Shown here: positions 1 through 64,000 of the stretch, piece by piece
Layout: the number at the start of each line of letters is the position of its first letter
Numbering within the stretch: position 1 is the stretch's first letter
Assembly (NCBI RefSeq): GCF_900088825.1
Contig: NZ_LT592171.1
Coordinates: 1,538,109 to 1,602,108 of the forward strand
From: Thiomonas delicata
Lineage (GTDB): Bacteria; Pseudomonadota; Gammaproteobacteria; Burkholderiales; Burkholderiaceae_C
DNA length: 64,000 bases
Reading direction: 5' to 3'
Program-made: the position numbers and the translations under genes
Notes under the pieces: generated by a model
What the model was told of the DNA's origin: nothing
Seen by the model: the letters and a program-made list of their open reading frames with translations, nothing else
Databases searched by the model: none

Positions 1-612
1 GAGGCCCTGGGCGAGCCGGCCGCCGCGTTGGCCAGGCTCTGGCGCGACAAGCAGCTGCAATACACCTGGCTGCGCACCCTGCAGGGACGCTATGCGGACT
101 TCGCCCAGGTCACCGCCGACGCGCTGGACTTCGCGCTGGACACCCTCGGCATCCACGACGCCGCGCTTCGGCAGCGTCTTCTCGACGCCTACCGCACGCC
201 GAGCGCCTACCCGGATGCCCCGGCCACGCTCGCGGCGCTGCATGGGCGCGGATTCCGCCTCGCCATCCTGTCCAACGGTACGCCGGAATGGCTGGACACC
301 GCGGTGCGCGCCAGCGGGCTCGGCGCCTCGCTCGACGCCGTGCTCTCGGCCGACACGGTCGGCGTCTACAAGCCGCATCCCGAGGTCTACCGTCAGGCCG
401 AACGTGCCCTGGGCCTGCCGGCAGCGGCGATCGGCTTCGTCTCGTCCAATGGCTGGGACGCCTATTCCGCGAGCGCCTACGGTCTGCAGGTGGTGTGGTG
501 CAACCGTGGCGGGCAGGCCGCCGAAAGGCTGCCTGCCGCGCCGCCCTACCAAGTCAGCAGCCTCGACGCCTTGCTGGATTTGCCCAAACCCCCGGCGCGG
601 GTGCAGACATAG
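1..612 (+). CDS. (S)-2-haloacid dehalogenase, type II (HAD superfamily), 5'-truncated by the window edge
   Basis: The frame is open from base 1, so the first HAD motif with the nucleophilic Asp lies outside the window and the true start is not visible. The segment WRDKQLQYTWLR, about ten codons in, is the signature of L-2-haloacid dehalogenases. It is followed by LSNGTPEW (motif II), the motif III lysine in VYKPHPEVY, and SSNGWDAYSASAYG, which matches the Ser-Asn-Trp-Asp acidic motif of this subgroup. Such enzymes hydrolyse short L-2-haloalkanoic acids to D-2-hydroxy acids in the cytoplasm. The natural substrate here is unknown and the gene could equally serve general detoxification. It converges on the permease gene ending at 635. 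Confidence 0.85.
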   Translation, partial: EALGEPAAALARLWRDKQLQYTWLRTLQGRYADFAQVTADALDFALDTLGIHDAALRQRLLDAYRTPSAYPDAPATLAALHGRGFRLAILSNGTPEWLDTAVRASGLGASLDAVLSADTVGVYKPHPEVYRQAERALGLPAAAIGFVSSNGWDAYSASAYGLQVVWCNRGGQAAERLPAAPPYQVSSLDALLDLPKPPARVQT

Positions 613-634
613 CGTGAACAGGCCCTAGACGCCG

Positions 635-1555
635 TCAATGCGCGGCGGCGATGCGTGGCCGCGCACGCAGCGCCACATGGATGCCCGCGAAGATCAGTGC
701 CGCGCCAAACAGGTGGTACAGCGCAATGCCTTCGTGCAGGAACAGATAGGACAGCAGCGCGGCGAACACGGGCGCGAGGTTCCCGAAATAGGCCGGGATC
801 TGCGCTCCGGTCCGCGCCACCGCCGTGCCCCAGCACACATAAGCCAGCAAGGACGCCAGCACCGCGGCATACGCGATCGACAGCACCACCGGCGCCCCCC
901 AATGCGTGCTCTCGCCCAGCACCCAATGTTCGTAGGCGGCGAAAGGCGCGATGAACAAAGTGCCCCAGGCCATTTGCGCCGAGAGCGACACGAAGGGCGA
1001 CAGGCCGAGCGGACGGCGACGCAGCTCCCAGGTGTAGAAGCCCCAGAGGAACACCGCCAGCAGCATCAGCAGATCACCGGGCGCGAGCGTCAATTGCAGC
1101 AGATGGGTGAGCTGCCCCTTGGTGACCACGACGATCACGCCCCCCACCGACAAGGCGGCACCCCACCAGGACCCCGCGCCGATCGGCTCGCGGTAGAACA
1201 CCGCGCCGATCAGCAGGATGAAGACCGGCGCGGCCGAAGTGATGAGCGAGACGTTCAGCGGCGAGGTGGTGTGCAGCGCCACGTACTGCAGCGAGTTGTA
1301 GCTCGCCACGCCGACAAGGCCCATGCAGGCCAACGGCTTCCAGTGCCGGCGCAGCACCGCGCGCTCGCGCCACAAGGCGGGCCCGGTGAACAGCAAGGAG
1401 ACCAGCAGCGCGAAAAACCAGCGGTCGAAACTCAGCGCCAGGGGCGGAATCTGCCCGACCATCAAGCGGCCGACCACGGCGTTTCCGGCCCAAAGCAGAG
1501 GTGGCAGGGTCAGCAGGAGAACCGTGCTGAAATCAAGTTTGGTGTGCGCGCGCAT
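635..1555 (-). CDS. EamA/DMT-family permease (drug/metabolite transporter)
   Basis: The 306-residue product has about ten hydrophobic segments in two EamA-like repeats. The first begins near residue 10 (LLLTLPPLLWAGNAVVGRLM) and the second near residue 165 with APGDLLMLLAVFLWGFYTWE. This is the usual length and topology of DMT inner-membrane exporters. The start ATG at 1555 gives the N-terminus MRAHTKLDF, directly before the first membrane helix. It lies 86 bp downstream of comEC on the same strand and may be co-transcribed with it. The substrate cannot be inferred from sequence; amino acids or small metabolites are usual for the family. Confidence 0.85.
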   Translation of the reverse strand: MRAHTKLDFSTVLLLTLPPLLWAGNAVVGRLMVGQIPPLALSFDRWFFALLVSLLFTGPALWRERAVLRRHWKPLACMGLVGVASYNSLQYVALHTTSPLNVSLITSAAPVFILLIGAVFYREPIGAGSWWGAALSVGGVIVVVTKGQLTHLLQLTLAPGDLLMLLAVFLWGFYTWELRRRPLGLSPFVSLSAQMAWGTLFIAPFAAYEHWVLGESTHWGAPVVLSIAYAAVLASLLAYVCWGTAVARTGAQIPAYFGNLAPVFAALLSYLFLHEGIALYHLFGAALIFAGIHVALRARPRIAAAH

Positions 1556-1641
1556 CCGGCCATTATTCCAAGCGGCACCGATCCTTGCTCGCAACCCTGT
1601 GGCCGCCGGCTTGCGGCCTGCTCGGATTCTCGACCCGGCGG

Positions 1642-4320
1642 CTATCTGGCGGCCGCTGCGCGGCGGGCGCCTGCCAGCGCCTCCGGAGGCGCGGATTGCG
1701 CTTGCGTCCAGCGCAAATGCCAATAGCGCCGCTGGCTCTCGCGCCAGGAACGCAGCATGCCGGGTTCGGCATCGCGCCATAGCAGGGCGCCGTCCCGGTC
1801 GGTACGGCGCACCGGCAACCCAAACTCGGCATAGCGCCGCATGACGTCGGGGTGTGGATGTCCGTAGCTGTTCATGAAACCCACCTGGATGGCGACGAGG
1901 CGCGGATGCACGGCCAGCAGAAATTCGGCGCTGGACGAGCTCTTGCTGCCGTGATGCGCGGCCAGCAGCAGGTCGGCCGCGAGCATCTCGGCCCGAGGCC
2001 CGGCCGCCAGCAGCCTTTCCTGCGCCCGCTCGATGTCCCCCGTGAGCAGCAGCGAGGCGTACCGGCTGGCCACGTGCAACACGCAGGAATGCGCGTTGGT
2101 GCGATGCGCGGGCGTGGCATCCCCGGGCTGGGGATGCAAGAGGGCGAATTCGACGCCATCCCACACCCAGCGCATGCCCGCGACACAGGGCTGGGCACTG
2201 GCATAGCCCAGTGCGAGCACGCGCTCGCGCGCCACCGAACTCACGGCAGCGGTCCCCGGATAGGCCCGCGCCAGGGAAACCGCTCCGCCGATGTGGTCGG
2301 CATCGGCATGGCTGAGCACGACCTTGTCCAGCCGCCGCTCGCCCAGCGCATGCAGCAGGGGCAACAAGATGCGTTCCCCGGCGTCGCTCTGCGGCCCCAG
2401 GGTCGGTCCGGCGTCGAACAAGAGCGTGTGCTTCGCCGTGCGCACGATGATGCCCATGCCCTGACCCACGTCCGCGAGCCAGGCCTCCACATGCCCATCC
2501 TGTGGGCGCTGGCCCGGGTTGAACAGCAACGGCGCAAGCAGGGCAAAACCCGGAACGCGAAGACGCCATGGCCAGGGCAAGACCAGCGCCAAGACGCCCA
2601 ATGCCGCCAACGGCAAGGCCGGCCATGCCGGGGCCGCCGCATGCCACTGCGCCTGGGGCCATGCGGCGATCTGCGCCAGCAGCCATGCAAGCCAAGCTTG
2701 CGCCCATGCCGCCGCCTGCCAGACCCACGTGTCGAGCGGAGCCGGCAGGATCAGCCCGAGCACGGATAACGGCGCCACCCAGAGGGTGACCACCGGGATG
2801 GCCACGGCATTGGCCAGCGGCGAAAGCAAGGCGATTTGTTGAAAAAACAGCAAGGTCAGCGGTGCGAGCGCCAGCGTGACCGCCCATTGCGAGCGGCCCG
2901 CTGCCTTGAGTCGCGCCAGGCTCGACTGCCCCAGCGTCTGCCGGCCATCGGGCGCAGTGGCCTGTTGCCGGATGCCCTGCTGGTCCTGCCGCGCCACGGT
3001 CGACGGGTCGGACAGGAACAGGATGGCCACAGCGCAGAACGACAGCCAGAAGCCCGGCTGCTGCACCGCCCAAGGATCCCACAACAGCACGGCGCAAAGC
3101 GCCCATGCCAGCGTTTGGAGCCAGCTCAATCGCAAGCCGGCCATGCGCAGCAAAAGGCCCGCGCCCAGCATGAGCAACGTGCGTTGCGCCGGCACGCCGA
3201 AGCCGGCGAGCAGGCAATAGGCGGTGGCCGCCAGCAGTCCGCAGGCCGCCGCGACCGTCGGCGCCGGCAGCCACAACGGCCCAGGCCTGCGCAGGCGCGC
3301 GGTGCGGCGCCACAACGCAGCCGCCGACCAGGCCGCGATCCAGGCCAGCATGGTGATGTGCAGGCCGGAAATGCTCATCAGATGGGCAACGCCGGTGATG
3401 CGGTAAACCGCCCATTCGCGCGAGGGGATGGCCGCCTGATCACCCAGCGCCAGCGCGGCGATGACGCCTGCCTGCGGGTTGCCGGACAGCGCCGCATCGA
3501 TGCGCGCGCGCAGCGCGTCGCGCAGCGACTCGAGCGCCAGCGCGGAGCTGCCGGCCAAGCGCCCGAGCGGCGTGGGTGGTTCGTAACGCCTGGCCTGGCT
3601 GACCGTGGCGGTGGCGCCGACCCCCTGCTCGAACAGCCACAGCTCGGCGTCGAAACCCGCCGGATTGGCGCTCCCATGCACCGGCTTCAAGCGCAAGGGC
3701 AGCCGCCACACCTCGCCGGGATGCACCAGCGGTGGCGCGGCCATGACGGCCTCGGCTTCGCCGCTGCCCGACGCGGCATCCGACCAGTCCTTGCGCGGAC
3801 GCGGCGCGTGCCAGGACACCAGAATGCGCGCGGGCATGCCTGGCACGAGATGCAAGGGGACGAAGACGAAGCGGGTGCTGTCCGGATGGCGCACAGGCAG
3901 GCTTTCGACCACGCCTTCGACAGGCATTACCTGGCCCCAGAGCGGCGGCGCCAGGCGGTCGGCCAGCCGATGCCCGGCGCGCCACCCGGCCGCGCCATAA
4001 GCGAGACACGCCGCCGCGGCCAGGGCCAGGACCGCTTGCAACGCGGCGATCGCGCGTCGCCTGCGGCCCGGCGCCGCAGCGGCCTGCTCGGCGTTTCGGC
4101 CTGCTGCCCGTTCGCCCACGCCCCGCCAGCGCGCGCGCAGCGTGACGGCGCCCGACACCACCAGCCAGGCGATCGCCGCTGCGCACATCCAGAGATACGT
4201 CCGCGACGGCCAGAGGGTCGCCTGCTGCATTTGCAGCAGACTTCCGAGCAACAGGCCGAGCGCGATTGTGGGCATCCGACATCGTTTCCGTGATGCCCCA
4301 ATTGTTGCATTTAGTTTCAC
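1642..4320 (-). CDS. comEC: DNA internalization/competence protein ComEC/Rec2
   Basis: This 892-residue protein has the three parts of ComEC: an N-terminal hydrophobic and DUF4131-like region, a central polytopic Competence domain (GVAHLMSISGLHITMLAWIA and following helices), and a C-terminal metallo-beta-lactamase-like domain. That last domain holds DVGQGMGIIV, the metal-binding LSHADADHIGGA and LAAHHGSKSSSS. ComEC forms the inner-membrane channel for single-stranded DNA in natural transformation, and the nuclease-like domain probably degrades the second strand. The gene appears intact. An internal ATG at 4275 (MPTIALGLLLG) is a good alternative start because it directly precedes the first membrane helix. 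Other competence genes are not adjacent, which is normal. Confidence 0.93.
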   Translation of the reverse strand: MKLNATIGASRKRCRMPTIALGLLLGSLLQMQQATLWPSRTYLWMCAAAIAWLVVSGAVTLRARWRGVGERAAGRNAEQAAAAPGRRRRAIAALQAVLALAAAACLAYGAAGWRAGHRLADRLAPPLWGQVMPVEGVVESLPVRHPDSTRFVFVPLHLVPGMPARILVSWHAPRPRKDWSDAASGSGEAEAVMAAPPLVHPGEVWRLPLRLKPVHGSANPAGFDAELWLFEQGVGATATVSQARRYEPPTPLGRLAGSSALALESLRDALRARIDAALSGNPQAGVIAALALGDQAAIPSREWAVYRITGVAHLMSISGLHITMLAWIAAWSAAALWRRTARLRRPGPLWLPAPTVAAACGLLAATAYCLLAGFGVPAQRTLLMLGAGLLLRMAGLRLSWLQTLAWALCAVLLWDPWAVQQPGFWLSFCAVAILFLSDPSTVARQDQQGIRQQATAPDGRQTLGQSSLARLKAAGRSQWAVTLALAPLTLLFFQQIALLSPLANAVAIPVVTLWVAPLSVLGLILPAPLDTWVWQAAAWAQAWLAWLLAQIAAWPQAQWHAAAPAWPALPLAALGVLALVLPWPWRLRVPGFALLAPLLFNPGQRPQDGHVEAWLADVGQGMGIIVRTAKHTLLFDAGPTLGPQSDAGERILLPLLHALGERRLDKVVLSHADADHIGGAVSLARAYPGTAAVSSVARERVLALGYASAQPCVAGMRWVWDGVEFALLHPQPGDATPAHRTNAHSCVLHVASRYASLLLTGDIERAQERLLAAGPRAEMLAADLLLAAHHGSKSSSSAEFLLAVHPRLVAIQVGFMNSYGHPHPDVMRRYAEFGLPVRRTDRDGALLWRDAEPGMLRSWRESQRRYWHLRWTQAQSAPPEALAGARRAAAAR

Positions 4321-4380
4321 ATTGCTCGTGGCCGGCGCGTCCTGGTGTCAAAATGAGCACAACACGATCGAGCCAGCACC

Positions 4381-5148
4381 ATGCCCACGACCTCGACCCT
4401 GCGCATTGCCGCGGTCTCCGACATCCACGGCAATCTTGCCGCCTTGCATGCGGTGCTGGACGACATTGCGCGGCGCGGTGCCGACCTCATCGTCGACTGC
4501 GGCGACCTGCTCAGCGGGCCGCTGTGGCCGCGCGAGACCGCCGAGCTGCTGATGCGTCTTGATTGGCCGTCCATCGCGGGCAATCACGAGCGCCAGTTGC
4601 TGGCCTGCGCCCAATCGCCCGGCGGGGCGCCGGATCAGTTCGCCTTCGAAGCCTGCGAGGACCGGCACCTCGCCTGGCTCGCTGCCCTGCCCGCGTCCCG
4701 CACACCCGTGCCGGATGTCCTGATGGTGCATGGGCGGCCGGAAAATGATCTGGACTATCTGCTCGAAACCGTGAGCCCGGACGCCGGCGCGGCGGGCGCG
4801 CGCCTGGCGCGGCCGCAGGAAATCGCCGCGCGGCTGAAGGGACTGGATCGGCCCCAGCTACTGCTTTGCGGCCACAGTCATCAGCCGCGTGTCGTGCGGC
4901 ACGGGCCGAGCCTGCTGGTGAACCCAGGAAGCGTGGGTCTACCCGCCTTCGACGACCTTCATGGCGGGTTTCACGTCATCGAAACCGGTAGCCCGCACGC
5001 GCGCTACGCGCTATGCGAGCGCCGCGCGGGACGCTGGAGCGCGGCGCTGCTCGCGGTGGATTACGACTGGGATGCGGCGGCGCGCAAGGCGCGCGCCGAA
5101 GGGGCCGCGGACTGGGCCGCGTGGCTGGAAAGCGGCCGCGCGATGTAA
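4381..5148 (+). CDS. calcineurin-like metallophosphoesterase (YfcE/MJ0936-like)
   Basis: The 255-residue product shows the metallophosphoesterase motifs in order: SDIHGN (residues 14-19), DCGDLLSG, GNHER, MVHGRP and GHSHQP, followed by NPGSVGLP. This pattern is that of the YfcE/MJ0936 branch of soluble two-metal phosphodiesterases. The C-terminal 50 residues are Arg/Ala-rich and less conserved. The physiological substrate is unknown for most members. The gene is divergent from comEC with a roughly 60-bp gap and converges on the NUDIX gene. Confidence 0.85.
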   Translation: MPTTSTLRIAAVSDIHGNLAALHAVLDDIARRGADLIVDCGDLLSGPLWPRETAELLMRLDWPSIAGNHERQLLACAQSPGGAPDQFAFEACEDRHLAWLAALPASRTPVPDVLMVHGRPENDLDYLLETVSPDAGAAGARLARPQEIAARLKGLDRPQLLLCGHSHQPRVVRHGPSLLVNPGSVGLPAFDDLHGGFHVIETGSPHARYALCERRAGRWSAALLAVDYDWDAAARKARAEGAADWAAWLESGRAM

Positions 5149-5172
5149 GCCCGCCGCGGCGCCGCGACGTGG

Positions 5173-5763
5173 TCAGTCCGTGCTCAGCGCCTGCCAGGGC
5201 AGGTCCCAGGCACCGGACAAGAGCTTGTCCAGCCAGAACGCGCCGATCACGGTCTTGACGTCGGTGACGGTCCCGTCGCGGACCCAGTCCAGGACCTGCC
5301 GCGGTTCCGCCTCGAAGACGTCGAGAAACTCATGGGCGTCGAGCTGCTGGCGCCCAGGAGTCAGATCGCGCGCCAGCACGAGGTGGATCGCCTCGTCGGA
5401 ATAGGAAATGGCGTTGTTGATGATGCCGATATAGGCCCACTCGCGCGCCGTGTAGCCGGTTTCCTCGCGCAGTTCTCGCTGGGCGCAGACTTGCCAGCTC
5501 TCGCCGGGGTCGAGCTTGCCCGCCGGGAACTCGATCATCACGCGGTGCATGGGCGTGCGCCACTGCCGCTCCATCAGCACGCGACCGTTGGCCAGCAGCG
5601 GGATGACCATGACGGCGCCGGAATGCCTGATGTATTCGCGTTCGGCCAAGGCGCCGTCCGGCAGGCGCACGGTATCGCGCTGCACGTGCAGGAAGTTGCC
5701 GTCGAACACCCGGTGCGAGGACACCACGATTTCCTGCAGGTCGGCGTGCACGGGCTCGGTCAT
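5173..5763 (-). CDS. NUDIX hydrolase, ADP-ribose pyrophosphatase-like
   Basis: The 196-residue protein carries a complete NUDIX box at residues 82-104: the glycine, GES segment, RELREETG core and final aromatic all fit GX5EX7REUXEEXGU. The upstream stretch QWRTPMHRVMIEFPAGKLDPGE and the overall length are typical of ADP-ribose or nucleoside-diphosphate-sugar hydrolases. Such enzymes cleave ADP-ribose to AMP and ribose 5-phosphate and limit free ADP-ribose. It is the last gene of the minus-strand run that includes the nuo operon and lies 21 bp after the DUF2818 gene, so co-transcription is plausible. Confidence 0.88.
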   Translation of the reverse strand: MTEPVHADLQEIVVSSHRVFDGNFLHVQRDTVRLPDGALAEREYIRHSGAVMVIPLLANGRVLMERQWRTPMHRVMIEFPAGKLDPGESWQVCAQRELREETGYTAREWAYIGIINNAISYSDEAIHLVLARDLTPGRQQLDAHEFLDVFEAEPRQVLDWVRDGTVTDVKTVIGAFWLDKLLSGAWDLPWQALSTD

Positions 5764-5784
5764 GGGCTGCGTCGGTCGGCGCGT

Positions 5785-6087
5785 TTAATCGGTGATGCGG
5801 CGCGTGAGGTAGCGCGCCACGTAGCCGGGAAAGGCCAGCACGATGAACATCGAAGCCGACACGGCATAGAACTCCCACTTCTGCGGGTAGATCTGGCCGA
5901 GGCGCGATTCGAGCGCCAGCGACAGGCCGCCCACGATGAAGTACAAAACGATGAGTTCGCCCACCCGCATGATCCAGCCCTTGTCGCGCTTGAGCGGAAA
6001 GATGAGGAAAAAGCGGTTGGACAAGAACGGCAGGTTGGCGCCAATGATGGCCAACACCAGCACCAGCCAGACAGCGGACGATTGCAT
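5785..6087 (-). CDS. DUF2818 family membrane protein downstream of nuoN
   Basis: This 100-residue protein has three hydrophobic segments (about residues 5-30, 43-60 and 74-92) and ends KRADRR-like in its basic tail (ARYLTRRITD). It matches DUF2818, a small inner-membrane family found directly behind nuoN in Burkholderiales. Its function is unknown. The constant position after complex I genes suggests a link to complex I assembly or stability, but that is inference from context only. The start ATG at 6087 lies about 50 bp from the nuoN stop. Confidence 0.82.
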   Translation of the reverse strand: MQSSAVWLVLVLAIIGANLPFLSNRFFLIFPLKRDKGWIMRVGELIVLYFIVGGLSLALESRLGQIYPQKWEFYAVSASMFIVLAFPGYVARYLTRRITD

Positions 6088-6138
6088 GGATAAGGGATTT
6101 CCGGAAGATGCGTGGTAATGGGAGGCAACAGCCCTGGG

Positions 6139-7599
6139 TCAGTGCAGCGAGTTGGCGATGGCCTGGTAGCACAGCGTCATCAAGCCGCCGGGGACGATTC
6201 CCAGCGCCAGCACCGACAAGCCGTTGAGCGACATCAGAACCCAGGCGGTCGGCGATGCCTGCACCTTGTGTTCCCGTGTCGGCGCGTCAAAATACATCGT
6301 CTTGATCATGCGCAGATAGTAGAAGGCGCCGACCACGGACAGGATCACCGCGAGCACGACGAGCCAGACGCGGCCTGTGGCGAGCAAGACCGAAAGCACT
6401 TCGAATTTGGCATAGAACCCGGCGAACGGCGGCAGGCCGGCAAGCGAGAACATCAGGAAGGTCATGATGCCAGCCAGCCAAGGATGCGTCTTGCCCAGCC
6501 CGGCGAAATCCTGGATGTCTTCGGCCTCGAAACCCTGGTGGGCCATGAACATGATGATGCCGAAGGTCCCGAGCGTGGTGAGCACATAGATCACGAGGTA
6601 GAACAAGGAGGCGCTGTAGGCCACCGAAGCCGAAATGCCGTTGCCGTTGATCATGCCCGACATCAGCCCCAAGAGCATGAAGCCGATCTGGGCGATCGTG
6701 GAATAGGCCAGCATGCGCTTGAGATTGGTTTGCGCAATGGCGGCAAAGTTCCCGATGGCCATGGACAGCACGGCCAGCACCACCAGCATCTGCTGCCAGT
6801 CCATGGCCAGAGGGAACAGCCCTTCCACCAAGAGCCGGATGCTCATGGCGAAAGCGGCGAGCTTGGGTGCGCCCCCGACCAGCAAGACCACCGCGGTGGG
6901 AGCGCCCTGATAGACGTCGGGAATCCACATGTGAAACGGGGCGGCGCCGAGCTTGAAGGCCAGTCCGGCGACGATGAACACGATCCCCATGACCAGCGCG
7001 GCGCGGTTGAGCGGTTCGAGCGAAATGGTCTTGAAGGCCACGGCCAGATCCAGCGAGCCGGTGGCGCCGTAGATCATGGACATGCCGTAGAGCAGGAAGC
7101 CCGACGCCAGCGCGCCGAGCACGAAATACTTCATGGCGGCCTCGGTGGCCAGCGCCGAGTCGCGGCGCAAGGCCACCAGCGCATACAGCGCCAGGGAAAG
7201 CAGTTCGAGCCCGAGATAGATGACCAGAAGGTTATTGCCGGAGATCATCACGAACTGGCCGAGCAGGGCAAACAGCGCGAGGCTGAACAGCTCGCCGCCC
7301 CACATGCCGCGATCCAGCGCGTAGCGCCGGGCGTAGATCAGGCTCATGCCCGTGGCCGCCGTGGTGAACAGCTTGAGCAGCATGGCCATGGGATCGACGA
7401 TGACCATGCGGTCCATCGCGAACAGATCGAAGCCAGCCATGTAGTAAGCCGCGTTCAACACGAGCAGGACCAGCAGGGTGAACAAGGTCAGGCCATAGGC
7501 CACGCGATGCTCGGCGCCTTTGAAAAACAGGTCGGCGAGCATGACCACGCAAGCCATGATCAGCAGGAAGATCTCGGGATAGACCGCAATCCAGTTCAT
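6139..7599 (-). CDS. nuoN: NADH-quinone oxidoreductase subunit N
   Basis: NuoN is one of the three antiporter-like proton-pumping subunits of the complex I membrane arm. The 486-residue product has about fourteen membrane helices. It keeps the conserved Glu/Lys-bearing segments typical of the Proton_antipo_M domain, for example GNNLLVIYLGLELLSLALYA and LGAAPFHMWIPDVYQGAP. It follows nuoM with a 15-bp gap and is the last core subunit gene of the operon. Length and start (MNWIAVYPEIFLL) are normal for the family, and no damage is seen. Confidence 0.96.
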   Translation of the reverse strand: MNWIAVYPEIFLLIMACVVMLADLFFKGAEHRVAYGLTLFTLLVLLVLNAAYYMAGFDLFAMDRMVIVDPMAMLLKLFTTAATGMSLIYARRYALDRGMWGGELFSLALFALLGQFVMISGNNLLVIYLGLELLSLALYALVALRRDSALATEAAMKYFVLGALASGFLLYGMSMIYGATGSLDLAVAFKTISLEPLNRAALVMGIVFIVAGLAFKLGAAPFHMWIPDVYQGAPTAVVLLVGGAPKLAAFAMSIRLLVEGLFPLAMDWQQMLVVLAVLSMAIGNFAAIAQTNLKRMLAYSTIAQIGFMLLGLMSGMINGNGISASVAYSASLFYLVIYVLTTLGTFGIIMFMAHQGFEAEDIQDFAGLGKTHPWLAGIMTFLMFSLAGLPPFAGFYAKFEVLSVLLATGRVWLVVLAVILSVVGAFYYLRMIKTMYFDAPTREHKVQASPTAWVLMSLNGLSVLALGIVPGGLMTLCYQAIANSLH

Positions 7600-7614
7600 C
7601 GTGAAGGGGCAGGC

Positions 7615-9099
7615 TTACTGCAGTTTGGAAGCAGCGACATGCTGCAGGAGTTGGGTGACGCTGGCTTGCATCGGATCGGTGAAGAATTTGGGGTACAGGC
7701 CGAACCACAGCACGGCGGCCGCCAGGACGCCAAGGATGAGAAATTCGCGAGCGCCGATGTCCTTCAGCGCCGCGACGTGATCGTTGGCCACCGGGCCGAA
7801 GAACACGCGCTTGACCATCCACAAGGTGTAGCCCGCCGCCAGGATCAGCGTCGTCGCGGCAAGCAGGCCCAGCCAGAAGCTGCTCTTGACCGCGGCCAGG
7901 ATCACCATCCATTCGCCGACGAAGCCGCTGGTCCCCGGCAAGCCGGCATTGGCCATGCCGAACAGCACGGCGAACGCGGCGAAGCGCGGCATGGGGCCGG
8001 TCACTCCGCCATAGTCGGCGATCTGCCGGGTGTGCATGCGGTCGTACAGCACGCCGATGCTCATGAACATGGCACCCGAGACGAAGCCGTGCGAGATCAT
8101 CTGCACCAGCCCGCCCTGCACGCCCAGGTCGGAGAACAGGAAGAAGCCCAGGGTGACGAAACCCATGTGCGCGATGGACGAGTAGGCGACCAGCTTTTTC
8201 ATGTCGGTCTGCACCATCGCCACCAGGCCGATGTAGATGACCGCGATGATGGACAGGGCGATGACCACCGGCGCCAGTTCATGGCTGGCGTCCGGCACGA
8301 TGGGCAGCACGAAGCGCACGAAGCCGTAGGCGCCGAGCTTGAGCATGATGGCCGCCAGCACGATGGAGCCCCCGGTCGGCGCCTCGACGTGCGCATCGGG
8401 CAGCCAGGTGTGGACCGGCCACATCGGGATCTTGACCGCGAAGGCGAAGAAGAAGGCCACGAACAGCAGGATCTGCGCCATGCGCGACAGCGGCACGGTG
8501 TACCAGTCGAGGATGTTGAAGCTGCCGCCCGACTGGAAGTACAGATAGATCAGCGCGACCAGCATCAGCAGCGAGCCGAGCAGGGTGTAGAGGAAGAACT
8601 TGAACGCCGCATAGACCCGGCGCGGACCGCCCCAGATGCCGATGATGAGGTACATCGGAATCAACGTGGCCTCGAAGAAGACGTAAAACAGGATGCCGTC
8701 GAGCGCGCAGAACACCCCCACCATCAACCCGGAGAGGATGAGGAAGGACGCCATGTAGAGCGGCACGCGCTCGGTGATCACCTCCCAGCCGGCAATCACG
8801 GTGATGACGGTGATGAAGGCCGTCAGCGGGATGAACCACAGGGAAATGCCGTCGATGCCGAGGTGGTAGTGGATGTTGAACGGCTCGATCCAGGGCGCGC
8901 GCTCGACGAACTGCATGCCGGCGTCGGCCATGTTGAACCCGGTGACCAGCGGGATGGTCACGAGCAAGCTCAGCAAGGCGCCGACCAGCGCCAGCCAGCG
9001 CATGGCAGGGGCGTTGGTCTCGCGCCCGAGCAGCAGGATCAGGATGCCGAAGGCGATGGGCGTCCAGATGGACAGGCTCAGCAAGGGTAGCGATTGCAT
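7615..9099 (-). CDS. nuoM: NADH-quinone oxidoreductase subunit M
   Basis: NuoM is the second antiporter-like proton-pumping subunit of complex I. The 494-residue product has the expected chain of about fourteen helices. Family landmarks include FYVFFEATLIPMYLIIGIWG and VKIPMWPVHTWLPDAHVEAP, holding the functional Glu and Lys/His residues of the half-channels. Its ATG at 9099 lies 33 bp after the nuoL stop. Transcription order is nuoL-nuoM-nuoN as in most proteobacteria. Nothing unusual is visible. Confidence 0.96.
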   Translation of the reverse strand: MQSLPLLSLSIWTPIAFGILILLLGRETNAPAMRWLALVGALLSLLVTIPLVTGFNMADAGMQFVERAPWIEPFNIHYHLGIDGISLWFIPLTAFITVITVIAGWEVITERVPLYMASFLILSGLMVGVFCALDGILFYVFFEATLIPMYLIIGIWGGPRRVYAAFKFFLYTLLGSLLMLVALIYLYFQSGGSFNILDWYTVPLSRMAQILLFVAFFFAFAVKIPMWPVHTWLPDAHVEAPTGGSIVLAAIMLKLGAYGFVRFVLPIVPDASHELAPVVIALSIIAVIYIGLVAMVQTDMKKLVAYSSIAHMGFVTLGFFLFSDLGVQGGLVQMISHGFVSGAMFMSIGVLYDRMHTRQIADYGGVTGPMPRFAAFAVLFGMANAGLPGTSGFVGEWMVILAAVKSSFWLGLLAATTLILAAGYTLWMVKRVFFGPVANDHVAALKDIGAREFLILGVLAAAVLWFGLYPKFFTDPMQASVTQLLQHVAASKLQ

Positions 9100-9132
9100 A
9101 GGGTTGAACGAAAGCCGCGGGCCCTGTTGGAT

Positions 9133-11154
9133 TTATCGGATGAACCAGCCGGACAACAACTTGCCCGGAACGAACAGCCACATGAACACCACGACTCCGG
9201 CGATCATCGCCAGGGCGTAGTAGTAGATGAAGCCGGTCTGCAATTGGCGGATGAGGCCTGCGGCAATCCCGACCAGGCGGGCAGTGCCGTTCACCACCAC
9301 ACCATCGATCAGCCCGGCGTCGGCGCCTTTCCAGAGCCCCCTGCCGACGAGGCGGGTTCCCGCAGCGATGATGTGCTCGTTGATCCAGTCCATGTAGTAC
9401 TTGTGGTCGAGCAGGGTGTAGACGGGTTTGAACATGCGCTCCATCGTCGCCGGGAACGCCAGGTTGACCATATAGCTGTAATACGCCACGGCAACGCCGG
9501 CCGCCGCCAGCCACAGCGGCAGCGAAGCGAAGGCGTGCAAGGTCATCAGGAGCGGGCCATGGAAATGCTCGGCCAAGTCGGCCATGGCCGGGTGCGCCGC
9601 GGTGTCGACCGTGATGGCGCCGTTGAAAAAACCACCGAACAGCAGCGGCTGGATGGCGAAATAGCCGATGACCGCGGAGGGAATGGCCAGCAGGATCAGC
9701 GGCAGCGTGACCACCCAGGGCGACTCGTGCGGTTCGAGCGCGGCGTGGTGCCCGCCATCATGGCCGTGTTCGTCATGTCCCGGCAGGTCGCGGAATCGCT
9801 CCTTGCCGTGAAACACCAGGAAGTAAAGGCGGAAGGAATACAGCGCCGTGACGAACACGCTGGCCGTGACCGCGAAGCTGGCGAATCCCGCGCCCGGCAG
9901 GTGGCTTGCGGCCACCGCCTCGATGATGCTGTCCTTGGAGTAGAAGCCGGAGAAGAAAGGCGTGCCGATCAGGGCCAGCGAGCCCACCAGGAAGGTGATC
10001 CAGGTGATGGGCATGTACTTGCGCAGGCCGCCCATGTGGCGGATGTCCTGGTCGTGGTGCATGCCGATGATGACCGAGCCGGCCGCCAGGAACAGCAGGG
10101 CCTTGAAGAAGGCGTGGGTCATCAGGTGGAAGATGGCCACCGAATAGGCCGAGGCCCCCAGCGCCACCGTCATGTAGCCGAGCTGGGACAGCGTGGAATA
10201 GGCGATGACGCGCTTGATGTCGTTCTGGATCACGCCGAGGAAACCCATGAACAGGGCCGTGATGCCGCCGATGACCAGGATGAAGGACAGCGCGGTATTG
10301 GACAGCTCGAACAGCGGCGACATGCGCGCCACCATGAAAATGCCGGCCGTGACCATGGTGGCGGCGTGGATCAGGGCCGAGATGGGCGTGGGGCCCTCCA
10401 TCGAATCGGGCAGCCAGACATGCAGCGGGAACTGCGCGCTCTTGCCCATCGCACCGATGAACAGACTGATGCAAATCACCGTGATCAGCATCCAGTCCGT
10501 GCCCGGGAAATGCAGCTGCGCCAGCGCGGGCGCCTTGGCGAAGATGTCGCTGTAGTTGAGGCTGCCGGTGTAGGCCAGCGCCAGGCCGATGCCCAGGATG
10601 AAGCCGAAATCGCCCACGCGGTTGACGACGAAGGCCTTGAGGTTGGCGAACACGGCCGACGGCTTGGTGTACCAGAAGCCGATGAGCAGATACGACACCA
10701 GGCCCACCGCCTCCCAGCCGAAGAACAGCTGCAGCATGTTGTTGCTCATCACCAGCATCAGCATGCTGAAGGTGAACAAGCTGATATAGGCGAAGAAGCG
10801 CTGGTAGCCCGGGTCGTCCGACATATAGCCGATGGTGTAGACGTGCACCATCAGTGAGACGAAGGTGACGATCACCATCATCAGCGCCGAAAGGCTGTCG
10901 ATCAGGAAGCCGACATCCATCTTGAGGCTGCCGACCTGCATCCAGGTGTAGACCGTGGCGTTGTAGTGGGCGCCGCCGATGACCTGGATCAGCACCCAGA
11001 CCGACAGGACGCACGAAAGGCCGACACCGGCGATGGTGACGACGTGCGAGCCTGTGCGTCCGATGCTCCGTCCGAACAGCCCGGCGATGACGGCCCCCGC
11101 CAAGGGAGCCAGCGCGATGACGAGCAGAAGCGTGGGATTGAGCGTGTCAGCCAT
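9133..11154 (-). CDS. nuoL: NADH-quinone oxidoreductase subunit L
   Basis: NuoL is the distal antiporter-like subunit and carries the long lateral helix along the membrane arm. The 673-residue length is normal. Conserved segments include NNMLQLFFGWEAVGLVSYLL, KSAQFPLHVWLPDSMEGPTP and MTHAFFKALLFLAAGSVI. A His-rich loop (GHDEHGHDGGHH, around residue 460) sits between two late helices and is a common variable feature. The start lies 3 bp after the nuoK stop, consistent with translational coupling. Confidence 0.96.
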   Translation of the reverse strand: MADTLNPTLLLVIALAPLAGAVIAGLFGRSIGRTGSHVVTIAGVGLSCVLSVWVLIQVIGGAHYNATVYTWMQVGSLKMDVGFLIDSLSALMMVIVTFVSLMVHVYTIGYMSDDPGYQRFFAYISLFTFSMLMLVMSNNMLQLFFGWEAVGLVSYLLIGFWYTKPSAVFANLKAFVVNRVGDFGFILGIGLALAYTGSLNYSDIFAKAPALAQLHFPGTDWMLITVICISLFIGAMGKSAQFPLHVWLPDSMEGPTPISALIHAATMVTAGIFMVARMSPLFELSNTALSFILVIGGITALFMGFLGVIQNDIKRVIAYSTLSQLGYMTVALGASAYSVAIFHLMTHAFFKALLFLAAGSVIIGMHHDQDIRHMGGLRKYMPITWITFLVGSLALIGTPFFSGFYSKDSIIEAVAASHLPGAGFASFAVTASVFVTALYSFRLYFLVFHGKERFRDLPGHDEHGHDGGHHAALEPHESPWVVTLPLILLAIPSAVIGYFAIQPLLFGGFFNGAITVDTAAHPAMADLAEHFHGPLLMTLHAFASLPLWLAAAGVAVAYYSYMVNLAFPATMERMFKPVYTLLDHKYYMDWINEHIIAAGTRLVGRGLWKGADAGLIDGVVVNGTARLVGIAAGLIRQLQTGFIYYYALAMIAGVVVFMWLFVPGKLLSGWFIR

Positions 11155-11157
11155 GCC

Positions 11158-11472
11158 TTAACCCTTGAGATGATCGAGTTCATCCACGTTGATCGTGGAC
11201 AGGTTGCGGAACAGCACCACCAGAATCGCCAGCCCGATGGCCGACTCGGCCGCGGCCACGGTGAGGATGAAAAACACGAACACCTGTCCCGCCATGTCCT
11301 GCAGGTAATGCGAGAACGCGATGAAGTTGAGGTTGACCGCGAGCAGCATCAGCTCGATGGCCATGAGCAAGACGATCAGGTTGCGGCGGTTGAGGAAGAT
11401 GCCCACCACCGAAATGGCGAACAGGATGGCGCCCAGCACGAGGTAATGGGCCAGACTGAGGGATCCCAACAT
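11158..11472 (-). CDS. nuoK: NADH-quinone oxidoreductase subunit K
   Basis: This 104-residue protein has three membrane helices, as expected for NuoK. The motif [15 protein letters not shown] carries the conserved membrane Glu of helix 2, and [13 protein letters not shown] carries the Glu of helix 3; both are important for proton translocation. Its ATG at 11472 lies 3 bp after the nuoJ stop codon (11476-11478), so the J-K-L junctions are all tightly packed. Confidence 0.96.
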
Positions 11473-11475
11473 GGC

Positions 11476-12111
11476 TTACTCCTTGCCTTCGGCTTTCATC
11501 TGCACCAGGCGCACGCGGTCCTCGCGCCGCACCTTGATCTGCTCGGAGACCTGAATCGTCTTGGTGTCCTTGCGACGACGCAGGGTCAGTGAAATGGCGG
11601 CGATGATGGCGACCAGCAAAATGACCGCCGCGATTTCAAGCGGGTAGAGATACCGCGTATAGAGCACCAGCCCCAGGGCATTGGTATTGGGCAGTTGCGC
11701 GAGCGCGTGTGCCACCGGAGTGACCGCCTGGCCTGCGGCCTGGGCCGCCGCGGTCTGGCCCCCGATCTGGAACGCCTGCATCAGCACGGCGGACATCTCC
11801 AGGATGATGAGTGCGCCGACCAGCGCCGCAACCGGGAAATAGCGCCAGAAACCCTGGCGCAGGCGATCGAGGTTGATGTCGAGCATCATCACCACGAACA
11901 GGAACAGCACCATCACCGCCCCGACATACACCAGCACCAGCACGATGGCGAGGAATTCGGCCTTCAGCAGCATCCAGATCGTCGATGCCTGGAAGAACGC
12001 CAGCACGAGATACAGCGCCGAATGCACCGGGTTGCGCGCGGTGATCACGCGGAACGCGGCGAACAACAGGACGACGGAAAACAGATAGAACAGCGCGGTT
12101 TGGATGCTCAT
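11476..12111 (-). CDS. nuoJ: NADH-quinone oxidoreductase subunit J
   Basis: The 211-residue product has five predicted membrane helices. It includes the NuoJ segment YVGAVMVLFLFVVMMLDI, which corresponds to helix 3 with the pi-bulge that rotates during turnover. The C-terminal tail after residue 165 is basic and cytoplasmic (RRRKDTKTIQ onwards). It is preceded by a 122-bp gap after nuoI, the largest gap inside the nuo cluster. I see no convincing promoter or terminator in that gap. Confidence 0.95.
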   Translation of the reverse strand: MSIQTALFYLFSVVLLFAAFRVITARNPVHSALYLVLAFFQASTIWMLLKAEFLAIVLVLVYVGAVMVLFLFVVMMLDINLDRLRQGFWRYFPVAALVGALIILEMSAVLMQAFQIGGQTAAAQAAGQAVTPVAHALAQLPNTNALGLVLYTRYLYPLEIAAVILLVAIIAAISLTLRRRKDTKTIQVSEQIKVRREDRVRLVQMKAEGKE

Positions 12112-12233
12112 GATCGGATGGTTTCGACAGCGCGGGAAAACTGCGCAAGGCTTGACGCAGGCAAGCTTGCTCGATGCACTGGCAATGAGGAGAGGCTTCC
12201 AGCCGGGTCAAGTCCGAGCCGGCATGGCCGCCT

Positions 12234-12722
12234 TCAGCGGAATTTGGCGTCGGCCTCCTTGTTGGGGGCGATTTCGTGCTCGTAGCGGTCACCCACGGCC
12301 AGCAGCATGTCCTTGGTGAAATACAGATCACCGCGCTGCTCGCCGTGGTACTCGAAGATATGGGTTTCGACGATGGAATCGACCGGACAGCTTTCCTCGC
12401 AGAAGCCGCAGAAAATGCACTTGGTCAGGTCGATGTCGTAGCGCGTGGTGCGGCGCGTGCCGTCATCGCGCTGCTCGGACTCGATGGTAATGGCCAGCGC
12501 CGGGCAAACCGCCTCGCAGAGCTTGCAGGCGATGCAGCGCTCCTCGCCGTTGGGGTAGCGGCGCAGCGCATGCAGGCCGCGGAAACGCGGCGACATCGGC
12601 GTCTTCTCCTCCGGGTACTGCACCGTGATCTTGCGCCGGAAGGCGTGCTTGCCGGTCAGGGCCAGACCCTTGACGAGTTCGACCAGGAAAAAGCTGTTGA
12701 AGGTGTCGCGGACTGCGGCCAT
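12234..12722 (-). CDS. nuoI: NADH-quinone oxidoreductase subunit I (two 4Fe-4S clusters)
   Basis: NuoI carries clusters N6a and N6b of the peripheral arm and passes electrons to NuoB. The 162-residue protein shows two complete CxxCxxCxxxC motifs, at residues 63-73 ([11 protein letters not shown]) and 102-112 ([11 protein letters not shown]). The N-terminus [20 protein letters not shown] is the usual amphipathic anchor. It lies 18 bp after nuoH. Length and ligands are normal. Confidence 0.96.
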
Positions 12723-12740
12723 GGCTGTGTGTTCTCCGTT

Positions 12741-13802
12741 TCAGTGCCAGATCGACCAGGGCGTTTGCATCCACGCGCCGATCAGGACCAGCCAGACCAA
12801 GGTGACGGGAATGAAGATCTTCCAGCCCAGGCGCATGATCTGGTCATAGCGATAGCGCGGGAAGGTGGCTCGCACCCAGAGAAAGATCGACACCACCAGG
12901 AAGGCCTTGACACCGAGCCAGATCCACCCGGGAATGAAACCGAGAAAAGCCACCGGGGCATCCCAGCCGCCGAGGAACATGATGCTGGCGAGGAAGGACA
13001 CCAGGATCATGTTCGCGTATTCGGCGAGGAAGAACAGCGCGAACGACATGCCCGAATATTCGACCATATGCCCGGCCACGATCTCGGACTCGCCTTCGAC
13101 CACGTCGAAGGGATGGCGGTTGGTTTCGGCGATGCCGGAAATGAGGTAGACGACGAAAATCGGCAGCAGGGGCAGCCAGTTCCAGGACAGGAAGTTCAGC
13201 CCCATGCCGGCAAACTGGCCCTTCTGCTGGCCGGCCACGATGGCGCTCAGATTGAGGCTGCCGGAGACCATCAGCACGATCACCAGACAAAAGCCCATGG
13301 CGATTTCGTAGCTCACCATCTGCGCCGATGCCCGCATCGCGCCGAGAAAGGCGTATTTGGAGTTGGATGCCCAGCCGGCGATGATGATGCCGTACACCTC
13401 CAGCGAGGTGATGGCGAGAATCAGCAGCAACCCCGCATTCACGTTGGCCAACGCCACGTCGGGCCCGAAGGGCATGACCGACCACGCGGCCAGCGCCGGC
13501 ATGATGGTCATGATGGGGCCGAGAATGAACAGGAACTGGCTGGACTTGGTCGGGACGATGATTTCCTTGAAGATGAACTTCAAGCCGTCGGCGATAGGCT
13601 GCAGCAAGCCGTAGGGACCGACCCGATTCGGGCCGATGCGGATCTGGATCCAGCCGATGAGCTTGCGCTCCCACAGCGTGAGATAGGCCACGGCGATGAA
13701 CAGCGGCAGGACGATGGCGACGATCTTGATCACCGTCCATACCACCGGCCAGGCCACGGGCCCGAGCAGTTGCAAACCACCGGAGTTGAAGGCGTCGAAC
13801 AT
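12741..13802 (-). CDS. nuoH: NADH-quinone oxidoreductase subunit H
   Basis: NuoH is the membrane subunit that shapes the quinone-binding cavity at the junction with the peripheral arm. The 353-residue protein has eight or nine helices. It contains the signature [20 protein letters not shown] near residue 57 and the acidic loop [20 protein letters not shown], which carries the conserved Glu residues facing the quinone tunnel. The start is 3 bp after the nuoG stop. No anomalies. Confidence 0.97.
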
Positions 13803-13805
13803 GGG

Positions 13806-16163
13806 TCAGACCTTGTGGACGGAGACGGCGCCGAACAACGCGCCGAGACTGGCCGTGGCAGGATGTGCCGTCGGGATTCGCACCACGCCGGCAGCCAACC
13901 CGGCATCCAGCCTGGCCGGCAATTCGGCGGAGAAGGGACCTTGCTTCACGGTGACGCGATCGCCCGGCTGCAAGCCCAGGCGTTCCCAGGCATCGGCAGG
14001 CAGGGCGATCTGCCCAGCCAGGCGCGCGTCGCGCGTTTGCTGCAACGAAGGCGCGCGGCGCACGATGGCGTCGCTGCGGTAGATGGGGACTTCGCTCAGG
14101 CGCTCGAACCCGGCATCGCCAGCTGGCTCCCGGCCGTTGGCCGACCCCAGGGTCTGCGACAGCGGCGGCGCCTCAGACCGCCCCAGACGCGCGGCAATAT
14201 CCACGCCCTGCAATGCAGCCTCCCGCACGGCCTCGATGGCGTCGTACTCGAAACCGGCCAGACCGAGCTGGTCGGCCAGGACGCGCAGGACCTTCCACGC
14301 CGGACGCGATTGGCCGACCGAGGCCACGACCGGATTAAAGGACTGCAAGACACCTTCGCAATTCACGAAACTGCCCGCCGTTTCGCTGAAGGGCGCGATG
14401 GGCAGCATGACCTGGGCATAGTCCATCGCGCCATGCTTGTAGGCGCTCAGGGCCACGACGAAGGCGGATTTGCGCATCGCCTCGAGGGCTGCGGCCCCGC
14501 GCGGCGTGTCGAACTCGGGCTCGACGTTCAGCAACAGCATGGCGGCAGGCGGCGCATCCAGCATTTGCGCCGCGTTCAATCCGCCCTGACGCGGCTTTGC
14601 GTCCACGAGGTGCGCGCCAACCGTATTGCCCGCCTCCACCGTATAGCCGAAACTCGCCCCCGTGTTGTCGGCAAGCCAGCGCGCCAGAGCCGCCAGCTGG
14701 GTGGCTTCGGGATGCTGGGCCGCGGCGTTGCCGAGCAGCACGGCCTTGCGTTCCCCGGCCATCAGACTTTGCGCGATGCGCTGGGCGGCTTCGCCAGGGC
14801 GCACGCTCGCGACTGCCACGGGGCGCCCGATGCCCTTGGCATCGGCGACACCGGCCGCCACTTCGGCCAGCAGGGACACCCAGGCACTGGGAGCGGCGAT
14901 GAGCCGTGCATGCACGGGCATGAGCAAGTCGTCGTCTGCCGCGTGCAGCACGCTGAGCTTGCAGCCTGATTTGCAAGCGCGGCGCAGCTTGGCGGCGAGG
15001 AGGGGATGATCCTTGCGCAGGAAGGATCCGATGACGAAAGCGGACTGCAGACGTCGCACATCGGCGATGGGCAGGCCCAGCCAGGGAATGCCGTGGCCGA
15101 CGGCATCGTGCGAGAAGTCGGCATGGCGCAAGCGGAAATCGATGTTCTCGCTCCCCAAGGCGCGCACCAGTTTGCCCAGCAGGAACAACTCCTCGAGCGT
15201 GCTGTCGGCGGTGGCCAGCGCCCCCAGGGCCCGGGCGCCGTCCACCTCGATGACGCGGCGCAAACCCTGCGCGACATAGCCCAGCGCCGTGGGCCAGTCT
15301 GTCTCACGCCACGTCCCGTCGTCGCGAATCATGGGGCGGGTCAGGCGCTCCGAGCTATTGAGCCCCTCGTAGCTGAAACGATCGCGGTCGGAAATCCAGC
15401 ATTCGTTGATGGCCTCGTTGTCCTGCGGCACCACACGCATGACCTTGTTGTTCTTCACCTGCATCACCAGGTTGCTGCCCAGGCTGTCGTGCGGACTCAC
15501 GGACGCGCGGCGCGTGAGCTCCCAGGTGCGCGCGGCGAAGCGAAAGGGTTTGCTGGTGAGCGCGCCGACCGGGCAAATGTCGATCATATTGCCCGACAAC
15601 TCGGAGTCGATCGAGCCTTCGAGGAAGGTGGTGATCTCGGAATGCTCGCCGCGATGGACCATGCCGAGCTCCATGATGCCCGCCACCTCCTGGCCGAAAC
15701 GCACGCAGCGTGTGCAATGGATGCAGCGGCTCATCTCCTCCATCGCCACCAGGGGGCCGGCGTTCTTGTGGAACACGACGCGCTTTTCTTCCTGATAGCG
15801 CGAAGCCGACGCGCCGTAACCGACCGCCAAGTCCTGCAGCTGGCACTCGCCGCCCTGATCGCAGATCGGGCAATCCAGCGGGTGGTTGATGAGCAGCAAC
15901 TCCATCACGCCCTTCTGGGCCTGCACCGCCTTGTCCGAATGGGTGCGCACGATCATGCCCTGCGCCACGGGCGTGGCGCAGGCCGGCAGGGGTTTGGGCG
16001 CCTTTTCCACGTCGACCAGGCACATGCGGCAATTGGCCGCGATGGACAGCTTGGGGTGGTAGCAGAAGTGCGGAACGTAGATGTCGAGCTTGTGCGCGGC
16101 GTCCATGACCATGGAGCCCTCGGGCACCTCGACCTTGCGACCGTCGATTTCCAGTTCAACCAT
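13806..16163 (-). CDS. nuoG: NADH-quinone oxidoreductase subunit G (iron-sulfur, molybdopterin-oxidoreductase-like)
   Basis: This 785-residue peripheral-arm subunit starts with a 2Fe-2S ferredoxin domain (CYHPKLSIAANCRMC, residues 34-48). It is followed by the His-Cys3 4Fe-4S site (HPLDCPICDQGGECQLQD) and CIHCTRC with a later Cys, which form clusters N1b, N5 and N4. The rest is the inactive molybdopterin-oxidoreductase-like domain typical of NuoG. The C-terminal third is Ala-rich and more divergent, as usual in Burkholderiales. It follows nuoF by 47 bp. Confidence 0.96.
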   Translation of the reverse strand: MVELEIDGRKVEVPEGSMVMDAAHKLDIYVPHFCYHPKLSIAANCRMCLVDVEKAPKPLPACATPVAQGMIVRTHSDKAVQAQKGVMELLLINHPLDCPICDQGGECQLQDLAVGYGASASRYQEEKRVVFHKNAGPLVAMEEMSRCIHCTRCVRFGQEVAGIMELGMVHRGEHSEITTFLEGSIDSELSGNMIDICPVGALTSKPFRFAARTWELTRRASVSPHDSLGSNLVMQVKNNKVMRVVPQDNEAINECWISDRDRFSYEGLNSSERLTRPMIRDDGTWRETDWPTALGYVAQGLRRVIEVDGARALGALATADSTLEELFLLGKLVRALGSENIDFRLRHADFSHDAVGHGIPWLGLPIADVRRLQSAFVIGSFLRKDHPLLAAKLRRACKSGCKLSVLHAADDDLLMPVHARLIAAPSAWVSLLAEVAAGVADAKGIGRPVAVASVRPGEAAQRIAQSLMAGERKAVLLGNAAAQHPEATQLAALARWLADNTGASFGYTVEAGNTVGAHLVDAKPRQGGLNAAQMLDAPPAAMLLLNVEPEFDTPRGAAALEAMRKSAFVVALSAYKHGAMDYAQVMLPIAPFSETAGSFVNCEGVLQSFNPVVASVGQSRPAWKVLRVLADQLGLAGFEYDAIEAVREAALQGVDIAARLGRSEAPPLSQTLGSANGREPAGDAGFERLSEVPIYRSDAIVRRAPSLQQTRDARLAGQIALPADAWERLGLQPGDRVTVKQGPFSAELPARLDAGLAAGVVRIPTAHPATASLGALFGAVSVHKV

Positions 16164-16210
16164 GTCGTGTCAACCTCGTGTGCAGGGTCTGCGGCTTGGC
16201 GTCGATGGCG

Positions 16211-17545
16211 TCAAACATACGCGGGAACCATGCAGGTCTTGTGTTCAATGTGATGCTCGAACTCGGCGCGGAAATGCTTGATGAAGGATTTCACCGGCAT
16301 GGCCGCCGCATCCCCCAGCGCGCAGATGGTGCGCCCTGCGATGTTGTCGGACACGGAGTTCAGCAATTCCAGATCTTCGGCGCGGCCCTGACCGTTTTCG
16401 ATGCGGTGAACCATGCGGTACAGCCATCCCGTGCCTTCGCGGCATGGCGTGCATTGCCCGCACGACTCATGCTGATAAAAGTACGACAGCCTCTGCAGCG
16501 ACTTGACCATGCAGCGCGTGTCGTTGAGCACGATGACCGCGCCGGAACCGAGCATGGAGCCGGCCTTGGCGATGGAGTCGTAGTCCATCGTGCAGTCCAT
16601 GACGATGTCCGCGGGCAGCACCGGCGCGGAAGATCCGCCGGGGATCACGGCCTTCAGCGCCCTGCCCCCGCGCATGCCCCCGGCCAGCGCCAGCAGCTTG
16701 GAGAACGGCGTGCCCATCGGCACCTCGTAGTTGCCCGGCAGCGCCACGTCGCCCGAGACCGAATAGATCTTGGTGCCGCCGTTGTTCGGTTTACCGACCT
16801 CGAGATAGGCCTGGCCGCCATTGCGAATGATCCAGGGCACCGCGGCGAAAGTCTCGGTGTTGTTGATCGTGGTGGGCTTGCCGTACAGGCCATAACTGGC
16901 GGGGAATGGAGGCTTGAAGCGGGGCTGCCCCTTCTTGCCTTCGAGCGACTCCAGCAGCGCCGTTTCCTCGCCACAGATGTAGGCGCCGAAGCCGTGCGAG
17001 GCGTGCAACTGGAAGCTGAACGAACTGCCAAGAATGTTGTTGCCGAGAAAACCTGCGGCGCGCGCCTCTTCCAAGGCTTCCTCGAAACGCTCGTAATCCT
17101 CGAAGATCTCGCCGTGAATGTAGTTGTAGCCGACGCTGATGCCCATGGCGTAGGCGGCGATCGCCATGCCTTCGATGACGATGTGCGGATTGAAGCGCAG
17201 GATGTCGCGGTCCTTGAAGGTTCCGGGCTCGCCTTCGTCGGAATTGCACACCAGATACTTCTGACCCGGAAACTGCCGTGGCATGAAACTCCACTTCAAA
17301 CCGGTCGGAAAACCGGCGCCGCCCCGCCCGCGCAGGGCCGAGAGCTTGACCTCGGCGATCACTTGCTCCGGCGTCATGCCGGGGCCGCCGTCAGCGCCGA
17401 GAATCTTGCGCAATGCCTGGTAGCCGTCGCGCGCGACATAGCCGCTCAGGCCCCAGTTCTTGCCATCCAACCCGAGCAGGATCTGCGGGCTCAGATGACG
17501 GCCGTGGAAGCAGGTTTCCAGGCCGCTCGATGTTCCAGCCTTCAT
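16211..17545 (-). CDS. nuoF: NADH-quinone oxidoreductase subunit F (NADH- and FMN-binding)
   Basis: NuoF oxidises NADH at FMN and passes electrons to cluster N3. The 444-residue protein has the Gly-rich nucleotide-binding stretch [17 protein letters not shown] (residues 71-87), [12 protein letters not shown], and the N3 ligands C362, C365, C368 ([12 protein letters not shown]) and C408. I chose the ATG at 17545 ([13 protein letters not shown]). It overlaps the nuoE stop by 4 bp (ATGA), while longer frames upstream run into nuoE. Normal length. Confidence 0.97.
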
Positions 17546-18051
17546 GCCGCTCCCCCTCGCGCCGCGTCGGCCCTGAGTTCGTCGATCAGAGCGTCGAGTT
17601 GAGCGTGATTCAGATAACTGCACATGCGACGGTCGTTGACCAAGGCGACGGGCGCATCACCGCAAGCCCCCAGACACTCGCTTTCCTGCAGCGTGAACAA
17701 ACCATCCGGTGTGGTCTCCCCCAGTGCCACGCCGAGCTTCTCGCTCAGATACTGGGCCGCTTGCATGCCGCCGCTCAATTGGCACGGCAGATTGGTGCAG
17801 ATGTTCAATTTGTAGCGTCCCACCGGCTTGGTGTTGAACATGTTGTAGAAGGTCACCACTTCGTGCACGGCGATGGCCGGCATGCCGATGTAGTCAGCGA
17901 CGTCGCGCTCGGCATCGGGCGAAACCCAGCCGCTTTCCTGTTGCACGATGGACAACGCAGCGATGACTGCCGACTGCCTCTGATCAGCGGGGTATTTGGC
18001 CAATTCGCGATCGATGCGCTGGCGGGTCGATTCAGACAACATGGGATTCAC
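17542..18051 (-). CDS. nuoE: NADH-quinone oxidoreductase subunit E (2Fe-2S)
   Basis: NuoE is the thioredoxin-like 2Fe-2S subunit next to NuoF. The 169-residue protein has the four ligands C85 and C90 (NICTNLPC) and C126 and C130 (ESECLGAC), binding cluster N1a. The N-terminal helical bundle and [10 protein letters not shown] stretch match the family. Its start codon overlaps the end of nuoD by 4 bp and its stop overlaps nuoF by 4 bp, so D-E-F are translationally coupled. Confidence 0.96.
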
Positions 18052-19301
18052 CGGTCAATTTCGCCGAACACGATGTCCATCGTGCCGATGATGGCCACGG
18101 CGTCGGCAATCATGTGGCCGCGCGACATTTCGTCCATCGCGGCAAGATGCGCAAAGCCAGGGGCGCGGATCTTCAGACGGAAGGGTTTGTTCGCGCCGTC
18201 GGAGACGAGATAAATGCCGAACTCGCCCTTGGGATGCTCCACGGCCGCATAGGCCTGTCCTTCGGGCACGTGGAACCCCTCGGAGAACAGCTTGAAGTGA
18301 TGAATGAGCTGTTCCATGCTGGTCTTCATCTCGACCCGCGATGGCGGAGCCACCTTGTGGTTGTCGGTGATGACCGGCCCTGGATTGGCGCGCAGCCAAG
18401 CCACGCACTGCTGGATGATGCGATTGGACTGGCGCATCTCCTCCATGCGCACCAGATAGCGGTCGTAGCAGTCGCCTTCCTTGCCCACGGGAATGTCGAA
18501 GTCCATCCGGTCGTAGACGTCATAGGGCTGGTTCTTGCGCAAGTCCCAGACGATGCCAGAACCGCGCAGCATGGGGCCCGTGAAACCGAGTTGCAAGGCG
18601 CGCTCGGGAGACACGACGCCGATGCCAACCGTGCGCTGCTTCCAAATGCGGTTGTCCGTCAACAAGGTTTCGTATTCATCGACGTACTTGGGAAAGCGCT
18701 GGGTGAAGTCGTCGATGAAGTCCAGCAACGATCCGCTTCGATTGCTATTCAGCGCCTTGGTCTCGCGGGGACCGTGGACGCTGGATTCGCGGTACTGCGG
18801 CATGGAGTCGGGCAGGTCGCGATACACGCCGCCCGGACGGAAATAGGCGGCATGCATGCGGGCACCCGAAGCCGCCTCGTACATGTCGAACAGATCCTCC
18901 CGCTCACGGAAGGCGTAGAGGAAGATGGTCATCGCGCCGCAGTCCAGCCCGTGCGCACCCAGCCAAAGCAGGTGGTTCAGCAAGCGCGTGATCTCGGCGA
19001 ACATGACGCGGATGTACTGCGCGCGCTCCGGCACCTCGATGCCGAGGAGTTTCTCGATCGCCAGCACATAGGCGTGCTCGTTGCACATCATCGACACATA
19101 GTCCAGCCTGTCCATATAGGGCAGGGCCTGGATGTAGGTGCGCGTCTCCGCCAGTTTTTCGGTCGCGCGGTGCAGCAGCCCGATATGCGGATCGGCGCGC
19201 TGGATGACCTCGCCATCGAGTTCCAGGACAAGACGAAGGACGCCATGCGCCGCCGGATGCTGCGGGCCGAAATTCAGCGTGTAGTTCTTGATTTCTGCCA
19301 T
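18048..19301 (-). CDS. nuoD: NADH-quinone oxidoreductase subunit D (49-kDa subunit)
   Basis: NuoD is the 417-residue hydrogenase-like subunit that lines the quinone-binding site with NuoB. It begins [20 protein letters not shown], the family signature with the conserved His residues of the quinone pocket. It contains [17 protein letters not shown] and [11 protein letters not shown]. It is a separate gene from nuoC here, unlike the nuoCD fusion of E. coli. It starts 7 bp after the nuoC stop. Confidence 0.97.
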
Positions 19302-19308
19302 GGCTTGC

Positions 19309-19911
19309 TCAGTGTTTCAGGCCGCCGTAGCCGGCTTCGCGCACGATGCGGGGCACGATCTCGCGCGGCTCGATGGTCACGGGCTGGTAGATCACGCGCC
19401 TGGCTTCGGGGTCATAGCGCATCTCGACCGTACCGCTGATCGGGAAGTCCTTGCGGAAGGGGTGCCCGATGAAGCCGTAGTCGGTCAGGATGCGGCGAAG
19501 ATCGTTGTGCCCCTCGAACACCACGCCATAGAGATCGAATGCCTCGCGCTCGTACCAGTTGGCGCTGTTCCAGATGGAATCGACCGAAGGCACGATGGGA
19601 AAATCGTCGTCGGGACACCATACCCGCACCCGCACGCGATGATTGCAGTGCACGGACAGGAGGTGAAGCACCACCACATAGCGGCGCCCGTCCCAAGGGG
19701 CGTTCGCATACCCTTGGTAGTCGACCGCGCAGAGGTCGATGAGCTGCTCGAAACGCAGGGATTCGTGATCGCGCAGGATGCGGCAGGCTTCGAGATATTC
19801 GGATGGCCGCACGTCCAGGGTCAGTTCACCCAAGTCCATCGACAATGGCGCGATGCGTTCACCCAAGTATTGCTGGAGATCGAGCTGAAGCTGTGCAAGT
19901 TTGCTGGTCAT
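19309..19911 (-). CDS. nuoC: NADH-quinone oxidoreductase subunit C (30-kDa subunit)
   Basis: The 200-residue protein matches NuoC of the peripheral arm. It has the typical [12 protein letters not shown] region and the signature segment [20 protein letters not shown] followed by [19 protein letters not shown]. The C-terminus [17 protein letters not shown] is the usual linker end before NuoD. Gene order B-C-D with a 33-bp gap from nuoB is standard for betaproteobacteria. Confidence 0.96.
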
Positions 19912-19944
19912 CGGGACGTGCGGTAAGTGCGCTGTGAACCGGGC

Positions 19945-20421
19945 TCAGCGCGCGATGGTGTTGGTTCGCCGAATCTTGTTCTGCAGCTGGATCAGGCCGT
20001 AGAGCAGCGCCTCCGCCGTGGGAGGGCAACCGGGCACGTAGACGTCGACCGGCACGATGCGATCACAGCCGCGCACCACCGAATAGGAGTAGTGGTAGTA
20101 ACCGCCACCGTTGGCGCAGGACCCCATGGAGACCACCCAGCGAGGCTCGGCCATTTGGTCGTAGACCTTCCGCAGCGCCGGGGCCATCTTGTTGCACAGG
20201 GTTCCGGCCACGATCATCAGGTCGGACTGGCGCGGGCTGGGACGAAACACGATGCCGAAGCGGTCGAGGTCGTAACGCGCGGCACCGGCATGCATCATTT
20301 CGACGGCGCAGCAAGCCAGGCCAAAGGTCATGGGCCAAAGCGATCCCGTGCGCGTCCAGTTGATCAGCTTGTCGGCCGATGTGGTGATGAAGCCCTCGTT
20401 CAAAACGCCTTCGATGCTCAT
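19945..20421 (-). CDS. nuoB: NADH-quinone oxidoreductase subunit B (cluster N2)
   Basis: NuoB holds cluster N2, the direct electron donor to quinone. The 158-residue protein has the tandem Cys pair C37-C38 ([10 protein letters not shown]) plus C102 ([11 protein letters not shown]) and C132 (YVPGCPPT), the four N2 ligands. The ATG at 20421 gives [19 protein letters not shown], the standard N-terminus; the frame remains open further upstream only by chance. The gene follows nuoA after 28 bp. Confidence 0.97.
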
Positions 20422-20449
20422 GCTTGCTCCCCAAGGTGCGCGACCAAGA

Positions 20450-20809
20450 TTACTCCCAGTCCAACGCCCCCTTTTTCCATTCGTAGATAAAGCCCACCAC
20501 AAGAATGGACAGGAAGATCATCATGGCCCAGAAACCGGTCGCCCCCACCTGCCTGAGCACGACGGCCCAGGGGAAAAGAAAGGCGATTTCGAGATCGAAC
20601 AGGATGAACAGGATGGCAACCAGGTAGTAGCGAACATCGAACTTCATGCGCGCATCCTCGAAGGCCTCGAAGCCACACTCGTAGGGCGCATTCTTCGCGC
20701 TATCGGGTCGGTTCGGCCCAAGCAGACGTCCCAGCACCAAAGGACCGACACCAACCCCGATCCCGACCAGGATGAAGAGCAAAACAGGCAGGTATTGCTC
20801 CAAAAACAT
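20450..20809 (-). CDS. nuoA: NADH-quinone oxidoreductase subunit A
   Basis: NuoA is the first gene of the complex I operon. The 119-residue protein has three helices. The loop between helices 1 and 2 holds [20 protein letters not shown], whose Cys lies in the loop that changes exposure between active and deactive complex I. The start at 20809 ([12 protein letters not shown]) is supported by a strong GAGGAGAG ribosome-binding sequence just upstream (around 20813-20821 on the plus strand). The 114 bp between this start and the tRNA contain a candidate FNR-like site. Confidence 0.97.
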
Positions 20810-20915
20810 CAGGCTCTCCTCCTCGTGATTTGGTCGATTCAAGACGGTTGCACACAGGTCAACCGGATCCACCCGCAACGTGCCGTCAATGTATCGGCAG
20901 CTGCTTTTTTCTTGT

Positions 20916-20929
20916 TTGATTCACCGCAA
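20916..20929 (-). promoter_or_regulatory. candidate FNR/ANR-type site upstream of nuoA
   Basis: Read towards nuoA, the sequence is TTGCGGTGAATCAA, matching the FNR consensus TTGAT-N4-ATCAA at 8 of 10 positions with one perfect half-site. Exactly 22 bp downstream is TACATT (20893-20888), a 4/6 match to a -10 hexamer, which is class II FNR spacing (site centred near -41.5 from a start at about 20881). FNR-type control of nuo is known in E. coli. The site is a pattern match only. Confidence 0.4.
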
Positions 20930-20935
20930 CAAATC

Positions 20936-21020
20936 TGGTGCCGACGGCGAGACTCGAACTCGCACAGCTTTCGCCACTACCCCCTCAAGATAGCGTGTCT
21001 ACCAATTTCACCACGTCGGC
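20936..21020 (-). tRNA. tRNA-Leu (anticodon GAG)
   Basis: The reverse strand folds as an 85-nt class II (long variable arm) tRNA. It has a 7-bp acceptor stem GCCGACG/CGTCGGC, a D-arm with GGTAGACACG, an anticodon stem CTATC/GGTAG with loop TTGAGGG (anticodon GAG), a variable arm, a T-arm GCGAGTTCGAGTCTCGC, and an encoded 3' CCA ending at 20936. It reads Leu codons CUC and CUU. It lies between secG and nuoA on the same strand, an arrangement common in Burkholderiales, so it may be cut from a longer transcript. Confidence 0.96.
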
Positions 21021-21075
21021 ATGACGCTTCATTCAGAACCGGCCGCACCCCAAGCGGGATGCAACCAAACTCTAC

Positions 21076-21105
21076 ATTTTAACGACTTCGGTAGCCATCC
21101 CGCAA
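21076..21105 (-). promoter_or_regulatory. candidate sigma-70 promoter for tRNA-Leu and the nuo operon
   Basis: On the minus strand TTGCGG (21105-21100) and TAAAAT (21081-21076) are separated by 18 bp. The -10 matches consensus at 5 of 6 positions, the -35 at 3 of 6. The predicted start near 21069 would give a leader of about 50 nt before the tRNA 5' end. This is a sequence-pattern call; read-through from secG is also possible. Confidence 0.42.
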
Positions 21106-21192
21106 CGCCGCAGAGCGCACGTTTGCGCAACGACAAGTTTCAAAATCCGAACCGATTGACAAACCGCAGAAAAAGTGTTGTGCGTTGCACCA

Positions 21193-21654
21193 TCAAGGCT
21201 TCTTGCCACCACTTTGCGTGGCCGCCGCGGGTGTCGAGGCGACGGACTTGGGCTTGGCCGCCGGAGCGACGCCGGAAGCGGCGCCGGGAATCTGGGCGAT
21301 ACCGGAAGGCACGCTGGAAGCAGCCGATGCGGAAGACGGGCCAGCCGGCGGTTGCACGGTCGCCGATTTCTCCGTGCCGGCAAGCCGGCTCATCAGACCG
21401 CCCCCGTCGCTTCCAGGCAAATTGCCGAAATAAGCCAGAGCCAGGGTACAGACGAAAAACACGGTGGCGGCAACAGCCGTGCTGCGACTCAGGAAATTGG
21501 CCGAACCGGTGGCACCGAATAGGCTGCCGGATGAGCCCGAACCAAACGATGCCCCCATGTCAGCACCTTTGCCGTGCTGCATCAGGATCAAGCCAACCAT
21601 GGCCAGCGCCGAGAGGATTTGGACGATGAGGATGAGGTTCAGAACGATATGCAT
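21193..21654 (-). CDS. secG: preprotein translocase subunit SecG
   Basis: SecG is the small accessory subunit of the SecYEG channel. The 153-residue product starts MHIVLNLILIVQILSALAMV (helix 1), then has the family motif GLILMQHGKGADMGASFGSG and SLFGATGSANFLSRSTA before the second helix (VAATVFFVCTLALAYFG). The C-terminal 70 residues are Ala/Ser/Pro/Gly-rich low complexity, giving a longer protein than the roughly 110 residues of E. coli, as is common in Burkholderiales. It lies 31 bp after tpiA. Confidence 0.94.
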   Translation of the reverse strand: MHIVLNLILIVQILSALAMVGLILMQHGKGADMGASFGSGSSGSLFGATGSANFLSRSTAVAATVFFVCTLALAYFGNLPGSDGGGLMSRLAGTEKSATVQPPAGPSSASAASSVPSGIAQIPGAASGVAPAAKPKSVASTPAAATQSGGKKP

Positions 21655-21685
21655 GATGGAAATCCGTTGATAAACGTTCCGCGCT

Positions 21686-22435
21686 TTAGCCGCGGTGTTT
21701 GGCCGCGTCGACGATGGCGAGGAAGTCCACGGCCTTGAGGGAGGCGCCACCGATGAGGCCCCCGTCGATATCAGGCTGCGCAAAGAGTTCGGCGGCATTG
21801 TCCGGCTTGACGCTGCCGCCATAGAGCAAACGCGTCTGCTCGGCAGAAACATGGTGCCGCAAAGCCCGCTGGCGGATAAAGGCATGCACGTCCTGTGCCT
21901 GCTCAGGCGTCGCGGTACGGCCGGTGCCGATGGCCCAGACAGGCTCGTAAGCCAGCACCAGTTCATGCATGCGGCTGCCGAGCAGATGCAAGATGGCATC
22001 GAGCTGCATACCCACCACGGCCTCGGTCTGGCCACGCTCGCGCTGCTCGAGGGTTTCGCCCAGGCAGACAATCGGCGTGATCCCGGCGCTCAGTGCGCGC
22101 TGGGCCTTTGCGGCCACCAGCGCATCTCCCTCGGCGTGATAGGCGCGGCGCTCGGAATGCCCGACGATGACATGGCTGCAGGAAAACTCGCGCAACATGC
22201 CAACCGAAACCTCGCCGGTATAAGCGCCCTGTTCGTGCATGGAGCAGTCTTGCGCTCCCAGCCCGATGGCATGCCCGGCAAGCAATTGACCCGCCTGCGC
22301 CAGATAGGGAAATGGCACGCAAACAACGACGTCGCAAGCGGGCTCGGGAGCTGCGATTAAGGCCGACAGCAAGGCCTGGTTCGCAGCCAATGAACCATGC
22401 ATTTTCCAGTTACCGGCAACCATGTTGCGACGCAT
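21686..22435 (-). CDS. tpiA: triose-phosphate isomerase
   Basis: TpiA interconverts dihydroxyacetone phosphate and glyceraldehyde 3-phosphate in central carbon metabolism. The 249-residue TIM-barrel protein has all catalytic residues at canonical positions: N9 and K11 (AGNWKMHG), H93 (IVGHSERR) and E164 ([11 protein letters not shown]). It also has the phosphate-binding YGGSVKPDN and GGLIGGASL loops. The start [14 protein letters not shown] is the only one that leaves the N-terminal strand intact. The following genes are secG and the tRNA. Confidence 0.97.
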
Positions 22436-22461
22436 CTCGTGTTGTCTCCTTGTGGGGTCGA

Positions 22462-23448
22462 TCAGGACCAGGTCAGCACGATCTTGCCGATGTGCTGACC
22501 ACCTTCCATCATGGCGTGAGCCTGGGCGATCTGCTCCGCCGGCAAGACGGCGTGAATTTGCGGACGGACCCGGCCAGATTCGAGCAATGGCCAGACGTTC
22601 TTGCGCAAGGCTTCGGCGAGCCTGGATTTGAACTCCACGCTGCGCGCCCTCAGCGTGGATCCGGTGATGCTCAGCCGGCGCCGCATCAGCAGCGCGGCGT
22701 CGAACGCGGCGGCGGTGCCGCCCTGGACGGCGATGACGACCAGACGCCCATCCTCGGCAAGGCAAGCCATCTCGCGCGCCACGTAATCCCCCGCCACCAT
22801 GTCGAGGATCACATCGACGCCCCGGCCCGAGGTGTGTTCCCGAACCTGCTCGACAAAGTCCTGCGTGCGGTAATTGATGGCGCGCTCGGCGCCGAGCGCC
22901 AGACAGGCCTGGCATTTCGCCTCGGATCCCGCCGTCGCCCAGACCCTGGACCCCAGGGCATGGGCCAACTGGATCGCCACAGTCCCGATTCCGCTGGAGC
23001 CGCCTTGCACGAGGATCAACTCGCCCGGTTTGAGCGCACCGCGCTCGAATGCGTTATGCCAGACCGTGAAAAAGGTCTCGGGCAGTGCCGCCGCCTCGGC
23101 GTCACTCAGCCCCTCGGGGACGGGCAGGCATTGTCCGGCCGGGGCAACACAATACTCGGCGTATCCGCCCCCCGTGAGCAAGGCGCAGACACGCTGACCG
23201 GAGCGCAACGCCGACTCGGCAAGATCGCCTCCCACCACGTCGGCGCAGACTTCCAGCCCGGGAATGTCGGAGGCGCCGGGCGGCGGCGGGTACAACCCCT
23301 TGCGCTGCAGGATGTCCGGGCGGTTGATGCCGAAGGCACGCACGCGCAAGAGCACCTCGCCGAGCCCAGGCTCCGGCCGCGCGCGGCTGACCCAGCGCAG
23401 CACGCCCGGAGGGCCGGGTTGGCTGATTTCGGCAACGAGCATGGACAT
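22462..23448 (-). CDS. NAD(P)H-quinone oxidoreductase, zinc-independent medium-chain dehydrogenase family
   Basis: The 328-residue protein belongs to the quinone oxidoreductase (Qor/PIG3-like) branch of medium-chain dehydrogenases. It has the N-terminal GroES-like part with [18 protein letters not shown] and the nucleotide-binding motif [20 protein letters not shown]. Zinc-binding cysteines of alcohol dehydrogenases are absent. Family members reduce quinones or enones with NADPH; the substrate here is unknown. It sits between pnp and tpiA on one strand with gaps under 45 bp, a neighbourhood conserved in Burkholderiales. Confidence 0.88.
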
Positions 23449-23491
23449 GGGACTAGGGACTCGGGAGCAATGGCCGCGCGCCGACTCGGGA

Positions 23492-25624
23492 TCAGGACTG
23501 TTGCGGCTCCACCGCCTCGCGCTGGGCAGATCCTTCCTCGGCCGACAGCAGAGCTTTGATCGAGAGGCGGAAACGTCCCTTGTCGTCGGTCTCGATGACC
23601 TTCACGCGCACCTTCTGGCCTTCCTGCAGATGATCGGAGACCTTGTTGATGCGCTCGTTGGCGATTTGAGAGATGTGCAGCAGGCCGTCCTTGCCCGGGA
23701 GCACGTTGACGAGCGCGCCGAAGTCCAGCAGCTTGACCACCGTGCCGTCGTAGATCTGGCCGATCTCGACTTCGGCTGTGAGTTCCCCGATGCGACGCAT
23801 TGCCTCCTTCGCGCGGTCGGCGTCGGTCGCGGCGACCGTGATCGTGCCGTCCTCGGCGATGTCGATCTGCGTGCCGGTCTCCTCAGTCAAGGCGCGGATC
23901 ACGGCGCCGCCCTTGCCGATCACGTCGCGAATGCGCTCGGGATTGATCTTCATCGTGTACAGGCGCGGCGCATACTGGGAAACCTCGGTGCGCGCGCCGC
24001 CCACGGCCTGCTGCATCAGCCCCAGGATGTGCATGCGCCCTTCGCGCGCCTGCGCCAAAGCCACCTGCATGATTTCACGCGTGATGCCCTGGATCTTGAT
24101 ATCCATCTGCAACGCAGTGATGCCCGTGGCGCTGCCGGCGACCTTGAAGTCCATGTCGCCGAGATGGTCCTCGTCACCCAAGATGTCGGTGAGCACGGCG
24201 AAACGGTTGCCTTCCTTGATCAGTCCCATGGCGATACCGGCGACGTGCGCCTTCAGCGGCACGCCGGCGTCGAGCAGGCTCAGGCAGCCGCCGCACACCG
24301 AGGCCATCGACGAAGACCCGTTCGACTCCGTCACTTCCGACACCAGGCGCATGGTGTAGGCGAAATCATCCTTCTTCGGCAGCACCGCGAGCAGGGCGCG
24401 CTTGGCCAGGCGACCGTGGCCGATCTCGCGGCGCTTGGGCGAGCCCATGCGCCCGGTCTCGCCGGTGGCGAACGGGGGCATGTTGTAGTGCAGCAGGAAA
24501 CGGTCGCGGTACTCGCCGCCCAAGGCGTCGATGACCTGGGAATCCTGATCGGTGCCGAGCGTGGCCACCACGAGAGCCTGGGTTTCGCCGCGGGTGAACA
24601 AGGCGCTGCCGTGGGTACGCGGCAGCACCCCGGTACGGATGGAGATCGGACGCACGGTGCGCGTGTCGCGCCCGTCGATGCGCGGATCGCCGTTCAGAAT
24701 CTGGCCACGCACGATGCGCGCTTCCATGTCGAACAGGATCGACTCGACCTTGGCGGCATCCACCTCGGTGCCGTCGGCCGCCAAGGTTTCATGCACCTGG
24801 GCGTAGATCTGGCGCAGAGCATCGGTCCGGGCCTGCTTCTGCGTGATCTTGTAGGCTGCGCGCAAACCTTCCCCGGCGACGGCGTCGATGCGCGCAATCA
24901 GCGCCTCATCGCGGGCCTCGGGCTTCCAATCCCAGGCCGGCTTGCCGCCTTCACGCACCAGTTCATGGATGGCGTCGATGGCCGTTTGCATCTGCTTGTG
25001 GCCGTACATCACGGCCTCCAGCATCACGTCCTCGGAGAGTTGGTCCGCTTCGGACTCCACCATCAGCACCGCCGATTCGGTTCCGGCAACGACCAGATCG
25101 AGTTGCGAGCCGGCCAACTGGGCCTTGCTGGGATTGAGCACGAACTCGCCATTCACATAGCCCACGCGCGCCGCGCCGACCGGGCCGTTGAACGGCACGC
25201 CGGAAATGGCCAGGGCCGCGCTGGCGGCGATCATCGCCGGAATATCGGCCTCGACCTCCGGATTCAGCGACATCACATGGATGACCACCTGCACCTCGTT
25301 GTAGAAACCTTCGGGAAACAAGGGCCGGATCGGGCGATCGATCAGGCGCGAGGTCAGGGTCTCGCTCTCGCTCAAGCGGCCTTCGCGCTTGAAAAAGCCG
25401 CCGGGAATCTTGCCCGCGGCATAGGTCTTTTCGATGTAATCGACGGTGAGCGGGAAAAAATCCTGCCCGGGCTTGGCCTTCTTGGCCGCCACCACGGTGG
25501 CCAGCACCACGGTGTCATCCATGTTGAGGAGCACGGCGCCCGAGGCCTGACGCGCGATTTCGCCCGTCTCCAGGGTCACCGTATGTTGGCCCCATTGAAA
25601 AGATTTCGTGATCTTGTTGAACAT
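23492..25624 (-). CDS. pnp: polyribonucleotide nucleotidyltransferase (PNPase)
   Basis: PNPase degrades RNA phosphorolytically from the 3' end and takes part in mRNA turnover. The 710-residue protein has two RNase PH-like domains, the second with [16 protein letters not shown] active-site residues, followed by a KH domain ([20 protein letters not shown]) and an S1 domain ([20 protein letters not shown]). The start at 25624 ([13 protein letters not shown]) has GGAG upstream. It lies downstream of rpsO as in E. coli, with a leader that can form a long stem. Confidence 0.97.
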
Positions 25625-25718
25625 CGTGAACTCCAGTTCATGGGCGCGGGGGACATCCCCGGCACCCTCTGTCAGTGACCTGCCCGCAAGGAACAGGGTG
25701 AGGCGGGAAGCACAATGC

Positions 25719-25772
25719 CATTCCAGCGCAACTCTAGGGCTGTGCTGCGAAACGAAAAGTCGCATTGGAATG
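25719..25772 (-). promoter_or_regulatory. potential stem-loop in the pnp leader
   Basis: In the rpsO-pnp gap, CATTCCA (25719-25725) and TGGAATG (25766-25772) are exact complements with a nearby GCG/CGC pairing, forming an imperfect long stem in the transcript. GCTGTG/CACAGC segments in the same region offer an alternative pairing. In E. coli the equivalent leader stem is cut by RNase III and used for PNPase autocontrol. Function here is inference from position and pairing. Confidence 0.35.
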
Positions 25773-25826
25773 ACACAGCGGCACTTCCCTCGTCAAACGG
25801 GCCCCGCGTACACCCTGCGGCCCGCG

Positions 25827-25866
25827 CAACAACAAAGCGCCTGCGTCGAAGCTTCAACACAGGCGC
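25827..25866 (-). terminator. intrinsic terminator after rpsO
   Basis: On the minus strand a GCGCCTGTGT...ACGCAGGCGC hairpin (arms 25857-25866 and 25837-25846, one mismatch) is followed directly by TTTGTTGTTG. It begins 20 bp past the rpsO stop. It probably attenuates rather than blocks transcription into pnp. Confidence 0.8.
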
Positions 25867-25885
25867 CCGATTCAATCCACCACCT

Positions 25886-26155
25886 TTACTTGCGCAGGCT
25901 CAGCTTGCTGATCAGGGCCTTGTAGCGCTCAGCGTCCTTGGACTTGAGATAGTCCAGGAGCTTGCGACGCCGACTCACCATCTTGAGCAGGCCACGACGG
26001 CCGTGATGGTCCTTGGCATGGATTTTGAAATGCCCGGTCAGCTCGTTGATGCGGGCTGTCAGCAGGGCGACCTGAACCTCGGGGGATCCCGTGTCCTTGG
26101 GCGCACGCGCGTTGTCGGCGACGATTTGCGCCGTGTTGCTCTTCTCGAGACTCAT
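25886..26155 (-). CDS. rpsO: 30S ribosomal protein S15
   Basis: S15 binds 16S rRNA early in assembly of the 30S platform. The 89-residue protein has the normal length and the RNA-binding motifs [32 protein letters not shown] and [10 protein letters not shown]. The ATG at 26155 ([12 protein letters not shown]) is the family start; frames extending further upstream are not conserved. It heads the long minus-strand run, with a terminator and then pnp downstream. Confidence 0.98.
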
Positions 26156-26472
26156 GTTGAAAGTTTCCTGTGAAAAAACTGGCGAACGCAGAAGAAACCG
26201 TTCCGCGCCGTGAAAAAAAGCGAAGTTTACCTGATGCCGAAGACCGGGGCGCGGCAAGCACACCGTCCTGATCTCGGCGGACAACGGAACGTGCAAGCAG
26301 TCCCAGGACATGAAGCCAGACGGACCGGGCCTCGACCGCGCATCAAGTTGGACTTCACCGCACGAGAAGTGCGGTATTTCACGCGAACCCTGCATTTCAC
26401 GCCAAGCCGGCGCAATCTTGCGCCCTGGCCAGGATTTTGCAGTTACATTGGCTCGATTACTTCGTCCCCGAC
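26156..26472. other. 317-bp divergent intergenic region between rpsO and the metallophosphoesterase gene
   Basis: This stretch holds the promoter and leader of rpsO and whatever drives the plus-strand metallophosphoesterase. I see no convincing gene. The only structure I can point to is GGCGCAATCTTGCGCC near 26408-26423, a small perfect palindrome without a following T-run. I could not place a good -35/-10 pair for either gene. Confidence 0.5.
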
Positions 26473-27249
26473 ATGCGCGCCATGCGCCTTCAACTCCTCT
26501 CCGACCTTCACCTCGAAACCGAAACGTTCTCGCCGCAGCCTGCACCCGGAGCCGACGTGCTGGTGCTGGCGGGCGATATTGACGCACAGCACACCGGCTT
26601 GGATCGATTCGCCGAGTGGCCTGTCCCGGTCCTGTTCGTGGCGGGCAACCACGAATTCGACAACAAGGATTTCGACGCCACCCTCCTGGCGCTACGCGAG
26701 CGTTGCGAGCGCAACGGCATCATCATGCTCGAGCGCGAAAGCATCGTCATGCGCTTCGGCTCGCAACGCGTGCGCTTCGTCGGCACGACGCTCTGGAACG
26801 ATTTCGATCTGTTCGGCCCCGACGAACGCCAGCGCTGCATGCGTGCCGCCCGTTATTTCATCGACGAAATCCAGCGCTCGACGCGCCACGGCATGCCGAT
26901 GGACGCCGAGTCGCTGCGCCAGGAAGGACTACTCAACAAAGCCTGGCTGTCCGGCGTGCTGCAAGCACCGCCCAGCGTGCCAGGCGAGTACGACAAGACC
27001 GTCGTCATCACCCACTTCGCCCCCAGTCTGCGCAGCACCGATGCGCGCTATCCAGTCAACGGCGCCACAGCCAGCTTCTGCAATGCCTATGACGACCTGA
27101 TCGAACGCTGCCATTTGTGGATCCATGGCCACTTGCACTGCCGGCACGATTACGCCGTCGGCACCTCGCGGGTGATCTGCAACTCCCGCGGGCATGCCAG
27201 CAGCGGTGAGGATTACGACTTCAAACCCCTGGGCGTCTGGGAGGTCTGA
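26473..27249 (+). CDS. calcineurin-like metallophosphoesterase
   Basis: The product of about 258 residues shows [32 protein letters not shown] and [11 protein letters not shown] in order, the complete metal-binding set of the calcineurin-like phosphoesterase superfamily. It is only distantly similar to the metallophosphoesterase at 4381. The start is uncertain: ATG at 26473 or 26482 places the first strand directly at the N-terminus, while a TTG at 26437 with AGGA upstream is also possible. The substrate is unknown. The gene converges on tsaD with a 24-bp gap. Confidence 0.82.
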
Positions 27250-27273
27250 TCACGGGGCGTCCCAAGGGTGCGG

Positions 27274-28353
27274 TCAGGCCGAAGCCGGCGCTTCCACGCC
27301 GGCCTCGAACGTCTCGCCCTCGGCCAGTTCCGATAAATCCCATCTCGGCTTGATGTCGAAGGCATAACTGCGGCGCGGACGGGCCAGTCCGGCTTCGATC
27401 CTGCGGCACGCCGCGTAGGCAATCATCGGCCCGTTATCGGTGCACCATTGCAATGCGGGGTAATGCACCCGCACCCCCGCGCTCGCACATGATGCATCGA
27501 GTTTCTCGCGCAGGCGGCGGTTCGCGCCGACGCCACCCGCAACCACCAGAACCCTCCTGCCGGTCCGTTGCATCGCGTCCATGGCTTTCTTGACCAGCAC
27601 ATCCGTGATCGCCTCCTGGGTTGCCGCGGCGAGGTCGGCACGGCTTTGCTCGCAGACGTTGGCGCCCAACTGGTTGACGCGCGTCAGCACCGCGGTTTTC
27701 AAGCCGGCAAAGGAAAAATCGAGGTCGCCGCTATGCAACTTGGGCCTGGGCAGGGAAAACGCCTCCGCATGGCCGAAGGCCGCCATGCGCGCCAGTTCGG
27801 GGCCGCCCGGATAACCAAGCCCCAGCAGTTTGGCGGATTTGTCGAACGCTTCGCCTGCGGCGTCGTCCACGGTTTCTCCGAGCAGGCGATAGTTGCCGAG
27901 TGCCGCGACATCGAGCAGCATGGTGTGCCCGCCCGACACCAACAGCGCAACGAAAGGAAATTTCAACGCGGGATCGGATAAAAGGGGAGACAGCAAATGG
28001 CCTTCCAGATGGTGGATGCCGATGAGAGGTTTATCGACCGCCATGGCCAGCGCCGCAGCCAACCCCGCACCGACCAGCAAGGCGCCCGCCAGTCCCGGCC
28101 CGCGCGTATAGGCGACGGCGTCAATGTCCGCCAGTCCGCAACCGGCCCGAACCAAGGTTTGTTCAACCAAGGGAAGCGTCCGCGCGATGTGGTCGCGCGA
28201 GGCGAGTTCGGGCACCACGCCACCATAGGCCTGGTGCATCGCCACCTGCGAATGCAAGGCGTCGGCAAGCAACCCCCGCTCGCTGTCGTACACCGCGATG
28301 CCAGTCTCGTCGCATGAGGTTTCCAGACCGAGAATGCAGATGGAGGTTCGCAT
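27274..28353 (-). CDS. tsaD: tRNA N6-threonylcarbamoyladenosine transferase TsaD
   Basis: TsaD transfers the threonylcarbamoyl group to A37 of ANN-decoding tRNAs, with TsaB and TsaE. The 359-residue ASKHA-fold protein starts [20 protein letters not shown] and contains the metal-binding HxxxH at H115-H119 (HHLEGH). It also has [10 protein letters not shown], the [13 protein letters not shown] loop and [11 protein letters not shown]. The ATG at 28353 fits the family N-terminus. It is divergent from rpsU, an arrangement seen in many proteobacteria. Confidence 0.96.
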
Positions 28354-28457
28354 GGAATGATGGGCCTGATGGTTGTTTTCAAGACTCGTATTGTTCCGTG
28401 TTCGTGATTTGCGGCGTCCAGGCCGCTTCATTCGCACCGAAGTCTCGTCCGAGACGT

Positions 28458-28463
28458 TATACT
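28458..28463 (+). promoter_or_regulatory. possible -10 element of the rpsU promoter
   Basis: TATACT is a 5/6 match to the sigma-70 -10 hexamer in the tsaD-rpsU divergent gap, about 65 bp before the rpsU start. No good -35 lies at 16-18 bp; TTCGCA at 28431 is 21 bp away. Weak pattern evidence only. Confidence 0.3.
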
Positions 28464-28530
28464 TCGCAAGTTAATTTTGTCCAATCCAGCCGAGATTTGC
28501 TCGGGCTTTGCTGAAAGGTAGTTGTTTGCA

Positions 28531-28743
28531 ATGACCACGATTCGCATCAAAGAAAATGAACCCTTCGATGTAGCGCTGCGCCGCTTCAAGCGCACGATTG
28601 AAAAACTCGGCTTGCTGACCGACCTGCGCGCGCGTCAGTTCTACGAAAAGCCGACGGCCGAGCGCAAGCGCAAGAAAGCCGCCGCCATCAAACGCCACTA
28701 CAAGCGCATTCGCAGCCACATGCTGCCCAAGCGCCTGTACTGA
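28531..28743 (+). CDS. rpsU: 30S ribosomal protein S21
   Basis: This 70-residue basic protein matches S21, a late 30S component needed for initiation on natural mRNAs. The core [22 protein letters not shown] and the Lys/Arg-rich tail ([15 protein letters not shown]) are typical of the longer betaproteobacterial type. The ATG at 28531 ([12 protein letters not shown]) is the family start, with AAAGGTAG upstream. A strong intrinsic terminator follows about 95 bp after the stop and the yqeY-like gene comes next. Confidence 0.97.
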
Positions 28744-28837
28744 GCCAAATCGCTCCGGGTATGCAGTTGCAGCATGGGTCGGTTCAGACCTGTGCCCCGA
28801 GTTCATACCCGCCATTTTCACGTCGCCCAGAATTCCG

Positions 28838-28867
28838 CCCGCAGCCCCCAAAGGCTGCGGGCTTTTT
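28838..28867 (+). terminator. intrinsic terminator between rpsU and the yqeY-like gene
   Basis: A perfect 9-bp GC-rich stem (CCCGCAGCC, 28838-28846; GGCTGCGGG, 28853-28861) with a 6-nt loop is followed by CTTTTT. The T-run ends 3 nt before the ATG of the next gene, so the hairpin occupies its ribosome-binding region. Confidence 0.88.
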
Positions 28868-28870
28868 GCC

Positions 28871-29326
28871 ATGACCAATCTGAAAACCCGTGTTCAAGAC
28901 GACATGAAGGCCGCCATGCGTGCCAAGGATGCGGATCGCCTCGGCACCATCCGCATGCTGATGGCCGCCATCAAGCAGAAGGAGGTTGACGAGCGGGTGG
29001 AATTGGACGATTCCGGCGTCGTCTCGATCATCGACAAGATGATCAAGCAACGTCGCGATGCCATCGGTCAGTTCGAAGCCGGCGGCAGACATGACCTCGC
29101 CGACAAGGAAAAGGCGGAAATTCTCGTTCTCGAACCCTACCTCCCCGCCCGGCTCGCCGGCGAGGAACTCGACCGTGAAATTCGAGCCGTCATCGCCGAG
29201 GTCCAGGCCAGAACGCCGCAAGACCTGGGCAGGGTCATGGGCCCGCTCAAGGCGCGCCTGGCCGGCCGCGCCGACATGGGGCAGGCTTCCGCACGCGCCA
29301 AAGCCCTGCTGGCGACGCCTCAGTAG
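28871..29326 (+). CDS. GatB/YqeY domain protein
   Basis: The 151-residue protein matches the YqeY family, which shares the C-terminal helical domain of the amidotransferase subunit GatB. N-terminal KTRVQDDMKAAMRAKDADRLGTIRMLMAAI and the C-terminal LGRVMGPLKARLAGRADM are characteristic. A role with tRNA-charging factors is proposed for the family but not established. No Shine-Dalgarno sequence is visible, because the bases upstream are the rpsU terminator. An internal ATG at 28904 is an alternative start but would remove conserved residues. Confidence 0.88.
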   Translation: MTNLKTRVQDDMKAAMRAKDADRLGTIRMLMAAIKQKEVDERVELDDSGVVSIIDKMIKQRRDAIGQFEAGGRHDLADKEKAEILVLEPYLPARLAGEELDREIRAVIAEVQARTPQDLGRVMGPLKARLAGRADMGQASARAKALLATPQ

Positions 29327-29387
29327 CCAGCCAACCCAGGGGCAAAGAGGCAGAAAACGCAAGCCTCTGGACTTGACGCCCGGCCGC

Positions 29388-30179
29388 TCAGCCCGCCCCC
29401 TCGATGCGGGCGTAGGCGGAATGGTTGTGGATGGATTCGAAATTCTCGGCTTCCACGACATAGCTGCCGATACGGGCATCCCGCTGCACCCGCGCCGCCA
29501 CATCGCGCACGAGGTCCTCGACGAACTTCGGATTCTCGTATGCGTGCTCCGTCACGTACTTTTCGTCCGGGCGCTTGAGCAGGCCCCATAGCTCGCAGGA
29601 AGCTTCCTCCTCGGCCATGCGGATGAGCTGCTCGAACGGCACCGGCTCCTTGAGCTGAGCCGTGATGGTGATGTGCGAGCGCTGGTTGTGCGCGCCATAG
29701 TCGGAGATTTCCTTCGAGCAGGGACATAGCGCCTTGACCGGAACCTGGACTCGCGCGGTGACTTGGACGCCGCCGCCTTGCGCTTGTGCGATCCACCCCG
29801 CCTCGTAATCCATCAAGCTCGGCACACCGCTGACGGGAGCGGATTTGCGCACGAAAAGTGGAAACCGAAACTCGATCCGTCCGGCATCGGCCTGCAGGCG
29901 CCGAAGCATGACCTGAGCCAGGGCCACCAGCCCGCCATGATCCAGGGGCGCGTCGACACCCTCCAGAATTTCGACGAACCGGGACATATGCGTGCCCTTC
30001 TTCTCCGCAGCGAGGGCGACATCGGCATCGATCACGGCCACGGTCGGCTGGCTGCCGCCGTCTGCCGTACGCACGCTCAGCGGGTAACGCAAACTCTTGA
30101 CGCCGACGCGTTGAATCGCCATGTGGCGATGGTCCGTCGCGCTCTGAATATCCGGAATGGCTTCGAAAGGCTTGTTCAT
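29388..30179 (-). CDS. folE2: GTP cyclohydrolase FolE2 (type IB)
   Basis: FolE2 converts GTP to 7,8-dihydroneopterin triphosphate, the first step of folate synthesis. It is the alternative to the zinc enzyme FolE and can work with other metals. The 263-residue protein has the conserved active-site Cys at 152 ([21 protein letters not shown] region) and a typical N-terminus. The ATG at 30179 was chosen as the family start. It lies about 150 bp downstream of dxs on the same strand. I saw no clear Zur-type operator upstream. Confidence 0.94.
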
Positions 30180-30330
30180 GGTTGAGCCCTGCCGGATCAT
30201 GCTGGACAAGGACATTGTTGACTGATTCGTTCGGAATTATCGCGGCATCTGGAATCCGGCGCTGCCCAGGGGGTGCTACCGGCGAAACCACCGCCTCGCC
30301 AGTCGCCCATGCCCGGGGACCGATGGCCGA

Positions 30331-32244
30331 TCATGCGTTGGCCGCACGCCGTGGCGCATCGGGATGGTCGCCGACGAGTCCGGGAAATCGCGTGCGAATG
30401 CTGTCCAGCAAGCCGGCTGCATCCAAACCAAGCTGCGCTGTGATCTGCGCCGGATCGCCATGCTCGAGCCAGGCATCGGGCAGGCCGAGGTTCAACACGG
30501 GAATCTGCATGCCCAGGGATTGCAAAGCCTCCATGCACGCCGACCCCGCCCCGCCAAGCACGGTCCCCTCCTCCACCGTCACCAGGGCGTCGTGGCTCAA
30601 TGCCATGCGCCGCAGCATGTCCAGATCCAGCGGCTTGATGAAGCGCATGTTCACCACGGTCGCATCCAGCGTCTGCGCCGCCTGCAAGGCCGCATAAAGC
30701 ACGGGCCCGAACGACAGAATGGCAATGCGCCGGCCCGTCGCCGCGCGCGATTCGCGACGCAGCGACGCCACCCCGACGGGCAGCGCCTCGAGCGAGGATC
30801 GATCGACGCGCACACCAATCCCGGCCCCACGCGGATAGCGCACTGCGGCCGGCCCATCGAGAGAAAATCCGGTGGACAGCATTTGCCGGCACTCCATCTC
30901 GTCGGCCGGTGCCATGAGCGTGAAGTTGGGCAGGCAGCGCAGGGCCGCGATATCGAAAGCCCCGGTATGCGTCGCGCCATCGGCGCCGACCACGCCGGCG
31001 CGGTCAATCGCGAACAGCACGGGCAGATTCTGGATCGCCACGTCGTGAATCACCTGGTCGTAGGCCCGCTGCAGAAAGGTGGAATAAATGGCCACCACGG
31101 GCTTCATGCCCTCGCAGGCCAGGCCGGCGGCAAAGGTCACGGCGTGCTGCTCGGCGATGCCCACGTCGTGGTAGCGCCGGGGGAACAGCTTGGCGAACTC
31201 CACCAGGCCCGAACCCTCGCACATGGCCGGGGTGATGGCCGTCAGGCGTTCGTCCTGCCGCGCCATGTCGCACAGCCACTGGCCGAACACCTGAGCGTAG
31301 GTCGGCTTGGGCGCCACGGCCGGCGGTTTGATGCCTTCGGCCGGGTTGAAACGGCCCGGGCCGTGATAGGTGATGGGGTCGGCCTCGGCAAGCTTGTAGC
31401 CATACCCCTTCTTCGTCACGACATGCAGCAGGCGGGGGCCGGTGCGCTCGCGCAGGTTCTCAAGCGTCGGGATCAGGGCGTGCAGATCGTGCCCGTCGAT
31501 GGGGCCAACGTAGTCGAAACCGAATTCCTCGAACAGCGTCCCTGGCGCCACCAGGCCCTTGGCATGCTCCTCGATGCGGCGCGCCAGCTCGAACAAGGGC
31601 GGCGGAGCGGCCTTCAGAACCTGCTTGGCAGCGTCGCGTGCACTGGCATAGAAACGCCCGGACAGCAGGCGCGCCAGATAGCGGTTGAGCGCGCCCACCG
31701 GTGCGGAAATCGACATGTCGTTGTCATTGAGCACCACGAGCAGATCCGCTTCGGGGTGCACGCCTGCGTTGTTCATGGCCTCGAAGGCCATGCCCCCCGT
31801 CATCGCGCCGTCGCCGATCACCGCCACGACCTTGCGCCGCTCGCCCTTGGCCTGCGCTGCCAGGGCCATGCCCAGCGCCGCCGAGATCGAAGTGGACGAG
31901 TGCGCCGTGCCGAAGGTGTCGTACGGCGATTCCTCGCGGCGCGGGAAACCTGAAATGCCTCCGTACTGGCGCAGCGAACCCATGCGCTCGCGCCGCCCGG
32001 TGAGAATCTTGTGCGCGTAGGTCTGATGCCCGACGTCCCAGACCAGGCGGTCGTGCGGAGTGTCGAACACGTAATGCAAGGCCACGGTGAGTTCCACCGT
32101 GCCCAGATTCGACGAGAGGTGGCCGCCCGTGCGCGACACCGTGTCGAGAATGAACTGGCGCAACTGCTGCGCGAGCTGGGGAAGCTGCTCGGCTTTGAGC
32201 CGACGCAGGTCGTGAGGATCTTGGATGCGTCCGAGCAGGTCCAT
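30331..32244 (-). CDS. dxs: 1-deoxy-D-xylulose-5-phosphate synthase
   Basis: Dxs condenses pyruvate and glyceraldehyde 3-phosphate, the committed step of the methylerythritol phosphate pathway, with thiamine diphosphate. The 637-residue protein contains [19 protein letters not shown], the ThDP/Mg motif [16 protein letters not shown] with [14 protein letters not shown], and the transketolase-type [13 protein letters not shown] and [14 protein letters not shown]. The start ([16 protein letters not shown]) lies 2 bp after the ispA stop, so the two genes are coupled. It supplies IPP/DMAPP for IspA. Confidence 0.97.
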
Positions 32245-32246
32245 GA

Positions 32247-33248
32247 TCAATGGCTCCGGCTCACGATACGCCGCGCCAGTTCGGCCAGCCGCTGCGCCCT
32301 CGGACGTCGCTCCGGTGGCAGTCCATCCAAGGCCGCCAGCGCGTCCGCGAGCAGACGCTGCGCCCAGTCCTGCGCCGCGTGCAGGCCCAGAAGCGTCACA
32401 AAAGTGGCCTTGGCTTGCCGCGCATCTTTCCCCGCTGTCTTGCCCAGCGTGGTCGAATCGGCGCTCGCATCGAGCACGTCGTCGACCACCTGGAAGGCCA
32501 GGCCGATGGCATCGGCGTAGCGGCCCATGATTTCGGCGTCCCGCAGCTCGTCGCTCGGGGCGACGCTGCCGGGTTGGCGGCAGGCCAGCCCCATCAGCAG
32601 ACTCGCCTTGAGCAAGGCCCCGGTCTTGCGCCGGTGCATGTCGCTGAGGGCATCGACCCCCAGCGCATGGCCGGTGGCCGCAAGATCCAGGGCCTGGCCG
32701 CCGGCCATGCCCGCGGCGCCGGAGGCCCCTGCGAGCAAGCCGCACAGGCGCGCTTGAGTCTGCGCAGGAATGCCGGGATTCGCCGTGAGCACCTCGAAAG
32801 CGCGTGTTTGCAAGGCGTCGCCAGCCAGCAAAGCCATGGCCTCGCCGAATTTCACGTGCGTCGTGGGCTGGCCGCGGCGCAAAACGTCGTTATCCATGCA
32901 GGGCAGATCGTCGTGCACGAGGGAATACGCATGCATCAACTCGACCGCGCAGGCCGCAGCATCCATGGCCTCCGGATCCGCGTCGAAACACTCGCCAGCC
33001 GCCCACAGAAGAAGCGGCCGCATGCGTTTGCCACCCAGTGCTGCGGCATGGTGCATCGCCTCGGCCAGCGCCGCACTGGCCGCCGGCTGCAAAGGAAGAT
33101 GCTGGCCGATCAGCGCCTGGATACGCGCGGTGCGAGCGGCGACCCAGGCGTCGAAGTCGTGTTCGCTGCCGGCCGGTGACGAATGCGCCGCCCGGCGATG
33201 CTGCGGCACGGCGGCTTGGCTGGGCGACGATGCACCGTCCACCGGCAT
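32247..33248 (-). CDS. ispA: (2E,6E)-farnesyl diphosphate synthase
   Basis: IspA builds farnesyl diphosphate from IPP and DMAPP for quinones and undecaprenyl phosphate. It contains GGKRMRPLL, the first Asp-rich motif DDLPCMD (residues 113-119 from this start) and the second, VVDDVLD. The start is uncertain. The ATG at 33248, four bases after the xseB stop, gives 333 residues. Earlier ATGs at 33281 and 33302 overlap xseB. All versions carry an unusual Ala/Ser/Pro-rich N-terminal extension of about 30 residues before DFDAWVAAR. Confidence 0.93.
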
Positions 33249-33252
33249 CGCG

Positions 33253-33513
33253 TCAGTTGCCTGCTTGGCGGTCGCTTGCATAAGGCTTGAGTTCGGTGCC
33301 ATCCAGGATCTGGATTTGCTGCTCGACCGCCTGCAATTTCTCGCGGCAATAGCGCAGCAGTGTCGCGCCGCGCTGGTAGGACTTGAGCGTGTCGTCCAGG
33401 CTCATCTGCCCGGACTCGAGTTGCTGGACCAGTTGTTCCAGCTCCGCGGTGGCCTGCTCGTAACTGGCGGGCTGGGTGTCGGCCGGGGTTTGCTTGCGCG
33501 TGCTTGCATTCAT
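33253..33513 (-). CDS. xseB: exodeoxyribonuclease VII small subunit
   Basis: The 86-residue acidic protein matches Xse[34 protein letters not shown] and [17 protein letters not shown] form the two helices that wrap the large subunit XseA. Exonuclease VII degrades single-stranded DNA. The ATG at 33513 ([12 protein letters not shown]) gives a normal family length. It heads the xseB-ispA-dxs operon, a widespread proteobacterial arrangement with no known functional link. It is divergent from the Rieske gene. Confidence 0.93.
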
Positions 33514-33700
33514 GAGGGAGCGGCGATGTCGCCGGGGCCTTGCCGGGATGGCGAGGCCGGTGAAATGGGATCGAACGCTTGATTTTATCGACAGAGCCGG
33601 GGAAGATACCCCCCGTCCCCAGTATCCCCGTCGCGCCAAGGTCGGTCTAGAATCGGCCTGCGTTTATTTGTTTGATTTTTCAGGAGATTTCAAGCCCATC

Positions 33701-34810
33701 ATGTCGGATTTGAGTGTGCATCTGGCCCCGAGCAAAACCCAACTGCCGGTGACGGCATATTTTGACGCTGAGCTGTATGCGAAGGAGAAACAACTCATCT
33801 TCGATGAAGGGCCGCGCTACCTCGGGCACGCGCTTGCCGTCGCCAACCCGGGGGACTACTACGCCCTGCCGCAGGAAGGCGAAGGCCGCGCGCTGGTGCG
33901 CAATGCGACTGGCATCGACCTCATCTCCAACGTCTGCCGGCATCGGCAGGCCGTGATGCTCAAGGGCCGCGGCCGCACCGGGCACAACATCGTCTGCCCC
34001 CTGCACCGCTGGACCTACCGGCTCGACGGCGAATTGATCGGCGCCCCGCATTTCGATGACGACCCTTGCCTGAACCTGCAGCGCTATGCGCAGCCCCAGA
34101 ACTGGAACGGCCTGCTGTTCGAGCGCAACGGCTTCGACGTCGCCCAGGCGCTGCGGGGACTGCAGCACGAAGCCGCGTTCGATTTCAGCGGCTTCGTGCT
34201 CGACCACGTGGAGCAGCATGTCTGCGACTACAACTGGAAGACCTTCATCGAGGTGTACCTGGAGGACTACCACGTCGGCCCTTTCCACCCCGGGCTCGGC
34301 CAGTTCGTCAGCTGCGACAATCTCGCGTGGCAGTTCGGCGATGCGTTCAGCGTGCAAACCGTCGGCATCAACAATGCCTTGCGCAAAGCCGGCAGCAAGG
34401 TCTATGCGAAATGGCACGAGGCCGTGCTCAACTTTCGCCAGGGCGTCCTGCCCGAACACGGTGCCATCTGGCTCACGCTCTACCCGAACGTCATGGTGGA
34501 GTGGTATCCGCATGTGCTCGTGGTATCGGCGCTGTATCCGCAAGGGCCGCAGAAGACCCTCAACGTGGTCGAGTTCTACTACCCCGAGGAAATCGCCGCC
34601 TTCGAACGCGACTTCATCGAAGCCGAGCGTGCCGCCTACATGGAGACTTGCATCGAGGACGATGAGATCGCCTTGCGCATGGACGCCGGCCGCCGCGCCC
34701 TCATGGAACGCGGTGACGACCAGGCCGGCCCTTACCAGTCGCCGATGGAGGATGGCATGCTGCACTTCCACGAGTGGTACCGGCGCAAGCTGAACATGCC
34801 CGCAGGCTGA
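33701..34810 (+). CDS. Rieske non-heme iron oxygenase, alpha subunit
   Basis: The 369-residue protein has a Rieske 2Fe-2S site with C79-x-H81 and C99-x2-H102, followed by the catalytic domain. Its mononuclear iron ligands are probably H191 and H196 (EDYHVGPFH) plus a distal Asp. It resembles ring-hydroxylating dioxygenase and choline-monooxygenase-like alpha subunits. No ferredoxin or reductase partner is encoded nearby, so the electron donor is unknown. AGGAG lies 14 bp before the ATG. Its substrate cannot be inferred; adjacency to xseB-ispA-dxs is, from memory, a recurrent neighbourhood in Burkholderiales. Confidence 0.87.
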   Translation: MSDLSVHLAPSKTQLPVTAYFDAELYAKEKQLIFDEGPRYLGHALAVANPGDYYALPQEGEGRALVRNATGIDLISNVCRHRQAVMLKGRGRTGHNIVCPLHRWTYRLDGELIGAPHFDDDPCLNLQRYAQPQNWNGLLFERNGFDVAQALRGLQHEAAFDFSGFVLDHVEQHVCDYNWKTFIEVYLEDYHVGPFHPGLGQFVSCDNLAWQFGDAFSVQTVGINNALRKAGSKVYAKWHEAVLNFRQGVLPEHGAIWLTLYPNVMVEWYPHVLVVSALYPQGPQKTLNVVEFYYPEEIAAFERDFIEAERAAYMETCIEDDEIALRMDAGRRALMERGDDQAGPYQSPMEDGMLHFHEWYRRKLNMPAG

Positions 34811-34835
34811 GACGGACCCAAGGTGGTCCATGGCA

Positions 34836-34879
34836 CGGGGGCCGGGGCATAATCGATGCGCCCGGCCCCCGTTTTCTTC
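34836..34879 (+). terminator. intrinsic terminator after the Rieske gene
   Basis: An 11-bp GC-rich stem (CGGGGGCCGGG, 34836-34846, with CCCGGCCCCCG, 34861-34871) is followed by TTTTCTTCT. It starts 25 bp past the Rieske stop. It also argues against the sulfurtransferase starting as early as 34856, inside the hairpin. Confidence 0.85.
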
Positions 34880-34891
34880 TCCCTCCCCGCC

Positions 34892-35752
34892 ATGCCGACG
34901 ACACCTTACACCACGCTCATTTCCGCCGAACAGCTGCAACGCGGTCTGTCTGCCGCCTTCGTGGCCGACTGCAGTCACGAACTCACCGATCCCCGCGCCG
35001 GGCTGCAAAACTACACAGCCGGCCATATCCCGGGCGCGGTCCACCTGCATCTGGACACGCACCTCTCCTCCGCGCCGAACGGGCGCAATGGCCGGCACCC
35101 CTTGCCGGACCCCGCCGAGCTGGCCGCGCAACTGGCGGCCATGGGTCTGCGCCAGGGGCAGCAGGTCGTCGCCTACGACCGCAGCCAGGGCACCTACGCG
35201 GCACGCCTGTGGTGGCTGCTGCGCTGGCTGGGGCATGCGCCGGTCGCCGTGCTCGACGGCGGTTGGCAAGCCTGGCTGGAAGCAGGGGGCGCGAGCCAGA
35301 CCGAAACCCCTGCCGCGCGCCCGCGCGGCGACTTCGCCGTCAAGCCCAGCCTGGTGCGCTTCGTCCAGGTGGACGACGTGCTCGGCAATCTGCAACACCG
35401 CCAGCGCCTCGTGATCGACGCCCGCTCGCCGCAGCGCTACCGCGGCGAAGGCGAAACCCTGGATCCGAAAGCCGGCCATATTCCGGGCGCCGTGTGCCGC
35501 TTCTACCGCGACAACCTGAGGGACGACGGCCGCTTCAAATCCGCCGACGAATTGCGCACGGAATGGTTGGCCATTCTTGGCAAGCGCAAACCTCAAGAGG
35601 TGGTGAACCAGTGCGGTTCGGGAGTCTCGGCCTGCCACAACATCCTGGCACTGGAGCATGCGGGGCTGGACGGCTCGCTGCTTTATCCGGGGTCGTGGAG
35701 CGAATGGTGCGCGGACCCCGCGCGCCCGATGGTTTGCGAAGCGTCGTCGTAG
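34892..35752 (+). CDS. 3-mercaptopyruvate/thiosulfate sulfurtransferase (two rhodanese domains)
   Basis: The 286-residue protein has two rhodanese domains. Each shows a GHIPGAV segment (residues 44-50 and 195-201), and the second carries the catalytic C241 in CGSGVSAC. This loop is close to the CG(S/T)GVT signature of mercaptopyruvate sulfurtransferases, so an SseA-like activity is more likely than classical rhodanese. The enzyme moves sulfane sulfur to thiols or cyanide. No signal peptide is seen with the ATG at 34892. Location near stress genes and in a likely thiosulfate oxidiser is suggestive but not proof of a role in sulfur metabolism. Confidence 0.87.
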   Translation: MPTTPYTTLISAEQLQRGLSAAFVADCSHELTDPRAGLQNYTAGHIPGAVHLHLDTHLSSAPNGRNGRHPLPDPAELAAQLAAMGLRQGQQVVAYDRSQGTYAARLWWLLRWLGHAPVAVLDGGWQAWLEAGGASQTETPAARPRGDFAVKPSLVRFVQVDDVLGNLQHRQRLVIDARSPQRYRGEGETLDPKAGHIPGAVCRFYRDNLRDDGRFKSADELRTEWLAILGKRKPQEVVNQCGSGVSACHNILALEHAGLDGSLLYPGSWSEWCADPARPMVCEASS

Positions 35753-35819
35753 TTTTCGGCAGCGGGCGTCTGGCCTGCCGGGCCTCGATGCGGGATGCCG
35801 GCGCCCAAAGGCGGGAAGT

Positions 35820-35833
35820 TTGCACCAGATCAA
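35820..35833 (+). promoter_or_regulatory. candidate FNR/ANR-type site upstream of the tandem usp genes
   Basis: TTGCACCAGATCAA matches TTGAT-N4-ATCAA at 8 of 10 positions, with a perfect right half. An AT-rich AATATATC (35857-35864) follows at about 23-25 bp. A start near 35868-35871 would put the site at the class II position and leave a leader of about 30 nt. FNR/ANR control of universal stress genes is known in Pseudomonas. Pattern evidence only. Confidence 0.42.
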
Positions 35834-35901
35834 ACCGCGCGACGACCGCGCGCTGCAATATATCGGCATGTTTTGATCTTTCACCGAACGAGGAGGATGC
35901 C

Positions 35902-36336
35902 ATGTACAACAAGATTCTGGTTCCGACGGACGGCTCTGCGACGGCCGCCAAGGCGATTGCCCCAGCCGTGCAACTGGCCAAACAATGCGGTGCCGCCCTT
36001 GTTGGCGTCACGGTGACCGACCCCTACCCCTATTCGGGCCTGGCCGAGTCCGTTCCCATCACGGCAGACGAATACCGCGTGAGCGTGACCAAGGCGGCCG
36101 AGGCTGCGCTGTCGCCCCTGGTCGATGCCTGCAAGGCGGCCGGCCTGGCCTGCGACTGCGTGGTCTCCGAAAACATCCACCCCTGGAAAGCCATGCTGGA
36201 AGTCGCCCAGGAAAAATCCTGCGATCTGGTGGTGATGGCCTCGCATGGCCGACGCGGCATGCAGTCGCTGCTGCTCGGCAGCGAAACCCAGAAGCTGCTG
36301 ACCCACTCCCACCTGCCGGTCCTGGTGGTGCGCTGA
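35902..36336 (+). CDS. universal stress protein, UspA family (first of a tandem pair)
   Basis: This 144-residue single-domain Usp begins MYNKILVPTDGSATAAKA, the usual nucleotide-binding first strand. It ends with MASHGRRGMQSLLLGSETQK and PVLVVR; the G-2x-G-9x-G(S/T) ATP motif has Ala in place of the first Gly. A strong AGGAGG lies just before the ATG. The second copy follows 68 bp later. Usps are induced by starvation or oxygen limitation; the client process is unknown. An FNR-like palindrome lies about 70 bp upstream. Confidence 0.92.
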   Translation: MYNKILVPTDGSATAAKAIAPAVQLAKQCGAALVGVTVTDPYPYSGLAESVPITADEYRVSVTKAAEAALSPLVDACKAAGLACDCVVSENIHPWKAMLEVAQEKSCDLVVMASHGRRGMQSLLLGSETQKLLTHSHLPVLVVR

Positions 36337-36404
36337 TCCCGGAGCATGAGGCCGCTCCTGAACACCGCCCGCCAAGCTTCCCGACCACTTTCCTGGAGAC
36401 CACC

Positions 36405-36839
36405 ATGTTCAAGCATGTCCTCATCGCCACAGACGGTTCCGAGCTTTCCGACCGAGCCCTGCCGATCGCCCTGGAGCAGGCCAAGCTGAATGGCGCGCGC
36501 GTGACCGCGGCGTCCGTGATCGATCTGTATCCCTACATCGGGGCGATCGAGGTCATGCCCACCGGCATCGAGGGCTGGCAGGAAGCCATTCGCGCCCAGG
36601 CCGACGCCGCGGTGCAGAAGGTGGCCGACGCCGCCAAGGCGGCGGGCATACCCTGCAATACGGCCGTGCAGGAAGACACCCTCGCCTGGCGCGGCCTGCT
36701 GGCCGTCGCCGAGCGCGAACATTGCGACCTCATCGTCATGTCCTCGCATGGCCGCGGCGGCCTGACGTCGGCCCTGCTCGGCAGCCAGACGGCGCGCGTG
36801 CTGTCGCACACCAAGGTTCCGGTTCTGGTCGTGCGCTGA
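36405..36839 (+). CDS. universal stress protein, UspA family (second of a tandem pair)
   Basis: Also 144 residues, starting MFKHVLIATDGSELSDRALP and ending SSHGRGGLTSALLGSQTARV and PVLVVR. It is a diverged paralogue of the gene before it: same length, same architecture and the same DPYPY/DLYPY segment after strand 2, which suggests an old tandem duplication. The first Gly of the ATP motif is Ser. It has a GGAG ribosome-binding site and is probably co-transcribed with the first copy. It converges on the dienelactone hydrolase-like gene. Confidence 0.92.
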   Translation: MFKHVLIATDGSELSDRALPIALEQAKLNGARVTAASVIDLYPYIGAIEVMPTGIEGWQEAIRAQADAAVQKVADAAKAAGIPCNTAVQEDTLAWRGLLAVAEREHCDLIVMSSHGRGGLTSALLGSQTARVLSHTKVPVLVVR

Positions 36840-36855
36840 AGCCGAGACCGGGCTT

Positions 36856-36874
36856 GTCCTGCGCTGCGCAGGAC
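36856..36874. repeat. perfect hairpin between convergent genes (usp / dienelactone hydrolase-like)
   Basis: GTCCTGCG and CGCAGGAC form an exact 8-bp inverted repeat around CTG in the 51-bp convergent gap. No T-run follows on either strand, so it is terminator-like but not a canonical intrinsic terminator. Confidence 0.45.
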
Positions 36875-36890
36875 GCCGCACGAAGTCCGC

Positions 36891-37865
36891 TCAACCGTCC
36901 CCGGGCGGCGCACCCAGCAAACCGGGAAGTCCGGCACAGGTGCCGTCCTGGGGCGGGAATTCGGCTTCAAGCGCCACCACCTCATGTTTGTGCAGCCAGG
37001 CCAGCGTCCGCGCCCAACCGTCCTTCGCGGCCTCGGCGTTGTAGCTCGGACGGTAGTCGGCATGGAAACCATGCCCGGCCTCGGGATACACCACGATGTC
37101 CGAGGCCCTGGCCGCCGCGTCTCCCCCGGCCAGGGCGTTGCGCATCTGCGCGATGGATTCGAGCGTGATGCCGGGGTCCTTGCCGCCATAGAGTCCCAGC
37201 ACGGGAGCCTTGAGATCCTTGGCCACGTCGATCGGGTTGCGCGGCGTCAGCGGACCCGTATGGCCCACCAGCCTGCCGTACCACGCCACGCCGGCCTGCA
37301 CCGGGGCATGCGCGCAGTACAGCCAGACGATGCGCCCGCCCCAGCAAAAGCCCGTGACGCCGACATGCCCTGCCCTGCCGCCGTTCGTCTGCGCCCAGGT
37401 GCGGCAGGCGTCCAGATCCTGCATCACCTGCGCGTCGGGCACCTTGGCGATGATCTGGCTCATGACCTCGGCGATGCTGCCGTACGCCATGGGGTCGCCC
37501 TGCCGCACGAACAAGTCGGGGGCCAGGGCCAGGTAGCCCTGGTGCGCGAAACGGCGCGCCACGTCGGCGATGTACGCGTGCACCCCGAAAATTTCCGAAA
37601 CGACGAGAACCACCGGTAAATCGGACTTGCCCTTGGGCTGCGCGCGGTACACCGGGATCTTCTGCCCGGCCGAATCGACCTGCACATCCCCCACCAGCAA
37701 TCCTTCGCTGCTTGTCTCGATGGCCGTTTGCGCCACGACAGGCCCGGCGGCGGCGGCAAACCCCACACCCAGCGCCGTACGCACGAAGTCGCGTCTCGAA
37801 AAACCCGGATCCGGGCCGCTGCGCGTCAGACTATTCCATTCGCTCTGCAAATCGGCGTTCCACAT
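36891..37865 (-). CDS. dienelactone hydrolase family protein with a Tat signal
   Basis: The 324-residue protein has a twin-arginine signal near its N-terminus (SRRDFVRTALGVGFAAAAG, residues 23-41), so export to the periplasm in folded form is likely. The alpha/beta-hydrolase part has the nucleophile Cys in GFCWGG, an Asp in YGGKDPG and the His in AGHGFHADYR. These are the Cys-Asp-His triad of dienelactone hydrolases. The substrate is unknown, since periplasmic family members of this type are mostly uncharacterised. The start at 37865 (MWNADLQSEWNSL) places about 20 residues before the Arg pair. Confidence 0.88.
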   Translation of the reverse strand: MWNADLQSEWNSLTRSGPDPGFSRRDFVRTALGVGFAAAAGPVVAQTAIETSSEGLLVGDVQVDSAGQKIPVYRAQPKGKSDLPVVLVVSEIFGVHAYIADVARRFAHQGYLALAPDLFVRQGDPMAYGSIAEVMSQIIAKVPDAQVMQDLDACRTWAQTNGGRAGHVGVTGFCWGGRIVWLYCAHAPVQAGVAWYGRLVGHTGPLTPRNPIDVAKDLKAPVLGLYGGKDPGITLESIAQMRNALAGGDAAARASDIVVYPEAGHGFHADYRPSYNAEAAKDGWARTLAWLHKHEVVALEAEFPPQDGTCAGLPGLLGAPPGDG

Positions 37866-37948
37866 GCTCGTCTCCCGGCCTGGATGGCATCGCAGTGTCA
37901 CCAATTGTTGTCAGACGTGTCAAGCGCGCGGTCAGGCGCCAGCCACAC

Positions 37949-40747
37949 TCAATGCGCCAGCTCCCAGTTGGCGCCCAGCCCCAATTCGGCCACCAGCGGC
38001 ACCTTCAGGCTGGCGACGCTCGCCATGAGGCGCGGAATATGCTCGCGCACCCAGAAGATCTCGTCCTGCGGAACTTCGAGCACGAGTTCGTCGTGCACCT
38101 GCATCACCACGCGGGCGCCGAGACGCTTTTGCGCCAGCTCCCTGTCGACGGCAATCATCGCCATCTTGATGAGATCGGCCGCAGTGCCCTGCATCGGCGC
38201 GTTGATCGCGGCGCGCTCGGCGCCGGCGCGACGCGGCCCGTTGGGTGAGTTGACCTCCGGTAGCCAGAGCCTGCGCCCGAACACGGTTTCCACATAGCCC
38301 TGGGCCTTGGCCTGGGCGCGGGTGCGCTCCATGTATTGCGCCACGCCCGGGTAGCGTGCGAAGTAGCGGTCGATGTAGAGCTGCGCCGCGCTGCGCTCGA
38401 GCCCCAGGTTGCGGGCCAGGCCGAAGGCGCTCATGCCGTAGATCAGGCCGAAGTTGATGACCTTGGCCATGCGGCGCTGATCGGCATTCACCTCCAGCGG
38501 TGTGACGCCGAAAATCTCGGCCGCGGTGGCGCGGTGGATGTCCTCCCCCTGCGCGAAGGCCTTCAGGAGGCCGGAATCCTGCGAGAGATGGGCCATGATG
38601 CGCAGTTCGATCTGCGAGTAGTCGGCCGAGGCGATGACCCAGCCCCTGGGGGCAATGAAGGCCTCGCGGATGCGCCGTCCTTCCGGCGTGCGCACCGGGA
38701 TGTTCTGCAGATTGGGGTCGTTCGACGCCAACCGCCCCGTCACGGCGACGGCCTGGGCGTAGTTGGTATGCACCCGGCCGGTGGCCGGATTGATCATCTG
38801 CGGCAGCTTCTCGGTGTAGGTGCTCTTGAGCTTGGACAGCCCACGATGTTCCAGGATGACGCGCGGCAGCGGGTAGTCCTCGGCCAGCTTCTCCAGCACC
38901 TCCTCGTCGGTCGAGGGGGCCCCTCCGGCCGTTTTTTTCTGCACCGGCAATTGCAGCCTGTCGAACAGGATCTCGCCGATCTGCTTGGGGCTGCCGAGGT
39001 TGAAGGGCCCGCCGGCCAGTTCGTAGGCCCGTGCCTCGAGCGCGGCGATCTGCTTGCCCAGTTCGGCGCTTTGCCGGCGCAGCGCATCGCCATCGACCAG
39101 CACCCCGGTCCGCTCCATGCGCTGCAACACCTCGCTGACCTGCATTTCCAGCGCGTAGATGCGGCCGAGGCCCTGGTCGGCCTGAATGCCCGGCCACAGC
39201 TTGCGATGCACTTGCAGGCACAGGTCGGCATCCTCCCCGCTGTAGCGGGTGGCCACGTCCAGCGCCACCTGGTCGAAGGTGATGGCCTTGGCGCCCTTGC
39301 CGCACACCTGTTCGTAGCTCAGCGTGTCGTCACGCTCGAGGTGGCGCGACACCAGGCTGTCGAGGCTGTGCGGCTTGTGGGCTTCCAGCACATAGCTTTG
39401 CAGCAGGGTGTCGTGCGCATAGCCGCGCACGTCGATGCCGCAATTGGCCAGCACATGCCGGTCGTACTTGCTGTTCTGGCCCAGCTTGGGCTTGTCCGCG
39501 CGCTCCAGCCAGGGCCTGAGCCGCTCCAGCACCGCGTCGCGCGGCAGCTGCGGCGCAACCCCGGGGTAGCGGTGGGCCAGCGGAATGTAGGCGGCCTGGC
39601 CCGGTTCCACGCACAGCGAGACACCCACCAGATGCGCGCGCATGGGGTCGAGCGAATCGGTCTCGGTGTCGAGCGCGGTGAGTTCGGCGGCATCGATGCG
39701 GGCCAGCCAGGTGTCGAACTGCGCCCAGGTCAGCACGGTTTCGTAGGTCCCCGCCAGCGAAGCGATGCGAGGAGCCGGAGGGTCGGAACCGGCCGACGTT
39801 TCGGCGCCTTGCTGCGTCGCCCCGGTCGGCAAGAGAGAAGCCTGCGCCGCGGGCTGCCTGGCCTGCAGCTCGTGCAGGAATTTCTTCAGTCCGTAGCGGG
39901 CGAAAAAGGGCGCGAGCCTGGCGGCATCTTCCGCGGCCGGGGTCAGGTCGGCGTCGAAATCCTGCGCGTAGCCGTCCAGGTCGCAATCCGTCGAGATGGT
40001 CACCAGCGCGCGCGCGGTGGGCAGCCATTCGAGCGCGTCGCGCAGGCTCTGGCCCACCGCACCGGAAATGTCCCCCGCGTGGGCGATGATGCCCTCCAGC
40101 GAGCCATACGCGGTCAGCCATTTCACCGCGGTTTTCGGCCCGACCTTGCTCACGCCTGGCACGTTGTCGACGGCATCCCCGACCAGCGTGAGATAGTCGA
40201 CGATGCGCGCGGGCGGCACGCCGAACTTGGCCAGCACGCCAGCCTCGTCCTGGATCTCGTTGCTCATCGTGTTGACCAGGGTGATGTGGTCGTTCACCAG
40301 TTGCGCCAGATCCTTGTCGCCGGTGGAGACCAGGGTGCGGATGCCTTTGGCGTGCGCACGCACCGCAAGGGTTCCGATCACATCGTCCGCCTCGACCCCC
40401 GGAACCTCGAGCAGCGGCCAGCCCATCAGGCGCACGGCTTCGTGAATCGGATCGATCTGCTGCACCAGATCCTCGGGCATCGGCGCCCGGTGCGCCTTGT
40501 AGTCGGCATACAACGCGTCGCGGAACGTGGGGCCCTTGGCGTCGAATACGCAGGCGCAGTAGCGGTAGCCCTTGGACGGCGGATACTGCTCGCGCAGGCG
40601 CCGCAGCATCGCCACCATGCCGTAGAGCGCCCCGGTGGGCTCGCCCTGCGGGCCGCGCAGGTCGGGCATGGCGTGAAACGCGCGGTAGAGATAGCTGGAG
40701 CCATCCACCAGCAGCAGCGTGGGGGGAAAGTCGGGATGGTCGGTCAT
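37949..40747 (-). CDS. polA: DNA polymerase I
   Basis: PolA fills gaps and removes RNA primers. The 932-residue protein has all three parts. The 5' nuclease domain covers about residues 1-300 (LVDGSSYLYRAFHA, LVSTGDKDLAQLV, GDAVDNVPGVSKVGPKTA). The 3'-5' exonuclease still has its catalytic acids (LDTETDSLD, SGEDADLC). The polymerase domain has SADYSQIELRIMAHLS, the O-helix RRMAKVINFGLIYGMSAFG and VMQVHDELVLEV. The ATG at 40747 (MTDHPDFPPTLLLVDG) is well placed. It is divergent from the DUF2782 gene, as in other Burkholderiales. Confidence 0.97.
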   Translation of the reverse strand: MTDHPDFPPTLLLVDGSSYLYRAFHAMPDLRGPQGEPTGALYGMVAMLRRLREQYPPSKGYRYCACVFDAKGPTFRDALYADYKAHRAPMPEDLVQQIDPIHEAVRLMGWPLLEVPGVEADDVIGTLAVRAHAKGIRTLVSTGDKDLAQLVNDHITLVNTMSNEIQDEAGVLAKFGVPPARIVDYLTLVGDAVDNVPGVSKVGPKTAVKWLTAYGSLEGIIAHAGDISGAVGQSLRDALEWLPTARALVTISTDCDLDGYAQDFDADLTPAAEDAARLAPFFARYGLKKFLHELQARQPAAQASLLPTGATQQGAETSAGSDPPAPRIASLAGTYETVLTWAQFDTWLARIDAAELTALDTETDSLDPMRAHLVGVSLCVEPGQAAYIPLAHRYPGVAPQLPRDAVLERLRPWLERADKPKLGQNSKYDRHVLANCGIDVRGYAHDTLLQSYVLEAHKPHSLDSLVSRHLERDDTLSYEQVCGKGAKAITFDQVALDVATRYSGEDADLCLQVHRKLWPGIQADQGLGRIYALEMQVSEVLQRMERTGVLVDGDALRRQSAELGKQIAALEARAYELAGGPFNLGSPKQIGEILFDRLQLPVQKKTAGGAPSTDEEVLEKLAEDYPLPRVILEHRGLSKLKSTYTEKLPQMINPATGRVHTNYAQAVAVTGRLASNDPNLQNIPVRTPEGRRIREAFIAPRGWVIASADYSQIELRIMAHLSQDSGLLKAFAQGEDIHRATAAEIFGVTPLEVNADQRRMAKVINFGLIYGMSAFGLARNLGLERSAAQLYIDRYFARYPGVAQYMERTRAQAKAQGYVETVFGRRLWLPEVNSPNGPRRAGAERAAINAPMQGTAADLIKMAMIAVDRELAQKRLGARVVMQVHDELVLEVPQDEIFWVREHIPRLMASVASLKVPLVAELGLGANWELAH

Positions 40748-40831
40748 GGCGGGATTATCGGTTGCCGCCGCGCGCGCCCGCCGACCCCGTGCCGTGGAGC
40801 ATGGCCATGGCCGACCGTTAAAATCGGCGCC

Positions 40832-41200
40832 ATGAAACCCACACAGATCGCCGCGCGCTCCGCCCTGGTCCTCTGGCTCGGGCTGGCTTGCGCCTCGGCC
40901 CGGGCCCAGCTCCCGGCCCCAGCCAGTTCCTCCCCGCGCAGCGGCTTGCCGCCCGCGGCACGCCTGGCCGACACCCAGCCCAAGCCGACGTTTCCTGAAC
41001 CCGTGGTGCGCAACCGGGTGATACAGGACCGCGCGGTGCGCATCCGGGAACAGCAAGTGCGAGGCGCCACCACCGCAATCCACGTGCAACCCCTGCACGG
41101 CGGGCCCAGCTACAGCATCGTGCCGCCCGACGTCTCGTCCAGCACCGATCCCGCCCATATGCAGGGCCGCATGCAGTGGACCCTCGGCACCTTCCGATGA
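40832..41200 (+). CDS. DUF2782 family exported protein
   Basis: This 122-residue protein has an N-terminal signal peptide (hydrophobic ALVLWLGLACASARA, cleavage near residue 25) followed by a Pro/Arg-rich linker. A conserved small domain comes next (VIQDRAVRIREQQVRGATTAIHVQPL). It matches DUF2782, a periplasmic family of unknown function between polA and thrB in Burkholderiales. No catalytic motif is visible. It starts 84 bp from polA on the opposite strand and is followed by thrB after 88 bp. Confidence 0.82.
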   Translation: MKPTQIAARSALVLWLGLACASARAQLPAPASSSPRSGLPPAARLADTQPKPTFPEPVVRNRVIQDRAVRIREQQVRGATTAIHVQPLHGGPSYSIVPPDVSSSTDPAHMQGRMQWTLGTFR

Positions 41201-41288
41201 ACCGTCACCCCGCGCGCGGACCCGGGTTCGCGCGCGCCTCGTCGTCTGGCGCCCACTGGCAGGCGCCCCCCCTCTGAATCGCATCCCC

Positions 41289-42251
41289 ATGGCTGTCTTC
41301 ACCCCACTCGACGCGAGCGAGGTCGAGGCCTTTCTGGCCCGCTTCGACCTGGGCACGCTCTGCGAGCTGCAAGGCATCGCCAGCGGCATCGAGAACACCA
41401 ATTACTTCGTGACGACGACACGAGGGCGCTTCGTGCTCACCCTGTTCGAGCGCCTGAGCGCCGAGCAGCTGCCGTTCTACCTGCGGCTCATGCACCATCT
41501 GGCCGCGCACGCCATTCCGGTCCCCGACCCGATGGCCGACCGCGAGGGCCATATCCTGCACCGGATCAAGGACAAGCCCGCCGCGCTGGTGACCCGTCTT
41601 CCCGGTCATAGCGTGATGCAGCCGGCGGCGTCGCATTGCGCGCAGATCGGCCGCTGCCTGGCCCGCATGCATCTGGCCGCGCGCGACTATCCCCTGCAGC
41701 AGCCGAATCTGCGCGGCCTGGCGTGGCAGCAGCAGACCATCCCGCGCGTGCTTCCCTATATGAGCGCCGGTCAGCGCGCGCTGATCGTCAACGAACTGGC
41801 GCACCAGACCGCCCTGGCCGCCACGAGCGCCCATGCCGGGCTGCCGCGCGGCGCGGTCCACGCCGACCTGTTCCGCGACAACGCACTGTTCGAGAACGAT
41901 CGGCTCACCGGCGTGTTCGACTGGTATTTCGCCGGCGTGGACAGCTGGATCTTCGACCTCGCCGTCGCGCTCAACGACTGGTGCATCGATCCGCCGAGCG
42001 GCGCGCTGGAATCCGCCCGCACCCGCGCCCTGCTCGACGCCTACCAGCGGGAGCGGCCCCTGCAGGCCGATGAACGCGCCCTGCTGCCGGACGCCCTGCG
42101 CGCCGCCGCGCTGCGTTTCTGGACCTCGCGCCTGGCCGACTATCACCTGCCGCGCGACGCCCACCTGCTGACCCCGCACGATCCCGCGCATTTCGAGCGT
42201 GTGCTGCGCCAGCGGGTCGACGCCGAACAGAACCTGTTCGCCTTCGCCTGA
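41289..42251 (+). CDS. thrB: homoserine kinase (ThrB2, APH-fold type)
   Basis: The enzyme phosphorylates homoserine for threonine synthesis. The 320-residue protein is the aminoglycoside-phosphotransferase-fold homoserine kinase typical of Alpha- and Betaproteobacteria, not the GHMP-type of E. coli. It starts MAVFTPLDASEVEAFLARFD, has SGIENTNYFV, the catalytic loop HADLFRDNALF (H191, D193) and the metal-binding D211 (VFDWYFAG). It is followed after 60 bp by the BPSS1780-type gene; the pair is a conserved neighbourhood. Confidence 0.95.
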   Translation: MAVFTPLDASEVEAFLARFDLGTLCELQGIASGIENTNYFVTTTRGRFVLTLFERLSAEQLPFYLRLMHHLAAHAIPVPDPMADREGHILHRIKDKPAALVTRLPGHSVMQPAASHCAQIGRCLARMHLAARDYPLQQPNLRGLAWQQQTIPRVLPYMSAGQRALIVNELAHQTALAATSAHAGLPRGAVHADLFRDNALFENDRLTGVFDWYFAGVDSWIFDLAVALNDWCIDPPSGALESARTRALLDAYQRERPLQADERALLPDALRAAALRFWTSRLADYHLPRDAHLLTPHDPAHFERVLRQRVDAEQNLFAFA

Positions 42252-42311
42252 ACGGCCCCCGGCTGCGTTCTTCTCTCTTCCTCTGCATCACTCCCCCACC
42301 GTCCGCCCACC

Positions 42312-43127
42312 ATGCAATTACGCACCGTCCCCGCCCGCGAGGGTCTGAGTTGGGTCAAACAGGGTTTCGTCTGGCTGCTGCGCCAGCCCTGGAGCGTGCT
42401 GCTGATGATGGGCAGCTACATCTTCGCGGTCGGCCTGTTCTCCCTGCTGCCGATGGTGGGCGGGCTGGTGCCGCTGTTGGCGGTGCAGATCGCCACCGTG
42501 GGTTTCATGACGGCATCCAGGCACATCGAGCGCGGCCGCACCGTCTGGCCCAGCGTGCTGCTGGCCGGGCTGCGCGAGAGCCGGCCGCGCGTGCATGCCC
42601 TGCTGGCTCTGGGGATGCTGTACGCCGCGGCCGTGGTGGGCGTGCTCGCCATCGCCGCGCTGGTGGACGGCGGCGCGCTGTTACGCATGCTGATGTTCGG
42701 CACGGAACCGAGCAGCGGGGTGGTGAAAAGCGGCCTTCTGCGCGGTGCGGCCCTGCTGGCGACGGTCTGCTACATCCCGGTGTCGATGGCATTTTGGTTC
42801 GCTCCGCCCCTGGTGAGCTGGCATGGCATGGGGCCGATGCAGGCGCTGTTCACCAGCTTCGTCATCGTGCTGCGCAATCTGGGCGCTTTCGTGCTCTATC
42901 TGATCCAGTGGTTCCTGCTGTTCGCCACCGTGCCGCTGCTGGTTTCCACCCTCGCGCGGGCCATGAGCGCCAACGTGGAGACGGCCATGTTCCTGAGCCT
43001 GCCGGTGGCGCTGCTGATGTTCCTGGCCTTCATCATGTCCTTCTACGCCAGCGCGCGCAGCCTGCTGCCCGAGCGCGAAACGGGAGGCGTCATCCCCGCC
43101 CACACGTCGCCGGACGCGAAGCCCTGA
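42312..43127 (+). CDS. BPSS1780-family multipass membrane protein
   Basis: The 271-residue product starts with a cytoplasmic MQLRTVPAREGLSWVKQGF and has about six hydrophobic helices, beginning with LLMMGSYIFAVGLFSLLPMVGGLVP-like segments. It matches the BPSS1780 membrane family found beside thrB in Burkholderiales. Function is unknown and there are no catalytic motifs. The conserved C-terminal end after residue 255 is hydrophilic. No signs of transfer or damage. Confidence 0.78.
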   Translation: MQLRTVPAREGLSWVKQGFVWLLRQPWSVLLMMGSYIFAVGLFSLLPMVGGLVPLLAVQIATVGFMTASRHIERGRTVWPSVLLAGLRESRPRVHALLALGMLYAAAVVGVLAIAALVDGGALLRMLMFGTEPSSGVVKSGLLRGAALLATVCYIPVSMAFWFAPPLVSWHGMGPMQALFTSFVIVLRNLGAFVLYLIQWFLLFATVPLLVSTLARAMSANVETAMFLSLPVALLMFLAFIMSFYASARSLLPERETGGVIPAHTSPDAKP

Positions 43128-43194
43128 GCGGCGATACATCCGGACACCGTATGCTTCGGACTGTCACCGTGCATTCCGACCGACGAGGCCCACC

Positions 43195-43818
43195 ATGCGA
43201 CGCTTGCTCCTGGCAACTCTGCTCTTGCTCACCGCCGCCCTCAGCGGCTGCGGCTACAACGCGCTGCAGCGCGAAGACGAACAGGTCAAGGCCTCGTGGG
43301 CCGAGGTGCTCAACCAGTACCAGCGCCGGGCCGACCTGGTGCCCAACCTGGTCGCCACGGTCAAGGGCTATGCCAGCCACGAGAAAGACGTCCTGACCGC
43401 AGTCACCGAAGCGCGCGCTTCGGTCGGGCAGATCCAGGCCACGCCCGAACTGGTGAACGACCCGGAGGCCTTCGCCAAATTCCAGGCCGCGCAGCAGCAG
43501 ATGACCGGCGCGCTGTCTCGCCTGCTCGCGGTGTCCGAGAATTATCCGCAACTCAAGGCCGATGCCTCGTTCCGCGACCTGCAGGCGCAGCTCGAGGGCA
43601 CCGAGAACCGCATCGCCGTGGCACGCATGCGCTACATCGAGGCGGTGCAGGCCTACAACGGCACCGTGCGCCAGTTCCCCAGCAATCTGACCGCCATGGC
43701 CCTGGGCTACAAGACCAAGCCCAGCTTCACGGTGGAGAACGAGAAAGCCATTGCCGCGCCGCCCAAGGTGGACTTCGGCACGGCCGCGCCAGTACCCCGG
43801 CCTGCCGCGTCGCGTTGA
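43195..43818 (+). CDS. LemA family lipoprotein
   Basis: The 207-residue protein begins with a lipoprotein signal (MRRLLLATLLLLTAALSGC, lipobox LSGC with Cys 19). It continues with the LemA core: YNALQREDEQVKASWAEVLNQYQRRADLVPNLV and NRIAVARMRYIEAVQAYN, two long helices. LemA proteins are membrane-anchored; their role is not settled, but they recur beside TPM-domain proteins, as here. The next gene starts 25 bp downstream, so the three genes look like one operon. Confidence 0.92.
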   Translation: MRRLLLATLLLLTAALSGCGYNALQREDEQVKASWAEVLNQYQRRADLVPNLVATVKGYASHEKDVLTAVTEARASVGQIQATPELVNDPEAFAKFQAAQQQMTGALSRLLAVSENYPQLKADASFRDLQAQLEGTENRIAVARMRYIEAVQAYNGTVRQFPSNLTAMALGYKTKPSFTVENEKAIAAPPKVDFGTAAPVPRPAASR

Positions 43819-43843
43819 GCGCAGCCCCCCGCGGCACAAGCCG

Positions 43844-44728
43844 ATGAAACGCATCGCGAGACGGCCTTCAAGCCGATCGACGCGGCACGGGCTCATCGGC
43901 CTGCTGCTGGCCTGCTGCGCGTGGCTGCCGGCGTGGGCGCTCGTCGCCGTGCCGGCGCTCACCGCCCCCGTCACCGATCTCACCGGCACCCTGACCGCGG
44001 CCCAGGTGCAGGAACTCGACCAGCAACTGCAAGCCTTCGCCGCCCGCAAGGGGAGCCAGGTCGCCGTGCTCATCGTGCCGACCACCCGGCCCGAAACCAT
44101 CGAGCAATATTCCATCCGCGTCACCGACGCCTGGAAGCTCGGCCGCAAGGGTGTGGATGACGGCGTGCTGTTGCTCGTGGCCAAGGACGACCGCGCCGTG
44201 CGCATCGAAGTGGGCTACGGGCTGGAGGGCGCCATCCCCGACGCAGTGGCCAAGCGCATCGTCGCCGAGGTCATCGTTCCGCGCTTTCAGGCGGGCGATT
44301 TCGCCGGCGGGATCGGCGCTGGCACCGCGCAGATCATGCGCATCATCGACGGCGAATCCCTGCCCCCCGCCCCCAGCCAGAAAACCGCGCAAACGCATGG
44401 CCCGCCGCTGGAGCTGGCCCTGTTCATCGTGTTCGGCGCGGTGGTCGTGGGCCAGGCCTTGCGCGCGGCACTGGGCCGCCTGCTGGGCGCAGGCGCATCC
44501 GCAGCCGTGGCCGGTTTCGCCGGCTGGCTGCTGATCGGCTCCGGCCTGCTCGCCGGGCTTGCGGCGCTGCTGGCCTTCTTCGCGGTGTTCAGCGGCATGC
44601 GCTTCGGCGGACCCGGTGGCTTGGGCGGGGGTTTCGGCGGCGGAGGATTCGGCGGCGGCCGAGGGGGCGGCGGGTTTTCCGGCGGCGGGGGCGGATTCGG
44701 CGGCGGCGGCGCTTCCGGGAGATGGTGA
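43844..44728 (+). CDS. TPM-domain (YgcG-type) membrane protein with Gly-rich tail
   Basis: The 294-residue protein has a signal peptide (residues 15-33), a periplasmic TPM domain (about 37-165: PVTDLTGTLTAAQVQELDQQL, GRKGVDDGVLLLVAKDDRAVRIEVGYGLEG, RFQAGDFAGGI), two hydrophobic helices around 185-255 and a Gly/Phe-rich C-terminal tail. This is the YgcG/TPM_phosphatase pattern. Plant TPM proteins act in photosystem repair; bacterial roles are unclear. The ATG at 43844 follows the lemA stop; the stop overlaps the GGGAG region of the next gene. Confidence 0.9.
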   Translation: MKRIARRPSSRSTRHGLIGLLLACCAWLPAWALVAVPALTAPVTDLTGTLTAAQVQELDQQLQAFAARKGSQVAVLIVPTTRPETIEQYSIRVTDAWKLGRKGVDDGVLLLVAKDDRAVRIEVGYGLEGAIPDAVAKRIVAEVIVPRFQAGDFAGGIGAGTAQIMRIIDGESLPPAPSQKTAQTHGPPLELALFIVFGAVVVGQALRAALGRLLGAGASAAVAGFAGWLLIGSGLLAGLAALLAFFAVFSGMRFGGPGGLGGGFGGGGFGGGRGGGGFSGGGGGFGGGGASGRW

Positions 44729-44730
44729 GC

Positions 44731-45237
44731 ATGGCCCTCCAGCGCCTGTTCCGCCACACGCTCTATCCCACGGCGCGGGTCCACATGTTGTTTCCGCGCC
44801 AGGCGATGCAGGTCATCGCCAACGCCATCCACGCCGCCGAGGGCCGGCACGGCGGGGAAATCCGCGTCGCCATCGAGGGCGCGCTGGACTGGCCCGAACT
44901 CTGGCGCGGCGTCACGCCGCGCCAACAGGCCATAGCCCTGTTCTCCTCGCTGCGTGTGTGGGATACCGAACGCAACGATGGCGTCCTGATCTACCTGTTG
45001 CTGGCCGAGCATGCGGTGGAAATCGTCGCCGACCGCGGCATCGCCGCGCGCGTCGCCCCCGAATCATGGCAGGCGGTGTGCCGCGGCATGGAGCGGCATC
45101 TGCGCCAGTCGCGCCATCTCGATGCCATCCTGCAAGGGGTGGACGACGTGAGCAAGCTGCTCGCCGAACATGCCCCCGCACGGGACGGCGCGCAGCGCAA
45201 CGAACTCAGCGACTGGCCCGTCGTCGTCAAACGCTGA
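44731..45237 (+). CDS. second TPM-domain protein, without signal peptide
   Basis: The 168-residue product is a short TPM-domain protein: AMQVIANAIHAAEGRHGGEIRVAIE, LFSSLRVWDTERNDGVLIYLLLAEHAVEIVADRGIAARV and ESWQAVCRGMERHLRQ fit the family. It has no signal peptide and no membrane helix, so it may be cytoplasmic or peripheral. GGGAG lies 9 bp before the ATG at 44731; an ATG at 44722 would overlap the previous gene. The lemA-TPM-TPM trio is a recurring cassette of unknown purpose. Confidence 0.87.
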   Translation: MALQRLFRHTLYPTARVHMLFPRQAMQVIANAIHAAEGRHGGEIRVAIEGALDWPELWRGVTPRQQAIALFSSLRVWDTERNDGVLIYLLLAEHAVEIVADRGIAARVAPESWQAVCRGMERHLRQSRHLDAILQGVDDVSKLLAEHAPARDGAQRNELSDWPVVVKR

Positions 45238-45248
45238 GCCGTGCGGCT

Positions 45249-45272
45249 CCAAGCCTGCCTGCGCGGGCTTGG
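45249..45272. repeat. hairpin between convergent genes (TPM gene / uvrD)
   Basis: CCAAGCC (45249-45255) and GGCTTGG (45266-45272) form a perfect 7-bp inverted repeat 11 bp after the TPM gene stop. No T-run follows on either strand, so it is only terminator-like. Confidence 0.35.
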
Positions 45273-45330
45273 ACACGGCGAAGGGCCCACCCCGGCATGC
45301 TTGCCGGTTGCCGACAAGCCGCGCGCCCGC

Positions 45331-47616
45331 TCAGTTCACCGGTGTGAGCTTGGCGATGTTGAGCGCCAGCCACTTGGGGCCATGGCGATGGAAGCGCACC
45401 TGGGCGCGCGCATCCGTACCCTGGCCTTCGAGCGTGAGGATGACGCCCTCGCCGAACTTGGTGTGGAACACCGACTGGCCGACGCGCAAGCCATGCGGCG
45501 GCGCCGAGGCCTGCACCGCCGGCGTGAAGGGCACCGCGGGCGCGGCGGGCGCGGCGTTCCACGCGGCGCGCAGGGTCGGCCTGTACGCGCCGCCGAAGCC
45601 GCCCGCGCCGGCCTTCGGCGACAGCCACTTCAGCGTGTCCTCGGGCAACTCGTCGAAGAACCGGCTACGCAGGTTGTAGCGCGTCTGCCCGTGCAGGATG
45701 CGGCTTTGCGCGTGGCTCAGGTACAGGCGCTTGCGCGCGCGCGTGATGGCCACGTACATCAGCCGCCGCTCTTCCTCCACCCCGTCGGCCTCGTTCATCG
45801 CGTTCTCGTGCGGGAACAGCCCCTCTTCCAGGCCGGTGATGAACACGACGTCGAACTCCAGGCCCTTGGCCGCATGCACGGTCATCATCTGCACCGCGTC
45901 CTGTCCGGCCTGGGCCTGGTTGTCCCCGGCCTCCAGCGCGGCATGGGTGAGAAACGCCGTCAAGGGCGACAGGGTTTCACCGGTGGCCGGGTCGACCGCC
46001 TGCAGGTTCTGCAGCGCCTGCTCGGACAGCGCCTGCTCGCGCAGGGCCTCGGCGTCCAGGCCGAAACCTTCCTGCGTGACGAAGGCGGTGGCGGCGTTGA
46101 TGAGCTCCTCGAGGTTCTCCACACGGTCCTGGCCGTCGCGTTCGGCGCGGTAATGTTCCAGCAGGCCCGAAACGTCGAGCGCGTGCCGCACCAGGTCCGG
46201 CAGCGACATCGCGGCGCACTCCACACGGGCGCGGCCCAGCATGTCGACGAAGGCCTGCAGGCTGGCGGCGCCGCGGCCGCCGAGCGCGGAGATGGCGTCG
46301 GCCAGCGGCACCTGGCGCAGGCGGGCAGCGTCCTGCAACTGCTCCAGCGTGCGCGCGCCGATGCCGCGTGGGGGAAAATTCACCACGCGCAGAAAGGCCG
46401 TGTCGTCGTGCGGGTTGTCGAGCAGACGCAGATAGGCCAATGCGTGCTTGATCTCGGCGCGCTCGAAAAACCGCATCCCGCCGTACACGCGGTAGGGAAT
46501 GGCGGCGTTGAACAGCGCGCCCTCGATCACGCGCGACTGTGCGTTGGAGCGGTACAGCAGCGCGATCTGGTCGCGCGCATAGCCGTCGCGCAGCAACAGG
46601 CGGATTTCCTCCACCAGCCACAGCGCCTCCTGCTGGTCGGTCGGCTGCTCGATGACCCGCACCGGCTCGCCGGCGCCGGCCTCGGTGCGCAGGTTCTTGC
46701 CCAGGCGCCGCGCATTGTGGGCGATGAGGGCGTTGGCGGTTTGCAGGATGTTGGCGTGCGAGCGGTAGTTGTGCTCCAGCTTGATGAGATGGTGCACATG
46801 GAACTCGCGCTGGTAGTCGTCCATATTGCCGACGTTGGCACCGCGGAAAGCGTAGATGCTCTGGTCGTCGTCCCCCACGGCCAGCACGGCCGAGGGCTGC
46901 GCCTCGTTGGGTCCGGCCAGCAGCTTGAGCCACTGGTATTGCAGGCGGTTGGTGTCCTGGAACTCGTCGATCAGGATATGGCGAAAGCGGGCGCGGTAAT
47001 GCTGGCGGATCTCGGCGTGGTCGCGCAGCACCTCGTAGGTGCGCAGCAGCAGCTCGGCGAAATCGGCCACGCCCTCGCGCTGGCATTGCGCCTCGTAGGC
47101 GGCGTAGATCTCGGCCATCAACCGGCTCTGGGCATCGCGCACCTCGCAGTCCTTGGCCCGCAGGCCCTGCTCCTTGCAGCCGTTGATGAACCACTGCACC
47201 TGTTTCGGCGGCGCGCGCTGCTCGTCCACATTGAGGCCCTTGAGCAGGCGCTTGACGGCGGAAAGCTGGTCCTGCGTGTCCAGGATCTGGAAGGTCTGCG
47301 GCAGGGCCGCCACCTTCCAGTGCGCGCGCAGAAAACGGTTGCACAGGCCGTGGAAGGTTCCCACCCACATGCCACGCACCGGCATGGGCAGCATGGCCGA
47401 CAGCCGGGTGAGCATCTCCTTGGCCGCCTTGTTGGTGAACGTGACGGCCAGGATCCCCGCCGGCGACGCCTGGCCGGTGCCGATCAGCCAGGCGATGCGG
47501 GTGGTGAGCACCCGGGTCTTGCCGCTGCCCGCACCGGCCAGGATGAGAGCGTTTTCGGCGGGCAGCGTGACGGCGGCAAGCTGTTCGGGATTGAGGTTGG
47601 CCAGCAGATCGGACAT
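45331..47616 (-). CDS. uvrD: UvrD/Rep-family DNA helicase (helicase II)
   Basis: The 761-residue superfamily 1A helicase has Walker A LAGAGSGKTRVL, motif Ia TFTNKAAKEM, DEFQDTNRLQYQWL (motif II), DDDQSIYAFRGA (motif III), TVHAAKGLEFDVVFITGLEEG (motif V) and EERRLMYVAITRARKRL (motif VI). The C-terminal 90 residues contain the Tudor-like RNA polymerase/UvrB-interaction module typical of UvrD (VFHTKFGEGVILTLEG). UvrD removes excised fragments in nucleotide excision and mismatch repair. Intact and of normal length. Confidence 0.95.
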   Translation of the reverse strand: MSDLLANLNPEQLAAVTLPAENALILAGAGSGKTRVLTTRIAWLIGTGQASPAGILAVTFTNKAAKEMLTRLSAMLPMPVRGMWVGTFHGLCNRFLRAHWKVAALPQTFQILDTQDQLSAVKRLLKGLNVDEQRAPPKQVQWFINGCKEQGLRAKDCEVRDAQSRLMAEIYAAYEAQCQREGVADFAELLLRTYEVLRDHAEIRQHYRARFRHILIDEFQDTNRLQYQWLKLLAGPNEAQPSAVLAVGDDDQSIYAFRGANVGNMDDYQREFHVHHLIKLEHNYRSHANILQTANALIAHNARRLGKNLRTEAGAGEPVRVIEQPTDQQEALWLVEEIRLLLRDGYARDQIALLYRSNAQSRVIEGALFNAAIPYRVYGGMRFFERAEIKHALAYLRLLDNPHDDTAFLRVVNFPPRGIGARTLEQLQDAARLRQVPLADAISALGGRGAASLQAFVDMLGRARVECAAMSLPDLVRHALDVSGLLEHYRAERDGQDRVENLEELINAATAFVTQEGFGLDAEALREQALSEQALQNLQAVDPATGETLSPLTAFLTHAALEAGDNQAQAGQDAVQMMTVHAAKGLEFDVVFITGLEEGLFPHENAMNEADGVEEERRLMYVAITRARKRLYLSHAQSRILHGQTRYNLRSRFFDELPEDTLKWLSPKAGAGGFGGAYRPTLRAAWNAAPAAPAVPFTPAVQASAPPHGLRVGQSVFHTKFGEGVILTLEGQGTDARAQVRFHRHGPKWLALNIAKLTPVN

Positions 47617-47768
47617 GACCGCATTCTAGGTGCCGCCCCGCTTCCGGGCGCCTGCGGCGCGGGTCGCGCCGCAGCCCTGCTGCGCGTGCCAGGAAAACCC
47701 CGGGGACGGCCCGGCCGGGTTGTGAAAAGCGCGCCGCGCGCAGTGCAGCGTGGGGTCCGGCTGGCGCC

Positions 47769-47809
47769 TACAATCGGGCACCGGGCCGCGATTTCGCGCC
47801 CGGTTTTTT
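47769..47809 (+). promoter_or_regulatory. guaC promoter/leader: TACAAT followed by an intrinsic-terminator-like hairpin
   Basis: TACAAT (47769-47774) is a 5/6 -10 match with a poor -35. The expected start, about 47781, is the first base of a hairpin. CCGGG (47781-47785) and CGCG (47787-47790) pair with CGCG (47795-47798) and CCCGG (47799-47803) around an ATTT loop, with one bulged C. Six T follow at 47804-47809. The hairpin lies about 45 bp before guaC with no plus-strand gene upstream, so it looks like an attenuator or 5'-end structure. Confidence 0.5.
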
Positions 47810-47852
47810 GTTGGCGCGGGTGCTCTGTACGGGGCTTGCGCGGGAGTGCGTG

Positions 47853-48830
47853 GTGGAAATTTTCGATTACGAGAACATTCTGCTGCTGCCCAGGCGCTGC
47901 CGGGTCGGCAGCCGGGCCGAATGCGACCCCTCGACCACCTTCGGCGGGCGCAAGTTCCGCCTGCCCGTCGTGCCGGCCAATATGAAGACCGTGATCGACG
48001 CGCACATCGCGCGCTGGCTCGCCGAGCATGGCTATTTCTACATCCTGCACCGCTTCGATGTCGACGCCGTGGCCTTCGCCCGCCAGATGCGCGACGCCGG
48101 CTTGTTCGTGTCGATTTCCATCGGCGTCCGAGCCGACGACGCCGCCACGATCGACCAGCTCGCCGCCGAGGGGGTGGGGGCCGACTACATCACCATCGAC
48201 ATCGCCCACGGCCATGCCGACAGCGTGCAGCGCATGATCGGGCACATCAAGCACAAGCTGCCCGAGGCCTTCGTCATCGCCGGCAATATCGGCACGCCCG
48301 AGGCCGTCATCGATCTCGAATCCTGGGGCGCCGACGCCACCAAGCTGGGCATCGGTCCGGGCAAGGTGTGCATCACCCGCATGAAAACGGGCTTCGGCAC
48401 CGGCGGCTGGCAGCTCTCGGCGCTGAAGTGGTGCGCCCGCGTGGCGACCAAGCCCATCATCGCCGACGGCGGCATCCGCGAACACGGCGACATCGCCAAG
48501 AGCGTGCGTTTCGGCGCCGCCATGGTGATGATCGGCTCCATGCTGGCCGGGCACGAGGAATCCCCCGGCAAGACCGTGGAAGTCGACGGTGCGCTGTACA
48601 AGGAGTACTACGGCAGCGCCTCCGAGTTCAACAAGGGGCTGCGCCGCAACGTCGAGGGCAAGCGCATCCTCGAACCCGTCAAGGGCCGGCTGGTCGATAC
48701 GCTCAAGGAAATGGAGGAGGACCTACAAAGCTCCATCTCCTACGCCGGCGGCACCGTGCTGGCCGACATCCGCAAGGTCAACTACGTCATCCTCGGCCAG
48801 AACAACGCCGGCGAACATCTGCTGATGTGA
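47853..48830 (+). CDS. guaC: GMP reductase
   Basis: GMP reductase converts GMP to IMP with NADPH, part of purine salvage. The 325-residue protein has the type found in Firmicutes: [12 protein letters not shown] at the N-terminus, the active-site loop [18 protein letters not shown] with catalytic C173, and [15 protein letters not shown]. The CBS domains of IMP dehydrogenase are absent. I chose the GTG at 47853, which has GGGAG six bases upstream and gives the family length; a GTG at 47850 is too close to the ribosome-binding site. The neighbouring genes are unrelated. Confidence 0.92.
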
Positions 48831-48876
48831 CCCGCGCGGCCCACGACCACACCGCATTCCCCAGACCCTAGCCTTC

Positions 48877-51705
48877 ATGACCGAACTCGCCAAATCCTTC
48901 GAACCCGCCGACATCGAATCCCGCTGGAGCGCCGCTTGGGCGCAGCGTGGCTGGTTCGAGCCCACGCTCGACCCCGCGCGCCCTTCGTTCTGCATCCAGC
49001 TGCCGCCGCCCAACGTCACCGGCACCCTGCACATGGGTCACGCCTTCAACCAGACGGTGATGGACGCGCTGACCCGCTACCACCGCATGCTCGGCGACAA
49101 CACGTTGTGGGTGCCGGGGACGGACCACGCCGGCATCGCCACGCAGATCGTGGTCGAGCGCCAGTTGCAGGCCCAGGGCATCAGCCGGCACGACCTGGGG
49201 CGCGAGGCGTTCACGGCCAAGGTCTGGACATGGAAACAACAGTCCGGCAACACCATCACCAACCAGATGCGCCGCATGGGCGCTTCGGTGAGCTGGAAGC
49301 ACGAGTACTTCACCATGGACGACAAGCTGTCCGATGTGGTGGTGGAAACCTTCGTGCGCCTGTACGAGCAAGGCCTGATCTACCGCGGCAAGCGCCTGGT
49401 GAACTGGGACCCGGTGCTCAAGAGCGCGGTGAGTGACCTGGAGGTGGAAAGCGAGGAGGAGGATGGCTTCCTCTGGCACATCCGCTACCCGCTGGCCGAC
49501 GGCTCGGACAGCGTGGTGGTGGCCACCACCCGGCCCGAAACCATGCTGGGCGACACCGCGGTGATGGTGCACCCGGACGACACACGCTACCAGCACCTGA
49601 TCGGCAAGCAGGTGAAGTTGCCCATCACCGGCCGCCTGGTGCCCGTCATCGCCGACGCCTACGTGGACAAGGACTTCGGCACCGGCGTGGTGAAGGTCAC
49701 CCCGGCGCACGATTTCAACGATTATGCGGTGGGGCAGCGGCATGGGCTGCCAGTGTTGTCGGTGCTGACTCTTGACGCCAAGATCAACCAACAGGCGCCG
49801 ATGCCATACCAAGGCCTCGACCGCTTCGAAGCCCGCAAAGCCATCGTCGCCCAGCTCGAAGCCGAGGGCTTCCTGGTCGAGGTGAAGAAGCACAAGCTGA
49901 TGGTGCCACGCTGCGCGCGCACCGGGCAGATCGTCGAGCCCATGCTCACCGACCAGTGGTTTGTCGCCACCACCAAGCCGGGGCCGGACGGCAAGAGCAT
50001 GGCGCAAAAAGCCATCGACGCGGTGGCCAGCGGCGACGTCAAGTTCGTGCCCGAGAACTGGGTCAACACCTACAACCAGTGGATGCACAACATCCAGGAC
50101 TGGTGCATCTCGCGCCAGCTCTGGTGGGGGCACCAGATTCCGGCCTGGTACGGAGCTGGAGGCGAAATTTTCGTCGCGCGCAACGAAGCCGAGGCACGTG
50201 CCAAGGCGCAGGCCGCCGGCTACACCGGCGCGTTGCAGCGCGAGCAGGACGTGCTCGACACCTGGTACTCCTCGGCCCTGGTGCCCTTCTCCACCATGGG
50301 CTGGCCGGCGCACACCGTCGAGCAGGACCTGTTCCTGCCGTCGAGCGTGCTGGTCACCGGCTACGAGATCATCTTTTTCTGGGTGGCGCGCATGATCATG
50401 ATGACCACCCACTTCACCGGCAAGGTGCCGTTCCGCAACGTCTACATCCACGGCATGGTGCTGGACGCGCACGGCAAGAAGATGAGCAAGTCCGAGGGCA
50501 ATGTGATCGACCCGGTCGACCTGATCGACGGCGTGGACCTTGCCGGGCTGGTGCACAAGTCCACCGTCGGCCTGCGCAAGCCCGAGACCGCGCCCAAGGT
50601 CGCCGCCCGGGTGAAGAAGGAATTCCCGGACGGCATCCCGGCCTACGGCGCCGACGCGCTGCGCTTCACCATGGCGTCGTACGCCTCGCTCGGGCGCAAC
50701 ATCAACTTCGACACCAAGCGCTGCGAGGGCTACCGCAATTTCTGCAACAAGCTGTGGAACGCCACGCGCTTCGTGCTGATGCAGGTCGACGGCCTGTCGG
50801 ACTTTGACCGCGGCATGGAAACCTGCACGGGCGACTGCGGCCCGGAGGGTTACATGCACTTCTCCGCCGCCGACCGCTGGATCGCCTCGCAACTGCAGCG
50901 CACCGAGCAGCAGGTGGCGCAGGGCTTCGCCGACTACCGCCTGGACTTCGTCGCCCAGGCCATCTACCAGTTCGTGTGGGACGAGTACTGCGACTGGTAC
51001 CTGGAAATCGCCAAGGTGCAGACCGCCACCGGCACGCCCGCGCAGCAGCGCGCCGCGCGGCGCACCCTGATCCGGGTGCTGGAAACGGTGCTGCGCCTGG
51101 CCCATCCCGTCATGCCCTTCATCACCGAAGAACTGTGGCAGAAGGTCGCGCCGCTGGCGGGTCGCTCGGGTGATTCGGTCTGCGTCGCGCCCTACCCGCA
51201 GGCCCAGCCCGAGAAGATCGACCCCGAGGCCGAGGCCGAGATCGCCGCGTTCAAGCAACTGGTCGACGCCTGCCGCAATCTGCGCGGCGAGCTTGGCGTG
51301 TCGCCGGCCCAGAAGCTGCCGCTGCTGGCCTGCGGCGACACCGCGCGCATCGAGCGTCACCGCCCCGCCCTGCAGGCGCTGGCCAAGCTGGCGGATGTCC
51401 GGCTGTTCGCGGACGAAGCCGCATGGATGCAAGCGGTGCAAGCGTCTCCAAGCACCGTGGTCGGCGCCACCCGCGTGGCCCTGTTCATTGAAGTCGACGC
51501 CGCCGCCGAGCGCGAACGTCTGGGCAAGGAGGCGCTGCGCCTCGAAGCCGAGATCGCCAAGGCCGAAGGCAAGCTCAGCAACGCCAGTTTCGTCGAGCGC
51601 GCACCGGCCGCCGTGGTGGCCCAGGAGCGCGAGCGGCTGGACGCATTCCGCGCCACGCTGGCCAAGGTGCGCGAGCAGATCGACCGCCTTCCGCTGCCAG
51701 CCTGA
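48877..51705 (+). CDS. valS: valyl-tRNA synthetase
   Basis: ValS charges tRNA-Val. The 942-residue class I synthetase has the HIGH-type motif ([14 protein letters not shown]), a full editing (CP1) domain with [17 protein letters not shown] and [14 protein letters not shown] in [11 protein letters not shown], and a C-terminal coiled coil (about residues 875-940: [20 protein letters not shown]). The C-terminal arm is characteristic of ValS. It starts 46 bp after guaC. No anomalies. Confidence 0.97.
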
Positions 51706-51718
51706 AGGCAGCGTCAAG

Positions 51719-51738
51719 CAGGCCATGGGGGTGGCCTG
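51719..51738 (+). repeat. perfect hairpin after valS
   Basis: CAGGCCA (51719-51725) and TGGCCTG (51732-51738) are exact complements around TGGGGG, 14 bp after the valS stop and before galU. No T-run follows, so a canonical intrinsic terminator is unlikely, but the stem could protect the valS 3' end. Confidence 0.4.
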
Positions 51739-51804
51739 CGTTCCGGGGATGGGGCCGTCACGAACGGCCACTATCCTGTGTTTCAACAAACCTACGGAGA
51801 ATTT

Positions 51805-52686
51805 ATGCCCATGCCCCAAGCCATCACCAAAGCCGTCTTTCCCGTCGCCGGCCTCGGCACGCGTTTTCTGCCCGCCACCAAGGCCACGCCGAAGGAGATG
51901 ATGCCGGTGGTCGACAAACCGCTGATCCAGTACGCCGTGGAGGAGGCCTATGCCGCGGGCATCACCGAAATGATCTTCGTCACCGGGCGCCACAAGCGCG
52001 CCATCGAGGACCACTTCGACACGGCCTACGAGCTGGAACATGAACTCGAGGCCGCCGGCAAGTCCGCGCTGCTGGACGTGGTGCGCAGCGTCAAGCCGGC
52101 CGACGTGCAGTGCGTGTTCGTGCGCCAGCCCGTGGCCAACGGTCTCGGCGCGGCCGTGCTGTGCGCGGAGCGGCTGGTCGGCAACGAGCCCTTCGCCGTG
52201 CTGCTCGCCGACGACTTGCTGGTGGGGACGCCTCCCGTGCTGGCGCAGATGGTCGAGATCCATGGCCGCCACGGGCGCAGCGTTATCGCCACCGAGGACG
52301 TGCCGCGCGAACACACCCGCCGCTACGGTATCGTCAGCGGTCAGGAAATCACGCCGGGTCTGACCTCGCTGTCGGGCATCATCGAAAAACCCGCGCCGGA
52401 ACATGCGCCGACCACCCAGGCGGTGGTGGGCCGCTACATCCTCAGTTCCCGCGTGTTCCACCATCTCAACAACGCCAAGCCTGGCGCCGGCGGAGAAATC
52501 CAGCTCACCGACGGCATCGCCGCGCTGCTGGCCGAGGAAGCGGTGTACGCCTACCGGTACAACGGCCGCCGCTTCGACTGCGGCAGCAAGGCCGGCTACC
52601 TCGAAGCCACGGTGCAACTCGGGCTCGAACACCCCGAAGCCGGGCCGGCCTTCGCCGAGTACATCAAGAACCTGAAGCTGGCGTAA
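51805..52686 (+). CDS. galU: UTP-glucose-1-phosphate uridylyltransferase
   Basis: GalU makes UDP-glucose for lipopolysaccharide and other glycans. The 293-residue protein has the nucleotidyltransferase signature [18 protein letters not shown] and [14 protein letters not shown] near the N-terminus, LLADDLLVG with the metal-binding Asp, GIIEKP and [11 protein letters not shown]. The ATG at 51805 ([16 protein letters not shown]) has CGGAG upstream; an internal ATG at 51811 is possible. It converges on the TusA-like gene. Confidence 0.95.
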
Positions 52687-52704
52687 GGCGGGCAGAACCC
52701 CGCG

Positions 52705-52727
52705 CCCGGTGTTTCAAGAACACCGGG
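52705..52727. terminator. terminator-like hairpin between convergent galU and the TusA-like gene
   Basis: CCCGGTGTT (52705-52713) and AACACCGGG (52719-52727) form a perfect 9-bp stem with a 5-nt loop in the 43-bp convergent gap. It would act on both strands, but neither side has a T-run, so termination strength is uncertain. Confidence 0.55.
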
Positions 52728-52729
52728 TC

Positions 52730-52972
52730 TCAGCGCCGGCGCAGCACGTGGGCAAAGCCGGCATCGGCCTCTTTCTGCTCGACCAGTTCGTTGCCGGTCT
52801 GCCGCGCAAAGGCCTGGAAGTCGCGCACCGAGCCGGGGTCGGTCGCCAGCACGCGCAGCAACTGCCCGCTTTGCATGCCCGCCAAGGCCTTCTTGGCTTT
52901 GAGGATGGGCAGCGGGCAGTTCAAGCCGCGCGCGTCCACTTCCACATCAGCCTTTTCCGCCGCTGCGTTCAT
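52730..52972 (-). CDS. TusA-like sulfur-carrier (SirA family) protein
   Basis: This 80-residue protein has the TusA fold signature: VDARGLNCPLPILKAKKAL with the single sulfur-carrying Cys (C19) in the CPxP motif, then LRVLATDPGSVRDFQAFARQTGNEL. Such proteins carry persulfide for tRNA thiolation, or for sulfur oxidation in thiotrophs, where they associate with rhodaneses and DsrE/Hdr systems. No dsrE or hdr gene is nearby, so the role is undecided. It is divergent from mbfA and the start ATG at 52972 gives the normal length. Confidence 0.88.
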   Translation of the reverse strand: MNAAAEKADVEVDARGLNCPLPILKAKKALAGMQSGQLLRVLATDPGSVRDFQAFARQTGNELVEQKEADAGFAHVLRRR

Positions 52973-53087
52973 GTCCACGGTCGTCCCCTTGTGTTGTCGC
53001 GTTCGATGAGGTGATTCTAAAAGTTCAATGGCCGCGCGAAGGTGTCGGGCCGACAATAGCCATGACGCCACTCCACACACCGTCGCC

Positions 53088-54098
53088 ATGGCCATTGCAT
53101 CCTGGTTCAATTTCCCGGTACGGCCCGGCCGAGAATCGGCCGGCCTGAATTTTTCCGATCTGGGCGAACAGCAGATCCTCAGCCTGGCCATCGCGCTGGA
53201 AGAGGATGACGCCCGCATCTACAACACCTATGCCGACACCCTGGCCGGCGATTATCCCGACACCGCCCGACTGTTCCGCGGCATGGCCGCGGAGGAGGAC
53301 GGCCATCGCCACCGCCTGATCGAACTCTACCGCGAGCGCTTCGGCGAGCGCATCCTGCTGATCCGGCGCCAGGACGTGCGCGGCTTCATCGAGCGCAAGC
53401 CCTTGTGGCTGATGCAGCCGCTGGACCTGGAGAAGATCCGCGCCCAGGCCGAGATCATGGAGGCCGATTCCCGGCGCTTCTACGCCCAGGCCGCGCGCCA
53501 CACCACCGACGCCGCCATCCGCCAACTGCTCGGCGACCTCGCCGCCGAGGAAAGCAGGCATGAATCGAAGGCCGAGACCCTGGGCGACAAGTTCATCACC
53601 CCAGGGGCCGTGCGCACCGAACGCCAGACCCAGCGCCGCATGTTCGTGCTGCAGTTCATCCAACCCGGCCTGGCCGGCCTGATGGACGGCTCGGTCTCCA
53701 CCCTCGCGCCGCTGTTCGCCGCCGCCTTCGCCACGCACAACACCTGGAGCACCTTTCTGGTGGGCCTGGCCGCCGCCATCGGCGCCGGCATCAGCATGGC
53801 CTTTGCCGAGGCCTTGTCCGATGACGGGGCGCTGACCGGCCGCGGCAGCCCGGTGCTGCGGGGCGGCATCACCGGCCTGATGACCACCCTGGGCGGCCTC
53901 GGGCACACCCTGCCCTACCTGATCCCGCAATTCCACATCGCCACAGCCATCGCCGTCGCGATCGTGATCGCCGAACTCGGCCTCATCGCCTGGGTGCGCA
54001 AGCGCTACATGGACACGTCCTTCGGCCTGGCGGTGCTGCAGGTGATCGTGGGTGGCGCGCTCGTCTTCACCGTCGGCGTTCTCATCGGCAACGCCTAG
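53088..54098 (+). CDS. mbfA: MbfA-type iron exporter (ferritin-like domain fused to VIT1 domain)
   Basis: The 336-residue protein joins an N-terminal ferritin-like domain (about residues 20-170) to a C-terminal VIT1/CCC1 membrane domain. Its metal-binding acids appear in IALEEDDARIY, MAAEEDGHRHR, AEIMEADSRRFY and LAAEESRHES. The VIT1 part (from about 185) contains PGLAGLMDGSVSTLAPLF and AGISMAFAEALSDDG, with four or five helices. This fusion is the membrane-bound ferritin A described in rhizobia, which exports iron under excess iron or peroxide stress. No obvious Fur or Irr box was found upstream. Confidence 0.9.
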   Translation: MAIASWFNFPVRPGRESAGLNFSDLGEQQILSLAIALEEDDARIYNTYADTLAGDYPDTARLFRGMAAEEDGHRHRLIELYRERFGERILLIRRQDVRGFIERKPLWLMQPLDLEKIRAQAEIMEADSRRFYAQAARHTTDAAIRQLLGDLAAEESRHESKAETLGDKFITPGAVRTERQTQRRMFVLQFIQPGLAGLMDGSVSTLAPLFAAAFATHNTWSTFLVGLAAAIGAGISMAFAEALSDDGALTGRGSPVLRGGITGLMTTLGGLGHTLPYLIPQFHIATAIAVAIVIAELGLIAWVRKRYMDTSFGLAVLQVIVGGALVFTVGVLIGNA

Positions 54099-54144
54099 CG
54101 CCGAAGCGGCCAAGCCGCCGGGAGGCATGTCACCCCCCGGGGAA

Positions 54145-54179
54145 GGCACGCATCTCGCCGGCCGATGCAGGGCCGTGCC
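54145..54179. repeat. imperfect hairpin between convergent mbfA and tsdA
   Basis: GGCACGCATC (54145-54154) pairs with GATG (54164-54167) and CGTGCC (54174-54179), leaving a six-base bulge. It ends 2 bp before the tsdA stop on the minus strand. No T-run is present on either strand. Confidence 0.35.
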
Positions 54180-54181
54180 GA

Positions 54182-55096
54182 TCATGGAATCAGATGGTCG
54201 CCGCGAATGGTGTCGACGTCGAGGCCGAACATCTTGAAATTGCTGCGCACCGTGTGCTTTTCCTCGAGCACCTTGGAGTTGTAGTAGCCCATCTCGCTTC
54301 GCGGCAGCAAATGGTCCTGCAGATTGAAGTTCGGTCTGGGCTGCGCATCGACGTACAGCGTGACGTCCACCGCTTCCTGCTTGGTCAGATTCGCATTGCC
54401 GAGCGGCATATTGGATTCGACCCAGCTGGCCATTTTGTTGAGCTTGCTCATGCCCGCTCCCGTGTTGTAGCTGTCCTGGCCCCAAAGCGGCGGGAAATTC
54501 CCGACGCCTTGGCCGTTCTCGGCGTGGCAGGCCAGGCATTTCTGCTGGTAGACCTTCTGCCCGTTCACATAGCTCTCATGCGTCGCCTGCTTGATGAGCG
54601 GCACCACGTCCTTGTCCGGCCAGGTGGCGGTGAAGTAAGGCGTCACGGGTTTCTTGGCGTTCATCTTCATCGGCTGGCCCTCGGACAGCCAGGTGATGTA
54701 GGTCGCCATGGCGATCGAGGCTTCGGTGTCGATGATCGGACGCTTGCCGTTCATGCTGCGCATGAAACAGTTGTTGATGCGATCCTGCAGCGTCTGCACG
54801 GTTTTCTCGCGCTCTGAATACGCGGGAAACGCGGTGGCCGTGCCCATGAACGTGCCGATGGTCTTGGAGCGACCGCCTTCGAGGTGGCAACTCGTGCACT
54901 GGAGCTTGTTGCCCACCAGATCCTTGGTCAGCGGCTGGGTGTTGGTATGCATGATGATGTCCTCGCCGAGCTTGACCATGCGCCCAAGCTCCCCCTCCGG
55001 GTATTGCGTCGGGGGGTTCGGAACCTGTGCCACTCCCGCCGCCAGAGCCTGGCCCGCCACCGTCAACGCGAACATCGCGACCCACTGTGCTTTCAT
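54182..55096 (-). CDS. tsdA: thiosulfate dehydrogenase TsdA (diheme cytochrome c)
   Basis: The 304-residue protein has a Sec signal (residues 1-20) and two haem-c motifs, CTSCH (67-71) and CLACH (187-191), so it works in the periplasm. RINNCFMRSMNGK places C110 where TsdA enzymes have the unusual Cys axial ligand of haem 1; a Met near 222 or 230 (MPLG) would ligate haem 2. TsdA couples two thiosulfates to tetrathionate and passes electrons to other cytochromes. A TsdA has been characterised from Thiomonas. The partner cytochrome TsdB and sox genes are absent nearby. GGGGA precedes the ATG. Confidence 0.92.
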   Translation of the reverse strand: MKAQWVAMFALTVAGQALAAGVAQVPNPPTQYPEGELGRMVKLGEDIIMHTNTQPLTKDLVGNKLQCTSCHLEGGRSKTIGTFMGTATAFPAYSEREKTVQTLQDRINNCFMRSMNGKRPIIDTEASIAMATYITWLSEGQPMKMNAKKPVTPYFTATWPDKDVVPLIKQATHESYVNGQKVYQQKCLACHAENGQGVGNFPPLWGQDSYNTGAGMSKLNKMASWVESNMPLGNANLTKQEAVDVTLYVDAQPRPNFNLQDHLLPRSEMGYYNSKVLEEKHTVRSNFKMFGLDVDTIRGDHLIP

Positions 55097-55265
55097 TTCA
55101 TTTCCCCATGGTTGTTTCCGCAGATGTCTCCTCCACAGGACCTGAAATTTTTCGTGTGGAACGGCAAAAACCCGACAACGCATGCCTGTTTCGCCGCCCA
55201 CCTTGGCCCTCGGCACCCTGCGCAACGTGCAGAGCTCAGTCTAGGGACGCGCAATATGTTTCTAT

Positions 55266-55279
55266 TTGCGTCACGTCAA
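55266..55279 (-). promoter_or_regulatory. candidate FNR-like site in the tsdA promoter
   Basis: Read towards tsdA, TTGACGTGACGCAA matches TTGAT-N4-ATCAA at 7 of 10 positions. Exactly 22 bp downstream is TAGACT (55243-55238), a 4/6 -10 match, giving class II spacing and a start near 55231, about 135 bp before the ATG. The match is degenerate and was noticed by eye. Confidence 0.32.
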
Positions 55280-55362
55280 CCATTCGCGGTGTTGTGTCCA
55301 TGGGGCCACAAACACGCTCCTCGCCTTGGGCCCGGAACGGTTGCAGCGTTCTGCGGCAAGGT

Positions 55363-56472
55363 TCAACCGTGGCGATGGCGGTGATGCACATCCGGGAAAT
55401 GGGCGTGGCTGTGGGTGACTGGCGCGTGGGCATGCGGGTGGCTGTGCCGCGTGCCGGGCGGCAGCGCGGGTTCGTGAACGTGGTCGTGATGGCCATCATC
55501 GCGCGGGCCGCCGTGGACATGGCTGTGGTCGTGCGTCAGCGGCCTATGCGTATGAAGATGCGCATGGCGCTCGCTCACGTGCAGCCAGACGCCCAGCGCC
55601 ATCAGCAACCCCGCCAGCAGCAGCGGTATCGTCAGCGGTTCGCCGAGCAGCAGCACGGCCAGCAGCGCGCCGAAAAACGGCGCCACCGAAAAATAGGCCC
55701 CTGTGCGCGCCGTGCCCAATTGCCGCAGTGCCACGACGAACAAGGCCAGGCTGACTCCATAGCTGGCAAATCCCAGCGCGGCCGCCATCGCGGCCACGTC
55801 CGGTTGCGGCAGGCGCGCTCCCAGGAACAAAGCCAGCAGAAGATTGGTGGCGCCGGCCGCCAGGCCCTTGGTCATGGCGATGAAACCGGCATCGGCCAGC
55901 GCCACCTTGCGCGTGAGATTGTTGTCCAGCCCCCAGCCCAGACAGGCGCCGAGCACGGCCATCACAGGCCAGAGCGCGCTCCAGTGCAGGTGCGCGCCAT
56001 CCTGCGGCCAGCTCAGCACCAGGCCGCCCGCCACGATCGCCAGCATGCCCAGCGCGATGCGGCGATCGACGTTCTCGCGAAACACGAACCAGGCCAGCAA
56101 GGCGGTGAACACGCCTTCGGCGTTGAGCAGCAGCGAGGCCCCCGTGGCCGGCATCGCCGACAGCCCGGACATCAGGAGCACGGGTGCCGCCACGCCACCC
56201 GCCAGAATGGCGCCGGCCAGCCATGGCCATTCGCCCCGCTGCAGGCGCGCGCGGGGCGAATCCGGATGGCGCAGCCGGCGCACGCCGAGCCATGTCGCCA
56301 AACCCAGACCGGAGCCGAGGTAAAGCAGCGCCGCCAGCATCCAGGGACTGGTTTCGGCCAGCAGCAGCTTGGCCAGCGGAGTGCTGGCGCCGAACAACAG
56401 GGCCGCCAGCATGGCGGTGGCAATGCCCGACGACTGGGCCAGGGACGGCAGCGGGGTTTTGGGTGTCGACAT
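55363..56472 (-). CDS. EamA/DMT-family permease with a histidine-rich C-terminal tail
   Basis: The 369-residue protein has about ten helices in two EamA repeats (ATAMLAALLFGASTPLAKLL and ACLGWGLDNNLTRKVALADA), ending near residue 300. A roughly 70-residue soluble tail follows with 23 His, arranged as HxH, HHDH and HSHPHAH clusters. That tail resembles the metal-buffering loops of zinc and nickel transporters, so transport or sensing of a divalent metal is possible. The family normally moves organic metabolites, and no metal-transport motif is seen in the helices. It lies upstream of tsdA on the same strand and divergent from the ArgO gene. Confidence 0.85.
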   Translation of the reverse strand: MSTPKTPLPSLAQSSGIATAMLAALLFGASTPLAKLLLAETSPWMLAALLYLGSGLGLATWLGVRRLRHPDSPRARLQRGEWPWLAGAILAGGVAAPVLLMSGLSAMPATGASLLLNAEGVFTALLAWFVFRENVDRRIALGMLAIVAGGLVLSWPQDGAHLHWSALWPVMAVLGACLGWGLDNNLTRKVALADAGFIAMTKGLAAGATNLLLALFLGARLPQPDVAAMAAALGFASYGVSLALFVVALRQLGTARTGAYFSVAPFFGALLAVLLLGEPLTIPLLLAGLLMALGVWLHVSERHAHLHTHRPLTHDHSHVHGGPRDDGHHDHVHEPALPPGTRHSHPHAHAPVTHSHAHFPDVHHRHRHG

Positions 56473-56604
56473 GCGGTGGGCTCAGCGGGTGGGCACAGTA
56501 CGAAAAAGCCTCGGCTGCGAGAATAGGCGATTCAGCCCGGGCCAGCCCGATACGACGCATTCCTCCATGCATTCGGCCCCGGCTCTTGCCGTTTCGCCCG
56601 CCCC

Positions 56605-57219
56605 ATGCACACGAACGCCTCAACCTACTTCTACGGGTTTTCTCTCGGCCTATCGCTGATCCTGGCCATCGGCGCGCAAAACGCCTTCGTGCTCAAGCAG
56701 GGGCTCAAAGGCGAGCATGTGTTCTGGGTCAGCCTGACCTGCGCGGTCTCGGATGCCGTCTTGATTGCCGCCGGCGTCTCCGGTTTTCATGGACTCATCC
56801 TGCGTGCGCCCTGGCTGGAGCCGGCCGGCCGCTATGCCGGTGCGGCCTTCCTGCTGTGGTACGGCGGGCGCAGCCTGCTGGCTGCCCTCAGGTCTTCGTC
56901 CACGCTGCAACCCATGGGGAGCGACCCGGCAACGCTCTGGCAGACACTCGCCGCGTGCCTGGCCTTCACGTTCCTGAATCCGCACGTTTATCTGGATACG
57001 CTGCTGCTGATCGGGTCCGTGTCCACCCAGTTTCCCGGGCACGGGTTCGAATTCGGCCTCGGCGCGGCGTCGGCCTCGTTCGTCTTCTTTTTCGCCCTGG
57101 GCTACGGCGCGCGTCTGCTGCGGCCGCTGTTCCAGAGGCCCCGGACGTGGCAGGTGCTGGAACTGGTCATCGGCCTGACCATGTGGAGCCTGGCCTACGG
57201 TCTGCTGCACGGGAGCTGA
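56605..57219 (+). CDS. LysE/ArgO-family amino-acid exporter
   Basis: The 204-residue protein has about six helices and the LysE family start FSLGLSLILAIGAQNAFVLKQGL, then FTFLNPHVYLDTLLLIGSVS, the conserved Asn-Pro-His segment seen in ArgO and LysE proteins. It exports basic amino acids, most likely arginine or lysine, to avoid toxic accumulation. A regulator of the ArgP type is not adjacent. It converges tightly on cysM (15-bp gap) and is divergent from the His-rich DMT gene. Confidence 0.88.
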   Translation: MHTNASTYFYGFSLGLSLILAIGAQNAFVLKQGLKGEHVFWVSLTCAVSDAVLIAAGVSGFHGLILRAPWLEPAGRYAGAAFLLWYGGRSLLAALRSSSTLQPMGSDPATLWQTLAACLAFTFLNPHVYLDTLLLIGSVSTQFPGHGFEFGLGAASASFVFFFALGYGARLLRPLFQRPRTWQVLELVIGLTMWSLAYGLLHGS

Positions 57220-57234
57220 ACGCCGATCCGGACA

Positions 57235-58137
57235 TCAGGCCGGAAAAACCCCGGTGCTCAGATAGCGGTCGCCACGATCGCAGACGATGAACACGATGGT
57301 GGCGTTTTCCACCTCGCGCGCGAGGCGCAGCGCCACCTCGCAGGCGCCGGCCGCGCTGATGCCGCAGAACAAACCCTCCTCGCGCGCGAGGCGGCGCGCC
57401 ATGGCCTCCGCCGCCGCCTGGCTGACGTACTCCAGCCGGTCCACGCGCTGCGGTTCGTAGATCTTGGGCAGATACTCCTGCGGCCATTTGCGGATGCCGG
57501 GAATGCGCGAGCCCTCCTCCGGCTGCGCGCCGACGACCTGCACCTCCGGGTTCTGCTCCTTCAGATAGCGCGACACGCCCGTGATCGTGCCCGTGGTGCC
57601 CATGGCCGAGACGAAATGGGTGATGCGGCCTTCGGTGTCGCGCCAGATCTCGGGACCGGTGGTTTCGTAGTGAACGCGCGGGTTGTCGGGGTTGGCGAAC
57701 TGGTCGAGCATCAGGCCCTTGCCCTCGCGCTGCATCTGCTCTGCCAGATCGCGCGCGTATTCCATGCCGCCCGCCTTGGGCGTGAGGATGAGATCGGCGC
57801 CGAACGCCTTCATGGTCTGCGCGCGCTCGATGCTCAGGTCCTCGGGCATGATCAGCACCATGCGGTAGCCGAGGATGGCTGCAGCCATCGCCAGCGCGAT
57901 GCCGGTGTTGCCGGACGTGGCCTCGATCAGCACGTCGCCCGGCTTGATCTGGCCGCGCTCCTGCGCGCGGCGGATCATCGAGAGCGCCGGGCGGTCCTTC
58001 ACCGAGCCCGCCGGATTGTTGCCTTCGAGCTTGCCGAGAATGACATTGCCGCGCCGCGCGTTGTCGGCGCCCGCGACGCGTTGCAATTGAAAGAGCGGCG
58101 TGTTGCCGATGGTCTGATCGAGCGTGAGGTAAGGCAT
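57235..58137 (-). CDS. cysM: cysteine synthase B
   Basis: CysM makes cysteine from O-acetylserine and can use thiosulfate to give S-sulfocysteine. The 300-residue PLP protein has the lysine in NPAGSVKDRP (K47), the substrate loop EATSGNTGIAL (about 72-82) and AMGTTGTITGVSRYL. The motifs EEGSRIPGIRKWPQEYLP and SQAAAEAMARRLAREEGLFCG fit CysM rather than CysK. The ATG at 58137 has AAGGAG eight bases upstream. A thiosulfate-using enzyme fits a thiosulfate-oxidising host, but this is only circumstantial. Confidence 0.94.
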   Translation of the reverse strand: MPYLTLDQTIGNTPLFQLQRVAGADNARRGNVILGKLEGNNPAGSVKDRPALSMIRRAQERGQIKPGDVLIEATSGNTGIALAMAAAILGYRMVLIMPEDLSIERAQTMKAFGADLILTPKAGGMEYARDLAEQMQREGKGLMLDQFANPDNPRVHYETTGPEIWRDTEGRITHFVSAMGTTGTITGVSRYLKEQNPEVQVVGAQPEEGSRIPGIRKWPQEYLPKIYEPQRVDRLEYVSQAAAEAMARRLAREEGLFCGISAAGACEVALRLAREVENATIVFIVCDRGDRYLSTGVFPA

Positions 58138-58183
58138 GGTTTTTTCTCCTTGGTGCATTCTGGCATGCGGCGACGGATCCGGC

Positions 58184-59326
58184 TCAGGCAACCCAGCGCA
58201 GCACCAGCCACACGAGCGGCGCGCACACCAGCAAGAACGGCACGCTGATGCGGTGGAACCGTGCCAGAGAGCCGGGACTGCCCTCCAGACGCAGGGCGAT
58301 GAGATTGGCCAGCGATCCGATGCCCAGGCCGAATCCGCCCACATTGACCGCGGCCGCCAGGAGCATGACGTCGTGCGCGCCATGCTCCAGGAGCACGGTG
58401 GCCGGCACATTGCTGATGACCTGCGACAGCGCGATGGCCGCGATATACAGCACCCCGGGTTGCTGCAGGCCGAGGCCCTGCACGGGCAGAATCTGCGCCA
58501 GGTGGCCGAGGCCCACGAACATCGCGGCGAACGTCGCCAGCAACATCCAGTCGACGCGTTGGAGAACCTCGCGAAACATGACCGCGAACACCGCCAGGAC
58601 CAAGGCCGCGGCGCCTTGCGCATGATGTCCCTGCAACAGCCCGACCACGACCAGCAGCAACAAGCCGGCCGTCACGCCCAGGGCGGGACGCGGCAGGGCC
58701 TCGGCCGCGGTGCGCGCCGAGGTTTGCAGGGTCAAGGTGCGGGCGTCGAACATGAACCACACGAGCGCCAGCAACAAGGCCAGCATGACCGCGAAAGTCG
58801 GCAGCAGGTGCAGCATGAACCCGGGCATCGACAGGCCCGAGCGTTGCCACAGCAAGAGGTTCTGCGGGTTGCCGATGGGGCTGAGCGTGGAGCCGGCGTT
58901 CACCGCCAGGGCCTCGAAGATCACCAGGCGCTGCACCGGCAGACGGGCTTCCCGGCCGAGCGCCACCGTCAACGGCACCACCAGGAACAGGCTCACGTCA
59001 TTGGTCAGCAGCATGGCCAGCAAGGCCGACGCCAGCACCAGCAGCAGCGCAAGCCCGCGCAGGCTCCGCGTGCGCAGGGCCGTGTAGCGCGCCGCGCGTT
59101 GCACATAACCGCTGGCGCGTATGCCCTCCACGGTGACGAGCAGGGCGGCGAGACCCAGCAGCGTCGGCAGGTCGAGCCAGTTGCGGTACAGGGCCCATGG
59201 ACGGGGATCGGCCAGCGCCAGGAACAGCGCCAGCAAACCGAAAACCCCCAGCAGGCGCTCTCGTCTCAGAAAGCCGCGCAGGCGGGAAAGAAGCCCGCGC
59301 ACGATCTCAGGCGTGAGTGCCGGCAT
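58184..59326 (-). CDS. ArsB/NhaD/SLC13-superfamily anion or cation permease
   Basis: The 380-residue protein has about ten helices and the superfamily hallmarks LLTNDVSLFLVVPL and NAGSTLSPIGNPQNLLLW in the first half. The pair is partly repeated as SQVISNVPATVLL and NVGGFGLGIGSLANLIAL in the second half. Members include arsenite, citrate/dicarboxylate and Na+/H+ transporters; the substrate here is unknown. No arsR or arsC is nearby. The ATG at 59326 overlaps the 3' end of hemY by 20 bp, suggesting translational coupling. Confidence 0.82.
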   Translation of the reverse strand: MPALTPEIVRGLLSRLRGFLRRERLLGVFGLLALFLALADPRPWALYRNWLDLPTLLGLAALLVTVEGIRASGYVQRAARYTALRTRSLRGLALLLVLASALLAMLLTNDVSLFLVVPLTVALGREARLPVQRLVIFEALAVNAGSTLSPIGNPQNLLLWQRSGLSMPGFMLHLLPTFAVMLALLLALVWFMFDARTLTLQTSARTAAEALPRPALGVTAGLLLLVVVGLLQGHHAQGAAALVLAVFAVMFREVLQRVDWMLLATFAAMFVGLGHLAQILPVQGLGLQQPGVLYIAAIALSQVISNVPATVLLEHGAHDVMLLAAAVNVGGFGLGIGSLANLIALRLEGSPGSLARFHRISVPFLLVCAPLVWLVLRWVA

Positions 59327-60518
59327 CCTCACCCGAGAGGTCGAGCGCGGCCAGGCGCCAGTGGCGCCCCGCCTGATCCTCGCGCTCGATGCGCTCCTGC
59401 AGACGCGCCAGGGCGGTGTGGACGCTGCCACGCAGGCGGCGCTCGTCAGGTTGGCACAGCTCGAGCGCCTTGCTCAGATACTGCTGCGCCTTGCCCCAGA
59501 GTTCAAGCTCGATACAGGCTCGCGCGGCCAGGAACACGGCTTGCGCCTCCTGCGGCCAACGGTCGACCCAGGCCTCGGCCTGCGCGACGAAACCGGCATC
59601 GATCCCGGCCAGCATGCCGCGCAGCGCGGGCATCAGCGCGGCCGGTTCCGCGCTCGGCACGCGCAGGGCCTCGATCAGCAGGGCGCGCGCCTGGGCCATA
59701 TCGCCGGCCAAGGCAAAACCGCGGGCCCCGGCCACCGCGATCTGGGCATCGAGACGCAGCGCGACGTCGAAAGACTTCCAGAGCCGGCGCAAGGTCTCGG
59801 CGTCGTGGTTGGCCTGCCGGATCAATCCGAGCGCCGCGCCATGGATCATCGCCTGGGCCGCGGCCTCGTGCAGGCCATGATGCTTGCGCAAGGTCATGGC
59901 CAGCCGCATGACTTCGGCGTGGTCCTGCAACGCCCGCGCGGCCGCAAGCGCCAGACGCATGGTCTGCGTGCGGCGCTGCATGCCGCCGGAGAGGGTGCGC
60001 AGGACATTCTGTGCAGCTCGCGCGTCGCGCGCCTCGATCTGCCATTCGGCCTGCAGCAGGGCGCCGGTTTCGCGCGCCGCGGTCGGCAGGGCTTCGAGAT
60101 AGGCGTCGCGCCGCTCGTAGGCCTGCATGGCCTGGGCGGCCTGGGCGGCGGTGAGCAAGGCGCCGGGCTTGAAGTTTTCCGCCTCGGCGGCCCTTCCCGC
60201 GGCGCGTTCGGCGCGGCGGAAGCGGCCGCCCTGCAGATGCATGATCGCTTCATGCAGCGCCGTCGCCGCGACCTGCAAGCGCCTGCGCGAGCGGAACAAC
60301 GCGGCGGCACGCGGCAATCGCAGCAGCAGGGTGAAAGCCCGGATCGCGATGTAGAAAAGCGCGAAACTCGCCAGCACCAGGAGCGCGGCCAGATTCAGCG
60401 ACAGGTCGATGCGATAGGGCGGCAGAAAAATGGCGACATTGCCCGGCCGGCCGCTCGCCGCCATGGCCAGCAATGCCGCGGTCAGCCCCAGCGCCACGAC
60501 CCAGGCGAGCCAGCGCAT
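59307..60518 (-). CDS. hemY: HemY (tetrapyrrole-associated TPR membrane protein)
   Basis: The 403-residue protein has two N-terminal membrane helices (about residues 3-22 and 40-63), then a helical TPR-like domain (GRFRRAERAAGRAAEAEN and repeats). It matches the proteobacterial HemY family encoded behind hemX. Its role in haem synthesis is not settled; it is not the protoporphyrinogen oxidase also called HemY in Bacillus. The start overlaps the hemX stop by one base (ATGA). Intact. Confidence 0.92.
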   Translation of the reverse strand: MRWLAWVVALGLTAALLAMAASGRPGNVAIFLPPYRIDLSLNLAALLVLASFALFYIAIRAFTLLLRLPRAAALFRSRRRLQVAATALHEAIMHLQGGRFRRAERAAGRAAEAENFKPGALLTAAQAAQAMQAYERRDAYLEALPTAARETGALLQAEWQIEARDARAAQNVLRTLSGGMQRRTQTMRLALAAARALQDHAEVMRLAMTLRKHHGLHEAAAQAMIHGAALGLIRQANHDAETLRRLWKSFDVALRLDAQIAVAGARGFALAGDMAQARALLIEALRVPSAEPAALMPALRGMLAGIDAGFVAQAEAWVDRWPQEAQAVFLAARACIELELWGKAQQYLSKALELCQPDERRLRGSVHTALARLQERIEREDQAGRHWRLAALDLSGEDAGTHA

Positions 60519-61687
60519 CAGCTACTCCCCTGGCCGAGATTGGCCAGCACCGCCAGGGACTGGAGATTGGCCGCCGGCTGGGCCGCGAGATCGATTTGCG
60601 CCGCCTGGCGCGCGAGCGCCAACGCCATTTGGGTGCGAGGCTGGCGGACATTGAAGTCCGCATGCAGCGCGGTGTCGATGCCGCGCATGTCTTCGCGGTA
60701 AGCCGAGGCGTTGCGCGACAGCAGGTCGAGCCGCGCGTTGAGCACGCGCAGCTTCAGGTTTTCGCGGAGGTAGTCGCTTTGCTGGGGTGACATCAGCAGC
60801 ATGTCGGGGTGATCCACCTTGGTGATGGTCACGAGTTGGCGCACTTCGAGCCAGGCGGCATGGGCCCAGCGGCCCAGCCAGGGCGCCCAACGCGGACCTG
60901 TCGGTTCATGCGCGGGGGCCGCCTGCTCCGCCGGCGCATGCCGGCCTTCCAGCGGCGCCGCCGAAGACAGCGGCTGCAGGCCATCGACCAGGGAGGCCAG
61001 TTCGTCCAGACGTTGCGCGGCGGCTGGAATATCGGGCGCCACGCTGCTCTTGAGTCGGCTCAGGTCGAGCTGCACGGCGCGCAGCACCATGGAAGCGCGC
61101 GGATTGCCCTGGGCGCGCTTGAGCCGCGTTGCCGAGGATTCGAGCGTGCTGACCAGCGGCGCCAGGCTGCCGGTGAGCTGGGCCTGTTGCTGGGCCAGGG
61201 CGATAAGCTCGGCGGTCTGGCTGAGGAAGGCGTCGTCCCGGCTCTTGGCAAAGTCCTGGTAGATCTGCTGCAGCGCCTGGCGCTGCGCCGACAGGTCTTG
61301 CTCGTGCGCCTGCAGCACGGCCACGCGGGCGTTGAGGTCGCGCGCCGCGTCGGCCGTCTGTTTGGCAATGGTGCGCGCCTCGATGGATGCGGTCTCGGCG
61401 CCTTGCAGGCGGCGCGCGATTTCGGCCTGGGTCGCATAAAGCCGTCCATTCAGCCACCAGGCCACGGCCAGCACCAGCACGGCGAGAGCCGCCACGGCCA
61501 GCCACAACAACCCCACCCTGGGCTGGCCCGTGGCGTCAGGCCGAGCGATCTCCGACGCGTCGACGCTTTCGTAGGGCGGGCTGGACGCTGCCCGCATGGT
61601 CGCGGACACGGCCGAGCCGGTGCTGGAACCCGCAGGTTCCGGCAGCGATTCAGGGCCCTGGGCTGGGGTGGGAGTCGGCTCGGACAT
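60518..61687 (-). CDS. hemX: HemX (uroporphyrinogen-III C-methyltransferase-like membrane protein)
   Basis: The 389-residue protein starts with a Pro/Ser/Thr-rich cytoplasmic part, one membrane helix (WLAVAALAVLVLAVAWWL, about 62-79), a long coiled coil and a globular end with YLRENLKLRVLNARLDLLSR. This is the HemX pattern of proteobacterial hemCDXY operons. Despite the name, no methyltransferase motif is present and the function is not established. It lies about 95 bp after hemD and overlaps hemY by one base. Confidence 0.92.
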   Translation of the reverse strand: MSEPTPTPAQGPESLPEPAGSSTGSAVSATMRAASSPPYESVDASEIARPDATGQPRVGLLWLAVAALAVLVLAVAWWLNGRLYATQAEIARRLQGAETASIEARTIAKQTADAARDLNARVAVLQAHEQDLSAQRQALQQIYQDFAKSRDDAFLSQTAELIALAQQQAQLTGSLAPLVSTLESSATRLKRAQGNPRASMVLRAVQLDLSRLKSSVAPDIPAAAQRLDELASLVDGLQPLSSAAPLEGRHAPAEQAAPAHEPTGPRWAPWLGRWAHAAWLEVRQLVTITKVDHPDMLLMSPQQSDYLRENLKLRVLNARLDLLSRNASAYREDMRGIDTALHADFNVRQPRTQMALALARQAAQIDLAAQPAANLQSLAVLANLGQGSS

Positions 61688-61780
61688 GCGCTGATTCTAG
61701 GGAAGCTTGAAAGCTGCGGACGGCCAGGGTCATGCCGAGGCGGTTTTGGCTCTCCGGCGGTTGTTCCGCGCACCCGCGGT

Positions 61781-62623
61781 TCAGGCCTTCGCATCCCGGT
61801 GCAACGCGGCGACGATGGCCTCGGTCTGCGGCGGGCAGACCTCGACGCGGCCAAAGCCGGCTTGCCGCGCCGCCTCCGCGATGCGGGCGTGCGTGGCCAG
61901 GGCGCGCTGGTTCGCCAGCCCTGCGGCCGGGTCCATGCCCGCGGCGCGCAGCAGGCCTTGCAGATTGCGCACGCCTTCGGACGCCGTCAGCAACCAGGAC
62001 GCGGGGCTGTCCAGCAGCTCGCGCAAGGTCTCGAGCGTGACCGGGTCGGTTTCCGGGGGCTCGCGGCGATAGACGTCCACCCGCAGCACTTCGGCGCCTG
62101 CGGCCTGCAGCGCCTCGGTCAGCCAGTCGCGGCCGTTTCCGCCCCGCAAGATGAGGACGCGGGCGCCGGCCCAAGCGTCCGCGCGCAGGCTCCGCAGCGC
62201 GGCCCACAGTCCCTCCGAATCCGCCGCTTGGGCAGGCGCGCAGACGATGCGCAGCGATTCGGGCGCCTGCCCGCGCGCCCGCAGCGCCTGCTCGAATGCA
62301 ACCCGGCTGCCGGGTCCGAGCAGGCCCACGGCGCAGGTTTGCGGCCAAGGACCTTGCAGCATGGCCAAGGTGGCCTGCACCGCGGCGGGGCTGACGGGGA
62401 TCGCCAGATCGAAGTCAGCCAGCCTCATGAGAGCCTGGGCGGCCGGCGCCGGCGCGGCGGGAGGCAGGATGCGGATGAGCGGGAAAGACCGCAGCGCAAT
62501 GCCGCGGGCGCGCAGTTCGCGCTCGCGCGCGTCATCCGCGTCGTCGTCTTGCGCGCCGCGGCGCGGGCGGGTGATGACGAGCACGGGTCCGCGGCGGATA
62601 TCAGGCCGATCGGCCGTCGCCAT
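61781..62623 (-). CDS. hemD: uroporphyrinogen-III synthase
   Basis: HemD closes hydroxymethylbilane with inversion of ring D. The 280-residue protein shows the diverged but recognisable family pattern: VLVITRPRRGAQ at the N-terminus, VSPAAVQATL, LILRGGNGRDWL, VYRREPPE and LLTASEGVRNL. HemD sequences are poorly conserved, so the operon position after hemC (9-bp gap) is strong supporting evidence. It starts MATADRPDIRRGP. Confidence 0.93.
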   Translation of the reverse strand: MATADRPDIRRGPVLVITRPRRGAQDDDADDARERELRARGIALRSFPLIRILPPAAPAPAAQALMRLADFDLAIPVSPAAVQATLAMLQGPWPQTCAVGLLGPGSRVAFEQALRARGQAPESLRIVCAPAQAADSEGLWAALRSLRADAWAGARVLILRGGNGRDWLTEALQAAGAEVLRVDVYRREPPETDPVTLETLRELLDSPASWLLTASEGVRNLQGLLRAAGMDPAAGLANQRALATHARIAEAARQAGFGRVEVCPPQTEAIVAALHRDAKA

Positions 62624-62632
62624 GCCGCACGC

Positions 62633-63610
62633 TCAGCTTGCCTCGAGCTGGTCGAGCAAGGCCTGCGCACCCTGCTCGCGCAGTTGCCGCGCGGCTTCCA
62701 GGCCCAGCGCGTCGGCCTGCGCGGACGTGGCCACGGTTGCCGCCACCTCCGCACGCAGCATGCGGCTGCCATCCGGCAGTCCGAGCAACGCGCGCAATTC
62801 CAGGGTCTGCCCGGACCACTGCGCATGCGCCCCCAGCGGCGTGCTGCAGCTGCCGCCCAAGGCGCGCGCCACCGAACGCTCGGCCAGGGCGCAAAGATGC
62901 GTGGGAGCATGGTCCAGCGGCGCCAGCATGACGGCCATGTCGGCACGGTCCGCACGTATCTCGATGCCCAGCGCCGCCTGGCCCACGGCGGGAAGCAGCT
63001 CGGCGGGGTCGATCAGGGCCCGGATACGCGCCTCCAGGCCCAGGCGTTTGAGTCCGGCCGCCGCCAGCACGATGCCGTCGTACTGACCTTCGTCGAGCTT
63101 GCGCAGGCGGGTGTCCAGATTGCCGCGCAGCGGCATCACGCGCAGGTCGGGGCGCAGGGCGCGGATCTGCATCTCGCGCCGCAGGCTCGACGTTCCCACC
63201 ACCGCGCCCGGCGGCAGCGCGGTGAAGTGCGGGGCGCGCTCGGACACCCAGGCATCGCGCGGGTCTTCGCGCTGCATGATGACGGGCAGCGCGAACCCCG
63301 CCGGCAGCACCATGGGCACGTCCTTGAGCGAATGCACGGCCAGGTCGGCCTCGCCGCTTTCCAGCGCCAGTTCCAGCTCCTTCACGAACAGGCCCTTGCC
63401 GCCGACCTTGGCTAGGGTCTTGTCGAGGATCTGGTCGCCGCGCGTGGTCATGCCGTCAAGGCACACCCGGCTCGACGGATGGAGCGCCTGCAAAAGGGCT
63501 TGCACATGCTCGGCCTGCCACATGGCCAGACGGCTCTCCCGGGTGGCAATAACCAGGCGGGGAGGAATCGAAGGGGGGGCAGATGATGGGATCGTCGCGG
63601 CGAGATTCAT
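62633..63610 (-). CDS. hemC: porphobilinogen deaminase (hydroxymethylbilane synthase)
   Basis: HemC polymerises four porphobilinogens using a covalently bound dipyrromethane cofactor on C255 ([12 protein letters not shown]). The 325-residue protein has [16 protein letters not shown], the active-site Asp region [27 protein letters not shown] and [13 protein letters not shown]. The ATG at 63610 ([13 protein letters not shown]) precedes a short non-conserved extension. It heads the hemC-hemD-hemX-hemY group and is divergent from ppc, as commonly seen in Burkholderiales. Confidence 0.97.
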
Positions 63611-63797
63611 CGGGAAATCGTAGCAGTGGCAACAGGTCATGGCATGACGGAAATTCGCGCCCGCGCAATGTGCATGCGCAAGCTCGCGGCCCGGGGCTTC
63701 CACCGGCACCACCGGCTGATAGCATGAAACGTCCCGCTCCCTACCGCCGTTGCGCACCGCATTCCTCTCTGCCAGTCGCCTCGCCAGCCGCTCCGCC

Positions 63798-64000
63798 ATG
63801 TCCAACCGCCCCGCCGACCCGCATTCCGATATCGCCCTGTTCGACGACATACGCCACCTCGGCCGCCTGCTCGGCGACGTGATCCGCGAGCAGGAAGGGC
63901 AGGCCATGTTCGACGTCGTGGAAAAAGTCAGGCAATTGTCGGTGGCCTTCCACCGCGAAGGCGACGCCAAGCAGCGCCGCGCCCTCGACAAGCTGCTGCA
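63798..64000 (+). CDS. ppc: phosphoenolpyruvate carboxylase, N-terminal part (runs off the window)
   Basis: The last 203 bases encode [20 protein letters not shown] followed by [34 protein letters not shown] and RRALDKLL. This is the conserved N-terminus of PEP carboxylase, which makes oxaloacetate from PEP and bicarbonate. Only about 67 codons lie inside the window, so the catalytic motifs are outside and the call rests on the N-terminal match plus the typical divergence from hemC. The ATG at 63798 is the likely start. Confidence 0.85.

Follow-up and report, generated by a model that had tools for sequence, protein, structure and literature searches.

The window analyzed here, a 64,000-nucleotide stretch of the Thiomonas delicata genome, carries on its reverse strand a gene whose product joins a DMT-type (EamA) membrane core to a C-terminal tail dense in histidine (Table 1). 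EamA (PF00892, E 1.1e-27) is the sole Pfam domain found in this protein at E 0.001. The 23 histidines that the preliminary description had counted in a 70-residue tail on an EamA permease are indeed present in residues 300-369, and its coordinates were right, with the tail running exactly from 55366 to 55581; over residues 298-369 the count rises to 24 in 72. At the histidine frequency of the family's membrane core (0.63%), the binomial probability of at least 24 in 72 is 8e-35. If a typical protein is assumed to contain about 2.3% histidine, the probability is 1e-21.

Table 1. Features of the locus, with positions numbered along the window
Feature	Position	Strand	Basis
cnrT-like gene, 369 aa, DMT (EamA) membrane core and His tail	55363..56472	-	ORF translation, Pfam, CnrT homology
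EamA repeat 1, residues 15-154	56011..56430	-	EamA matches
EamA repeat 2, residues 168-297	55582..55971	-	EamA matches
His-rich tail, residues 298-369, 24 His, predicted cytoplasmic	55366..55581	-	His count, alignment, charge rule
His module 1, residues 303-331, HxHxHxH-x4-HxHxHxH, short insert, then D-x-HHxH	55480..55566	-	alignment; predicted beta hairpin 303-309/312-319
His module 2, residues 343-366, HxHxHxH-x4-HxHxHFPDVHHRH	55375..55446	-	alignment; predicted beta hairpin 342-349/352-358
mbfA, iron exporter gene, next but one to the cnrT-like gene	53028-54098		NCBIfam equivalog above cut-off
LysE/ArgO-type exporter gene, divergent, 132 bp from the cnrT-like start (context gene)	56605..57219	+	Pfam LysE above cut-off; below NCBIfam equivalog cut-offs
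cysM, cysteine synthase B (context gene)	57235..58200	-	domain scan

A survey of EamA proteins in the same genome gave 27 matches that resolved into 15 ORF translations representing 14 proteins, one of them cut two ways. The richest stretch of 66 residues holds 23 histidines in the window protein versus 1-8 in the other recovered translations, none of which has such a tail, in keeping with the earlier statement that EamA proteins normally go without one. A whole-protein search found no second copy of the cnrT-like protein in this genome. Since the tail is kept in relatives, as described below, it is neither a frame artifact nor a product of low-complexity chance.

Neighborhood of the cnrT-like gene

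Beyond cysM lies a gene for a CitMHS-type permease on the same strand as the cnrT-like gene, and on the other side of the cnrT-like gene a c-type cytochrome gene is followed by mbfA. No metal gene directly adjoins the window copy, the neighbors being argO, cysM, and the c-type cytochrome gene. Neither cnrCBA nor the regulators cnrYXH are found beside it, which means that the CnrT-type protein here is not encoded within a cnr operon, and a search of the genome for CnrX, run without a positive control, returned no match. The genome contains several RND permeases, the best CnrA-like one 39% identical and on another contig, and an RND gene 28% identical to CnrA lies about 14 kb from the cnrT-like gene. 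It also contains a full-length match to the [NiFe]-hydrogenase large subunit together with a second, partial one, which suggests that nickel probably needs both acquisition and control in this organism. No riboswitch was matched in Rfam up to E 1 across 52500-59500, no sigma-70-like site was found by a simple scan of 55150-56800, and no inverted repeat was found in 56440-56640.

In five relatives cysM is found upstream on the same strand, at a distance of about 40 bp in locus L002, about 365 bp in L030 and L032, and 2.6 kb in L031 and L035; in the window the LysE/ArgO-type gene stands between cysM and the cnrT-like gene. Cysteine synthesis may thus be connected with nickel in some way. At four other loci (L038, L039, L052, and L111) a gene for a YnfA/UPF0060 small membrane protein lies directly 3' of the cnrT-like gene, and in the first three of these a MerR regulator gene is adjacent as well.

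Genes for RND, membrane-fusion, TolC, CDF, P-type ATPase, MerR, or HupE proteins occur in the flanks of at least 29 of 80 loci, a raw count made without control neighborhoods and a lower bound obtained from simple ORF-call clusters at the best 80 of 427 loci, in which the MerR, membrane-fusion, and TolC genes may serve other substrates. The remaining 51 have no such neighbor within the flanks examined. In a hand-picked set of nine plasmid copies, RND or other metal genes lie close to five, two are accompanied by an outer-membrane efflux gene and nothing more of the kind, and the surroundings of the last two show no metal link.

A CnrT-type transporter core

The window protein aligns by BLASTP with CnrT of Cupriavidus metallidurans CH34 (plasmid pMOL28) at 55% identity (195 of 353 columns), rising to 58.8% over core residues 27-297, and the tail is aligned to its end. 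In CH34, cnrT is the last gene of cnrYXHCBAT and is annotated in the nickel class. This homology bears out the proposal that the protein is a metal-linked member of the EamA family. Such a link is nevertheless no surprising departure for the family, as CnrT is already counted as a metal exporter of the DMT family in a passage of PMC7019866 that places cnrT there, and a metal-linked DMT protein of the CnrT kind is already in print for the relative. Other passages list DmeF, CnrT, and CnrCBA for Ni(II) export (PMC11647595) and describe CnrT as an inner membrane exporter (PMC9045368). In parts of PMC4803752 and PMC12699271 cnrT is called a cation diffusion facilitator, a label that we rejected for the window protein because Cation_efflux (PF01545) is absent from it and only EamA is found at the threshold given above. 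Annotation often hides such proteins: a tblastn search of plasmids returned 50 records, of which five are labeled "nickel diffusion facilitator CnrT," one "cnrt," and 26 say only "DMT family transporter," a name that points to carriers of metabolites.

A tree of 129 cores groups the window protein with five relatives that include a Thiomonas intermedia bin (support 100/98) and places CH34 CnrT in another branch. It is for this reason best regarded as a member of the CnrT family rather than a proven CnrT ortholog, and its substrate could differ. The preliminary description had compared the histidine clusters to those of zinc or nickel transporters; we prefer nickel, and perhaps cobalt, to zinc solely on the basis of homology.

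If the tail gave the exporter another main metal, such as zinc, cobalt, or copper, then the presence of RND, CDF, and P-type ATPase genes among the neighbors in other genomes would fit as well, and His-rich tails do bind several divalent ions. However, CnrT and NreB/NcrA, the groups with a related core or a related tail, are both nickel systems by annotation and in papers, and we consider a different principal metal improbable.

An AF2 model of the window protein built with 67 family sequences has a mean pLDDT of 91.7 and helices consistent with ten membrane segments. Lysine and arginine together average 1.9-3.1 per loop in loops 2, 4, 6, and 8 and 0.03-0.40 in loops 1, 3, 5, 7, and 9, a positive-inside pattern that would place both termini, and hence the tail, in the cytoplasm. 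The modeled protein should have ten membrane helices with cytoplasmic termini, as in CnrT-type proteins. In a VIA-align comparison of the whole model the best match is LicB (Z 27.2, rmsd 2.4, 249 residues aligned), and 5i20, which we take to be YddG, scores Z 22.7. The identity of an MFS nickel transporter was also considered for the window protein and rejected, as only EamA is found in it and DMT transporters top the structural list.

We tabulated 19 core positions that are invariant or nearly so in the family, setting 20 family rows against 14 rows drawn from the remaining EamA proteins of this genome, among which one protein counts twice. Eleven of the 19 (N117, E119, C177, D183, N185, D194, K202, N210, Y238, R256, and Y260) are constant in all 20 family rows, and the same residue appears in at most one of the 14 others. 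These family-specific residues are candidates for lining an ion path.

The same comparison bears on a reading in which the substrate of the core is an organic molecule, metal-chelating or otherwise, and the tail only senses or buffers metal. According to a passage of PMC7438024, zincophore gene clusters often include an EamA efflux system, and the cnrT-like gene has cysM and a LysE/ArgO-type exporter gene close by. An exporter of the zincophore type would be encoded beside genes for metallophore synthesis; the nearest neighbors scanned here are of other kinds. On the other hand, the nearest named relative, CnrT, is counted as an ion exporter in the passages cited above, and the 11 core residues, N117, E119, D183, and K202 among them, are family constants that are rare in the genome's other EamA proteins. 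We think that export of an organic molecule is unlikely. We also consider metal export, with a tail that gathers metal on the cytoplasmic side, more probable than a sensing role.

A two-module histidine tail and its distribution

The tail consists of two tandem modules of the form HxHxHxH-x4-HxHxHx[H/P]D-x-HHxH joined by a variable spacer. This pattern fits all 27 aligned sequences, CnrT and the window protein included, with a short insert in module 1 of some. At 135 related loci, which include some near-duplicates (for example, L003/L035, L004/L031, and L006/L054), module 1 fits 132, module 2 fits 128, and both fit 128. The idea of a metal-linked tail was to fall if the tail were absent in all orthologs, and the opposite was found. 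Seven loci are exceptions: L061, L076, L080, and L086 have small changes or a broken end, L169 and L170 are distant actinobacterial proteins with shortened tails, and L127 has no tail.

In an alignment of 67 rows, identity to the window protein averages 98.5% in the 24 histidine columns versus 34% in the other 48 tail columns; several rows stop early with the scan match, which lowers the last histidine columns to 91-93%. The invariant residues other than histidine are E301, D326, P360, and D361. This fixed spacing of histidines, with the residues between them mostly free to drift, is what a metal site predicts and is unlike mere compositional bias.

The tail has no Pfam hit of its own, and a PDB sequence search at E 0.01 with either the tail profile or the whole-family profile found no solved relatives. 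In the whole-protein AF2 model it contains four strands, the two predicted hairpins of Table 1, with pLDDT of 72-88 across the tail blocks and 48 in the last block. Modeled alone, the tail gives the same four strands (pLDDT 81-89 in the strand blocks, mean 73, pTM 0.42). A Foldseek search with this tail-alone model produced no meaningful match; the structural lists obtained with the whole model barely probe the tail, which may yet have a known fold.

Named relatives among the best 80 of 427 loci, found with a full-length query of genome contigs that favors tailed relatives, come from Pseudomonadota, Actinomycetota, Planctomycetota, Chloroflexota, Acidobacteriota, and Rokubacteria, several of them metagenome bins. 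A search with the core only, run to counter this bias, matched 18 of 398 genomes of the phylum including the window's own, and the matched locus carries the tail in 16 of the 17 others. With the tail profile, 23 of 398 genomes match; the tail is attached to this EamA core in 17 of them, and in the other six to an MFS-type protein or part of one. Seven of 396 genomes match in the phylum to which L046, a record titled Microbacterium, belongs, all with relatives of the core at identities of at least 36%; Pfam was run on two of these. L169 and L170, from this phylum, are distantly related EamA-type proteins whose tail is cut down but still ends in LPDIHHRH; it may represent a precursor or a decayed version of the module.

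The sole tail-less relative found, L127 (genome G280), has a CnrT-like core with 49% identity that ends just before the tail, and in the core tree it sits among tailed proteins on a long branch. Its existence indicates that the tail is not strictly needed, and as a natural tail-less form it could be used as a control.

Some placements among the relatives are odd. L097 has a Planococcus title, yet its protein sits among Microbacterium sequences, and the nearly identical L080 and L086 come from bins labeled Proteobacteria and Acidobacteria; these may be mislabeled or mixed assemblies, or cases of recent transfer. In a Methylococcales bin (L075:5980-8943) the CnrT-like ORF runs in frame into a heavy-metal P-type ATPase as a single frame of 987 residues. 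Stand-alone genes in L079 and L050 match the ATPase part at about 90% identity, and the joined frame may reflect either a true gene fusion or a mistake in the assembly or the sequence.

Eight matches to the tail profile are not EamA proteins. Pfam, run on six of them, assigned all six to MFS_1, and two fragments of 157 (L154) and 59 (L156) residues are of the same kind. Over its first 363-402 residues, one of the MFS proteins (L153) shares 61-62% identity with plasmid proteins labeled NreB or NcrA/NirA. The MFS tails score 22.5-37.1 bits and the window protein, itself a row of the profile, scores 68, all after large HMMER composition-bias corrections. As decoys, 48 other His-rich ORF translations (at least 14 histidines in 66 residues, from any frame of the examined loci and not all real genes, picked once ORFs showing either of the two patterns at the C terminus of the CnrT and MFS groups had been set aside) score no higher than 3.3 bits, and none of 200 shuffled tails was reported. 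These low decoy scores and unreported shuffles rule out chance histidine richness behind the MFS matches.

By these sequence comparisons the module is common to the CnrT family and a subgroup of NreB-like MFS proteins (L149-L155 and L159), whether through shared descent or convergence. It was not found in NreB of pKAZ5 (-1.7 bits) or in NcrA of a Citrobacter plasmid (1.1 bits). In six of the MFS proteins (L149:265-1698, L150:1486-2934, L151:259-1686, L152:1468-2976, L153:247-1680, and L155:304-1695) the CnrT-type module is followed by an end of their own, of the kind FVIDxHHxxWP. That the tail is not for metal at all, its histidines instead sensing pH or serving assembly, is very improbable: histidine titrates near neutral pH and the tail is shortened in L169 and L170, but the constant spacing amid freely varying residues is that expected of a metal site, and the same module is found again at the end of MFS proteins that have nickel transporters as relatives.

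Proposed function and comparison with known systems

We put at roughly three in four the probability that the window protein belongs to the CnrT type of exporters in the inner membrane and carries Ni(II), and perhaps Co(II) too, with a cytoplasmic tail that binds nickel reversibly. Nickel as the substrate, the direction of export, proton coupling, and metal binding by the tail are all features that we infer. If this is how the protein works, nickel entering the cytoplasm would be caught by the two histidine modules, whose reversible binding would provide a local store, buffer free nickel, and raise the nickel concentration at the mouth of the transporter. The DMT core would then export nickel to the periplasm, probably in exchange for protons. 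With its gene apart from any CnrCBA-like pump, the protein would act alone or pass nickel to separately encoded RND pumps.

The two-module pattern offers a simple signature that separates CnrT-type proteins from many other EamA proteins, and the fixed spacing of 24 histidines across phyla, seen again in an MFS group, makes of a loosely described "His-rich tail" a definite domain that is open to direct tests of metal binding and role. Earlier work reportedly exists on truncation of the NreB tail and on cnrT mutants. We did not find this anatomy, or its sharing with NreB-like MFS proteins, described in the part of the literature on CnrT, NreB, NcrA, and His-rich EamA/DMT proteins that was covered here. 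A more tentative idea, for which we would offer somewhat less than even odds, is that the tail is a portable nickel-capture domain, two tandem hairpins of alternating histidines that would become ordered on metal and have been exchanged between the DMT (CnrT) and MFS (NreB-like) folds as a common cytoplasmic loading device.

Among known systems, the solved DMT transporters LicB and 5i20 have the DMT fold in common with the window protein but are only 15-20% identical to it, and the aligned region stops at residue 299-304, before the tail. RcnA belongs to another membrane family, although it too resembles the window protein in being a nickel exporter with a cytoplasmic His-rich segment. In RcnA this segment is an internal loop, and the tail profile gives the RcnA of L158 no more than 1.4 bits; a passage of PMC11247825 describes RcnA as a nickel/cobalt efflux protein with such a segment. 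NreB and NcrA (NirA) are nickel resistance proteins with histidine-containing C termini, and the subgroup named above carries the CnrT-type module, but their MFS fold is unrelated to DMT. The closest counterpart is CnrT of CH34, which has the same DMT/EamA core and the same two-module histidine tail with a PDxHHRH end; its gene closes an operon for nickel and cobalt that also encodes a sigma factor and an RND pump, whereas the window gene lies beside neither.
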